From Lichtheimia corymbifera B2541 (Eukaryota; Mucoromycota; Mucoromycetes; Mucorales; Lichtheimiaceae): a stretch of 64,000 nucleotides of DNA. Under the pieces are notes generated by a model, which saw only the letters and a program-made list of their open reading frames with translations, was not told the DNA's origin and ran no database searches. Every line of letters starts with the position of its first letter. Position 1 is the first letter of the stretch. The stretch lies in contig JNEU01001087.1 in NCBI GenBank assembly GCA_000697475.1, positions 1 to 64,000 on the forward strand. Direction: 5' to 3'. A program made the position numbers and the translations under genes. Below are positions 1 to 64,000 of this stretch, in pieces.

Positions 1-571
1 TTCTTTGATTAATTACAAGGTTAAATTCCAAAGGTTTGTGAGTATATCACGTCCTTCAACCTGTAGATAAGTGCTGATCTTTTTTTGGAGATTCATAGTG
101 GTTCTTCTTTGTACCGTGGCCATCGTTGTGGTATTGGACCTTTATTATGAGGTAAAGCTCGATCATCTTGCTTGATGAGTCAACACTCACATACGTCACT
201 TTGTTGCTTTCGATATAGCTATCTCTCGGTGAAGCATCTGCAAAAGTTGGTTTATGTACCATGGTCTATGCGGACATACTTATGTCACCTACAAATATCA
301 CCTTTCAAGCCGCAGGTGGATTGTGCATCAGCTGTCGATATTCCATCACTTCGATTCGCCACTCCCAAGGTGCTTGACCACTTTATCAGTTCGATCCATC
401 ATGCCCAACAATTCCCACGCCCACTCACATATAAACAAGCCTGTTGTCACCAACACTATTACACACCTTTTCTTTCTACTTGTCTGCATACCATCACCAA
501 TCAATGGCCTTTGGTAAGTCTCAAGGACGGTCTTTATGCGATCCCCAAAATGAGGGTACTCATGCATTCAT
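1..571. other. gene-poor left edge
   Basis: No convincing gene is seen. Short ORFs on both strands have no recognisable motif. The block starting at 572 pairs with the last base of the window, so this stretch may be the continuation of a dispersed repeat whose other copy lies beyond 64000; that cannot be tested here. Confidence 0.4.
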
Positions 572-732
572 CTATGTAGCTCACTTCATTGATCGGTTGG
601 TGTACAATGACACTTGGCTGTGTTCCTTGATGGATCCTTTGTGGTAGGTGTACCTATCATTTATAGGTAAAAGGCAACCTCAGTCTGATGGGAAATTTGG
701 GACTCCTTTGTAGGTGACATAAGTACACGCCT
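572..732 (+). repeat. dispersed repeat, outer block, left copy
   Basis: This block is the reverse complement of 63841-64000 at roughly 85-90% identity by eye, running from the CTATGTAGCTCACTTCATTG end to the GACATAAGTRCACGCCT end. The two copies share a translated segment (TVFLDGSFVVG, then IIYR). The left copy has two in-frame stops, where a Gln and a Trp codon of the right copy became TAA and TGA. It looks like a decayed copy of something once coding. Confidence 0.8.
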
Positions 733-779
733 ACCGTCATCAACAACATCATAAACCAACAAAAACGTGGTGCATCGTC

Positions 780-2630
780 TCAAATACACACTTCGCCAAA
801 AAGGCCCATACCAGCCTTAGTCGATCCAATCGTGCAACCGATTGAAATCAAACATGTATTGAACAACAGCCATTTACGAGAGAAACTCTCAAAGAATACG
901 TAAGGATAAGAAGAATCAGATAAGAAAATGGACTCATTTTTCCATCTCACAGATATATGGAAGTGACCGATGAAATCGCACAGATGCTCAATCGCGATTG
1001 GATATTCGAACCACATCCAAGTGATATGTAACGATAAAAATATATTTATAAAACCGCCTGAAACATGATTGTTAGGCATATAAGATGATAATGAAAATGA
1101 ATAGCCAATACTAACCAAAACAACGTTGGCGGCTATGTGATCAAATAAGAGAATAACACAAAAGTGTCAATGAGAGCAAAGAAAGATAGCTATAATGGGG
1201 AAGGGGAAATGGTAAGCAAAACGAACATCTTCTACGTCAATCCTTCAAAGTGAAACATACTGAAAATGCCTATCGGTAGGTAATGATATCCAAAAGGATG
1301 AATAGTAAAAATGGATGAGAAGGGAAGATGAAACAACAGAAGAAGAACAAGCTTAAATACTGAGAAAGGGGAAAGCACTGCAAGAAAGATAAAAGGAGGT
1401 GTAAAACTAAGGTAACAAAAGACTAAAGTGAAATATCTGGCGGGCTGCATTTTGGTGAATCCAAAAACATCGGCTGCAATACTCGTCAACAGCATTGAGG
1501 TGTATGCAAGAAGCAGCTTGATTGTTGCTCATCACGAGCGATCTGTTGGCAAAAAAGCGGTCCCACCCATGACAACCAATGCACCTTCCAACATACGATA
1601 CCCCAACGTGCGGGCGATTTCAATGGAGGACGCGGACAGCTGCAAACTGAACATCGCAACGCAGACCTTTAACGGATTAATCACGTCCAGTATTCGCACT
1701 GACAACCCATATCGAGGCAGTAGACCAGCTCCATGTTTGACGCACAACGCTTTGGATCTTCGCTATTTGATTTTGCTCCTTTCTACAACACTCATTCCTG
1801 TCAACCTCAATTGTAGCAGCTGCCGTTAGCTTCGTCATGTGTTGGCCGCCTCAACATGTAGTGTGGATACCCCCGGCCTGCCCACAGCTTTATTTTATAC
1901 AAGCAACGTACGTCAAACGCGTTCTTTAACGATCGCTCTCCTGGATGAACAAGGTAAGTGTTTGGCAGGAGCTACACGCAGCTGCCATCATAAAGCCTCT
2001 AATGAATAGTTCTTTGGTCCCTTGTTAGATAGACGCCATACGAGATGCATGCAGTATTCACCATCAAGATCATCCTTTATAAAGATATTTTTATGCCTTG
2101 CCTATCGATGTTTGCTCTACCCATATATCGTCACCATTATCATACGTGTCATTGAAAGCTGTGCTTAGCTATTGGATATGGGCATCTGTTGTTGGTTACG
2201 GGTTGACGTCGTTCAAAAAGGAGTCGTCTTAATATACATACACGATCTCGTTATGGGCGATATAGGATTGCTATGCGTTTATTGAGCATGTCTGTTGTTT
2301 GAAGGTGTAGGCGTTATAGCTCGATAATCGACGCAACGACAAGAACGCTGGTGCAAATAGCGAAATAGGGAGTTGGAATTCGAGGGGATATATAACCGGG
2401 GGTTGCACAAAAATCAGTGTCCGCACATGGCCTGTTGTTTGATAGTACGGTCTTTTGAGAAACCACCAAGAATATGAATGGCTGCCCATGGCCATTTTGC
2501 GACAGGTTGTCTAGAACAGCGACAGTAGTAAGTGTCAGCGTCAACATGACACACATGGTATAAAAACTTAAAAGGTCATTGACGAATGTATCGGTGTTGC
2601 AATTTCGATAGAGACATACGCGAACCACAA
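780..2630 (-). other. possible degenerate membrane-protein gene fragments
   Basis: Several minus-strand frames are strongly hydrophobic. 2556-2314 encodes an open 80-residue segment with a membrane-like stretch near each end and a Cys-rich middle (CADTDFCATPGY). 1495-1232 and 1118-780 also read like transmembrane segments. I could not join these with convincing splice sites, and stop codons interrupt the obvious joins. This is either a decayed polytopic membrane protein or chance AT-rich ORFs. No family was recognised. The plus-strand ORF at 2774-3040 is equally unsupported. Confidence 0.2.
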
Positions 2631-3509
2631 GTTACGCTGCAACTGCTTTCCCCTCTTCCCCACGAGGTGACTTCTTTAGCTAAATCAAGTAAACCAAGGA
2701 AGCAACATATTGAGCGTTTGCTCGGTAGCCTTTTAGAGGGTACCTATAGCTTCGTTTAAGGACGCTTTCGAGAATGAAAAACAGTTCACGGCCTCAAAAC
2801 ATTGATCATTCGTTATATAATATCAATATCGCAGACCATGAACAAATTCTTTATCTTGCTACGGCCCTACCTAACATGATCTGTACTGCTTTTGTGCTGA
2901 ATGATTACATCATCACCGTTATACCATTATCATGCGAAAAAGTGTTTTTTATTGAAGACTTTGACAAGAGCAACTGGAAGTTATGCCCAGATCTGAGACT
3001 TAATTTGAGACCAGCTCGGATAATCATTTTAATTGAATAAAATTTGACAAGAGCAAATGCATTTGACACTTAAAGACAAGCACCTGTGCTTATACACGTG
3101 GCCCTGTCTTTGTATTAGCTGATCGTTTCACTCTACACGCCTTCCCAATCTCGTACTCCCTGACACAATACATTACTTTTCAAAATAGCTTGTCCCCAAA
3201 ATTGACTTCAGGAGTCTAGATGCAAGCTTTGGCCATTTCTGTACTCAGGGGTTGCCTTTGATTCAACCATTGACCACAGTATGCTGTGGTCGTTTAGCTA
3301 TGGATACGTGTGTATAGGGCGATATACAGTACAATTTCATCAATAACGGTGGTGGGTCGTTTCTCTCCAACCTCCTGTGGTCATGTACACCGATGGGTAG
3401 ATAGCTACGTATTCTCTTTTTCATCACAGCTCGCGATAATGTTGGTGCATGACGTTTTCCTATCCACGAGTTATCCGTCACCCCTGCTCCTTGAGCTGTG
3501 GATTGATGC

Positions 3510-4290
3510 ATAGCTCAATGACACGCCACCCTTGTCATTGTGCTCCATGCATAAACGATAGCTTTGCTTTTGTTGTAGGGCCTCATAGGTTTAGATGTTG
3601 TCGGAAATTTTTTCATTGTCTTGTAACAAGCTATACTCTTGGTTCATGTATTGACCACCCTCCCCCCAAAACGCTCCTTTTTCTCGTGCATGAGCCCGAG
3701 ACCCGTGACATAGCAATGACATGCCACTCATACCACCTATTCTATGAACCGATACAATCATGCATCAACAATAGCTTTATCCTACCTTTTGTTGTGAGGG
3801 CGGGTATCATACAATGGCGCTATTCAGATACTCTCATTGTATTTCTCTATAGCTCAATGAGCTATGTATGGATTCACGAGTCTACAATGACACACCACCC
3901 TTATCTCGCACTCCATGCATACGTAAACAATACCTTTTTCCCGCCTACATGTGACTATGTGGACTAGCTTACAGATTTTGACACTACTTTTTCCCGCTAC
4001 TCAAGGTACGCTGGTTCATCCAGTAACCTCACCAATTCCATTTTCCCATCCCCATTGAGCTATGTCAACAATAGTTTTTCTTGTTGGGATCGTTTGTTTA
4101 TGGGAGGTTTGTACCGCCTTTCATTTTGCACACTCCTTTAACTCCTGTACGCCCGTTTATGGATCAGTAATGACACATTCACCCCCTATTTCTTGCTCAA
4201 CAAGCAATGATGGATAAGCAATAATGTTTCCTCCTTTCAACATGAGTCCTTTTAGCCAATCCTCGGCCATCACTCGTGACACTCTTGGAC
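3510..4290 (+). repeat. degenerate tandem repeat, about 170-280 bp spacing
   Basis: The core CAATGACAYRCCACYC, followed by a CCATGCAT...AACAATA segment, recurs near 3517, 3713, 3885, 4165 and 4340 with variable spacing. A related CAATGACAC occurs near 608. The units are strongly diverged, so borders are approximate. The array runs directly into the dispersed repeat at 4290. Confidence 0.45.
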
Positions 4291-4806
4291 ATGCACTACC
4301 CATCTTTTATCTCCTCCTCCTAAACCAATGCAATGGTATCAACAATGACACTTTTTTTTATTTGTACACGCGACCATGTAGGTCGAGACATACTTTTCGA
4401 CTCATGTTGTCTCCCGCTTGTCACTCGTGATACTCTTGCATTCATGGATTGATCCCCAACAAATGTCATTTCTTCCCTTATCGTGAGCTTGTGCGAGGGA
4501 TCCGATAGGTGCAATATAGATGACTCATTGTTTTATTTTTCTGTACTCTATGATGGTGTGAAGAATGATGCATGAATGACGGCATAAATTTTCTGGCGCC
4601 AACGTAGGACCGTGGTTGAGACACGATATAAAATATGGGGTACGACTCATCTTTGACATGTTAGACCAATTTTATCTCTCACTCTCCACTCACACACACG
4701 CATCGTCTTCGAGGGGTTTGTATCGTGTATTCATCCATGTGGTGCTTCTTCATGTACTCATTGCAACGTGTCCATTCTAGTTGGTGGTCCCCTCGCCTTG
4801 TTGTCA

Positions 4807-4891
4807 GGCCTTGTGTGCCTTCTCTCTGGCCTTGTGTGGCTCTCTGTGGCCTTGTGTGCCTTCTCTGTGGCCTTGTGTGCCATATCTCTTG
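4807..4891 (+). repeat. minisatellite, about 21-bp unit, four copies
   Basis: Four imperfect units of GGCCTTGTGTGCCTTCTCTGT start near 4807, 4828, 4848 and 4869. They are followed by a T-rich tract at about 4950-4970. The inverted copy near 62050-62125 has only about two diverged units, so the tract has expanded or contracted since the two repeats separated. Confidence 0.7.
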
Positions 4892-5206
4892 CCTTGTGGT
4901 GTCTCTGGTCTTGCGTCTTGCCTCTTTGCTTGTTTCTTTTCTGCGTTTTTCTTTTTTTTTTTTTTCATTATGGATATCAAGGTCAACCGGTGCTTCCGCC
5001 AGTCAGGTGGCAAATGAATCATGTCAAAGTAAACATTCTATCTGTCACGCTGAATATCCTGGGTTGGCACCATACCTACTTGCTGTATATGGCGTTGTAC
5101 CTTCGGGAGAAGCCTCGCTCATCCTTACATTGGTAAGTCGATCATGAAGGATCACGCTTATTATGAATACTAACAATATTTCACTATGACCAATCCAATC
5201 CTTTGG

Positions 5207-5607
5207 GGGAATTGTTACGGACACCCCAAACACCTGCCATATTAAGCCTACGGGACACCCCAAGTTACATAGCCTATATTAAACAATGATCAAAGTTCAT
5301 TATCCTCATCCATCATGCACCTCACTTTATGGAGCCGACTAGGCGCTAATAACTGGTCAAGTCAAACCATTTACTAGGTCCAGTGGTAATTATAGCTGCC
5401 AAGTCAACCCATTTACTAGTAATATAAGCGCTGTTGTCTTGCACACGACAAGTTACTAATATCACTGGATCTAGTAAAGGGTTTGACTTGACCAGTTATT
5501 AGCGCCTGTTCGGCTCCATAAAGTGAGGTGCACGATGAATGAGGATAATGAATATTGATCATTGTTTAATATAGGCTATGTAACTTGGGGTGTCCGTGAA
5601 AATGCCC
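5207..5607. mobile_element. 401-bp Mutator-like MITE with 9-bp target duplication
   Basis: The element begins GGGAATTGTTACGGACACCCC and ends with the inverse, GGGGTGTCCGTGAAAATGCCC. Inverted arms of about 150-180 bp surround a loop of about 70 bp, so nearly the whole element folds on itself. It is flanked by the direct repeat ATCCTTTGG at 5198-5206 and 5608-5616. The inverted paralogous copy at 61818-61826 has a single, uninterrupted target (TCAAAGGAT on the plus strand), which is an empty site. The left arm has an internal duplication of about 32 bp that repeats GGACACCCCAA. The 9-bp duplication and long arms fit the Mutator/MULE class. There is no coding capacity. Confidence 0.88.
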
Positions 5608-5890
5608 ATCCTTTGGCTGTACTCCTTCCCATCCTCTTGCTGGCCCTTCTATATTGGCTTTCTTTACTTGCTATTTCCATTACCATCACTTGTACCTCCC
5701 CCTTTCTTTGTATACTACTTTTGTACATTTATTGAAATACCGGCAATAGATAACTCATTGCGATAAAAACACAACTGTGTATGCAGATGACTTTAACTGA
5801 GTGGATTAAAGTACCGCTCAATTTGCGTGACTGGATTTACTCTGGGCGGCTTCCTTGACAGCTCCTGGATTACATCTTGTACTGCTTAAA

Positions 5891-8800
5891 ATGGCTCCCG
5901 TAAAGCGTAAAGTACGATCGCAGCCGATCGCCGTCAAAAAGGTAAAAATTGAGTTCAGGTTCGCTTTTATAAACACGACGCTAATATTGATCCAGGCAAA
6001 AACGGTTGAAAAAGCAGTAGACGTCTCTGACAATGACTCTATCAGCGATGACGGACAAGATCTTATGGCAGCAGCGCAACGTGGAGAATTTGACGAGGAC
6101 GACAGTGAAGCTGGCGACTGGGAATCGCAATCGGATGAGGATGCCATGGAGGAAGCAATGGATGCTGTATCAGAAAATGCTGTCAAGAAGTCTTCCACTG
6201 GTGGGGATGATTTTGTGGCTGGTGAACTCGAAGGATTGAAGGAAACAGCAGAACTCTATAAATCAAATATTTTTAAGCTTGAGGTAAGTTCTATGGTCCT
6301 TAGGTGCTATAATATATATTAATATTTATACGTGCATTTACCTCTAGATTGATGAGTTACTCGCTGAAGTCGGGGTTGATTACGAGAAACATAAACGACT
6401 TTTGAACGCATTACGTGCAGTCAAATCCATCTTTGAGAAGGAACCTGACACCAAGGAACAGCTGGTAATAACAAATGATAAAAATATATCGGGAAATAAC
6501 CGGGAGCTAATTGCATGTATGGTGACTAGTTGAATGATTTCATCAAGAGCATGGAAAAGAAGCACAAGATCATTGTACCAATACTTGATAGTCAACCTCC
6601 TCAAGATTCGCAATACAAATTCAAATATCAGAAGCCTTCGTCCGTGAATGTGATTGGTGGCTATGCATTAAAGACCATTTGCAAATTGAAGAAGCCATTC
6701 AGCGTTGATGTGGCTGTGGAAATGCCATCAGTAAGCTATATATCATGACCGATAAGAAACACCATATCTTACCATATATATTGGATAGGCTATTTTTCAA
6801 GAAAAGGATTATGTGAACAACCGCTATTTCTATAAGCGTGCTTGTTATTTGGCCGTCCTTGCACGTGCAATCCGTAAATCCAAGGTTGGATTGACCGTTG
6901 AATTTGGTATGCTTAATGGTGATGCCCACCGTCCTATTCTACTTGTCAAGCCTACTGGAGGTATGTAAATATATTTCATACTTGGTTCATATATGAAACT
7001 GACTGAGAATCGCAGATAAATCTGAGCTGGATTTTACCAAGACCAAGTGCATCATTCGGATTCTACCATGTGCTCCTTCTGATGTCTTTCCTTTGCATCG
7101 ATTAGCTCCGGGAAAAGCGAATATGCGACACGTTGATTCAGATGATGAAGTACATAGACCTACTCCGCTATACAATGCTTCTATCTTGATGGATACCACG
7201 TTGACTGCCAACTCTGCCTTTTTATATCAGCACAGCAAGAGCTGTGAAGGTTTTCGAGATGCCATAAAGCTGGGTCGTATTTGGCTTCATCAACGAGGGC
7301 TGGATATGAGTCAAACGGGTGCTGGCTTCAATACATTCTTGCTTGCCATGATCATGGGTTATCTACTCCAAGGGGGACTTCCTGGAGGAGGACGTAAATT
7401 ATCGACATCTCATAGCTCGTATCAGCTTTTGCGAGGCACGCTTGACTTCCTGAGTAAGTGTTAAGATGATTGTGATGAAAAAAGGGGGTACTGATAAGCA
7501 AATACTAAATAGGTACACATGATTTTGAGAAGGACCCTGTTTTTATTGGCAAATCGGATCATGACAACGTAAGAATACCGCTGATTCTTGAGTTAGTGAT
7601 ATTATCCATTCCCTAACGCTGCGTTTTTAGTTTGCTGTTGAGAACTTTATGAGTCACTATCAAGTGGTAATCGTCGATCCTACCGGTACTGTAAACATGG
7701 CAGCACACATGAGCAAATCTTCCTTAGACCAGGTAGGACATGTCACAATAATCTGAATGCGAATCTTATATATTTTCATTTTAGCTGCAACATGAGGCCA
7801 AGTTGGCAATGTCATATCTAAACGATACCGTTGATCGATTTGAAGCACTGTTCCTTCAAAATGTAAACGAAGCAGGATTAAGATTCGACAACTTTATGAC
7901 ACTTTCAACATCTTCAACGACTGTTTCATCTTACGATGATCATGCGAGATCGGAGTACCCAATCTATTCAGAATATCTTGCCCAACGCATTGGCAATGTG
8001 CTGAAAAAAGGATTGACGAATCGAGTGGATCTTGTGGCTGTGCAAAGGAATATCGAACATACCTGGGACATACAATCAAACCCATCATCATTATCGGCTC
8101 ACACGATCACTATCGGATTTGTATTGGACCCTGACAATGCTCCAAGGCTCGTTGACCAAGGGCCTGATGCTCAAAAGACAGAGGAATGCGAAGAATTTCG
8201 AGAGTTTTGGGGTGACAAGGCAGAATTGCGTCGTTTCAAGGATGGAAGCATTGTGGAAAGTGTTGTTTGGAATTACCAAGGATACGAGAACAGAAGTGCA
8301 ATTGTGCAAAAGATTGTACAACATCTGCTCAAGCGACATTTTGATATCAGCGAAGAACACTTGCATTACTGGGCGAATCAATTATATCCGTTTCTACACC
8401 TACCCAAATGCGTACCAAACAACGTATTCGATCGTCGTCTCGAGATCACTGGATTCCAACCTGTCATGACAGCATACAACGATTTGGCAAAAATGTTGCG
8501 ATCTATCGACGGAGAGTTACCGCTTTTAATCAGCAATATTTATCCTTGCTCAGCTGCCCTTCGTTTTTCATCACCTATTCTCCCGCATGCAGTTGATTTC
8601 AGTACTTTGGTGACACGGCCAACGATCGGGCGGTACATTGATCCAATCGATGTGATTGTACAATTAGAGAGATCAAGCAAATGGCCGGATGATATGGATG
8701 CATTGCAAAAAGTCAAAGCAGCTTTCTGTCTTAGGATATCAGATCTTCTCAGGAAACGCCGAGCAACTGAATCCGTCGTGGTGGATGATCATACGCTCAC

Positions 8801-10131
8801 GAACCAATTGGAGGCTCGTGGATACTTGGACGTATACTTTGAAGGCTTTGCTTTCCGATGCCATTTGCATGTACCTCACGAAGAATTGATTCTCAAGAGT
8901 ATTGTCAACAAGAACGATGGACTTGTAAAGGAGAAGGCACAAAAGGCGCTTGAAAGGCACCAGTACCGATTCCATCATCAACAACTTCATACATTTCACA
9001 TTCAAGCTTTGTGCGCCAAGTTTCCTGCATTGTCTGCAACTATTCGCCTTGTGAAACGATGGTTCAGCGCCCACCTCTTATCATGTCATGTGACCGATGA
9101 GCTTATCGAGCTCCTTTGCGCATATGTATTTTTGGATCCCCATCCATGGACTCCGCCAACATCCCCTATGGCAGGTGCTATGCGTGTATTAAATCTCCTG
9201 GCAACCTGGAGTTGGCACAAGACACCTCTTTTGGTAGACATTGAGCAAGAGTTAACAACTAGCATGCGCGACGAAGCATACAAGAACTTTACATTATTGC
9301 GTCAAAGGAGTCCACAAATGAATCAGGGTGCCATGTTTGTGGCCACTGCCAAGGATCTGCAAGGTGTGCGCTGGTCGCAGTCTAGGCCTAACAAAGCAAT
9401 TGCTGTTCGCATACAAATGTTGGCAAAGGAATCATTGAAGGTTCTGGGCACTGCATTTTCATTCAATGATGTGAAACGTATCAAGGTAAGGAGTAGAAAC
9501 ACTTTGATGACGAATAGAAGAGACTGATTTTTCCTATAGGGCTTGTACACTACATCAATGGCGGATTATCATGCAGTGATTCAGCTGAAGACATCACGAT
9601 GCACAAGATATTATGAAAACATCCATGCACACAAAAATCATTTTGCAAAGATGGGCAAACCAATCCTAGGTGAAGAAGCCTATGTAGGATTTGATCCTGT
9701 GACGGAATTGGTAAAGGAGATAACGGTAAGAGAATTCAATGATATTGTCTTAACCACCAAAAGAGAATACTAAATTCAGTTGATAGAATGTATATGGTGA
9801 CGCACTGTTGGTATTCTATGACAAGCATGGTGGTGACAAAATTGCATTGGTCTGGGATCCTCAAGTAACTGCAGCTAAGCAATGGCGAGTGGGTCTTGGA
9901 TTAAATACTGTACCAGCAGATATGAACGAGAATGGGGTATTGGTAAGTTTTTATTATCAACATATATATCTACGTATACTGATACTAATCAAACATTGAA
10001 TCAAGGTTCCTTCGAAAGGCAAAAAGAACGAGATATCCAAAATGGCGACAACTAATTTCAGTGCGATCTTGAAAGAAATTGAGAGATTAGGCGCTGGCCT
10101 TGTTGAATCGATCACGAGTTCTGCTACCTGA
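5891..10131 (+). CDS. NOL6: nucleolar protein 6 / UTP22 (Nrap family)
   Basis: This is a small-subunit processome component needed for 18S pre-rRNA processing in the nucleolus (UTP22 in yeast). I read twelve exons: 5891-5941, 5996-6283, 6348-6464, 6530-6730, 6789-6960, 7016-7453, 7513-7568, 7631-7732, 7785-9485, 9540-9725, 9787-9942 and 10006-10131. Together they give a 1197-residue protein, the usual Nrap length, with every junction in frame. The N-terminus is basic, then acidic. Nrap signatures include the LPGGGRK region (exon 6) and the LRRFKDGSI motif (exon 9). The start is the first ATG after an in-frame TTG; it encodes a Lys/Arg-rich start typical of nucleolar proteins. The stop lies 56 bp before the start codon of the next gene. 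Confidence 0.93.
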
Positions 10132-10187
10132 GTTGTAAAATCAAATAAAGTCGTCGAGTGTACCTAGTTTCTCCTAAAGTGCAACCT

Positions 10188-13127
10188 ATGGACTACTATT
10201 TTGCAAAGTTCAAAAGGACTATCGTACCACGCAAAACACAGGTTACTGGTGCCATGCAATTGGCCAAGTTCCAGGATTGTTGGAACGATGTACACGTGAG
10301 CAAGATGATAATAAATTCCAATGTGCAACTACGAGCACTCATCACAGTATCACCATAGAGTGTCTTGATGGTGGAGGATCGCAAGGCGCACATGCACGTT
10401 GAGCAGACTGATATTCCGGAACGACTTCAGCAAATGACCGATATGCTCGTGGATGAAGAAGCACGGCAAGATGACGATGCAACAGGAGCGTGTATGGAAT
10501 ATGGTGACTGCATGGAATACTTGCTCAAGAATCAGCTATTACGGCGACTTGTCAATGTGGCGGAAAAGTCTGATCACCCTGTGGGGATACGTGGAGAATT
10601 GATACGAACGATAGCCAATATGGTTGATTTATTGGGATACTGGTTCTTGGAGCATAAAGAAGTACATGGTCCGACCATCAAGTTGCTACGGTTCTGTGTG
10701 ATTGATCAACGACAAAGTGATATATATCATGAGGATTTGGTGGATTTGATGTATACGATCTGTTCAAAAATACACGGTCGTCCAGTGCTACTCAACATTT
10801 TCTTCCATGACAAACGTTGGCTCACCACACCGCAAAAAACAAAGCAACCGCCCGAGAATCCTATTCGTACACCTGAATCTAGCAAGGAACCTGAATATGA
10901 ATTCTTGTTATTCAGTTATTTGTTACGTTTCGTTCATCGAGAAGGTCGTACTGGTGATTATGCGAGGACTGGATTACTGTTTATCATGGAAATGGCTACA
11001 CAGCAACTAGGCGACTTCATCCTTGAGTCCGATTTTGCATTGACGATGGGTGCTGGTCTATGTGCCTTGTATTCTCAGTTGCCACGCAAGCTCGTTATCA
11101 AAAACGATGCTGAGATTAATTCAGATTTCGCTGCCTATCTACTTGGTCACGAAGTATCACCCGGCAAGATACCATTGGAGCTTGGGGTCGAGTTATCAAG
11201 TTCTCCCAATTTTCGCTATCAGCTGGACTCATTTTTAAAGCTCTTTGAATTTTGTCAAGATGTACTTATTCGTTGTCCCAATACTGAAATTTGTGCCCGT
11301 CTACTACAAAGTATCCGTGCACCTTTTCTGGAGAAGATTTTATATCCAACGATCGAGGAATGCTCGGATAGAGATGGATCATCGGTCGCGGTTATCAGTT
11401 ATCTTGATCTCATACTCCAAATCTTACACCATGATGAACTCTCCAGCTTGGTGGTCGGCTTCTTAATGGATGATGATGGCGATGATGTCGGTCGTTTTAC
11501 TCTCAAAGATTTGATCATGTATCGTCTCAAATACTCAAAATCGCAGCCAACAGTCATTGCAACTCTGAAATTACTCAAAACTCTCATCACACGCCATTGT
11601 CGTTATTCTCTGCGCCTACTTTCTTATCAAGCAGATGATGTGAGCAGCAACAATGATAAGCCATCAACAACAATCTCACACCATTTGCGGGAAATCGAAT
11701 TATATTTTTCACTCATTTCTCGCGTACGCAACCAACATCAGCATGATAATAACGGATATGAAGACTATTTACAAGATATGGAGGCGTGTATGGAGTGCGA
11801 TGTATGTTATCAAACCATGACTGGCATGCATGGAGTTCCTGAACACTCTGGCGGTCCTCCAACACCGAAAAGCGAGCGCAGGCGCAGTTTCAAGTATGGG
11901 CAACGATTTGATGACAGCAAAGATATTGCGATCCAAGCAAGCTCTTGTTACAAACCACCCAGTAATTTGTTCAAGTACCACATCAGACGTAACGATCCTC
12001 TGATGCAAATCCTTCTTGACCTTTTGAATCCATTCTTTGCGCAATCTCCTGAATTGAACTTAATGCTCGTTGGAGTTATATCTGCACTCGCGATTTGTCC
12101 TTATCGAAGCTTGCAAGGTTGGGTCACTTTCCGCGAATCTGATCGATCGAATCCCGATGATATACTTGTTCTAAATCATTCAGAACAACTTCCTCGTCGC
12201 AATAATACTGATGGCATTGGTGCAAACGACATTTACGCATCGCATTCTAATACACCTACCAACACCACTACTATCAATCCTATCCATGATGAAGAAAACG
12301 ACCTTGATGAGAATGATGATCGATCGGTTGATTTTGGCGCAGAATTAAATTCAGCTCGCATGACAGCACGTACGCAATTCAAATCCTATCCCCCCTTTTT
12401 CACCTTATTCCAAGTCCTCACACAACAAATTGACTGCTATCGTTCTGAAGTCGATGACTTTGATCAATTACTTGAAGAACGAAGGAATTGTTTAATGATG
12501 GGAGATAACGACTTCAGTCACGATAATGCAGCAACTCCTGTCATGATGTCTTCCTCCTCCACCACAACAACTGCAACCACAACAATCACTTCTGCTCCTA
12601 CAATCAATACAGGACGCAGAGCGTCCCTCTTTCCAGATAGCAAGAATTTCGGTATACCTAGTCCACCCACTGGAAGTAATCGAAGAGCATCAGTGATTAT
12701 GCGTCCATCCACATCGACATCGGTTACTGGTACAGCAGCAGCAACAGCAGCGGCCCCTGGGAAATCTATCTATTCATTGCTTACACCATCTGCATCCAAT
12801 ACCCCCAATCCCATCATTGCCAATCCACTTTCTCCTCCTGCTATTCATGCCCGGAAGACTCGAAATATACGGCTTCAACCACAATTTACTGCCCGCTTCG
12901 TATCCGATTATGAGGAACCTATCTTTAGCCTTGACCCTGAAGATGAAGATACATTTGCTCCAAAGGCTGTCAACCCTTCTCAGGCACGGAGGATGGATAA
13001 ATCCACAGAGATTTCATTGTCCATGCTATTGAACAACGTAATTATTTTGGAGGAGTCCATCAAGGAACTGATCGCGATCATGCAAGTGCGACGCAGCTTG
13101 GGTATAGATGAAATACGTTACGTTTAA
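10188..13127 (+). CDS. FHIP / RAI16-like protein (FTS-Hook-interacting protein)
   Basis: This family forms the FHF complex with FTS and Hook and links early endosomes to dynein. Exon 1 (10188-10295) encodes 36 residues and a 63-nt intron ends at 10358. Exon 2 then runs unbroken to TAA, giving about 958 residues. Family hallmarks are CMEYLLKNQLL, a FHREGR/GDYAR-type block seen here as VHREGRTGDYARTGL, and LCALYSQLPRKL. The C-terminal third is low-complexity (Ser/Thr/Ala-rich, about residues 730-880) before a conserved helical tail ending in RRSLGIDEI. The gene starts 56 bp after the NOL6 stop, so its promoter must overlap the NOL6 3' end. Confidence 0.85.
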
Positions 13128-13288
13128 TGTGTTACCTTAATAAAGCATGTTAAGGATTGTGTGAGAAACCAGCTGCACCCGGTGGACCTGTTATCGTTTA
13201 TGCACTCCCTAAGTAAAATCGGATACACAAGTTCACCCCTTTTCTTTCCCCTTTTTTCTTCTCCAAGAGAATTGCTGTTCTTATCATC

Positions 13289-14155
13289 ATGTTCTTCTTC
13301 AAAAAGAAAAAACGACCATCGGTCAACAATATAGCTCAAGATAAACCAACGTATCCCCTTCCAACCACTCGTCTCATCAGCAAACGTAATTTACGCACAG
13401 CTGTTGACAAGACAACCATATCTGCTTCTGATATCAGCGTCCCGCCTTCTTGTTCTTCCACCGAAAGCGATAATACTCATTCTACTCGGTCACTTGTATC
13501 AAGCCTTGAGAATATTTCGCATGAATCAGACCAAAAAGCTGACGACACTCTTATTGGAAACCACGAACCGGATCTTGAACAGCGATCTATTGCTACTATC
13601 GAGGGATCGGTTGCCACCATACCTGCACACACAGCAGCAGTATCCATAGAAGAGGAAGGAGAGCGGTGTATAAATGACAATGCGTCAATGATATCTTGGG
13701 ATCAAAAACATACAGTACAACAACATGATGACGATCTCGATCGTGTTGAAACAAGCACTATAGGAGATGACAATCTCAGAGACGGCCGTGCACCACCGGA
13801 AGATGAAATAATCGATAAATGTCCCACAGGACAAGCACTTACTGTCGATGAGGAAGAAAAGCCAATCGAGGATATCAACCACATCCCTTACAACAATGAC
13901 AATAGTGCTAGCAATAGAGTGAGTGGCATACCACGATTGCGCTTATCAGCAAGTACTATCCCAAGCGCACGAACGTTGATCGCTAACAACAAAGCTGCAA
14001 CCAGTCATATTCCAGTCCGCAAGATGCATGCATCATCGTTCAATCATAATAATAACACAATGGCCCCCTCTGGTGCCAGCAACAGAATCACGACAGGTCA
14101 ATGTCGTCCAGGCAGATTAGTATGTGGCACTCGATTGCCTGTGCGGCGTGCATAA
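13289..14155 (+). CDS. small disordered protein with three SxIP motifs
   Basis: This is a single-exon, 288-residue, hydrophilic, Ser/Thr/Asp-rich protein of no family I recognise. It starts with a Lys-rich patch (MFFFKKKKRPS). Its basic C-terminal part carries three Ser-x-Ile-Pro motifs in basic/Ser-rich context: VSGIPRLR, ASTIPSAR and TSHIPVRK, at about 13922, 13952 and 14003. SxIP motifs in disordered basic regions are the known EB1-binding signal of microtubule plus-end proteins, so such a role is an inference. A long pyrimidine tract (about 13238-13263) lies just before the ATG, as in other promoters here. The neighbouring FHIP gene is also in cytoskeletal transport. Confidence 0.6.
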   Translation: MFFFKKKKRPSVNNIAQDKPTYPLPTTRLISKRNLRTAVDKTTISASDISVPPSCSSTESDNTHSTRSLVSSLENISHESDQKADDTLIGNHEPDLEQRSIATIEGSVATIPAHTAAVSIEEEGERCINDNASMISWDQKHTVQQHDDDLDRVETSTIGDDNLRDGRAPPEDEIIDKCPTGQALTVDEEEKPIEDINHIPYNNDNSASNRVSGIPRLRLSASTIPSARTLIANNKAATSHIPVRKMHASSFNHNNNTMAPSGASNRITTGQCRPGRLVCGTRLPVRRA

Positions 14156-14272
14156 TGTATATCTTTTCTTTTTTACTCTCCCTAACCCAACACTTTGTAA
14201 TGAATTTCTCCTGGTTAAGAATGATCGCTTTTTTTTACATGCAATATGACAATGAAAGAGCCGACACTACTG

Positions 14273-15733
14273 CTATTTCCTAGTTCGCCTGGTTTTGTTT
14301 GCAAAATATTGCCTACGATTGAAACGACGATATCTTGTTGTACGACGATTTGATGAGTTCTGCTGTTGTCTTCTCCTTCGAGGTGCGGATGCAGTCGTCT
14401 CAGCGGGTACTTGTTCAAAGTAACGTTCAAATTCAGGATCTTGATTACGTCTCTCTTGCACGCTGACAAATCCTTCCAAAGGTGATAAATAACCATCATC
14501 CTCATTGACCTCTGCTGGTTCGTTACTTATATCGATGATACTGCCATCAGACTCGGTATCACTGACGGGTATTGGTTCCTCGCTTGGTAGGCTGGATGAT
14601 AAAGATGAATGCTGTTGTTGTTGTTGTTGTTGTTGTCGCTCCATATTTTCAAGTTCCATGTTCACATGTGCCTCGAGATCTTCGATAAGAACCCAATCAT
14701 TGCATATAGGACATGTACGGTATTCCTGGCTAGGTGCGGTATCTTGATCATTGCCTTTGATATCAATTCGCCCATTTGTTGTTTGGGTTCGTCTTTGGGG
14801 CTGATAGGCAGGCGGTAATTGTGATTGTCGTGATATCTGGTGTCGTCGTCTTGAGTTCATATTACTTCGTGCATTGCGTGATGGTGGCTCACTCTCAGGG
14901 CTTGATGGAATACCGACACAGTCGGAAGCATGGTTTCTGATGGTAGATCGGGAAAATCTTTGAAAGCATAATGGACATTCTTCATCCTCCTCTAAAGGCT
15001 GGAAGACATATTAGTTAAATCGATTTTTGATCCAATCTACTTAAACACACACCTTGTTCATGAGTTGTGAAATACGTGGACTTGTCTGAATATCATCATC
15101 ATCATCATCAAATGTACTGATAAGTCGTCTACTCTGGTATGGGGTATTGTTTTCATCATGGTGATCTGACCAATCCAATATGTCGTCGTCAATCTCGAAT
15201 ACTGTTGCCTCTTGTTTAACCACTGAATGATCATCTCTATCAACAACTGGTTCAACGGATGGTTGTTGTTCGTGTTCTTGATCAGAGCCATCGATGAAAT
15301 CATCGATTTCAAAGGTGATATTAGGCCGTTGCTCTTGTTTGATAACAATATCCTCCAAATCCTCAATCTCGAATACAACTTGCTTTTCTTGCTTGATATG
15401 GGTCTGACTCGACTTGCTTGCCTCAGAATTCCCCTTTGTTGCTGTGGACTTATGTTGTTCTTGTGAAGCGCTCTCTGATATGGTGTTCTTCTTACGCCGT
15501 TTTTGCTTTCTTTCACTCAATAGCCGTGGTGTTATCAATGTTTGAAAATCGTCGTCGTCATTGTCGTCGTCGTTCATAATGCGTCGCCTTGGCACAACGG
15601 CACTTCTCTTTGCAAGAGTAAGATCATTCGATTGTCGTCTGTCGTCCTTTACATTTTCCTTTCCATAGTCGCGGGCTATTCGATCGGTGTGCGATGCTGA
15701 AGGAGTATTGCCTGATTTCTGAAAAAGTACCAT
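14273..15733 (-). CDS. acidic UBZ4-type zinc-finger protein with SIM-like motifs
   Basis: There are two exons (15733-15053 and 14998-14273) with an in-frame 54-nt intron, giving about 469 residues. The N-terminal half is basic, then acidic, with three copies of a hydrophobic-acidic motif (VVFEIEDLED, ITFEIDDFID, TVFEIDDDIL). The second exon opens with CPLCFQRF...HASDC, a C-x2-C-x11-H-x3-C finger matching RAD18-type UBZ4. A second finger-like CPICNDWV...HVNM lacks the last Cys. After a poly-Gln run comes SDGSIIDISNE, a good SUMO-interacting motif, then an Arg-rich tail. Ubiquitin/SUMO reading is inferred. It lies directly downstream of Ku80 on the same strand. The start is uncertain because TTTTTCAG just inside it could instead be a splice acceptor. 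Confidence 0.6.
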
Positions 15734-15852
15734 ATCATGAACAAAGAAGGCAAATCAGACGCGTTTGAAGATTTCCAAGTGCAACAATTGGTAAAAGACC
15801 CTTTATATCCATATCCGCTATGATGCTAATTGCTACAATTCTGCTAGATTTT

Positions 15853-18807
15853 TCACTCCATCATCGCAAACTAGAATATGTAAGTAGATATTCGTATTAT
15901 ATCTTTGATAAGAGCACTTACCAAATCCTCGTCTTCGTCCATCTCATTTTCCTCTTCCCTTGCTTCCATTGGTGTCGACGTTGATACTTCCTTGGCTTTG
16001 TCAACACCCTTAAGATACTATAATATCCAACAATGAGTAACTCAATAGCGAATAAATGAATGGTATTATTACAGTTTCGGCTTCTTCTGGGGTCACCTCG
16101 CTATCAGGAGCGTCTTCATTTGTGATCAATGTCATGTTTTCCTTCTTCATCATGTTCCAAAAGTCAAGCCGACGTGATTGTGGATTTCCTGGGTCACATG
16201 CATTCTTTAACTGGATCATGAAACGATTGAAATCCTCAGATTCGTTTTCCTTTGCAGCGGTCGATCTTAGCACTTTGAGACAATCCATGGCAGTTCCGTA
16301 CTGTCTATCACCAAAAGACGTGGTAACTAGTTGGAGAATCATTCTGGTCATTTGTGTAACCGCTACGCAAGAAATCATGATTAGCATTACATGATTTTTG
16401 ACATAGTTTTTATCTATATCCCACCTTCTGTCACTAGATCTTCATTCATATTTTTGACCATGTCCTCAAAATCGGCAACAGGATTGGCCGTAGAAATCTC
16501 GCGTACGTCCCTGGATTTCTGTAGAAGGCTCCCCACACTTTTGCTTCCTTGTTCGCCACCTCGTACAATATCTTCCACAGTCCGTCGATCACCATGATCC
16601 TCTCCAGCTACTTGATCATTAGCCGCATAGCGCCTCTTCTTCTTTGTTGGATCAACTATTGAAACTAGTAAGCCTTATTTCTCAAATACAGTACTTTATT
16701 TTGCTCACCTTGCTTGATATTTAAAAGCCGTTTAAGACGCGAAACCGGCTCTTGGGATCGTTCAAGGAGCTTTGGTATTGGTTCGAGTTGCTTTACAAGT
16801 CGCGGGTCGATGTCAGGGATCGGTGCAGCGGGTCTTAATGCCCGAGTCGTGATAGCTTTATTGACTAACCACAAACGCGGATTATACGTTTCTTCCGGAT
16901 CCAGATATTCATGCCTAAAATATTTAAATGAGTCATTTAGGAAGGCAGCCTGTAGTTATCACATTACCCCTCCTCGTCTTGGCCTAAAGATTCGATATCC
17001 ATCATATCAATCAAATCTTTCATGCCATCTTCCACATCTTTTGTGGGTAGATAAGGATGTTCGGTTTCGATAATCTTTCCCGAAGCTGTCGAAACCGTAT
17101 CCAAAGAGTTGAACGTAAATTGCCGGACGCCTCCACCATATGCAACCTGATATATGATAAGCATCTTGTGAAACAAGCTCAGTTTGTTGGGTTACCTGGA
17201 CAAAATGAAGAGCATCTACATTCTCTGCAAAGTGTGGATATAGAACTGCAAGCTTAGGTGGTACGTTCGCACGGGAAACGTGCCGAACAAGGGCGACAGC
17301 AGACATTTTCCTCAATGTCTGGGCTAAGACCGAGATGGCAATTCCAGCATATGCAGAGTTATAGCTTCCTGCGGTAATGACATAAACATTGGACAACAAA
17401 TAATCTCTTGGAATCTAAGGGGGGTTACTTTCAGAGCAGTGTCATACAGGGTATGTCTTGTTTGCTTACTGCATTGCTATGATAAAAACCAAGGATGGTC
17501 ATCTCTGGCTCGGTATGAAGCTTCAAATAGTCCTCCACCTCTTCCGATACGGTAATCAGCGTCTTGCCAAATCGGTAGGCCTTTTGAATGTCCTGTTCAT
17601 CAACTGGCTTGCTCACGATGGTGTCTTCCCCTTCGTCGTTGCCTTCGTCTGCACGTTTGATAGCGTACGCCTTTTCCATTTCAACTTGATGACTCGATTG
17701 TCCGCTTTCATTATGACTATCAACTACGCGTGAAATAGCCGACCATTTTTTGGCAGTCGGAATTTTTGCCTCGTAGACCTGAGCATACATGTTCACACTA
17801 ATAGCCAAAGATGTATCAGGATAGGTAGCAGGATCACCAAGATGAAGATATCCACGATATGTTGGAGTAGGTCGCACTTCCTTCTTTCTGAATCTTTGCA
17901 TCTCAGTAAAGACTGGTTCATAGTCGATAAGTTCGCTGCCAGGAACTCCTGCGATGAACTTTTCCCAGTGCTTAGCATTCATTTCCTAATGAATCAAGTT
18001 GAGTTTTTTCCTGTTCTCACTAAGGATGAATATCATACTTGTCTCTCGCTTGGGTTGTTTTTTCCATTCAATGTGTCATCAAGACCCACACAACTGCATT
18101 TAAATTAATATCATGCTCTTGTCCTCCCTTCAAAGCATACATACATAGCTGTGATGGATATGTTTTCTCTTTTCAGCATGGCTTGAATAGCTTCGGTGTC
18201 CAACCAATCCATTTCATTGTCAAGTGTGGTGATCACTTGTATATGCTTGTCGTATTTTAAATGGCGACAATGCTTCCGAATCACTTCGATGGATACGATG
18301 ATGGCATCGAACACTATACGGCTATTTAGTTGACAAGACTTATATTCGCATACATTTCCTTACTATCTGCAGCCCAGTCTTCGGAATCCAATATTTGAAC
18401 GTTGTCCAGTTTCTTGACAAGTGCGAGATCGGGTTGACTGATGTCAGATAACGTCGTGACATGCTGATACTGTCCTGGTTTTTCTGAAGCAACAATATTA
18501 TCGGTGCCTAGAAGCTGGCTGTGAACCACTGGTAATCATTCCAAGCTTTTTAAAATGTGTTTACCTTCTGTGCCTGCTAAGATAACGCTTGTCTGATCAG
18601 TTTTCCTTCCGGCAAGAATCTGTTGTAAACGTCTATAAATGACAATGACCACTTGTGCAATATGAGACAACTTACGCGGTCTTCAAGTTTAGAAATAATC
18701 ATGTCTTTTGCTTCTTGATAAGCGACACGATCGTGATTGGGTAAGGTGATGCCCATTGAAGGGCTGCAATCAAGTATATATGCTGTCGCTTTCTTCGTGT
18801 AAGCCAT
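15853..18807 (-). CDS. KU80: Ku80 (XRCC5), NHEJ end-binding subunit
   Basis: With Ku70 this forms the ring that loads on DNA double-strand ends for non-homologous joining. The first exon (18807-18676) encodes the vWA start, AYILDCSPSMG. The Ku beta-barrel follows (FTEMQRFRKKEVRPTPTY near 17900), and then a helical Ku80 C-terminal domain of the DNA-PKcs-binding type (RLDFWNMMKKEN near 16150). A tiny last exon (15870-15853) supplies the final residues, so the protein ends DEDEDLFAMME. Acidic residues followed by a hydrophobic end resemble the EExxxDL PIKK-interaction motif of animal Ku80. There are many short introns. It is transcribed towards, and about 120 bp from, the UBZ-finger gene. Confidence 0.92.
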
Positions 18808-19522
18808 AGGTTTGAGATACACCAAGCTTAACGCGCTGCGGACCTTTGCATGAGATATCCCATCACTTGCTCTCTTCCCATTGGCGCATCGAACCAAGCA
18901 TGAATTTCAGCCACGCTTGTCAAGGTTCCAAATTCCTTTTTTGCAATCAAACAACAAGTAAATGTAGTACACAAGGTCCCGGTGGATCTGATGATTTTCC
19001 TACAAACTGATCTCTGCTTCTTCCGACAAATGTAAACCTGCCATTATGATTCCGCCTTTTGCCACTTTGCATCTCCTCACTCACAGTAGAGATAGCCATC
19101 CATTTTCCGCTTAAGCCTCCATGTTGTGATATAATACCATTATTCAAGATATTATAAATATGGGTCAGCTACTGATTTTGCGAAGCCACAATGATCCCTC
19201 AATCAAAGCAGCTACATATATTGGCTGGGCTGTATCATTCAACCTGCTTTTACACACATCAAAGTGACCAGGAATAGGAGAATTCTCGATATTACATTAG
19301 GCATTCTTGCAACCGCTGTTAAAGAAAGCAAGACTCGCGTGGAAGAATTACTGTTGCCTGCTGAACGTCAGATGCCGGGTACTGTCCTAGGAAACACGTT
19401 GAAAGAGTGAAACATCAGTTCGAATACTATCCAAATTCTTTGACTAAACCCCCGTTACTCTCAATTTCCCTTCTTTAATCTTTTCTTTACGTCGCACGTT
19501 ATAAACTTTTCGCTTCCATACC
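18808..19522. other. divergent intergenic region with an orphan plus-strand ORF
   Basis: This lies between the divergent Ku80 and phosphatase genes and should contain both promoters. A plus-strand frame is open from about 19194 to TGA at 19407, with a plausible amphipathic end (ILDITLGILATAV, later VEELLLPAERQ). It looks like a terminal exon, but I could not find an upstream ATG exon with clean splice sites. The minus strand also has a 66-codon ORF at 19147-18947 without known motifs. Either could be a small unannotated gene. Confidence 0.25.
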
Positions 19523-21121
19523 ATGGGAAACATCAGCTCAAAGAAGCGTAAAGACCGTCCCAGCATTATACGCTCAGAGGTTCCCGAAAATGAATATTCG
19601 AACAATACAGTAATACAGCATACAACTTTACTGAAATTCCCTATTTCCTTTCACTGACACTTGTCGTTTGCTATAGACTACTTCACTAAACTCTATACTT
19701 GTCAATGCAAATAACACCCAGCCATTGCCTTCCAACACGGCACAGGCTAATTCTAGCAATGCCATTTCAGACGTCTTTGCCGATCAGCAAGCTCCTATAC
19801 AAAGCAGCGACAGCGACCCGTCCCAGACGCTTGATTATAATCAATTGACCGTATCCTCTCAGAATCAACTTACCACCAGCTCAGTACGCTCCATTGGAAG
19901 TAATTTGGATATTGATGAATGCATCAAGCGGCTGTTGGAAGTTGGTATGGAAGGGAAAATCCACAAGTCGGTGTGTTTTCGGAATTCCGAGATCGCAGCC
20001 ATCTGCAAAGCAGCTCAGGAAGTGTTCCTTAGCCAACCGGTAAGGAAGCTATATTGCAATCAAAGCTTTATACTTATACATACATCAGTCGATGATAGAG
20101 TTGAATCCTCCAGTCAAAATATTAGGCGACATTCATGGCCAGTATCATGATTTACTCCGACTATTCGAAATGGTAAGCGATCCTCTAAAATCATGCATCA
20201 AAGCTTGCTGATCGCGGACTTTTTATTATGTGTAAAAAGGGCGGTTTTCCACCAGAATCCAATTACTTGTTTCTTGGAGATTATGTGGACCGAGGCAAAC
20301 AAAGTCTAGAAACCATCCTTTTATTATTCTGCTACAAGATCAAATACCCCGAGAATTTCTTCGTCCTGAGAGGAAATCACGAATGTGCTAACGTTACACG
20401 AGGTAAAACCATATATTTTTTTCCATTACAATAACAATACTAATGTGCTCCAGTCTATGGGTTTTACGATGAGTGTAAACGAAGGACAAACATGAAGATT
20501 TGGAAAACTTTTATTGATGCGTTCAATGCATTACCGATAGCAGGCCTGGTAGCAGGGAAAATATTCTGTGTGCATGGTGGTTTGAGCCCATCACTCAATT
20601 CCTTGGACGATGTTAGGAGTATTATGCGACCAACAGATGTACCAGAATATGGTTTGCTGAATGACCTATTATGGTCAGATCCATCGGATACCACTGAAGA
20701 TTGGGAAGATAGCGAACGAGGTGTCTCATATTGCTTTGGAAAACGTATTGTCAATGAGTTTCTTGCTAAATTTGACCTGGACCTTGTTTGTCGCGCTCAT
20801 ATGGTGGTTCAAGATGGTTATGAATTCTTCGCAGAAAAAGCCTTGGTCACTGTCTTCTCTGCTCCAAATTATTGTGGGGAGTTCGATAATTTTGGAGCAA
20901 TCATGAGTGTGAGCGAAGAACTCTTATGCAGTTTTGAGCTGCTTACTCCAACAGATCACCCAACTGTCAAGTTATCGGGTTTGAGAGGCAAAGGACGCCG
21001 GCCGAGGTAAGTCAAATGACTGATAGCATCGAAGTTTCAAAACGTGTATTAATACAGTGCTTATAGCCCACCAATGGAACCATCATTAAGCGAGTCCCCC
21101 AATGAGCAAACAGAATCATAA
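19523..21121 (+). CDS. PP1/PPZ-like serine/threonine protein phosphatase
   Basis: This is a metallophosphatase of the PPP family. Catalytic signatures are complete: GDIHGQ (about 20122), GDYVDRG (about 20280), RGNHE (about 20370) and the later FSAPNYCG. The N-terminus MGNISSKK is a good N-myristoylation signal, as in yeast PPZ1/PPZ2. A Ser/Asn-rich extension of about 120 residues precedes the catalytic domain, much shorter than in yeast PPZ. The last exon adds a Ser/Pro tail ending NEQTES. PPZ enzymes act in cation homeostasis and cell integrity; that role here is inferred from the myristoylated extension. Plain PP1 is the alternative. Confidence 0.85.
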
Positions 21122-21374
21122 TGAAATAGATATGGTATTTTGCCCCATAAATACAGATATTACAAATCTACCACTCATCTAGCAATCATGTGCTCTACCC
21201 ATGCTCCTATGTATGTATGTCAAATGAGAGATCTTCGCTCCATTATACACGGACAGGACACAGCTTTGTTCCTATGAACCATAGGCTGCCCGCACCTGTA
21301 GAAGCGTTTTTTTTTTGTTTCAATAATGCTGCACATGCTCTTTCATCTGCCAATGTATTCCACCTTTATTGTCG

Positions 21375-21733
21375 TCATGGCTTCTCAGCACTAATATAGA
21401 GTACTGGTTGCGTGTCAGTACCAACATCATATACATTCTATCATCTTCTGACACATACCATTGTTTCCTCGAATAAAGGTATCACCGTAACGATTTTTAA
21501 GTTTTCCGTCTACATATTCTTCTGTGTTTTCAAGCGCGATGTTCATATATCCATCCAAACATGCCAGAATGCCTAATCGCGAACGTTTTTCCTTTGGTTT
21601 CAGCTAGGTCATCTCTATATATTCATTTCATACCTCGGTAGTTGATTCCTGAATTTAGTTTGACCAGAACCTGCCGTCCAAGGACTGTACTAAGGAAATC
21701 AGTGGGAGATCGCGTGTGCTTCTGCTGATCCAT
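21375..21733 (-). CDS. LSM6: U6 snRNA-associated Sm-like protein LSm6
   Basis: This is an Sm-fold subunit of the LSm1-7 (mRNA decay) and LSm2-8 (U6 snRNP) rings. Three exons give about 79 residues: MDQQKHTRSPTDFL, then the Sm1 motif VLVKLNSGINYRG with ACLDGYMNIAL, and the Sm2 motif FIRGNNVLYIS. The last junction is fixed by the conserved GNNVLYIS, which requires the acceptor after CAACCAG rather than the downstream TTAG. It is convergent with the phosphatase gene, 253 bp away. Confidence 0.93.
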
Positions 21734-22129
21734 GGGTAGAAGTAGCAAAAAGATATCCAAGACGTGTGCAAGAAATGTAGTGGCGCAAGTCTATGTTCAA
21801 CCAATGAAATCAAGCTGGATACAGTCGCTACACCGCCAAAATCGGCCCAACATTACAATGTAATGCCCAATATGCTCACCGCAGATATATTATACTACAT
21901 CGCATATACAATAAAGTCAACACTTCTCTACAAAAAAAGTAATGCCCAATATGAGATATGACATCGCCTCATGGCTAACAGGAGCACATCCTGCTTATCA
22001 CAGCAATGATTGTAAAGTACATTTTTCTTGTTGTTCTTTATCTCATTATTAGCTACTGCGATATGATTAGGTATGAGTAGGCTTGAATACCGTGTGAAAG
22101 TGGTGGAACGTCTCTCAGCCGCTACCACA
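21734..22129. other. intergenic, nothing recognised
   Basis: This is AT-rich spacer between LSM6 and the 3' end of the expansin-like gene. It presumably holds the LSM6 promoter and the upstream gene's terminator. No gene or repeat was recognised. Confidence 0.5.
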
Positions 22130-22817
22130 TCATTCATCAGGAAGCTCAGGGTGGTGGTTCAAATGATCACAGGATACGGGGCTCCAACTAATGTCCAGGA
22201 CACCTAATTGAAGGTTACCATCAGGTGCAAGCCTTTGGAATGCTGCTGGAGTGAGATCGATAGCTTTTCCTATAGTATAATTCGTGTAAGATGTACGTAA
22301 TAACCGCATGTCTTTGATCTGCCACTTACCGACTCGACAAGCAGCGCATTTGTCTACCACCATGATCGTGATGGACAAATCACGATGTTTTTTGTTTGTC
22401 ACCCGTAAACATTTGTAGCAGTCTTCGAAACCATTCATTGCCTGACCAATGGATTCTATATTGGTTAGTAAAAAATCAATTGTTATATATCGTTCACGGT
22501 CATACCATTGCTCCTATCATATCGTTTATTGTTGCATCCCATCTGGGCATCCCGTTTCGATCGTAGCAAGCAGCGTTCAGGAGATCTTTTCCATCATACC
22601 TGTAATAAATTCCTATCAGCTATTCTGTATGTAGGTAATAATAGTAAACATATATCGACACATACCATGTACCGTTACCATGACCACGTTTAGTCAATGA
22701 TATTTGCTTCAATGGTCGAAACTGCATAACAGTTGCCACGCCTTCATAAGTCGTTTCGGCCGCCGTTACAGAGTAAATGAGACTAAACAGACATAGAAAT
22801 GCGAAAAGGAACCGCAT
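22130..22817 (-). CDS. secreted expansin-like (RlpA-like double-psi barrel) protein
   Basis: A clear signal peptide (MRFLFAFLCLFSLIYSVTAA) is followed by a double-psi beta-barrel domain. Signatures are GNGTWYDGKDLLNAACYDRNG, an FEDCYKCLRV segment, VVDKCAACRVG and KAIDLTPAAFQRLAP, with paired cysteines. Fungal proteins of this type (loosenin/expansin-like) bind or loosen polysaccharides without hydrolysis; there is no C-terminal cellulose-binding domain. The GTWY junction is split by an intron. The next junction works in frame only with the acceptor ending GGTCAG. Role in the host wall or in plant material is not decidable here. Confidence 0.82.
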
Positions 22818-23411
22818 ATTTTGGAGCACTGGAAAGCTGTGGAAAATGCTTCTGCTCGATAGGCATTTATAAGTTATAGCTGCAGCAGACTGAGCCATAT
22901 GCGGTTTCTCAGTATGGATTTTGCGTCAAAAAGAGTTACGCAAGTCAGCCGGCGTTTGCTTGCGAGCCAAAGTCTTTTTTTTTTGTGAAGCCCCTGGCTA
23001 CCTCCTTAACCCTTGCACCCTTTAATCGGACTGGAACAACGCCGTTGATGTCCACACGACACAAGTGCTGGTGTCTCGTCACTTCCTCCCCTCAGATTTT
23101 GTTAGTGCTGTGTCGTGCATTACTCCTCAGAAGCAGATTATCACTACAGCGGCGATATTGTTACTTTCAGTGTTGTGTGCAAATAGTCTTTCAGCAACAA
23201 AATAACATTTCAATAAAACATATGGACAAGCCAATATCAGTGATGAAATCAGCATCGCTATTTGCCACACAACGTTTACGGTTTAACAAACATTATGGAA
23301 TACAAAAGTAGGTCAAATGAGTAAAGTATGATGCCAATCAAATATAACGATTTTCGTGCATGAAATGAACTATTTTCTGTACAAATGTAAAGCTTGCCTA
23401 ATGCCTCTATA
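22818..23411. other. intergenic / promoter region of the secreted protein
   Basis: This lies upstream of the minus-strand expansin-like gene and downstream of the kinase stop. The plus-strand ORF at 22985-23311 has no recognisable domain. A short T-run lies near 22975-22984. Confidence 0.5.
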
Positions 23412-25137
<1,726 letters not shown>

Positions 25138-25654
25138 CGGATATCCATTTACCCGTCATTATCACGCGGCCGGAAAATATAGACTCCCATTACGTGTTGA
25201 GCACATGTAGGGTAGTATACAAGGATCATAATAAGACAATATTATTGTAAAGGAAAAAGTCTAGTAGTAATGTAGATAGCAGCAAGAGGTCACTATATTA
25301 CAAAAGTAAAGAATAGCAATTAGGAAAATGAGTATAGTCTATTTATATTGAACTACAGAGAGAGTGGAGTGCTGGTTACATTCACCACTGTGTGAAATGA
25401 TGTTACAGGCTAATCGCATTACAATCTCAGAGTATCCACCTTTACAGTGAATTGCAATCCCAATGTGATATGTGATGGTTGAACGAAGCAACAAGTTTAT
25501 AACTGTGAACAACGCGAATGTTGCCAATATTACAAGATACATACGTCGTCACATGACATACGACGCTTATGATCGCTTATGATAGTGACTGACATTGTGC
25601 AAATGGTACAAGCTCAATTTGCCTGGGCTTCTCCTCAGTAGTTTGATTTTGCAA
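25138..25654. other. divergent promoter region
   Basis: This is spacer between the divergent kinase (-) and palmitoyltransferase (+) genes. It is AT-rich with only short unsupported ORFs and probably carries both promoters. Confidence 0.5.
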
Positions 25655-27240
25655 ATGGAACCACGTACAAGGAACACTGTAGTAGGAATAATCCTTCCTG
25701 TGTTTGTAGTAGGGCTCTTTGTGTATCCATGGTACATTTACACTTTCCGGATATGCAGTAAGCAAAATGGAATCCATTGTCCCGTAATTGCGAGATGGTA
25801 TGGCTCATCAATTTGTTTTCACAGACACATTGTTCCCGGATAATAAAGCAGAAGGAGGTATATGCGAACAGAACAGAAACAGTGAAAGAGTGTGAATCTG
25901 ACTCGGTTGTTAGCTGTCTTCATCACGATTGCATCGCTGTTTGGTCTACTCGCTTTATTGTGTTATGCTCGCGTTCTAATAGCACCGTCGGGAAAAGCTG
26001 TTCATGCAAGTGGTTACTGCAAATTTAGAGTAGAGGAGAGATACTGAGCGAGGGACTTACATCTGCTCGGAACCAGCAGGTTGCGACTGCATCTCAGGTC
26101 TCGCCGATACCACGATATTGCTATGCACCAGGATTGCTTGATCCCAAGACCCAATGCCCACAAATATCACCAACGGCGGCAGAAATTGGAAATGCACCTA
26201 ACGAGCGAACTGCACTCCTTCCAACACTGTGTATCACTCGCATGGACGGCATGCCTCGTTATTGCGATGTCTGCCAGTGCTACAAACCGGATCGTACACA
26301 CCACTGCAAAGAGTGCAATGCATGTATTCTGCGGATGGACCAGTAAGTTACTTCGTATGATGCATAGGACGTTTCATTCCGTATGTTGATACCCCGTTTC
26401 CATATAACTACTGTATGATTTCAGTCATTGTCCATGGTAAGTTTAAGTACCTAAAATGTATATCTTACATGCTGATACAATGAGAATCGTGAACATAGGA
26501 TCAGTGGTTGTGTAGGACATAGAAATTACAAGTTCTTCTATCTTTTCGTGATATACAGCGCAATGTATGCAATATGGTCGCTCTGCAGTAGCATCCCACT
26601 AATCGTGAATGCGCTATCCAAGAATGTATGGAAGTGAGTTGTGGTGGAGTTAAGGTTCTGGGCTGATGCCAGCTGATTTATGTAGGGCGCGACTCTAGAT
26701 CCCCAGTGGATTGTTTTGCTCGTGCTGTAAGTACTATATGAATTTATGGTAGAGTTATCTACAATGATAGGAATACTAACCCATCGAATTGTACAAATGT
26801 AGCGGCTTTGTATTTGGAATGACATTGTTGGGATTTGCCGGAGTACATACCTATTACATATGCATGAATCAGACCACCATCGAACATATCTCACGGCGTC
26901 CCTATGAAATTCGAGTGGATTTGGATAGAACTGGACAAAACTATGAAGTTGTGACGACACCACACACAGAGCGCCTGTGGAATCTGGGAACATGCGACAA
27001 CTGGCGATCAGTCATGGGGAACAACCCGTGGGGCTGGTTTGGTAAGTTGTTTTGCAGCATTTTGCTTATACAATATTGTATTTTTCTCAAATATATTCTG
27101 CAGTACCGTGGTCAGGTGGCCTTGGCAATGGATGCATTTTTCCATACAATGATGAAGTGTATGCTCGGGTGATCGAGCGAGCCAAACATCAACGAATGAT
27201 CTTGAACCCCCCGGACCCCTCTCGTACTACTAGCATTTAG
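25655..27240 (+). CDS. DHHC-type protein S-palmitoyltransferase
   Basis: This is an integral membrane enzyme that transfers palmitate to cysteines. It has an N-terminal membrane helix (VVGIILPVFVVGLFVYPWY) and a second (AVFITIASLFGLLALLCYA). The Cys-rich domain is CDVCQCYKPDRTHHCKECNAC, with the DHHC motif assembled across two introns (near 26340, 26425 and 26501). A further helical pair follows. The conserved TTxE motif appears as QTTIEHI, and an NPWGWF segment precedes the C-terminus. Short Golgi/vacuole Pfa-type proteins are the nearest group by architecture. There are no ankyrin repeats. The linker exons between the second helix and the Cys-rich domain are the least certain. Confidence 0.88.
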
Positions 27241-28129
27241 TCAACCCGTTGCGTGAATAACAGCTGATTTTTATTATCTTCGTATGTTGCTATTACCGTT
27301 TATGGTGGGGATCCTTATTCTCATGATCCATGATATACAAAGACGGTGGATGTGAATGTGCCTATTCTAACAAACATATAGCAGCATGTACGAGCAAGCT
27401 GAATTGCGGTTCTATGCCATGAAATACGGTGTCTTTTCCTTGCTGGTGATGAGATAGCGGATTTTTTTTGTATTAAAGTGTGAACTTTATTCGAGTGATG
27501 AGTCCAAAGTATTAGGTATAAAGGACGAGAAAAGTACATTGGATGTGAGGAGACCCAACCAAACTCACCATAAGATCTCCTTTGATATGTTTACGTAAGA
27601 TCAATCATTTTGCTAAATAAGATTTCGAATCGATTTATTGATCGAGGAACATCATACATACAAAAAAAGTCTACTACTTATTGCTGTCCTTGAGGTAAAC
27701 GCGATTGTCTGATGAAGCGGAGTCGTCGCCGTTGGATTTTAACTTTACTTCCCCTAACACTTCCATTATGCGCTAAATCCGAATGGATTTACTCTGTATT
27801 CTAAAAGCTATTCAGTCGTAGAATAAAGTGGATGTTGGCAATACAACATTGAAGGAAAAGTAGTTATCTTCCTGTGGTGTCTTCGTTTTTTGGTTGCGGT
27901 GGCTGTCGTCCGGTGGTGCTGTCTGTCATACATCTCTCAGCTTAATTCCATCGTCATTAAGATTCAGTTCGTGTGTCCCTCCATCCGCACAAGAGGAATT
28001 TTGTCACAAGATAGGACCCACCAAGACGGGTGGGTAGGGCCTCGTGCCCGGTAGAAGTAAGTCGTATCATTGCTCGTACAATTTGTCCTTTTACCGCTAG
28101 ATCTTAAACTTATTTGTCGTTTTTGGAAA
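27241..28129. other. intergenic with a weak small-ORF candidate
   Basis: This holds the 3' region of the DHHC gene and then spacer. On the minus strand, codons ending at 27674 read MEVLGEVKLKSNGDD and look like a short terminal exon behind a TTTAG acceptor at about 27781. The ATG at 27929 starts a hydrophilic frame (MTDSTTGRQPPQPKNED). I could not connect the two with a canonical donor, so no gene is called. Confidence 0.25.
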
Positions 28130-28531
28130 TAAAGATACAGCCTAGGAAGCATAAAATAGAGTGTTCAAGTGCTTGCTGGTCAAGTGTGCGGAGGTTACCA
28201 GGGCATGCCAAATGGTGTGTTGGTCAGTTAGATTGTCAGTGAGATGCAGCAGCTATAAAGCATCGATCCAAAAGAGTCTCTTATATGGGCAGTCAACAAA
28301 TATATGGAAGAGGTCCTCATCGCAAGGTTTGCATATCACACATTCACGTGAGGGGAACTTACCTGGTTGCAGACAATGGAGCTTGCTAGTGATCACAATA
28401 GTGGAGCACCTTTTAGAGAATTTGCCATATCGCATTGACGAAGGTCTCGTCTCAATATCGTCTCGATCTCGGTCATGAATCTCGCTTCGCGAGAAATTAT
28501 GCAGACCTTTTAGACTGGAGCTGGGTTGCAT
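28130..28531 (-). pseudogene. non-LTR retrotransposon remnant (reverse-transcriptase zinc finger)
   Basis: The frame contains ECVICKPCDEDLFHIFVDCP followed by KRLFWIDAL. This is the C-x2-C...H-x4-C pattern of the zinc-binding domain found at the C-terminus of LINE-type reverse transcriptases. After it the frame meets a stop, then continues with a typical downstream segment (LTDQHTIWHALVTSAHL) to another stop. No polymerase domain lies upstream, so this is a truncated, mutated tail of a LINE copy. Confidence 0.6.
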
Positions 28532-28601
28532 TCCCTCTGTTCTCTAGCAATGGCATTGGCCACTGGGGTATTGATGAAGCCGCTTTCAAATGGATAGTGG
28601 T

Positions 28602-29112
28602 CTTAGCTTAGGTGATCAGAGACGATATGAAACATGCCTCTTTGGCTTACAAAAGCCAATTTTTTCTCTATTTCTCGACATGTCACAAGTCAACATCGTC
28701 TGAAACTTTGTTTACAATTATAAAAGCGGTCCCATTGGGCAACTTTCATTAAGACGCCACAGTAATCAGAGTCAAGCCTAGTCTAGTAAACGTGAGCACG
28801 TGATCTCTTCCAAACAAAACTCTACTAGTCTTTTCTTGGCATTTTATGTCTTAATCACTCTTCAAATTGAAAATTCGATTATAAAACTACCATTGTTCTA
28901 CAACTTTGCTTATTAGTCCAAGTTGATCAGAGGAGATGCGAAAAACATCCCTTTGTCCCATATGAGCGAATTTTTTTTCTGTTTCTCGTCAAGTCACCAG
29001 TCAACGTGACTTTAAATTTTGTTTATGACTATAAATGCAATCCTTGCGGGTAACTTTGACTAAGACATCACAGTGGTCTGTGGTCAGAACTCAGAACCAA
29101 GTCTAGTTGATA
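28602..29112 (+). repeat. two diverged direct repeats, about 311 bp apart
   Basis: Segments of about 190 bp starting near 28602 and 28913 align along their length: GTGATCAGAG / GTTGATCAGAGG, TTTTCTCTATTTCTCG / TTTTTCTGTTTCTCGTC, GTTTACAATTATAAA / GTTTATGACTATAAA, and ending AAGCCTAGTCTAG / AACCAAGTCTAG. The identity by eye is about 70%. This is a local old duplication, of non-coding appearance, in the repeat island. Confidence 0.7.
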
Positions 29113-29115
29113 GTC

Positions 29116-29700
29116 AATTTATTTTTTTTTTTTTTTGCATTGCAACACCATGTCCAAGCACCGAGGGTCGGTGTTTCAAATATTTGTTACTTTAAATATT
29201 TAACCCCCGACGTTAGTTTTTTTGCATATGACATGTGAGACCCCCGGGGCCGGGGGTCCAGTGGTGCGGCTCAGGTAAATTCCAACCTCATCGGGTGGAA
29301 CACAAAACGCTCGGTGGGTAAGAGTACATTACCTCGGTGAGTAAAAGCACATTACGCCGGTGGGACCACCGGGCGTATTGTATTCGTATTATTTATTTTT
29401 GATTTTTTGGAAAGAAAATTAAAATTTATAAAATCTCAATCGCAATATCACAGGAGTCGCCTTAGAAAATGTGTTTTTGATTAGAAAGGAAACTTTTTGA
29501 TAACCAGTGGGTGATGATTTGCTTTACAACCCAGTTCGTACATAACGTCGATGGGTTAACCCACCGACGTAATGAGCTTTTACCCACCGGCGTAATGTAT
29601 GAGCTTCTTACAACCCAGTTCGCACATAACGTCGGTGGGTTAACCCATCGACGTTATGTACCGCCTTTACCCACCGACGTAATGTGCCCTACCCCAGAGA
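29116..29700. repeat. foldback-like element rich in palindromes
   Basis: After a T-run (about 29118-29136), the left part carries CGGTGGGTAAGAGTACATTAC and a diverged second copy. The right part carries the inverse, CCCACCGACGTAATG, several times. On the right, a unit of about 85 bp beginning TTACAACCCAGTTCG is repeated in tandem (about 29524 and 29609). Each unit holds a large palindrome centred on TTAA; the second (29624-29659) is near perfect over 36 bp. A GC-rich hairpin, GACCCCCGG/CCGGGGGTC, lies at about 29250-29270. There is no ORF. It fits a MITE/foldback element; ends and target duplication were not identified. Confidence 0.65.
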
Positions 29701-31134
29701 TTCCTCAACACAAGATTTTTTGGAGTTGGAACATTTGTGTAACACATACCCGGATGTATGTTTTCCCGAGATCATGGCACTAAACCTGTCCGTCGAACCA
29801 CACTTTATTCACGTTACACAACATACCACACTCCCAATCTCCTCCACCTCATTGAGTTTTTTTCGACGTCCACGAAAAAAAAATTTTGGCTGATGACGAC
29901 CTGGGGAGAATCCGAGATTGCCCATCACGAACCTGAAAGTTTGACAGTAGGTGTATTCAGGCATGCTGAGCAGCTTTGCTCTATTGAAGACCCCCTCGTT
30001 TGATTGTAATATTCTGAATTAAGGGCGTCTTTACGCTTTTCCCATACAGCACTATAGGTGCGATTAGAGTCGGGCCGGCATTGATGTGTGTATGGTGATA
30101 TAGATGTGTACGAGACGGTGTTAGAGTAAGTAATACTCGAGGTAGGTATTTTATTCAAGAAGGAGAACCAGGAAACTAAGATAGGATAGTAAGCAAGGAT
30201 ATGTATGTGCACTACTATCAGGTCGGATATCCTTAGTCAGAAAAAATGGTAAATGGTTGGGCTGAATGTACTTATGGAGAAAGGGATACTATAGGAAATA
30301 TATTACCGTTATACTTTGGTCACCGTGTCTGGGATGGGCATCTGTCTATTGTAGGTGATATAGGTATATGCGTCATAGGAGGTACCCATGCATTGATCTT
30401 TGTCATCATCTTCGTAGTACTTTATAGCTTTATTACTGCTGTTCATTGCTGCCTTTTAATCTTTTCCCTTGATGAGTCCTTTGTGATATATGGTTGGGCA
30501 ATGAGAATGGTGCAGAGCGGTGGCGAAATAGAGACAGAGCCTTAATGCGCTGTTGCCCAATAAATCATTGCCCAGGACAAACACCTCCTTGAAACCGCAA
30601 ACAGCAGAAGAACGAAAAGTTGGTATCTTCTCGCATCAGGCTTTAACAAGTAGCTAGGGTCAATGGAGACATGTGACATGTATTCAAGATAAATGTATAG
30701 TGCAGTAATCGTACATGAAATTGGAGCCAGGGATTAGTTTTTTTTCGGGATGCTGTTTAGATTGACGGCTCGCACTGTTTTTTAGATGATAGATTCTTGG
30801 ATTGGACAAGATGATCCAGAGATTTATGATTCGCAACATGTATGCAGAGATGTGTGCTGGGAATACCAATATGGAATCAACTAAAAGCTTTAATGACTAA
30901 ATTCAATACAACAAGTATCGATTAACAATTATCAATATTTGACTGATGGTACCATAGGAATGAATCATCCCTCAAAAATCGCTTCCCTAATATCTAGGCA
31001 GCTTATCATCAAACGATAGAACGTGTAATGCTGAAGTAGATGGAATCTCACTGCATGGGCCATCACGTAACGACTTTGGTTGCACCAGCTTTTGCGCGCT
31101 GTCTCCCTTTCCTTTCCCTTATTTGCTGGACTGC
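29701..31134. other. gene-poor spacer before Vps68
   Basis: No supported gene. The plus-strand ORF 30246-30545 (99 codons, one hydrophobic stretch) is isolated and has no recognisable family. A polypyrimidine run at about 31108-31125, just before the next ATG, is probably promoter or leader sequence. Confidence 0.45.
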
Positions 31135-31925
31135 ATGGAAGGATACGATACCCATAGCATTTTTATCTGCTGCAACTCTAGCTGCCTTGGACCTAAAGGG
31201 CGTCAAGCTGGCATATATGTGTCTGGCATGTTGGTAAGGAAAGAACACCAACATCATCGCAATGAGCTCGGGTGATTGACAATTTGACAGTTTGCTCTAG
31301 GATGGTGGATGTTCATTGACACTCTAAGCTTTTCGTTCACACTGTCCGAACGCAAGGTGCTATTTGGTGTTGAAGACTGGGTTCCTGGTATTATCACGAC
31401 GTTAGGCATGATTGTGTGAGTCATGATTATGCGGTTTACCGGTATACGATTACTTATAGCATGATATTTAGTGTCTGTCTGATAGACAAAAGTTCTCTTC
31501 GAGATTCATGGGGCGAATCAGGATCTTGGCAAGCTCGCTTATGTTTATTTTTGGTACCATTCTTCACTATGTGACATCCTCAAGGACAGTAAACTAAATC
31601 GATACCGATATTGTAGGGATTTGCTATGATGGCAGGTGGTTTAGCAGGCGCGGTTGTAAGTTGCTCTCACACATAAGACATGATACAAAGAACCTGTTGG
31701 ATTGATATGTTCTTTTGCAGAGTGTTCTGGTGGTAAAGTACATCATGCACGATCTCGACTCTGCCGACTGTTACCCTGGTATCGGCATTGTAGTGCAATG
31801 CGGACTTCTTATGCTCAGGTATTTGCTTTGTTTGGTGCATAAAAGATGCCACTGACATCGATTTTCGTTGTAGCACTGCCATTCTTTGGATATCACAGAC
31901 AGAAGAACCATCTTTTCGCATCTAA
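31135..31925 (+). CDS. VPS68: Vps68 / TMEM50-family membrane protein
   Basis: This is a four-helix membrane protein of the UPF0220 family. Yeast Vps68 acts with Vps55 in late endosome-to-vacuole transport. The family pattern is clear: GPKGRQAGIYVSGML spliced to FALGWWMFIDTL, then WVPGIITTLGMIV, IDKSSLRDSW, GFAMMAGGLAGAV and CGLLMLSTAILW. The start is the ATG at 31135, because only this frame joins the first intron correctly; the longer open frame beginning at 31040 is out of phase with the conserved exon. Five short introns were read. Length is about 170 residues, normal for the family. Confidence 0.88.
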
Positions 31926-32067
31926 GTTTAGGAACGGGAATTAAATCATACTATTTCCATATATCTTTCCAGAAAATTTAAATCATATGAATATTAATAT
32001 GAGCCTGGTATCTTTATGTGACGAGGAGTGGTTTACTAATCATTACTTTACATTACGATATTACATA

Positions 32068-33819
32068 TTACATAATATGACATTCTCTATTATGAGCTCC
32101 CATGCGCATTAGCTGCTCTTCGGTATATGCACGACCTGTCATAGCTTGAATATCTTCCATGGCCTGCTCACGTTCATTATCTTTCTTTTTTTGCTTGATT
32201 TCTCTTGGAAAGTACAGCTTCAAGAAGTTCTGCATCGGAATATCCAAGTTTAAAGAGCTTGCATGTTTGACGGCAGTGGGGTGTCGGCATAGCGGGCAAC
32301 TATCCATTTTCTTTTTCTGGGCTTTGATTAAGCAGCGTACACAGAATACGTGACCACATGCTAGACGTATGGGTCTCCATGCCACTGACATACATACAGG
32401 ACACACTATGCACATAAAATGAGCAAGATGTTGGAGCACAAATGTAGGATAAACTCACGATAATCATCAGGTTGTGGTATGATTGTTGTCAGTTTTCCCA
32501 AGATGGATGCACAGAGGATATCTGCTAACTTGGTATTAAAAAATCGACTTTGTTGTATAAAGCTTGGAAAGCTTGTGCTAGCACTAAAGAAAATGCATAT
32601 CAGTAAGATATAGTACATCATAAGCTTTTCTCCCTACTTACTTTAGACCACTGCGCTTGTCATGCTTTTTCAAAATCTTGGTTACTGCCGTTTGATTCAA
32701 AAGCTGATAATGCTTCATGGTGATTAATTCTGTATTGAGTGCAATAAACTGCTCAAAAGATTCTCTGGAAGCTTTACTCTTGAATTTGCGCAAAAGATTG
32801 AGTTCCCCGAGTTGTTGTGTGAACCATTCCATCTGCGCTTTGGATTTGTGAGCCGAATGTATCGATCTGTCGGATTCAACTCTGCCTTTGAAGATCTGTG
32901 CATCCATATAAAGACTGAAAATAGCACGCCATGCGTACATATCGGTCACGTGATTTGGCGCCGTCTATAGATACAGATACATGGATTAGTTCGGGGAGTA
33001 TACTTCTGTATTTGAACACGCTTACCAATTTGGCCATGCGCCTCTCCAATTCGTTTACATCTTGTTTAAATCTTTGTGAAGTCATATCCTGAAGAACTGC
33101 CGCTTGCTGTAACTCGGTCATCAATGTCGCAAAGAATTCATCATCGTGTTCCAATTCAATAACGAGACTACGCATATCCTTGTTCTCCTGTCCTCTTTCC
33201 AACTTGTTGCTGATTTCAACCTCTCCATCAGTTGTAATATCGCTTATTCGATCTGTTTCTTCTTTGCTGGATAGTGTCATGTCCATCAATTCTCGGAATA
33301 ATTCCGCTGCTGCACTTTGTCGGCGCTGCATGGTATCACTTGTTAAGATACGTTCATCTTTTTTGCTGAGCGTGAAGAAATCCGTGTCGTTCTCTGTGCG
33401 TTTGTATTGAAGCTTAGGCCTTGATGCATTGCAAGCATTGTTGTCGCTTTCATTTTCTTCCTTGCTTATGATCTTTTCCAAAAGCTCTTCCACATGGGAT
33501 TGATTCGGGTCGTAAATGAACTCAATGCAGGGATGTACATTAGGAGCTTCACCTATTAAATCGTTAAGAGACTATACAAATGACCCAGTACGAGTGCTTA
33601 TTTACCAGTGAAATAATATCTTATCTTTGGACCATTGTCATTGTTGGCTGAATTGTTGCCGAGACATTCTCGTAAAAAAGAAGCAGACAGTCCACGACGC
33701 TCAATTTCGACTGCGACCTTTGCAATGAGCTTCTTGAGTGCTTTATACTGAATGAGATATGGTCGCCACTCGGAGGGAATGTCCTCAGCTTCACTTTCTA
33801 ACTGTTTCCCAAACTTCAT
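32068..33819 (-). CDS. SPX-domain RING-finger protein (E3 ligase-like)
   Basis: The N-terminal SPX domain begins MKFGKQLESEAEDIPSEW, with the Lys cluster QYKALKKLIAK that binds inositol pyrophosphates in SPX proteins. It closes with the helical KFKSKASRESFEQFI and LNQTAVTKILKKHDKRSG segments. A C3HC4 RING follows: CPVCMSVAWRPIRLACGHVFC, CLIKAQ, CPLCRHP. The architecture matches fungal SPX-RING proteins and predicts a ubiquitin ligase tuned by phosphate status (inference). The long middle of SPX is interrupted by a Glu/Asp-rich loop (about residues 110-230), as in related fungal proteins. It follows the M13 gene by 155 bp on the same strand. Confidence 0.85.
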
Positions 33820-33974
33820 TGAAAGAAGAGATAATTCATGGTTTTATCATCCCCGCTACATATTGACATTTTTGGAAGAGAAAAGAACCCTGCAGATTGC
33901 CATGCAACTGTAACACAAACTTGAATGTCTAGCTACGCTACTGCTACTGTAAAACGACATCGGATGCCATTTCA

Positions 33975-36714
33975 CTACCATACAAGACATTTATCTTCAG
34001 GATTCATAGGCCTTCCAACCGGACATGAGAATGCTTTTGAAAATTCTTTAGAATTCATCAGCGGACCATTCACGCGCCAACGACTAGGGGCATGGCTACT
34101 TGTCGATAGCTAAATGGGCAACATTATTAGTCACATGAACATCTCTTGATAAAGAATAGTATAGATACCTCGTGCAAATCACTCTGTGTCGTACTCTTAC
34201 TGCATTGCATCCGAGCAAAGCTAATAAAAAACAATTGTTCCCGAGACCAAGCGTCTAATCCTGGTGGAAGATCATTTTGTCCGACACGACGTTTCCATGC
34301 AAGATAAGCGTGCAACAAGCCTCCATTATCTGCGATATTCTGCTTCAAAGTTTGTTCACCATCCACATGGTAGATATCTCCATTTTCTCCTTCGATGGTA
34401 AACTTGGAATATTGCTGAATAAAACATTTGGTCTTATTTTCGAAAGCTGTTGTCGTTGAATCGCTCCATTCTCTTCCATTAAACGCATGCAGAATTTCTC
34501 GGCCCACCATCGCTCCAAGTTGACCATAGTTCAAAAATTCAGGGAGCTGTACATTGAAAAAAGGCATACGAAGAATCGATGCAGGAACTTGAAGCTGCCA
34601 TACGATATCAATAAGATTGACTTTCACTTCTTCATTATCCAATTATACGTTACCTTGTTTTGTAAAGGATCATACAAAGCTTCAGTGTGCTGGGGTGATA
34701 TATCCCATGCATTGGGATCCACACTAGATGATAAGCGCCCCATGGTCTGTTTTACATGCCATTTGTTGACACTTTTGATGCTCTCAAAGAAGTTATCCTT
34801 ATTGACGATAGCATCGGCATAATATTCGGCGAGTGAAATAGCGGATCGGGTGTCAGGATGCGATTTCGGGTATCCCACTTGGTGATTGATATGTGACATC
34901 TAAAACAACTTCCAGATGAGAATGGCATTGATTCCTTAGAATCATAAGCATACCTGGTATTGGAATTTTTGCTTATCTTCACCATGTATCCAATCCAAGG
35001 ATTGTATACGTTCAGAGAGAGTATGACCAATACTTGTTAATAGTTCACCCGCCTGTTGTTCTGCAACATCATCCAATATGTGTCTTACAAGGTAACGACC
35101 CAGTAGAAAACCAAAAGGATGATCAGCGTAAGCTAAACAAGTCTGCCACCTCGGTGGTTTGGCACGTACTTCAACACCGTACAATTTAGCATCCAACTTA
35201 CGGCGAGGTGCTATAAATTCTTCTCCAAGGGTATCCAAATATTTCCAAAGAACCCGCCAAATCAAATATAACTGCAGTGTACGTGTGTTGGTGCCTTGTA
35301 CAATTCGATCTGACAAGTCAATGACAAACGTTGATGATGGGATCAATATATCTTGAGGAATGGGCGTGCCACGCGGTAATAAAGCTTCAATAATGATCGA
35401 CCAGTCAATGTTTGGAGCTGCTTTCTGTAGCTGATCTGGGGACCATCGTTCCATGTTCTGATGATACGTCGTTGCTAGCTCCTTTTCAAAGTTGATAATT
35501 CGTCGTGCAGTAGCTACTGGGCTCCATGTTTTCCATCCAAACTCGTTTGCGTCGTCTTTGCTGAACACTGTGCTCAAGATCTCCTCTACAACTTCACTGT
35601 AGACATTCATAATATCTGAATCTTTATAATATGCATGCGATGGAAGACCGAGTTCCCCCTGCCATATAGAAAGGCTTGGACGTGAACTATCTTGGGGATC
35701 GACACCCACATGGAATGCGAATAGTGGCCAAACATTATGTTGAGTAAGATAAATCAACGCATGACTGAGACCATGAACAAAAGGAGGAGGAGAAGAGCTC
35801 ATTGCATAATAGTATTTGAGTGGTAAGTAATCTCTGATTGTTCGAAACATGTCGTAAAGAGGCGTAATATCATATCGTTCGATTGTTTCTTCATCCATGC
35901 AGGCATGTTGAAAATCCCGTAACTTTTGAAATAGTTGTTCATCAAGGATACGGTCTGGAGGTGGCAACAAAGACGATAGGGGAGGAGTAGCATGACTGTC
36001 ATTGAATGGATGATTGAGAATCTCGTTGAGCAGTTGCTTGGTTCTCTCGTTTGCCACGCTTTGCACGCTCGTTTTAGCCATGTCCTCGCGTAAGACACGA
36101 TCGTTAATCCAGTTACTGCCTAAAATAGGTCATGAATAACAATGGCGCGGATATATAACTTTGATATTTACATGCATATGCATAAAAGTCGTCACATGGA
36201 TTCATATTCAAGTTCACATCCTGCAGTTATCGTGAGAATCGTCACTTGGAAACCGTAGCTTATATTACTCACTTGAAGAATATGTGCAGATGCCAAAATG
36301 CAGCTTGGTTCCAGGCAGTAATGCTATCAAATTGTGTAGAATATAAGCATCTACGCTATATGTCATCATCTGTCGTAGTATAAATAATACCTCGTCCTTA
36401 TCAGGTGGTGGTATCGGGGTGGGTTCAGTAGTTGGTGACGGAACAGGTGATGGTAAACTATCCCCAAAGCTGCTGCGTGCGTACAGCCCGATGAAGATAC
36501 AAAGGAAAATAAGCAATATCGAGCTGACGAAGAACATTAACTTCTCCAATGAAGTGAATTGCCCAGGTTGTAGATAGAGTGGATATCGATAAACGCCGCT
36601 GCCGTAATCAGTATTCGACACCGCTTCATCAGCACTATTGCGTGAGACATTGTCGGCTTCGTCAATTCTGTTTCGCGATAATAACGGAGCGCGTGGGTCA
36701 TCAGTTAACGCCAT
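33975..36714 (-). CDS. M13 (neprilysin/ECE-like) family protein with mutated zinc ligands
   Basis: This is a type II membrane protein. A cytoplasmic tail is followed by one helix ([20 protein letters not shown]), a Pro-rich stalk, and the M13 ectodomain opening [17 protein letters not shown] spliced to [17 protein letters not shown]. The family C-terminus is intact ([18 protein letters not shown] to KCLVW). The zinc site is not. The HExxH position reads REILH (Arg codon at 34499-34501), and the ENIADNGG motif reads QNIADNGG (Gln codon at 34340-34342), so two of the three zinc ligands are lost. The substrate-binding NAxY motif is also altered (EALY). The frame is otherwise open with conserved splice sites, so this is probably a maintained pseudoenzyme rather than a dead gene. 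Confidence 0.87.
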
Positions 36715-38109
36715 GGAGAGAATGGATAGAAGCGCTCTGACAGCTCAGGAGTATCTTTCGCCATTTTAGTCGTTGTCGGTGGCTCAACTCTTCATTCCTT
36801 CCCATTCATATACCCCGTTTTGTTATCATGAGATCAACACCGAATGGTTGTGCTCATTCATAATTCAATGACCCATAGATCACGTGATTCATCGTATAAA
36901 AATACTAGCGCGATTAGCATCAATATTGGAAATTGCTGGGGGATATCGGCTAGCGTCCGGGGGTCGGAAGCATTTATGCATTGTACGATGCTTATCGATT
37001 AAGGTGCCAATAACGACTTTCAAAGTTCCTTTTTGAAACGAACACCCGGACAAACTTTGAACAATGTATCACTTCTCTCCACTTGAGCTTAACAAGAAAT
37101 TTGATTGATGTCATTATTTGATGATGATGATTGAAAAAATGTATAAGGGGAGATTGCAATGAGATAATTGAGAAATTATACATGTGGGGTTGCAAAGGAT
37201 AAAAACAATTAGGCACTCTTAAAGTGCATAAGCGCATTTGCTGATAACAGGGGTGTGCTTCCTGTCCAAGGTTGTCGGCGTATTGATCGTTGTATGACCA
37301 TAAGACTAATCAATGCAACAAGGGCCTTTAACTGGTTGCATGGGCGCAATATTGCCTGATAGGCTGGCTAATAGCTATTTGATTGTTGAATCCAAAGCAG
37401 TAATATACGATATATCATACTTTGTATTGCTTGCCTAAGCGTTCAGCTTCCTCAATGAAACGCGTATACGACACTTACTTCAGTTCTTCCGCATTTTTTG
37501 TGGGCTTTGGGCCATTGCTTTAACCTACCGCAACGAAAAGCGAAAGTTCTATGCGAGTATTAAGTTCTTTTGTTTAAACGTTTAGAGAAGAAATTTTACT
37601 TATCAGCAGCACCAGCTTTGCATATGCATCTCGGGAGCTAGCAAAATAAAAAAAATATGATATGTGCTTCATCAAGATACATGATCAGCCTTTACCTTCA
37701 TAAAGGAGCTAGGTATCACAATGACCGCAACGACAATAAAAGTAGGATAACAGCGAGCCGCTAGAGATCTTCACAAATTCTATATTAATCGGTCGCTCAC
37801 GAAGCAATGTCATCTAACATGATACTCACCAAGGCGTTAGCAACCAAGGAGTAGTATATGGAGGAGAGGAAAGAGCCGTGTGGAAGTTTGATAATAGGAC
37901 AACATCCTCGTTGATATGTGCATGGTGAACGTATGTAGGTATTTCTGTGACTATCAAAACGATGAAAGAGTGATAAAATGTTTATTAGGAATGGAGCGTT
38001 GGAGTTTTTGAATGTCGATGCATATAGGTCACAGTCTGCAATAAGCAAGCTGACAATATCCATCATCAAATAATGTCATTAACTGGCCATCACAAATCGC
38101 TTGCTGTGC
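36715..38109. other. intergenic, 1.4 kb, no supported gene
   Basis: This is AT-rich spacer upstream of the M13 gene. Minus-strand ORFs at 36992-37237 and 37797-38069 have no recognisable motifs or splice context. No repeat was recognised. Confidence 0.45.
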
Positions 38110-38698
38110 TCAGATTCCATAAAACAAGACGTTATTCAAGGACGTATGTATCAGTGTTCTTTCAGAATGGAGTGGGAGTGTAAATGGTATCTTCATGTCA
38201 ACATAGTGCGCACGGGACACGGCCACTACAACCCAATATGAGGTATAGGATAATGTATTTGCAGTTTCCAAATGCCTGCTCTGTTTGCTGTGCATATTTT
38301 CAATGATGATAATGCATACCTGGAATTTGATGACAAAGATCCAAGGGGTGATCTCCACTCGTTGGGAAAAGGAACAAGTGCAGGTTTGAGGAAAAATCCT
38401 TTAGCACCAAATACAAATTCGATTTGAGTTGACTAGTACCGTTGGTTATCATTTTTGGCTCTACGCATGATATGTTATTGCCCCATCTATTGCCACTGAA
38501 AACAGCCATTTCTCCACCCATCTTTTTCTTTACTGCGTGTTCCTTTATCGCTACAGTCAGTGGGAGTGGGTCTTGGGAAATCTCGGGTAACAATGCGATT
38601 CCAAGTGGTAGCACAATTTTAAGTTTCAGAACGTGCCGATCCATCCACCTGATTTCATGTGACCTAAAGATGTAGCGGTAGCCTGTACAACAACCCAT
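38110..38698 (-). CDS. hypothetical protein, two exons
   Basis: The frame opens with ATG at 38698 (MGCCTGYRYIFRSHEIRW). It runs through a beta-rich-looking, uniformly codon-like segment (LPLTVAIKEHAVKKKMGGEM) to a donor after HQIP. An intron of about 105 nt, with acceptor at TTGTAG, joins it to VAVSRAHYVDMKIPFTLPL and a TGA at 38110. This resembles small beta-rich proteins common in Mucoromycota (tubby-C-like fold), but that is from general appearance only. The MGCC start could be acylated. It is divergent from the carrier gene 228 bp away. Confidence 0.4.
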
Positions 38699-38925
38699 TT
38701 ACTCGTACCATTGCGACACGGTTATACGGGATATATAAACAAGGTTCTGTAGGGAAAATGCTCTTTCCAATAGACCATGGATTGTGGGTTTTTATTATAA
38801 CGTTAAGGAAAGGCCAATCGTGATTGTTAGGCGCGTGAGTCATACCCGGCTAACCCCGAAACACAAAAAGACCTCCACAGGTTAGTTCCTGGTTGTGTCT
38901 CTTTCCCTTTTTGTTCCACATTACC

Positions 38926-40203
38926 ATGTCTTCCACTGAGACAGCACAGAAGCGTGAGTCGCTATAGAGTTATCATTAAAGTGATTCCAGTGTCCTTATT
39001 ACGCGTTCATTAGCTTTGCCTTTCCACTTTCAATTCTTGGCTGGTGCCATTGCTGGCATTTCCGAGATTCTGACTATGTACCCGTTGGACGGTAAGAAAC
39101 AACATGGTAGGTTATATAGGTCGACTTATTGATACATGATCGCAGTTGTCAAGACTCGTGCCCAGCTTAGCACTTCAGGAAACACGGGCATTCTTCAAAG
39201 CTTGAAAGATATTGTGAAAAAGGAAGGGTAAGGGCATAGTTGAGTAAGTCAACGCAATAGAAGATAACGTTATCTCTTAAAAAAAGTCCCGCGACTCTGT
39301 ACCGCGGTATTGCTGCCCCTATTCTCGTGGAAGCACCCAAGCGTGCCACCAAATTTGCCGCTAATGAACAATACACCGCTTTGTACAAGAAGCTCTTTGG
39401 TATGGAGAAGGTTACCCAACCCCTTGCCATTGCTACTGGTGTCAGTGCAGGTGTGACCGAAGCTGTTCTTATTGTTCCCTTTGAATTGGTCAAGATTCGT
39501 ATGCAGGATAAAGCCAACGTAAGTGTAATGGGCTATGAGAAAAAAATGGCGTAAAACTAAGTAATGAAGGGTAGGCTGCCAAATACAGCGGTACTGCAGA
39601 TGCACTTCGCAAGATTTTGAAGCAGGAAGGTCCTTTGGCATTGTACAATGGTTTGGAAGCAACAATTTGGCGCCATGCAGCATGGAATGGTGGTTATTTT
39701 GGTGTCATCTTTGGTGTTAAGGAGTGGTTACCTAAGGCAAAGGTAAGCGCTATTAATTATTGGTATTACAACGTCAATCTTACATTTAATACTTTTTAGA
39801 ACAAGAATGAGCAACTCGTCAACAACTTCATTGCTGGTACTATCGGCGGTACCTTTGGCACTATGTTGAATACCCCTATGGATGTTGTCAAGACCAGAAT
39901 TCAGGGCTATACTGGCCAAGGTCCCAAAAAGTACAACTGGACATTGCCATCAATTGCTCTAGTCGCAAAGGAAGAAGGGTATGTTGGATGAGTGAGAAAT
40001 GAAGATAAGGGTATTAAACCAAATTATAGATTTGGTGCGTTGTACCGTGGCTTTACAGCTAAAGTACTTCGTCTTGGTCCTGGGTAAGTGATGGTATTCG
40101 CCATTAATGCACAGACCCTATTTAACACTCGAATCATAGTGGTGGTATCCTTCTGGTTGTCTTTGAAACAGTATCGGGTTTCATGCGCAAGCACTTTATG
40201 TAG
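38926..40203 (+). CDS. ODC1: mitochondrial 2-oxodicarboxylate carrier (SLC25 family)
   Basis: This inner-membrane carrier exchanges 2-oxoadipate/2-oxoglutarate (yeast Odc1/Odc2, human SLC25A21). The three SLC25 repeats are complete, with signature motifs YPLDVVKTRAQ, VPFELVKIRMQ and TPMDVVKTRIQ. The TLYRGIAAPILVEAPKRATKF and EATIWRHAAWNGGYFG contact segments are those of the oxodicarboxylate subgroup. Seven exons were read by eye; length is about 295 residues, as expected. A C/T-rich tract precedes the start. It is convergent with the RhoGEF gene: the two stop codons are only 30 bp apart. Confidence 0.9.
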
Positions 40204-40233
40204 AGTCTTAGAAATATTATATACACAGGATGA

Positions 40234-43203
40234 TTATTGAGCAAAAAGGCTGTATATACGAACAATGTGATCTTCATGGTGAAGAATGCTAACGTGAATG
40301 ATTGGTCGTTGCAAATCGCCGTCGTATGAAGTGTGAACACATTTAATATGGTTACCGGCTAAGACTTGAACCGTTTTCCCCTGTATATCATAAATCAATC
40401 CTGTACACAGCATATGTGAATGTAATAAGACTTACTGTTTCCATATGTCGGATCTCGATCACTGAAGGCGAAAACCCAATCAAATACGGAGAGATGATCA
40501 CTAGTTTTTGCAGTCGTGCATCAAAGTCAACCTTGTGCTGGATCGAAACGGGGTTCGTATTATCATAAAAGCAAATATTCCAAGCCGTATGTAGGTCATA
40601 TGCATATCCTGAATCACGTGAGAATGGTACAAATCCTATCACGTTGCTAGGAAAGGTTGTGACCTTCTTCCATTCACAACGTCCGTTGTGGATTCGTCCA
40701 ATACCAAGGCTAGGTGACTGTAAAAACACCGCATCGTATGCAACTTGAATATGGTATGTATCGCGAGACTCCAATCGATATTCCTTTGCTTTACGGAACC
40801 ATTCCCCCTTATACTGCATGATGACCAAGAGAGTGCATGATCTTTTTTGTATTAGATAACAAAGGACACGCGTGTTGTAGATAGTGCCAACTGCAAATGA
40901 TATGACAGATGATCGATGAATGTAGCCCCATCGGTGATGTGAACCTGCCAGAGATACTTGTTGGATATCATATGCCATTAATGCAGAGCGCTTTGTGCGC
41001 ACCACCAGAGCTGTATTATCCAAAATGGCCAGTTGTCTACAGTCTTCTTGGGCAACTGCCAGCTGAAATTCATGTGATACGCCATCACGAGGGCCAATCC
41101 ATATACCATACTGCGTCCCAAGGGCGAGCATAGATGAGCCATCCGAAAGATCTACGTGACTGTTTGCTTCAGCTAGAGCTGGTGAATGTGTCATTTCAGT
41201 TGGTCATACCGAAAGGCAGAGTGCACCATATCCGACCACAGCCAGTGGGAAACATTGCACCACCTCCAACTACCATAGAGGACTGGCGATTGCTGGACCC
41301 AGTAGCCACCTCACATAACGGATTCAATGAAATAGGGCCGCTGCTAATTTGCATGTCTTGTATAGCTTTACATAGTAGTTCACGCCATTCTTCCCTTTCT
41401 TCGATGGTAGAGCAAGCAAGGTAAAATGAACAATCACCGAGTCCAAGATGGGAAAGTGCGAGCATACGGTACCTGGGTCCTGCTCGAGAGGAAGTTGTAT
41501 TGGGTAATGTGCGCCGTGTTACAATATGTTGCTTGTTATCTGATGGTGATGTCTTGGAATGCCGCAAACTGTTCCGAAGGCGGCGAAATCGCGCACGAAT
41601 GTAAAGACCGGTAACGGTTTGATCTTGTGATGACGATGATATCACTGGTGCTGCTGTGACAGTACCTCCATAGATACGTGGTAGATTCAGCCGTAACATA
41701 TGTAATGGTATAGGGTGTCCTGCCACTATAAATTCCTCATGCTTACCCGAGAACCGAGGTCGTGTGACCACCACGAGATGTGTAAATAGAAAAACACGAC
41801 ATGGTACCATTGTCCAAGAATGTAGAGAGCGTGCTAGCATTAAATCCCCTTCATGCAATAATGATGCGTGTTCAGGGAGAATTTGCTCAAGTGTGATTGG
41901 AATATGATTTGGGATCAAGAGTGTAGACGCGATTCGTAGGCGTTGTGTTTCTATCTCGGCTTGACGGGTCGATTCATTCATGCGTTCCAAAATATCGCCG
42001 AGTTCTGCCAATGCAGCTCCCAGAGCAAGCTGATCAGCTTCATCTGTAGTGTACTTGAGTAATGCCTCAATAAGCAACTTGTATTTTCCCAGGCGAAGCG
42101 TTGGCAATGTCAAATAGTGCCGTAGTCCTAATCGTCGAGTATTTGTATGTGTATTTTGTTGTTCCAAAAATGTCCCAAAACGTGGGCTCCTGTTTGCTTC
42201 CACTGTGGCGACAAATGTTGCTTTCATGTGGTTGGCTGCGTATGTCACGTAGGGATCCATCAAACGAGAAACATGATTCCAAATGACAATCCCGATCGGT
42301 CCAACGTATAAACCGTTAATAGGATCTTGCTGCTCTAATAATTCTTTATAGCCCCTGGAGTGCAAATGGTGAATCGCTTCATAATTGCCGAATACGATAT
42401 CATGGAATTTTTGACGTCGGGTTTCCTCAATGACCGCTGATGAATCAAGCAACGGTTGTGCATACACTTTGGAAATGATTTCTAGGTCATGACAGTATTG
42501 CTTCTCCGATACCACTATTTCTTCAATGGCATTCTGGCGTTTGTGCTCTTCAGGTGGTAAAGCGCTCGTATCCTTGAAGAAATGTTTCTATTAGTACCGA
42601 ACTTTTCAATTGTGCCCATTAAGATTTACCGAATTGCTATATGTTTCATGGTTAAAAAAATGCAGATTGTCGCCTTTGTTTGGGCAAGATGGTGCGTAAC
42701 ACAGTTGATGTTGTGGGCTACAATGCGGAGAGTAGCAAGTGGCTAGTGGCACAAATACGCCTTGAATGGCAGACGAAGGATTGCTGTTCACTCGATAAAG
42801 TCGTTCTTCCCGATAGAGATCAAGACACTTGTTGTCAACAAGTGAAAGTATAATATGTTCGATTGCTGTGCTGTTATCGGCCATACTGGTATTACGTTCG
42901 GCTACTATGTCACGAATGACATCCTGATATCATATAGTAATCCTAATAAGTTACTACTCTTGATTTCTTTTCTCTGGGGAAGGGCAACGGTAGTACATAC
43001 CAATAGTCCATCCCTTGATATTGTTGGAGAGCTTAATAACATTGTTATCCGAGCCCACAGCGATGATAGTAAAGCATTATGTATCAGCTCATCCTTTTTG
43101 TAGTAGCACGCGATGTCGCTGCTCTTAAGAATGTCATTTCCTCAAAGTTACTTAGTGGAGGGGTCAAGTAAGACAATCATGTACTTACAGATGCGTCTGA
43201 CAT
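40234..43203 (-). CDS. Rho guanine-nucleotide exchange factor (DH-PH-CNH, Rom/Tus1 type)
   Basis: This activates Rho1-class GTPases in cell-wall integrity signalling. The DH domain starts at QNAIEEIVVSEKQYCHDLE (about 42500) and contains RHYLTLPTLRLGKYKLLIEAL. The PH region follows (HEGDLMLARSLHSWTMVPCRVFLFTHLVV to EEREEWRELLCKAI). A CNH domain of about 290 residues follows (MLALGTQYGIWIGPRDG onward), ending at TAA 40234. The DH-PH and CNH parts are in different frames, joined by a short 37-nt intron at about 41200. The N-terminus is read as short exons from ATG 43203 and lacks the long extension of yeast Rom2; no DEP domain was recognised there. N-terminal exons are the weakest part. Confidence 0.85.
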
Positions 43204-43946
43204 GCCCAGTATAAGAAAGAAAAGAAAGAGAAAAAAAAAACAAGTGCTAAAACTTGAGAAAGATATACCACATGTGATATGGGATAAACAAGCGTCATGT
43301 GTCTTGCTTCAAAAAGGAAATATCCTTACTATGTTTTCTATACTATGCAGCATGTAATACAATGAAAACACGAATGATAACACACCACTCCATGTTACGA
43401 GTCCTAGAGCCTGACATATGGATACAACTTGCAGCTTGGGTTTGAGATATCAATTTCTCATGCCTCGAGTGATCTGGAAACAAGGCTCACGTTGCAGACG
43501 TCACAATATCCTCATTAGATAGAAACGTTTATAGTTCAAAAATTCTCCAAGCGAAGGAATGGACCTACGGCATGTACTCTACCACTGGAGTAAGCAATAG
43601 ATTCTTCTACTATAGTAGTGACCCTTAAAGTGATAGCTTTCAACGCTTCGTTGAAGGCTTGAATGGATTGTTTATAACAAAATGCATCATGCCCGTCTAC
43701 CAAACGTTTGTATAGCACTAGTCAGTGGTTTGCTGTTGCAGTATGCTGGTACCAAACGTACATTGAATACGACTACCAGCTTGGCAACAGTTTTTGTGTG
43801 CGGATACGCTCGAGGTGGCATGACTGGGTCTGGTTGTGGAGGGTTGCCAGATGCAGTCCAGTCACATTGGAGATGAAAAATAGGCTTGTTGTCTGCTTTA
43901 GCGTATTTAATTCTTCCTTCACCCCCAAAAAAAACACACATACAAA
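43204..43946. other. divergent promoter region of RhoGEF and TOM6-like genes
   Basis: This is a 743-bp spacer with A-rich tracts (about 43230 and 43925-43940) and no supported ORF. It separates divergent genes and should contain both promoters. Confidence 0.5.
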
Positions 43947-44120
43947 ATGGACCGTCGATTGCAGCAACCCGAAGACGAGCCTACTTTCGGCCAAGCACTT
44001 AAAGCTCAATTGTTCGCTCCTGAGGTTCGACAGGGAAATCTCAACATCGCTTTGTCATTGACGGTGTTCGCTGGTGCCGTTGTCTTCTTGCGCAACTTTG
44101 GTGATTTGTTGGCTGTCTAA
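43947..44120 (+). CDS. TOM6-like small mitochondrial outer-membrane protein
   Basis: This is a single-exon 57-residue protein with one C-terminal membrane helix (LSLTVFAGAVVFLRNFGDLL). The pattern, an APExR segment, then a hydrophobic helix, then an F/L-rich end, parallels fungal Tom6, a tail-anchored organiser of the TOM complex. The identification rests on length, topology and the short APEVR...FGDLL pattern, so another small mitochondrial subunit (such as Tom5) is possible. ATG context AAAATGG is good. Confidence 0.55.
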   Translation: MDRRLQQPEDEPTFGQALKAQLFAPEVRQGNLNIALSLTVFAGAVVFLRNFGDLLAV

Positions 44121-44226
44121 AAGTAATTGACGACGACGTTTTCACTGTACTTTCGAAAGCTTACAGTGTGCGATATGTTTAGGTATATATATTTATGTAT
44201 TAGAAGCGTCTTTTGAGCAAACTATA

Positions 44227-45321
44227 CTACAAATACAATCGGTGTTGCGGCTGCTCGTCTATGTAGACCTTGCTCTTGTCATATCCCAGCCGAGCAATAT
44301 CAATTTTTTTCAGACCATCTACGTATGCATCAACTGTTTCGATTGTAACAATGTGTTTTCCAAGATACGATTCTTGCAAACTGAGCAATACATAGCCGGG
44401 GATATCATGGATTTCACACTAGATGAAGAGGGTTGTTATTAAGTAAGCATATGAAAGTTGAGAGGAGAGTACTTGCATAAGAAATGAGAGCAGCAGTCAA
44501 GTCTTGTATCATGTTGGGAGGTTCAAGTTGGTCTCCAATCTACGATGAGAAAACATGATTGAGCACAACAAAACCTCACTCAAATCAATCAACGATTGCT
44601 TACCAAAATTTGCGTATTGGATGATTGCAAAACACGCAAGAATGGAGGATTGACATTACGGGTGTTAGAGATATAATCTGCACCTGCCAGGCTATCCAGG
44701 ATGACAATGCTAGATAGAGTGATTAGCGTATAATGATTTTCCCTCGTTCAATTAATTCCCACCTCTTCAGCTTGGATAAACCAACAATCGATTTTGCCAT
44801 GGCTTGAACCTGGTCACGCTCCACCTTTTTCTTCAAAGGGATACAGAGAACATCTTCCGAGATTTGTAGAATAGGGCAATCCTAATCATATGGTTCTCTC
44901 TATTAGCCAGCTTGGTCTTATAATAAAACCCATATACCCCTGCTTACATTGATATCACCGATATGTTGCGTGCTACAATTCAGTGCTTCGATATATGCGC
45001 TACCTGGACCCTGCATACCGACAAGAAGAGTAATGGGTTGGGATAAAGTGCAGGTCAAATTGACGTTGATCGGATGCGAATTGGGTTCCACCTCGTTCTC
45101 AACATCGCTATCGTCATTGTCAAATGCGTAGCGTACTGGGGCTGAAGGAAACGGTTCGTCGAAATCCTGTTATTCTTCTAGTTAAAATGGCTTCAAAACG
45201 CATGCGTGTATCTCTTTGCATATGTACCATGGAAATAATCAAGCAATGGGCGTTGTAGGGGTGTTGAGACGCGCGTTTGGAGCAATGTAGTTTGGCCATG
45301 CCCCGCCCAATCGGGATGCAT
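44227..45321 (-). CDS. PSMG1: proteasome assembly chaperone 1 (PAC1/PSMG1)
   Basis: This chaperone, with PAC2, scaffolds alpha-ring assembly of the 20S proteasome. Recognisable parts are SQPITLLVGMQGPGSAYIEAL, KSIVGLSKLKSIVILDSL, and a C-terminal exon with DIPGYVLLSLQESYLGKHIV ending in TAG at 44227. The start is set at ATG 45321 (MHPDWAGHGQ), since only this frame enters the first intron in phase; the ATG at about 45300 is out of frame. Six or so exons separated by short introns. It is convergent with the TOM6-like gene, about 106 bp apart. Confidence 0.78.
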
Positions 45322-45638
45322 TATGTACCTCACATGCCTAATAAAAATCAAACAAAAATGCGGCTCCTCTCAAGGCATGCTCACAACTACGATACATTTT
45401 TTACTATGTTTAGCATACAATGTATTTCACAAACACCAATAAAGATGACTTCTACTGTGTGGATACATCATTCCATTGTAGATCGAAACCTTGCTGCACT
45501 GGTACTGGATTTATTATTATTAATGAATTTTACATAGGTTCGAAAAGGTAGATTACAAAGGAACAATCGACTACATTTGGAAGTGCTACCGCTGAGGCTA
45601 CAAGGATAGGGACATGAAGTTACGAAGAAGTACGAAGC
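45322..45638. other. short intergenic spacer
   Basis: This lies between the PSMG1 start and the stop of the next minus-strand gene. No gene or repeat was recognised; it presumably contains the PSMG1 promoter. Confidence 0.5.
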
Positions 45639-46196
45639 TTACCATCGACCACCCCGATATTGTGCGTGGAGATGCGCTCTTCGTTCTGGTTCGAACACTG
45701 GAGACAACCAAGGATATTGGTAGGCATGAGGATGGACATACTTCTGAAAGACATCAAAGGGGACGTTTTTAAGGTCTTCAATACGGATAAAGATAGGCCG
45801 TGAAAGCGGATCATTGTTGTCACCGATGACGAAAATGGGGGGATCAATACCCTTCTTAGATGCGATATCCAAAGCATCGAGCGCTTTTCTCAACGATACG
45901 GCCATGGCATCATCCCCAATGTAGACTGCATTGTCAAACAAGCCCGAGGATTTCTGGGTGTGTCTAGAAGCACTAGAAGTCATTTGACTTTGCAGTGTCA
46001 TAGCCAGGAGGATCACCACGCAAATAGACAGTACGACATTTTTCAATTGGCTTTTGAAGAAATAAACCGTGCGACGAAAGATTTTGTAGAAGGTTTGATA
46101 AAGACGTCTGCAAAGTAGAATGACCCTGGCCATGACAAGATTTACGGCTTGAGTGTATGTGAAGTGGAAGGGGGTGGGTTGAGACTGCGGATCCAT
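45639..46196 (-). CDS. unknown type II membrane protein
   Basis: This is a 185-residue single-exon frame from ATG 46196 (MDPQSQPTPFHFTY). A basic segment (LCRRLYQTFYKIFRRTVYFFK) is followed by one strong membrane helix (NVVLSICVVILLAMTL) and a soluble domain with regular, non-repetitive composition (GIDPPIFVIGDNNDPLSRP, later FQKYVHPHAYQYPW). No family is recognised. Positive charges before the helix predict N-in topology. The open frame extends upstream to a Met at 46292, but the region between is hydrophobic and less likely coding. Confidence 0.6.
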   Translation of the reverse strand: MDPQSQPTPFHFTYTQAVNLVMARVILLCRRLYQTFYKIFRRTVYFFKSQLKNVVLSICVVILLAMTLQSQMTSSASRHTQKSSGLFDNAVYIGDDAMAVSLRKALDALDIASKKGIDPPIFVIGDNNDPLSRPIFIRIEDLKNVPFDVFQKYVHPHAYQYPWLSPVFEPERRAHLHAQYRGGRW

Positions 46197-47028
46197 ACTT
46201 AAAACTTGAATGAAACTAAGGACTTTAAAGACGAGATCAGCGGGCTTTATATAAAGATCAGAATGAAGAAGAATACATAGTAAATGGATCATTGTTCGTC
46301 AATCATCAATTACCTCATTGTTCACCCAATAATGACTAGTAATATCCCTTCAAGAGACTGATTGTGCTTAGGAACGTAAAATATATGCATAAATATTAAG
46401 ATCCAAGCGGAACATGGGAATATACTACATAGTTACTGTACATAAAAGTTAGTTTTGCTCAATTACAGCAATTCACAAGAATTCATAAGGGAATGTTGTC
46501 CATGGCAACATGCTGCCCAGCTATTGAAAGTACAGTTCTTTGTTCATGCCAAGCGGTTCTTTGTCTCCTACCAGCAATGGTTCTCTCTGCTACTGCTACT
46601 ACTGCTGCTGCTATCATTCGTGTTAATTGTGAAATAAATATAATCCCTCCTCGGTGTATCATCAGCTTGGAGAAACAAAATCTGAACCACACAAGATAAG
46701 CGATCCGTTTTCAGTTCACGGGAGGCCCACATTCATAAGCAAAACGAAGTCTGTGGGAAGATCAACTTTTTTGCAGTGAATATTCAACATGCGTCATACA
46801 ATATTAAAGAGCCAGCGGTAGTAGTATAAAACAAATGAGGTGAATCGCGCTTAGGCTGCATAAGACCATCCTTGTGCAACTTGGCAGTGGGTTTAATCAT
46901 TTTGGGTTGGAACCTAAAATTATGCAGCACCCGTATTCAATATGCATAACACGGTAGCCGAGTGCCATTGACCCACCCCTCGAAGATCCCAACTTCATAT
47001 CCCAGAATGTATGGTAAAAGATAGAATT
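46197..47028. other. intergenic, nothing recognised
   Basis: This is spacer between the membrane protein start and the KAE1 stop. A CTGCTACTGCTACTACTGCTGCTGC trinucleotide-like run (about 46588-46613) is the only structured feature. There is no supported gene. Confidence 0.45.
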
Positions 47029-48338
47029 TTAATCCTCTCTCCATGACACATAAACTTCATCTGTACGGAAGCGTTGAGTACAGTTGCTCTTATCTAACGG
47101 TGTACAATATCCGGTGTGATGAGCCAACAATCCAGCGTGTGCAATCATGATGCCATTGTCAATGCAGAATCTACAAGACGTTGGGTGTTAGTATATGAGA
47201 TTGCCCTTTCAGCCATCCCTACACTTACCGTTCATCCATAGCACACACTTGACCACCACGATCTTTAGCCATCTGTTCCATCATTTCTTGCAAACGAATA
47301 TTACCTATGGAGCCAGATAAGATTATCATCTTCCAAGAATATGTCTGTATATAACCACTTACATCCTACACCACCGACAATCAAGACTTCCTGTGATTCC
47401 ACATGAGCCATGGCGCGTTCGGTAATTTCCACCAGCATAGCGAATAAGGTTTCTTGCAACGAAAAGCATAGATCTTCAGGAGTTACTTGTCCAGTTGGAA
47501 GTTTTTCCTTGGCAACCATTTCAATGTGGGATAAGATACCAGAAAATGACACATCCATGCCTTTGACCGTGTAAGGTAATGGTATATAGTTCTTTCCTCT
47601 AGTAATTCAGAGGAATAAGCACGGTGAATACTGTGAACTGATATTTCTTACCGCTTGGCATATTGTTCAATGTTGTATCCAGGACTTGGATCGTTGGATA
47701 AGTTGAGAATTCTTGCAAATCGATCAAGACAATTTCCAATAGCAATGTCCAATGTCTCGCCAAAAATGCGGTATCGATGCTGCGAATAAGCAATCACTTG
47801 TGTATTGCCACCACTGACGTATAAAATGACAGGATTCGAAGCACCCGTCACCTCGCGTCCCATTTCAATATCTAAACATGATCGAACGTCAAATTCATAA
47901 AGGTACTCAAGGTTTCCTAAGAACGACTTACGCCCTATGCAATGATTGACACCCACTAATGGTTTGTCCCAAAGTAGCGAGAGCGTACGAGCCACCACGG
48001 CAACCGATGTCAGCGGTGCTCCCATACCAGGTCCTGTTATTTCCTAGTTGTCAGCCAGCCATTAAGTCATGCCTTGTATCCTATTACTGACCCTTTGTAA
48101 AGCATATCACGTCAATGTCTTCGGGTTTGACTTGGGCCTGATCCATTGCTTTTTTCATGACAGCGAGAATACAATCACGGTGATGCTGTGCTGTGTCCCT
48201 TGGAAGGAAACCTTCGCCCGGTGGCGTGATATATGTGTCTCGAACGTTGGCTAAAATGTCGACTTTGGCCCCAATGTGGCGTATGATACCAACACCAAGC
48301 TTGTTGGCGGATCCTTCAAAACCGATTGCGATCGTCAT
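47029..48338 (-). CDS. KAE1: tRNA N6-threonylcarbamoyladenosine synthase subunit KAE1/OSGEP
   Basis: This is the catalytic subunit of the KEOPS complex, which places t6A37 on ANN-decoding tRNAs. The ASKHA-fold signatures are complete: [17 protein letters not shown] at the start, [14 protein letters not shown], the metal-binding HCIGHIEMGR (His split by an intron after GGGC), [13 protein letters not shown], the ASKHA segment [20 protein letters not shown], and [13 protein letters not shown]. The C-terminus reads [11 protein letters not shown], typical of cytosolic Kae1. There is no mitochondrial presequence, so this is the cytosolic/nuclear paralog rather than Qri7. Confidence 0.94.
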
Positions 48339-48937
48339 GGGAAGAGAAAAGGGTTGGATTAAGCTCCGCGGGGCGATGCAGCAAGCAACTATGCGCTTTT
48401 GAAAACAGATCACATGACTCGAGCAATGCACTCTCATCGTTTTTGGCGGCCCATCATTGTCCAATTGATCTCAAAACGTATGCACTGGAAATGCGATTCA
48501 TTTTAAATAATAGGGCATCTGGCCATCCTCTTTTATATCATCTTGTCATATACTTCAATACATCCTCTCTTCATATCATTAACTAGATGGCTTGGATACA
48601 ACAGTTTTTCCTTTAACGAATGGAATATAAAACAACCCTCATTTCCGAAACGCGTTCTCAATGTTCTGCCATCCCTTCTATCACATCATTGCTAAACTAC
48701 GTCTTTTGCCCACGTCCTCGTCAATATAGATATATGTATCACGTCGCTTAGAAAGCTGATAGTAGTATAGCTGTGAATCGTCTTTGCATAGAGTAGAGAA
48801 GCAATAATTGTTGTAATAACATCCAATCTCATGTCACGTGGAATACACTGCATTTCCCATCATCATCATTCAAAATATGCTATCGACAAATGCCAGGATC
48901 TATTCGCTTTTTTGATATTGATTGTGTCGTATCTAGG
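48339..48937. other. intergenic between KAE1 and NDUFB7
   Basis: No supported gene. It should contain the KAE1 promoter and the NDUFB7 3' end. Confidence 0.5.
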
Positions 48938-49274
48938 TTACTCGTCCTGTTGCTTTTCGAGTTCACGCATACGTCGCTTGTAACTATAGTCACGCGTAAG
49001 TTAAACGTCTCTATAAGCCAAACTTGTACTTACTCATCATATTGACACTTTTCATAGGCATGACGCTCGTTCTCGCACTTCCATGGAAGATAGAAAGTTT
49101 CGCCTCGGCACTTGTTGAGTGGGATGAGAAGATGGGCACAGTAATCCCGATATTCCAAAGGAATGCGAGACTTGTTCATATCTTGTTGGCTTGCCTTCAT
49201 TTCTATTGTAGATTAAAGTCAATGCGAAAGTTGTAGTGAATGGGGTCCGTTTGCGTTTCTCTACCTTGAGCCAT
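48938..49274 (-). CDS. NDUFB7: mitochondrial complex I subunit NDUFB7 (B18)
   Basis: This is an intermembrane-space subunit of NADH:ubiquinone oxidoreductase. A four-codon first exon (MAQ plus part) is followed by KASQQDMNKSRIPLEYRDYC, and a last exon ends KRRMRELEKQQDE. The twin CX9C motifs are intact: C-AHLLIPLNK-C and C-ENERHAYEK-C, the substrates of the Mia40 import pathway. Length is about 90 residues. Presence of this gene shows a complex I-containing respiratory chain, unlike Saccharomyces. Confidence 0.93.
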
Positions 49275-49425
49275 GGCGGTAAGAATCTGTGGGTTGGTTT
49301 GCTTTGTACCGCCAGAAATTGTTTTTGACCTCTCAGTCCCACTGCTGTAGAGATTCGGATGTGACGTCACATTGTCCCTGACTCCTTCAAGTCAACCCAC
49401 CTTTATATGTTCGACAGTCTTTTTT

Positions 49426-50517
49426 TTATTTACCAAATAAACATAGACGAGGTGGGAGATCATGCAAAGTCATAATCGACCGTGGCTTTGTGCTACCATC
49501 CATCAAGTCTTGATCGGATTGCATAGAAGGTGTATCTTCATATGAAAGTTTTCCTGCATCAATATTACCATTATGATTTGAGCCTGTGTCAATCGCATGA
49601 TGCAACATTAACTAACCTCTCTCAAGCAATAATGCGTTCCAACCAGCGTCAAGAGCTCCTGTACCACGCTCATCAGTATATCCAGGATCCCAAGTGCCGT
49701 ACGTGCAACCATCATCTGATACCTTTATAATCCGCATTAAGATCGTCGCCTACGTGCAATGCTTGATCAGGACGCGTTGGATTGTATGGATGCATTATTC
49801 GTAAAGCTTGATCAAATATCTCTTTTTTAGGTTTCTCATAGCCAGCACGGTAGCTGGGTAGCACAAAATCAAAATAAGGTCGAATCCCCAGATTATGCAA
49901 CACCTCTGCTGCATGAGTTTTACATATACAAGATGAGAAAATAGTTCGATTGTTTAAAGGTATATCATGTACATACATAATCGTTCATCTGAATTACTAA
50001 TGACACCCGTTGAGATACCTTGCTTTTTGAGATAAACAAGAGTATCGTGTACGTCAGGGAAGGTCGAATAACCACGATCGCTTGTGAAGCGCTCGTACAA
50101 GGAATTGAACAATAAATTGAACTTGGGGTCCAGCTCTGAGGTTGTTGAGATGATTACTTATTGACAAGCTATCCAACCATCTGCCTACCTTTCTTTGGAA
50201 CTCCAGCAGAAATAAATGTGTCGTATACCAGCTCTTCCCACCATTTACGAGGGTTCATGCCTTCTTGGAAACCATAGAATGGATGACGTATCATTTGATC
50301 CTTGTATGCTCGTCCGAATACTTTGGTTAACCTATCTCGACATACATGGATTCCCAGTTGTGATGCCTCGTGTATCTGTAATCCATCTTATAGCGATCTG
50401 ACTCGATGTAACTTTGGCATCAAGAACTCACATACTGCGCAGTGGTGCTACCTCTTGGTTTGAAGAGTGTGTTATACGCATCAAAGGTGACAAGTTTAAT
50501 TCTAGGAAACATCCGCA
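49426..50517 (-). CDS. HAD-superfamily hydrolase (HDHD3-like)
   Basis: This is a haloacid dehalogenase-like phosphatase of unknown substrate. Motif I is VTFDAYNTLF (the second Asp of the usual DxD is replaced by Tyr-Asn, as in HDHD3 relatives). Motif II is in ISTGVISNSDER, motif III is the Lys of GYEKPKKEIFD, and motif IV is LHVGDDLNADYKG. A C1 cap region lies between I and II (HPFYGFQEGMNPRKWWEE). The last two exons (ALDAGWNALLLERG and the Ser/Asp-rich tail) come from phase-1 introns. Start ATG is at 50517 (MRMFPRIKLV). Missing the second acidic residue of motif I suggests altered or no phosphatase activity. Confidence 0.85.
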
Positions 50518-50958
50518 TAAGACAAGGATAAGAAATTCGCCTATGAAATTACTTTATGGACCACTTTAATTTGTATCTAGTGGCAAACACAGGTTCTTCA
50601 TTTCAGCTACATCATGCCACTTTTTACCAGGAGAGGAAGGTGGAAAGAGAGTTCTTTGTTTGCGGTTTTTAATCCTCATCCGTGACACTAAACTTCATTT
50701 CCACGAGAATCCTGGAAGTTATTACAATATGAGTGGTATACAAAAAGTAATGGTACTGGTAAAGATGATGCAAGGTTTATTATAGCCACTGATGCTCCGG
50801 ATATAATAAAGTATACGTAAAAAGCTGACAATGATGAGGGTGTAGAGACAAAGTACGTGGATCATACTCTAAGGTCGTCCTACCATGAATCTTTTCACGC
50901 CCCTGTGGACGACACGATTAGAGCAGAATCTGAGTGGATGATATGGCGATTCCTACAT
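50518..50958. other. intergenic between HAD gene and CSN7
   Basis: This is spacer without supported genes. The minus-strand ORF at 50895-51146 is a shadow of CSN7 in another frame. Confidence 0.5.
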
Positions 50959-51948
50959 TTACCTCTTTTTGGCCCTTCCTGATGCGTCTTCTTCTCCATA
51001 GATAGCCATAGGTTGATGCCTTCCACGTACATTACTGTTTGCTGGATCGGAGGGGAAGGACGAAGCAACATCTTCCATGTTGTCTTTTCTCGCACGAATG
51101 GATCGACGTACTTGTTCAACTTGATTGTCATATTCTTCACGTTCATTCTGGTTGGTCTTCAAGGTTTCATTCGCATCCCGAATTTGATTATCAATGGATT
51201 CCAAGACGAGGCGTGTTTGAGTGGACCAATCTTCAAGTGCTTGCATGGTGCGATCCAGCTGTTCCGGCAAAACATCACGACCCATGGTGGTTTCAACTAT
51301 CAATTGCTGTGATCGCTGATCGAGCTTGCCGACAATGATGCCTTGATAGAATGTGTCGATGATCAAATCTTCAAGCTCACGGACATTGGGTATATCGAGA
51401 TATTCTTGTAGTAGCGTGTATTGAAGTGTCTATGTGATGATATATCTCAAAATGTCAATGATTGTGTTTATACCTCACTACTTTTCCATCCCATACCCTG
51501 TTCGTCTCAGAAAGTGATACAATGGATAAATGCTTCAACTTGGCTTTTTGTGTAGGATTCAACTGTGGAAGTTGCTGTTGTTGTGCTGCCGAGTAGAACG
51601 CATTTGTTACACATATGCATCGATATTATTAGGATGAGAGAAAAACGAGCTTACCTGTATAATCCTTATACGTCCCATAAAGGAATATCTTGAGCAAAGC
51701 ATAATAAGGTGCTACCTCGGGCAGTGTTGAAGCCTGCCAAGAAGGGAACAAATGAGATTCGTTATGTACTCGATTGAAAGCTTGTAGCATACCTCCATCA
51801 CATTCGGTGCCTGCGCTAACTCTGAAAAGACGTATACACCAGGTGCCGCCAACGCATCACTGATCAACTTTGCATTGGCTGATCCCTTGACCGATTTGGA
51901 CAAGAGTAGAAAAGGCTGAAGCTTATAACTAGTGGACAAGTCGCTCAT
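50959..51948 (-). CDS. CSN7: COP9 signalosome subunit 7 (PCI domain)
   Basis: This is a subunit of the CSN complex that removes NEDD8 from cullins. The order is: an N-terminal helical part ([20 protein letters not shown]), a PCI winged-helix ([15 protein letters not shown] spliced to [25 protein letters not shown], then [19 protein letters not shown]), and a coiled-coil C-terminal helix ([20 protein letters not shown]) as in CSN7. The start at ATG 51948 ([10 protein letters not shown]) is preferred over an in-frame Met at 51987. There are four short introns. Confidence 0.87.
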
Positions 51949-52496
51949 GTTGCAGGAAAGGGAAACGTTTTGAACCAAGAGAGACACGGTACGCGAGTTC
52001 GCCTCGGCTTGAATTTCCGACGCCTCATCTTTATGCTGTTAACCGCCCTTTGAAGCTGAACAATAAATATCAAAGGCATAAAATGCTTTAAACATATCAT
52101 TGTTATCCATTCATTTATTCATCAAATCCCGTTTTCGAGTCGATATGATCTTTTTTACATGTATCATCTCCAAAAGAAAGAGAGCACCAATTCATCAACG
52201 TGGTAGTATGTAAGGTAAATAGGGGTATCACTTGGGTCAATATTTCACTCTCATCACATGAATAAGTATTTGATGAACATGATATATTGGGTTGGGTAGC
52301 AAGGTAACAATGTACATCAAGTTGAATGATGAGTCTGCCGTTAACAACCAAAACAATAAAACGCTAGTTCTAGTGAATGATCGTTATGCAGCTCCAGTTT
52401 TTGGTACTGGGCATAGGATAATGGAAAATCGGGATCTAGAGACACTCAAGTCAGATGATGTAGCAGAGGTTTTGAAAAAAATGAAAATTCTTACCT
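51949..52496. other. spacer downstream of the Fanzor-like gene; candidate guide-RNA region
   Basis: This lies 3' of the Fanzor-like ORF (minus strand) and 5' of CSN7. In known TnpB and Fanzor loci the guide (omega) RNA overlaps the nuclease 3' end and runs past it, so this is where one would lie. I see no obvious conserved hairpin or terminal repeat. The plus-strand ORF at 52292-52534 starts with TTG and is not supported. Confidence 0.3.
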
Positions 52497-55400
52497 CTAT
52501 CTTTGGAAAGCCGTCGGCCGTCCATGTCCTTTGATCAATGAATACGCGATGGAGTACATGTTCTTCGAGGCATTGATATCCCGATTCCAAATGGTTTTGC
52601 AATTTTGATGTGTACAAAGCAAAACAGAATGCAATTTGTATAGATCTCCAATCTTAACGTTCTCCAGGGACTTGTGATGACATTTGGAGCAGATCTAATA
52701 AAGAAAATAGCGTAACAACATGAGAAAGCGATCGCTTAATGATAAATAATGATTGATACGTACCTTTGACGTGTTGAACTCGTCAACCGAAATAGTCACA
52801 CATCTACCGTCTAGTTCTGCTCTTCGAATACCGGCACGCAGCTTACTTGACAAGCCTGGTCTCGACCCCTTCCATCCTGTTGTCCTCCACTGCCCATCTC
52901 CAAGTGCTATCAAAGGTATTTTTGTTGATCCTTGATTGGGTAGCGGCCTCCACTTCTTCTTATTGTCACGGCTATAGGTATTACAATAACGATATAAGTA
53001 AAAGCAGTGTGATCACTCCAAAAAGACTTACCTTTTCTTAAGCACACGCTTGTTTTTCTTATCCTTCCTCTTTTGCTTCCTTCTGGCACGTCTGAGATGT
53101 GTATTGTTAGTAGCCGTTTCACACAATGTTAAAGGATACACCACTTTACCCTATTCTCTTGTGTCGGTTTTTCTTTTTACACCTCTTCTTGTTTTTTGGA
53201 CTTGTTGGGTACTTTTTTCCGCCATCCAGCAATGTGTTCACCATAACATCCAATGCTCGTTGTCTCCCTTGGTAGTTCAGGAAACGCAATGTGTTGAATC
53301 TTGAATCATAGCGTCGTAACAATTGCGGAAGGACCACACATAGTGCTGTTGTGTATGTGAACAATGTATCATAAGAAGCTGTTTTGTACGTCGGCAATCT
53401 TGATTCAATATCCTCGATCGATACACCATCCATCTTCTCCTTTTTGTACTCAAGAATTCTCCTATTTGACTTGTCGATCCCTGCATTGTCGTAGTACTCG
53501 TTTTTTGAGAAATGTCGCACTTGGTGAGTGCCTTGCCCCATCCCATCGGATGCTGTGAATACATCACGTTCCCCGGGGTCCACGCCCCAAAGCTTGAAAT
53601 GATCATTCAAATCTTCCTCGTCAAAATCGTCGGCCTCCAATTGAGGTAGTGCATCTGTAGACGACGACTTGGTAGCGAAGATGACACTCGCACTGACTCC
53701 ATCAGTCAAAAGCTGGTTGGTAAACACATGTCTCCTTTGTGCATCGCCATGACCCTTGATGGACTCAATCTTGAATATGGTACGAAATTGCAAAGCATGT
53801 AACTGATGTGGATTCAAATCTGGATGATCTCTTTCCTGAACAACGTATCGAGCAAGGCCTGCTTGTCGAAGAAATTGAACAAGGCCTTCCGAGCTGATTG
53901 TAATATGCTGCCTGATCATAGAGTAATGTGGAAGCAATGAGAAAGCCTTGATAGGTGTATTGTTCAAGATTGGTGGAGGGATAAAGCATTCATCTTTGTT
54001 CACAGTCGGCTGCATCTGATTGTTGACCTGCTGAAGATATTGACGTGATTTTTGCAAACGAGTTCTGACTTGGATTAGCTGCTCTCTGATCGCCTTTGAT
54101 GCTGCATCAGGCAATGGCATGGTGACATTTTTGTTGGTATCATTGGCAGCGTTGACAAATTGACGTGCTAATAGCGATCTTCGACGCTTGGTTAATTCCT
54201 TGAATTCAGCGTGAGAGTCGATTATCTCCTTGTAGACCCATGGTGCTGTCACTGTTGTGCGTGGCTCTAGTGCTTGATAATGCATCCTCTCATTGTGATG
54301 TTCAATGGATTGTAGAGCAAGGTGGTAAAATCGTAAGAAAGGCCACGGGTCGCGTGTGATTAATGCTGGCGTGATGCCGCTGCTTGGCAAAGGTGTCGCA
54401 TCGACAATGTCGGCCAATTTCATGTCCAGATTCGAGGTGCGTTCGACGTCCTTGGGCCACTTTGGATCATCATCGGTGATTCTAGCGAGCATATACCTTG
54501 CAATCTTGTTTCTTTGAGCACTCGTAAGATCCTATATCCAATAAATTGTAAGATAACCATACAAGTATATGATTGACACAAGGGTCATTACCGGAACGCG
54601 TATCTGCAAAGTGAATCGGAACCACGAGAGCGCCCGCGATGGAAATGCCTCGACAATTTGATTGATAAAGATGGTCTTCGATTGTTGTGCAAGATAGGCC
54701 ATCATTGGCGAAAAGCTGCTGTGTCTCAGTTGTTCACCGGGTACTTGAATGTTGCTAGCATAACGCTTCACTGCTTCGTACACTGATGTCAACTCTGCAA
54801 CTGGTATATCGTTTCCGGAGGCTGCTCTTCCAAGGACAAGCTGTTGACATGCGTAAAAGAACGCTGACGTGAAAAGTCGCGGTGGTGGTTCTTGATTATC
54901 TTCTTCAAGCCATTTTGTGATGAAAATGGTGGCAAATAACAAGGATGTCACTGCAACATGACGAATCAAATCCGTAACACGCTCAACTTGATTGACGAAT
55001 CGATCCGCTTCAGCTCCTTCTAGCCGTAACAGCTTTTTCAATCCTGTCTTCATCGAGGTACGCCTAAACTTGTCACCGAGCAAGTTCTTCAAGTAATCGT
55101 TTATGTTTTCTGCTCGTAAAGGGCAATTCGCAGAACTTGAACGTGAATGATGGTTCAAAGGATCGTAGATCCCTGCCTTGACGCAAGAGGGACAAGGAGG
55201 CGTATTGATAGGCTTGTCAAGCATTCTCCGTTTGTTACGAGCGTCCTTTTTGTCATCATCCGCTTTCCTCTTTAATGCTCTCTCTATGTAGGCAAAAGCA
55301 ATGAAATGAGTAAAAGCAACGAAACACATCCTTCTTATACTTACTGTTGAATGGACAAGCGGAACTTCTTGCATCAGCGTGACCTTGCTTCCCACATCTC

Positions 55401-57009
55401 TTGCAAACTATGTATATTACATTATCAGTTACATGTATACTATAATGCCCATATACTAGCTTATTCATACCTATTGCATTCTTTTTATTTTTTTCCTCCT
55501 CCTCTTTGCGTTGCAGTCGCTGTAGTTTGCTTTTCTTCTTGAAGAGAATAATGCCCTGTGTTGTCATCCCAGAGTACCGTCTTTCTCGGACACCTAGTAG
55601 CTCGAAGGCTCTGTTCACGTCACATCCGGATTGTCGTAATGCCTCTTCTGCCGCTTTTTGGCTGTAGCGACGGGTGTTCATTAAGATCTCGAGAGCATTG
55701 TCATACTCTATTAGCCACCATGCATTAGTAAATGAGACGCCAAACGATAATGTTATAAATACCTTGTTCACTTTGACTGAGATCCTCGATAGTCGTGCGA
55801 TAGTTGACCTCCACAGCTGTAGCTATTACAATTTCCATTAGAAAATGAGCCGCGATTATTCAAAGCCAAAGTACTTACGTAAGCTTTTTTCAAGTCGCGA
55901 TTGATGCTGCTCTGCATGATGATGGTCTTCTTGCCATTGTTGGGCTTGTTGTTGTTGTGATTGATGAGAGTCTCTTTGCCGTTGTTGGGGATTGCTGCAG
56001 CGCACGTGCTTGATTACGAGGGTACCGTATCCCCTACATAGATAATATGGTAAGCATCTCGTTATGAGTATCTCGACAGCACATACCGCTAAGTAATCTA
56101 ACGCATTTTCAATGTCTATATCCGGCGAGACTTCAGCCACGACCTCGATTGCTTCTAATGAATAGCCAGCATCAAGAATGGCCCGTCGCACTTCGTCGTT
56201 TACTGTTTTTGTGAGTCGATACGCATACGATGATTAGAGCAGGATATAACAAACAATTATGCACGATTACCTTGAGGCATTGGTATAGGATCCCAAGGCA
56301 GTTGGTATGTTGCTGTTTTCATGAGTCGATACGCACACAATGATTAGAGCAGGATACAACATACAACTATGCATTATTACCTTGAGGTGTTGGCCTTATG
56401 GGAGCCCAACGCATGTGGCTGGATGCTGTTTTCATGAGTCGATACGCACACGATGATTAGCGCAGGATATAACACACAACTATCCGTGATTACCTTGAGG
56501 TGTTGGCCTTATAGGAGCAGCACTACCTGCTGGTGATCGAGTAACATGTGTATCAGCTTCAGCTACATGAATACACAGCGTTGTTAATAGGAATCATATC
56601 CATCAAAACGGCTTCTACTTACCCTGCGGCTCTGAGGTAACCGAGGGAGTATCCGGCTGTGTCAAACCAATATCGATTGCCTGCGGCTCTGAGGTAACTG
56701 GGGGAGTATCCGGCTGCGTCAAACCCAATAAGAATGTTGTTACTGAGAACACACGAATGAGCACATACCTCGTGTGAAAGAAGGAATTCTAAGGCATGAT
56801 TCATATCTTTAAACTTATTCAAGGCGATACATGAGAGCTCCCGATCAAATCCCATTTGCACCAAGTAGTCAATTTCTTTTTTCCCTTTGTAAGGTTATAC
56901 AGAATGAGATCCCAGCTCGAATGTCAATGTTGCATGATCTACGTTGCTGTTGCTCCGACAAAACACGCCTTATGTCCCTTGATGACCTTGACTTCTTCTT
57001 GGGTGGCAT
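52497..57009 (-). CDS. UBA-zinc knuckle-Fanzor/TnpB-like RuvC nuclease
   Basis: This is a many-exon gene from ATG 57009 (MPPKKKSRSSRDIRRVLSEQ). UBA-like domains come first: DYLVQMGFDRELSCIALNKF; AILDAGYSLEAIEVVAEVSP (about 56180); and YDNALEILMNTRRYSQKAAE (about 55700). Two Cys/His knuckles follow (CKRCGKQGHADARSSACPFN and CPSCVKAGIYDPLNHHSRSS). The C-terminal half is an OrfB/Fanzor-type nuclease: RuvC-I Asp in LWGVDPGERDVFTASD (codon 53578-53580), RuvC-II Glu in SVDEFNTSK (52779-52781), zinc ribbon CSKC...CTHQNC, and RuvC-III Asp in WNRDINASKN (52578-52580). All three catalytic acids are present. The stop is TAG at 52497. The junctions from the third UBA to the nuclease are in frame; linkage of the first two UBA domains rests on splice reading and could instead be a separate gene. 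Confidence 0.78.
56201..56525 (-). repeat. three tandem exon-intron units of about 112 bp
   Basis: The unit containing GTTTTCATGAGTCGATACGC ... TTACCTTGAGGTGTTGGCC recurs from about 56201, 56311 and 56424. On the coding (minus) strand each unit is one micro-exon ending in a Pro-rich RPTPQ-like peptide, plus its intron with donor, branch region and acceptor. It is therefore a tandem duplication of whole splicing units inside the UBA-Fanzor gene linker. Confidence 0.82.
56623..56735 (-). repeat. 57-bp in-frame tandem duplication
   Basis: CCTGCGGCTCTGAGGTAAC recurs exactly 57 bp apart (56623 and 56680) with the following sequence also repeated. It encodes two 19-residue repeats, LTQPDTPPVTSEPQ and LTQPDTPSVTSEPQ with AIDIG between. 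The linker after the first UBA domain has therefore grown by unequal duplication. Confidence 0.8.
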
Positions 57010-58531
57010 GAGGTGAATAAAGAGTATGGGACAAGAGAAAAGAGAGTAATTTTGACAATCCAAGTTTCAGTAGCACATTGCATGACGCACCATCAAAGCT
57101 GTCAGCCACTCCGGTGTCGTCACCTACCATCGTTCATAATACAGCTTAAGCATTATTGGGGGCCAAAAGATTGTCATGCACACATAATCCCTTTATTGAT
57201 TGTATATTAAACCTTGACGAATAATAAAGGCAATGATATTGTCTTGAGCTCGATAATGGAAACAGGGTGAGCAGTGGAATGTGTTGCTTGCTTTCGAACA
57301 GGAGCAGCAATGAAGCAAAGAAAGATGATGATGACTACTAATCGCAGCAATAGCGTAAGAGCAGAATGCTACAGAACACGAAGAAATGGAATGAGACAGG
57401 GAAATGACACCGGCTGCATGAATACGAATGTTGTCAGCAGGATTCTCCCTCCGCAAACCAATGAACTGCAATCGATGGAGATCGACCGCTTCTTATTGGA
57501 CCAAAAATTCCTGAGGATCTCTGTTACGTTACTGGTATCTACTACATGGATCGGCGGGATATAACCTTCGTGTCACCAAATTTTGCACCCAGGAATTTCA
57601 CGCAATCCCACCACTAAGCGGAGTATACTACGTGAGTGAAAAAGACGTTTTGACACCTTTTTGGATAAGTTGTTGCAATATCTATGTTATATATGAAAGA
57701 AACTGTAGGCCATAGACTTGCTCTAACCAACCTTGGACTTGGGATAGCTGTCAGTCAGCACTCCCAACGTCCCAAGCGAGCTCGAATTTAATGCATATTA
57801 CAATAGTAGAGAGCATTTGGGCCTGAATCGCTTCGTGATATCACCCATTTTAAGTTTTGAGAAAGGTTGGCAAGCGGGTTGGCACACATGTATGGGCCTT
57901 CTCAATCTGAAACCATTGTTACCATTCGTGGAGATACTCATGAACTTAAAGGGTTTTGATAAAAGGCTTATGAGCAATGGTAGGTATAACTGGGTGCAAA
58001 AGGATAGCCAACACTGCAAAAGAATAAGTCCGCTAAATGTGCGCCTGAACCAACAAGCTGCCTGCCGACATTGTGTTCAAACACATTTTAGTAACGCCCA
58101 TGCTTTTGATACCTCCATGCATAAAATATATAGAAGTTGAAGTATCCTTCCCATTAATTCGCTCGTTCTTACGATGACTCTTGGTATTGGAAATATGCTT
58201 GCAGAAAAACTCTAGAACTAGTAATTGCCAAAGCTAGCAATTGCCGGATCACCAAAGATAGCTTCTTGCAGCTAACACAGGTGTTATAGGATCAACTTCT
58301 CTCAGAATATCGAATGTATACATGCAAAGGTGCTTTATATGAAAATCTCAGGGTTCAACCATCACTGCTCGCATAACATAAATAATGTGAAGTTACCACT
58401 AGTTCTAGTGGCGAAACTTTAAAGATAGCCGTTAAAAGTCATCGATCCAACGCTGACTGAGATGGCTCCTATCACCACTGCAATTCCAATCCAGGTGTCC
58501 ATCCATACTCCGTATCCCAGACCACAACTAA
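57010..58531. other. 1.5-kb intergenic region between divergent genes
   Basis: This lies between the UBA-Fanzor gene (-) and CCDC174 (+). ORFs at 57274-57564 and 57817-58140 have no motif or splice context. Both promoters should lie here. No terminal repeats matching the other side of the Fanzor gene were found. Confidence 0.45.
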
Positions 58532-59654
58532 ATGCCACCCAAAGGCAAAGCAATTGACATTAGCTCATCCTCGGTAAGTGTTATCCCATTGTCCACCATT
58601 GGAATACTGACTTTGAGAGAAATCTCTTTCAAGGTAGTCGATCTGAAGGCGCAATTGGCGCAACACACCGAAGAATTTCAACGTATACGAGCAGGAGCGA
58701 AATATGGACGAGCTTCCACCCGACCTACAGATAAGGTATTGAGAGGGTTTATCATTGTGTATAGAGGTTATTAATATTACTATTAGAAACCCACTGTATG
58801 GGCACGACAAAACAAAGGCGTATCATCAAGGTCTAAACGAGACGAGGTGCAGCATATGGACGAGGTCGAGAGTCATTCGCTTGAACGAAGCCGGGAAACG
58901 TTGGAACGCAAAGCCAAGTTATATGAAGAGATGCGAAAACGGATACATTCAGATGATGAGGATGATGATGAAGAAGGATACTTGATTGACTTTGATCGTA
59001 AATATTGGGAAGAGGTAAGAAAAAAACAATGAACAGATAACTTGTTATCCACGGGGCTAAATGGTTCATTAGAGGGAACATCAAGATACAAAGAAAAGGA
59101 AAACAAGAGAGGAAAAAGATATACCAGCACCAGAAGTTAACGATGATGATGATCCATGGGTTGAATATGAGGATGAATTTGGACGCACCAGAACAATACG
59201 GAAAAGTCAATTACCACAGCAACGAGAACGATCTCCATCGCCAAGTCCTTCACGTAGTCCTTCACCGCCACCACCGATGAATGATGATAAGTTTGAACCT
59301 GCAGATCGAGCTAGTATACGACATTATGATTCTACGAGAGAGGTGCGCACTCGAGGCGTCGGTTTTTATCAGTTTGCACTCGACGAAGAGGAACGTGATG
59401 AACAAATGCAAAGATTGAATGAAATTAGACAAGAAACAGAGATGGCTCGAAAGAATGCAAAAAGTGTGGCCGAGCGAAGGAAGGCCATGTTACAAAAGAA
59501 CGCTCAGCGAATTCATGCAAGACGTGCACAACTACAAGCTAAGCGGAGGAATGATCCACAGCAACAACAATCACAATCGCAATCACAGTTTACTGTCAAT
59601 GAAGAAAGTGTATCCAAGTTTCTGAAAGCTGTCAGGAGTAATTTAGAATCTTGA
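58532..59654 (+). CDS. CCDC174-like nuclear coiled-coil protein
   Basis: CCDC174 associates with the splicing/exon junction machinery in animals. The family N-terminus is present: VVDLKAQLAQHTEEFQRIRA, then WARQNKGVSSRSKRD and ERSRETLERKAKLYEEM. DDPWVEYEDEFGRTRTIRKS is the most conserved block. It is followed by a Ser-Pro/Arg-rich stretch, GVGFYQFALDEEERDEQMQ, and an Arg/Lys/Gln-rich coiled coil. The first exon (58532-58573) codes MPPKGKAIDISSSS; introns follow at the GTAAGTGTT and GTAAGAAAA donors. About 330 residues. Its stop is 74 bp before the next start. Confidence 0.85.
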
Positions 59655-59728
59655 TGAAAGTAGCATAAGAAATAAAACTTGTCGGGATGCACACACGCTC
59701 TTTGATTGTATATTTAACCCTTTCCACA

Positions 59729-61557
59729 ATGACACACACACGACCACGCACCACAGCTGAACTCAATAAACTCGGCATTCCAGAATTCAACCCTCACATC
59801 AACATTAAGCACTATTTCCGGTCGGCAGAATTGCTACTTCGACAAGCAAGAGTGTATCGAACCGAAGGCGATCTTGAAAACGCTTACGTGTTGTACCTTA
59901 AATATACAAAGTACTACTTTTTATTACGTCGTTTATATACCACGACAACTCAATGAAGCTTATAGTCTGGGCATCAATGAACTACCAAAGCATCCTGCAT
60001 ACAAGCACCCTGACAGCAAGAAACCGATCAAGATTATAAAGTTGGTAAGGTCTTGGCAACCGCGTTGACTGGGATCACGTGTTAAATGGATGGGTAGAAT
60101 TGTCTCGAAGCGCTGGATGCCTTGGAGACTATGAAACCGCGATTGGATGCTGCTTATCACGAGCACAACGAACGATTGCAAAGGATGCAAGAGGAAGAAG
60201 AAGAAAGGAAGCGCAGAGTATATCCATCCAGCAAGATACAAGTCGAAGAAGAAAGCAACCACGGGACATATTCATCCAACAAGATACAAGAAGAAGAGGA
60301 GGAGGAAGGCGACAATGACAAGACCTTGTTGGAGGAAGAAGATTGGTCAGTACAAAAAGCCTTGAGTGGTGTTGCAGGTATTGGTCGTTACAACGAGCAA
60401 CACCAACAATCATCAGGGTAAGTTGGGTGGTTTGTGTGCTTGATATGCACTAATGGAGGATTATACCTTTAGGCCTGCCGAATTACCACCACTGCCAGCA
60501 CGATACCCATCGCATGATGTATTTCGCAATCAGAGTGATAGCCGCATTTCCTATGAATCACCATCCATATCATCACCATCACCAGCAGCCCCCCCACCAC
60601 CACTCCCTCCGAAGCCAGCAATGCCCCCACCGTTGCCAGACAGGACGAATTCAGTATCTCCACGTGCACCAGTATTGCCTCCAAAGATCAAGCTAGAAGA
60701 ACAAAAGGCTGTTGAATTAGGTAGGGATATTGCAAGCGGTTCTCGTCACTTTTTATCTAATGCGCTTGTTTTAGCAACAACTGAAAGTGGTGAACCTCTT
60801 CGTACATTGTATGTACCTACAGGAATACAAGAACAGTTTTTGAGGATTGCTCGGATCAACACGGACAAAAACATTGAGACTTGTGGTATTCTTTGTGGCT
60901 CTTTGGTAAATGAAGGATATAGATTTTGGAAGGATATCAAGTGCATTAACCTTTGGATCGTTAGAAAAATAACACTCTTACGATTACCACTCTTATTATT
61001 CCAAAACAATCAGGCACCCCGGATACATGTACCACCGAAAATGAGGAAGAGGTGTTTGAGTACCAAGATACCCATGACTTGTTGACATTGGGTTGGATAC
61101 ATGTAAGATTGAGTTAAAGGAGAGCGAACATCATATACTAAAACGTTGCATAACAGACGCATCCTTCACAATCCTGTTTCCTGAGTTCATTGGATCTTCA
61201 TACCCATTGTGCTTATCAGATCATGCTTCCTGAAGCCATTGCCATTGTGTGTGCCCCAAAACACGAGCCAAGGTACAATGAGATTGGAAATAGCTTTGCC
61301 TGGACCATTTTTTAACATGGCTCTTTAGTGTTGGTGTATTCCGGTTGACAGATCCACCAGGCTTATCACTCATTAGCAATTGCAGGGAGCGGGGTACTTT
61401 TCATCCACATCCTGATAAACCTATATACACTGTAAGTGATGATGATGACGATTAGCGCATGTCTAATTTTGAGTTTGTTGTAAAGGATACACATAATGAT
61501 ACTGGACATGTGCGCATGACCCGTGATTCCTTCAAGGTGGTGGATTTAAGATGTTAA
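59729..61557 (+). CDS. AMSH-type K63-specific deubiquitinase (JAMM)
   Basis: This zinc metalloprotease cleaves K63 ubiquitin chains at endosomes (human STAMBP, S. pombe Sst2). The N-terminal USP8-dimerisation/MIT-like helical domain is [20 protein letters not shown]. It is followed by a Glu/Arg coiled coil and a Pro-rich stretch ([18 protein letters not shown]) that could bind SH3 domains of ESCRT-0. The JAMM domain follows: [12 protein letters not shown] (Glu), then [19 protein letters not shown], giving HxHx7SxxD intact with an intron between the two His. The C-terminus has the AMSH-specific insert and SFKVVDLRC end. ATG 59729 is chosen because an upstream in-frame ATG (59687) adds a hydrophobic stretch not typical of the family. 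Confidence 0.88.
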
Positions 61558-61679
61558 GAATTGGTATTAGCATGATGCATGAACCATCGATGATCTGTAC
61601 TACACATTAATAGATAAAGATTGTTAATTCGCAAGCTTGGAAAATAAAAGGTTCTAATAGCAAATGGTTCACATGACTT

Positions 61680-62631
61680 TTATCTATTGTCGGTATTTCA
61701 ATAAATGTACAAAAGTAGTATACAAAGAAAAGGGGAGGTCCAAGTGATGGTAATGGGAATAGCAAGTAAAGAAAGCCGGATATAGAAGGGCCAGCAAGAG
61801 GATGGGAAGGAGTACAGTCAAAGGATTGGATTGGTAATAGTGAAATGTTGTTAGTATTCATAATAAACGTGATCCTTCATGATCGACTTACCTATGTAAG
61901 GATGGCTGAGGCTTCCTTTGAAGGTACAACGCCATATGCAGCAAGTGAAGTGCAAACCCAGGATAATCAGCATGATATGTTGAATGTTTACATGAGATAA
62001 GATTCCCATAACAGTTGACTGGCGAATGCACGTCGGATATCCATAAAAAAAACGCAAAGAGAAGAAACAAGGCGAGAGAAGTGGCACAAGACAAGAGAAA
62101 TGGCACAAGGCCAGACAACAAGGCGGGGGGACCACTAACTAGAATGGACACGTTGCAATGAGTACATGAAGAAGCACAACATGGATGAATACACGATACG
62201 AACCCCTCGAAGACGATGCGTGTGTGAGTGAGAGAGTGAGAGATAAAAGTGGTCTAACATGTCAAAGATGGGTCGTACCCCATATTTATATCGTGTCTCA
62301 ACCAGCGCGGTCCTACGTTGGCGCCAGAAAAATTATGCCGCCATTCATGCATCATTCCTCACACCATCATAGAGTACAGAAAAATAAAACAATGAGTCAT
62401 CTATATTGCACCTATCGGATCCCTCGCACAAGCTCACGATAAGGGAAGAAATGACATTTGTTGGGGATCAATGCATGCATGAATGCAAGAGTATCACGAG
62501 TGACAAGCGGAAGACAACATGAGTCGAAAAGTATGCCTCGACCTACATGGTCGCGTGTAATAAAAAAAAAGTGTAATTGTTGATACCATTGCATTGGTTT
62601 AGGAGGAGGAGATAAAAGATGGGTAGTGCAT
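61680..62631 (-). repeat. dispersed repeat, inner block, right copy (empty MITE site)
   Basis: This is the reverse complement of 4290-5753. It lacks the 401-bp MITE: the target is uninterrupted at 61818-61826. The minisatellite has fewer units. It starts about 120 bp after the AMSH stop codon. Confidence 0.85.
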
Positions 62632-62639
62632 GGGTCCAC

Positions 62640-63265
62640 CAAGGGCTGATATAGGATCTCCCGTAGGGTATGCCAGTGCATCTTGACATCTGTTCTTAAG
62701 GATTCCCAGAAGCGATGCATACCGCTCTTGGTGCATTTGTGTTGTTACGGTTCTTTTGACCTGTTATTGTTGCTCCTGAAACGGAAGGCTTGGTCAAGAA
62801 CAGTACATCTATATCAAGAGAGATTTGTCGTGGCTATTTGATCGCTACCAAGGTCATCCAAAATCTTGCCAACAACGTGCTTTTTGGTATCAAAGAAGCG
62901 TATATGATCGTCCTCGATGACTTTTTGACAAGCAACATCTACAAAGTGGCAAGCTTTTTACGCGAGATATCCAAGGTCCCACAGGATACCCAAGAGGATG
63001 ATACAACCTGTAATGAAACACGACATGATATGAATAGCAAAGAGTTGCCTTATTGCACCGGGTCTTGGTCGATAATATGGAACGTATCATATCACATGTG
63101 ATCTTGCGACACGGTGTTCGAAACAATTCAATGAACAGGAATCGCTTGCATCTTGGAAGCGCTCATTTGGCACATTTGCAAACTTGTTGGCTCAACTTGG
63201 TCGACCCCTTGAGATCACAAAGAGAGGTACATGGGATCCACAGTTACAAGTTTGCCACCTTCAAT
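62640..63265 (+). pseudogene. truncated, frameshifted RasGAP remnant
   Basis: The frame reads MHTALGAFVLLRFF, a stop (TGA where the family has Cys), then PVIVAPETEGLV, YLIATKVIQNLANNVLFG and MIVLDDFLTSNIYKVASFL. This is the conserved end of a Ras GTPase-activating domain, neurofibromin/Ira-like. Further on, LVDNMERIISHVIL and, in another frame, SLASWKRSFGTFANLLAQLG continue it, so a frameshift is present. The catalytic Arg-finger half is missing: the fragment begins right at the edge of the dispersed repeat. It is a dead partial copy. Confidence 0.75.
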
Positions 63266-63840
63266 CGTTTGTATATCTAGTTTATGCGACGTAACAGCCA
63301 TCGAAGTGTGGAGAATATTATATGCAAGAACATCTCTTATGAGAGTGGCACATCAAAAGCGGGTCGCAATGTCTTTTATCTTGTTCCTCGCAACATTGTG
63401 GGAGACAGCATTGATTTCGAGCTATTGATTTATTTCATTTAGCAGCTAATGATATACTTTTGTAACAACGTTTTTGCTAAGATTGTCATTTATATGCTTA
63501 ATGTGTGTTGTGAGGGTTGCCGCCAAATTCTGTCAAGTGTTTGTTGAGGGGTGTATTTCCAATGATGGTGATTGCTTCCTTGGAAAGGAAAAGACCGGTA
63601 ATTGCAGTTATGATATCCTGTTGTTTTCCGGGCTTCATTGCGTTGTTTATCTCCTGTACAACACTCAATAGCAATTTTACTTCCTTCCCATGTGAAAAAA
63701 ACTTGCAACGCCAGTTGTCGAAACAATTTTGAGGAGAGTGATGATGAGCATGGTAGGAGACTTACACCAAAATCCATTGCTGTCCAAATTGTTGCTGGCC
63801 GGCATTGAATGTCGTTCGTAAAAACCGACGACGCTCGACA
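63266..63840. other. spacer in the right repeat flank
   Basis: No supported gene. A minus-strand ORF at 63777-63490 may be a decayed exon following the open frame of the outer repeat block, because a GTGTAAGT donor-like site sits at their junction (about 63765-63770). Confidence 0.3.
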
Positions 63841-64000
63841 AGGCGTGCACTTATGTCACCTATAAAGGAGCCCCAAATCTCCCACCAGACTGAGGTTGCC
63901 TTTTGCCTATAAATGATAGGTATACCTACCACAAAGGATCCATCAAGGAACACAGTCAAGTGCCATTAGGCACCAATGATCAATGAAGTGAGCTACATAG
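63841..64000 (-). repeat. dispersed repeat, outer block, right copy
   Basis: This is the reverse complement of 572-732; the match runs to the last base of the window and probably beyond it. On the minus strand it is fully open (TVFLDGSFVVGIPIIYRQK, continuing to about 63762), while the left copy has two stops. It may be the better preserved copy of a small or partial gene of unknown family. Confidence 0.78.

Follow-up and report, generated by a model that had tools for sequence, protein, structure and literature searches.

A minus-strand gene in the window (the 64,000-nt stretch of Lichtheimia corymbifera DNA analysed here) is predicted to join UBA-type domains and zinc motifs to a Fanzor1 nuclease, and this UBA–Fanzor fusion is very likely real, because the joined form is present in two diverged element families of the same genome. 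The window copy belongs to the first of these, lineage A, and the second is termed lineage B. The lineage A gene runs from 57009 to 52497 in 17 exons and has a predicted product of 1170 aa; its 16 introns are all GT-AG and 53–88 nt long, which bears out the single intron-rich gene proposed in an earlier note on this DNA. One junction, that of exons 8 and 9, is doubtful. The model reads, in order, a basic N terminus, three UBA-like domains, two zinc motifs and the nuclease:

52497..57009, minus strand: UBA-zinc-Fanzor1 gene (lineage A), from the gene model, Pfam, PDB sequence match and same-genome relatives
56943..57009, minus strand: exon 1, basic N terminus and DIRR motif (MPPKKKSRSSRDIRRVL), the motif being common to C199, C153 and lineage B
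56769..56882, minus strand: UBA1, aa 24–61, with MGF loop and closing LL, from Pfam, relatives and dN/dS
56174..56509, minus strand: three tandem 113-nt units containing linker mini-exons 5 and 6 and adjoining intron and exon-edge sequence
56087..56202, minus strand: UBA2, aa 144–182, a predicted three-helix bundle
55587..55707, minus strand: UBA3-like segment, aa 225–264, doubtful as UBA, 62% identical to lineage B
55345..55407, minus strand: zinc knuckle 1, aa 304–324, CX2CX4HX7C, from sequence and comparison with lineage B and Mucor flavus
55126..55194, minus strand: zinc motif 2, aa 355–377, CPSC...H...CP, from the same comparisons
53578..53580, minus strand: RuvC-I aspartate D873 in GVDPGE, GVDPG being invariant in a 7-sequence alignment
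52779..52781, minus strand: alternative RuvC-II glutamate E1100 (VDEFNTSK), six residues ahead of the zinc ribbon, as defined in the available part of PMC10711439
52578..52694, minus strand: zinc ribbon and RuvC-III aspartate D1144 (NRDINAS), from Pfam, PDB sequence match and motif reading

The nuclease part was identified by profile, by solved relatives and by motif. A Pfam scan of the window protein matched PF07282 (the TnpB/Fanzor zinc-ribbon domain) to residues 1089–1151 (E 1.2e-10), and among solved structures the Spizellomyces punctatus Fanzor 8gkh gave the strongest sequence match (E 4e-6), with Guillardia theta Fanzor1 next (E 0.022). The RuvC triad of D873, E1100 and D1144 is intact, as is the zinc ribbon, just as the earlier note had read them. 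D873 opens the DPG of RuvC-I, and E1100 precedes the first zinc-ribbon cysteine by six residues (E1100 FNTSKI CSKC); DPG and this alternative glutamate together form the Fanzor fingerprint (PMC10711439, available part). The Fanzor motif of Bao and Jurka 2013, D-X(125,275)-[TS][TS]XX-C4 zinc finger-X(5,50)-RD (PMC3627910, available part), is also present, in the form of D873, TS at 1103–1104, the zinc cysteines and RD at 1143–1144. By these motifs the nuclease part is Fanzor1, which it further resembles in the order of its RuvC parts, in transposon carriage and in a C-terminal GHGRP...F.R end like that of SpuFz. Unlike Fanzor1 as described in the available part of PMC3627910, the window protein begins with ~330 residues in which UBA-type domains and a zinc knuckle lie.

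The earlier note had placed three UBA-like domains in this N-terminal part; UBA1 and UBA2 stand, and UBA3 is doubtful. Window UBA1 scored 17.8–21.1 bits on PF00627, under the cut-off of 22.4, whereas its counterparts in lineage B (36.8 bits) and in the copy on contig C199 (23.4 bits) lie above it. A search with Fanzor and UBA families, which the earlier note had advised, matched PF07282 in the window protein, and UBA1 under the cut-off in the window protein and over it in two relatives. The MGF sequence is kept in UBA1 of lineage A, lineage B and C199, and comparison of the window and C199 domains gave dN 0.32 and dS 1.09 (dN/dS ~0.3). Through its counterparts in two relatives UBA1 can be taken as a solid UBA domain. 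UBA2 has no Pfam match; folded alone, it is predicted to form a three-helix bundle (pLDDT 93), as the earlier note had expected of such domains. The UBA3 model reached pLDDT 71 overall and about 59–75 within the domain, and among the 17 matches listed for it in the VIA list there was no UBA chain and winged-helix-type proteins stood at the top, so that its identity as a UBA domain is doubtful. The likeness to the UBA family (PF00627/PF22562) lies in the MGF loop of UBA1 and in the two relatives above the PF00627 cut-off; the difference lies in the setting, here a transposon nuclease. It is somewhat unlikely that these UBA-like domains do not read ubiquitin and act instead in docking to protein, ribosome or DNA, or in dimerisation, as in HYPK, TS-N and RuvA, given the MGF and closing LL of UBA1 and the PF00627 score of its lineage B counterpart.

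The linker between UBA1 and UBA2 in lineage A contains a tandem exon-plus-intron duplication (113 nt ×3, at 56174–56509) and a coding repeat spaced 57 nt (56623–56725). Intron 1 (56942–56885) is identical at 56 of 58 positions between the window and C199, and at 59 of 62 between lineage B and the copy on C153, in both cases above the neighbouring exons; the cause of this conservation could be recombination or a functional RNA element.

The relatives come from a genome of 35 Mb in 432 contigs, to which the C numbers refer. Lineage B, read from parts on C328 and C396, follows the lineage A order of basic N terminus, UBA1, UBA2, UBA3, knuckle 1, zinc motif 2 and Fanzor. The central exons of the two are 49% identical over query residues 192–460 and 36% over 6–90, and 45% in the alignment (45–49% over most of the exon). 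By part, identity is 27% for UBA1, 43% for UBA2, 62% for UBA3, 67% and 66% for the zinc motifs and 53% and 56% for RuvC, and none of 500 shuffles reached the score of UBA1, UBA2, UBA3, the zinc motifs or RuvC. The short N terminus is weak as a pair, its score being reached by 8 of 500 shuffles. Inspection places the intron that separates knuckle 1 from Fanzor at the same codon, and in the same phase, in both lineages. The zinc knuckles that the earlier note had seen ahead of the nuclease are present as knuckle 1 and zinc motif 2 in both lineages, and its joining of Fanzor to UBA domains in one gene is upheld by the recurrence of part order and intron position in lineage B, together with the dN/dS of UBA1. 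In the C199 copy, which is read as an internally deleted relative of the window copy, a stretch of 1.3 kb still includes both UBA1 and the RuvC end. Further family fragments lie on C344, C147, C138 and C153; the window copy is the only open copy of lineage A among those found, the rest being decayed or partial.

The lineage B gene is split over C328, C157 and C396, each with a part. In the overlap of C328 and C396, the contigs agree at 599 of 602 compared positions, and differ by a 130-nt stretch found only in C328 and by two single-base gaps in C328. Neither contig stays in one frame at the overlap, and therefore B was not read as one complete open gene; the two contigs may represent separate copies, or a single locus that was misassembled. 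The 130-nt stretch (L029:3240-3369) resembles sequence in the C328 copy's own left flank and is possibly a small non-autonomous element.

Outside this genome, a search with the central exon (444-aa query) gave 8 of 5297 candidates at E up to 1. The nearest named homologue is Mucor flavus MFLAVUS_002890 (773 aa, 31% identity over 99% of the query), which has both zinc motifs in common with the window protein and in which PF07282 was not detected. As annotated, it starts just past the UBA3 position and lacks the UBA part. Homology begins at its residue 12, within the UBA3-bearing exon but after UBA3, and so the UBA part in Mucor flavus is either absent or unannotated. Protein-database queries with residues 330–1170 and 378–985 gave no match with ~8000 candidates scored each; they are no evidence of absence, since they missed the Mucor flavus homologue too. 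A viral_contigs scan matched 24 stretches, of which 0 were confirmed.

Taken with the C199 copy, the comparison with lineage B indicates that the UBA and nuclease parts travel as one unit. Two separate genes were rejected on the order of parts in lineage B and the retention of UBA1 with RuvC at C199. That two adjacent genes, one UBA and one Fanzor, were merged in our reading of the window is extremely unlikely: the gene model is a prediction from sequence, its exon 8/9 junction is uncertain and the Mucor flavus model begins past UBA3, but lineage B shares both the part order and the position of the knuckle/Fanzor intron, and UBA1 and RuvC are still together in the C199 copy.

PF07282 had 15 other matches genome-wide at E up to 1, all outside the window's contig. 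Five were above the cut-off (C363:27590, C312:2060, C364:107309, C362:91579 and C281:51541) and, on this profile, are probably other Fanzor lineages. None of 17 PF00627 matches genome-wide fell on those five contigs; the same scan also missed the window's own UBA1, which limits its sensitivity.

The junctions of lineage B point to mobility. At the left end, C328 and C157 are homologous from a sharp point (CAATCCATGTT...) onward and have unrelated flanks, and C390 shares the C157 flank and carries about 222 nt of the lineage B left end. At the right end, C396, C337 and C106 are common up to CCTTA (C396:2565), 99–100% identical over 230–231 nt, and then continue into three different flanks. The ends are 96–100% identical overall. 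Five contigs (C328, C157, C396, C337 and C106) terminate in or near the element, as expected from near-identical repeats. These junctions mark lineage B as an element of recent mobility that carries the Fanzor gene. The 46 nt of flank upstream of the C328 insertion recur exactly at C336:29525-29570, after which the sequence diverges; judged from this left side, C336 may have a related site without the insertion. In a test for the terminal inverted repeats and 9-bp target duplication of MuDR-type transposons, the left 16 nt of lineage B had no match on either strand with up to 3 mismatches in C396:1-9000, and its target duplications gave no confident pairing.

The ends of the window copy are provisionally placed at about 58410 and 52361, from two palindromic candidates:

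52361..52412, minus strand: lineage A right-end candidate, a hairpin (52389–52412) and CACTAGAACTAG palindrome, solo at C370 and in related form in C138
58397..58410, minus strand: lineage A left-end candidate, a CACTAGAACTAGTG palindrome, with similar ends at C199, C8 and C361:64614-64632

A unit of 200 bp bearing two ACTAG-palindromes is found at C157 as well. There it lies some 1.4 kb beyond the B element, so that it may be a small element in its own right, and the window element's left end at 58410 is accordingly provisional. A second left-end-like stretch lies at C361:62844-64633, partly in the window, and adjoins sequence that we take for a decayed RasGAP (IRA-type) gene. The lineage A element is flanked on one side by a minus-strand gene at 51500–52040, presumably resembling COP9 signalosome subunit 7, and on the other by a plus-strand frame beginning at ~58532.

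The earlier note had called the gene host-adapted. This description is not supported for the family, since lineage B is recently mobile and the window copy is part of a repeat unit that is dispersed and has decayed relatives. For the family as a whole, a domesticated host gene was rejected on the lineage B junctions. The window copy is the sole open copy of lineage A found, the others being decayed or partial, as if a transposon had left a copy that became domesticated as a host gene, but it is flanked by repeat ends that recur elsewhere and lineage B is mobile, and such domestication is very unlikely.

The right end of lineage B lies 30 nt past the stop codon. In TnpB elements the gene ends close to the element's right end, and the fusion resembles prokaryotic TnpB (IS200/IS605, IS607) in this respect and in having RuvC with a zinc ribbon; unlike typical TnpB it has the Fanzor marks of DPG and alternative glutamate, a spliced gene and an N-terminal adaptor. 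Shuffled sequences fold as well as the 140-nt right end of lineage B (z 0.30), and for this reason no guide RNA is claimed. The corresponding 140 nt of lineage A fold slightly better than shuffles (z −1.39; 18 of 200 fold as well), and the 54 nt at C370 fold better (z −2.74; 2 of 200).

No description of a UBA–Fanzor or UBA–TnpB fusion in eukaryotes was found in a literature search of partial coverage, in agreement with the earlier note, and a prior description is possible. A full-text search, also of partial coverage, gave no match for Fanzor in Mucoromycota; among the matches listed for Fanzor with ubiquitin no title concerned such a fusion; and 'ubiquitin' occurs 0 times in the available parts of PMC3627910, PMC10432273 and PMC6338049. 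The first of these describes the Mucorales elements MCi-2, MCi-4, MCi-5, ROr-4 and PBl-3, which carry Fanzor1 genes and are multicopy; some of them lack terminal inverted repeats. The available part of their description (PMC3627910) has no UBA module, a comparison by description only, under which these genes may possess one.

We propose, with about even confidence, that a transposon-encoded Fanzor1 endonuclease gained an N-terminal UBA/zinc adaptor; the roles of guide RNA and ubiquitin are inferred. By analogy with Fanzor and TnpB biology, a guide RNA from the right end, overlapping the 3′ end of the gene, would lead RuvC to DNA that matches the flank, and cutting there would help the element to be kept or copied by repair. 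A cut-and-copy role has been discussed for Fanzors in general (PMC10432273, available part). UBA1, and perhaps UBA2, would bind the ubiquitin of a host protein, most probably one located on chromatin that is replicating or damaged, in which case cutting would occur where homologous repair is available, and the zinc motifs would add nucleic-acid contacts. More speculatively, docking on ubiquitinated replication or repair proteins could lead to cutting followed by copying from the sister. The full form of this proposal, a mobile RNA-guided nuclease gated by ubiquitin, in which UBA1/UBA2 and the N-terminal DIRR-[FL] motif, read as a degenerate PCNA-box-like hook, dock on such proteins and cutting takes place when a sister template is available, is improbable. 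The UBA module might instead control turnover, as a stabilizing or Rad23-type shuttle signal through which proteasomal loss of the transposon protein would be avoided or reduced, with targeting unaffected. The module is N-terminal and set apart by linkers, and UBA domains of Rad23-type shuttle proteins protect from degradation, but no ubiquitin-like domain was matched among the 5 families in the Pfam scan of the window protein, and we consider control of turnover unlikely.

We know of no established role for Fanzors in eukaryotic cells. The proposed gain of a UBA/zinc adaptor by a transposon-encoded Fanzor1 points to the possibility that the ubiquitin signals of the cell steer such nucleases. 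The fusion would be a naturally occurring case of an RNA-guided nuclease with an adaptor joined to it, and recurrent fusion to ubiquitin-type adaptors offers a testable handle on the host pathway into which a Fanzor plugs. If UBA1 binds ubiquitin, the tie of Fanzor cutting to replication or repair would become directly testable.
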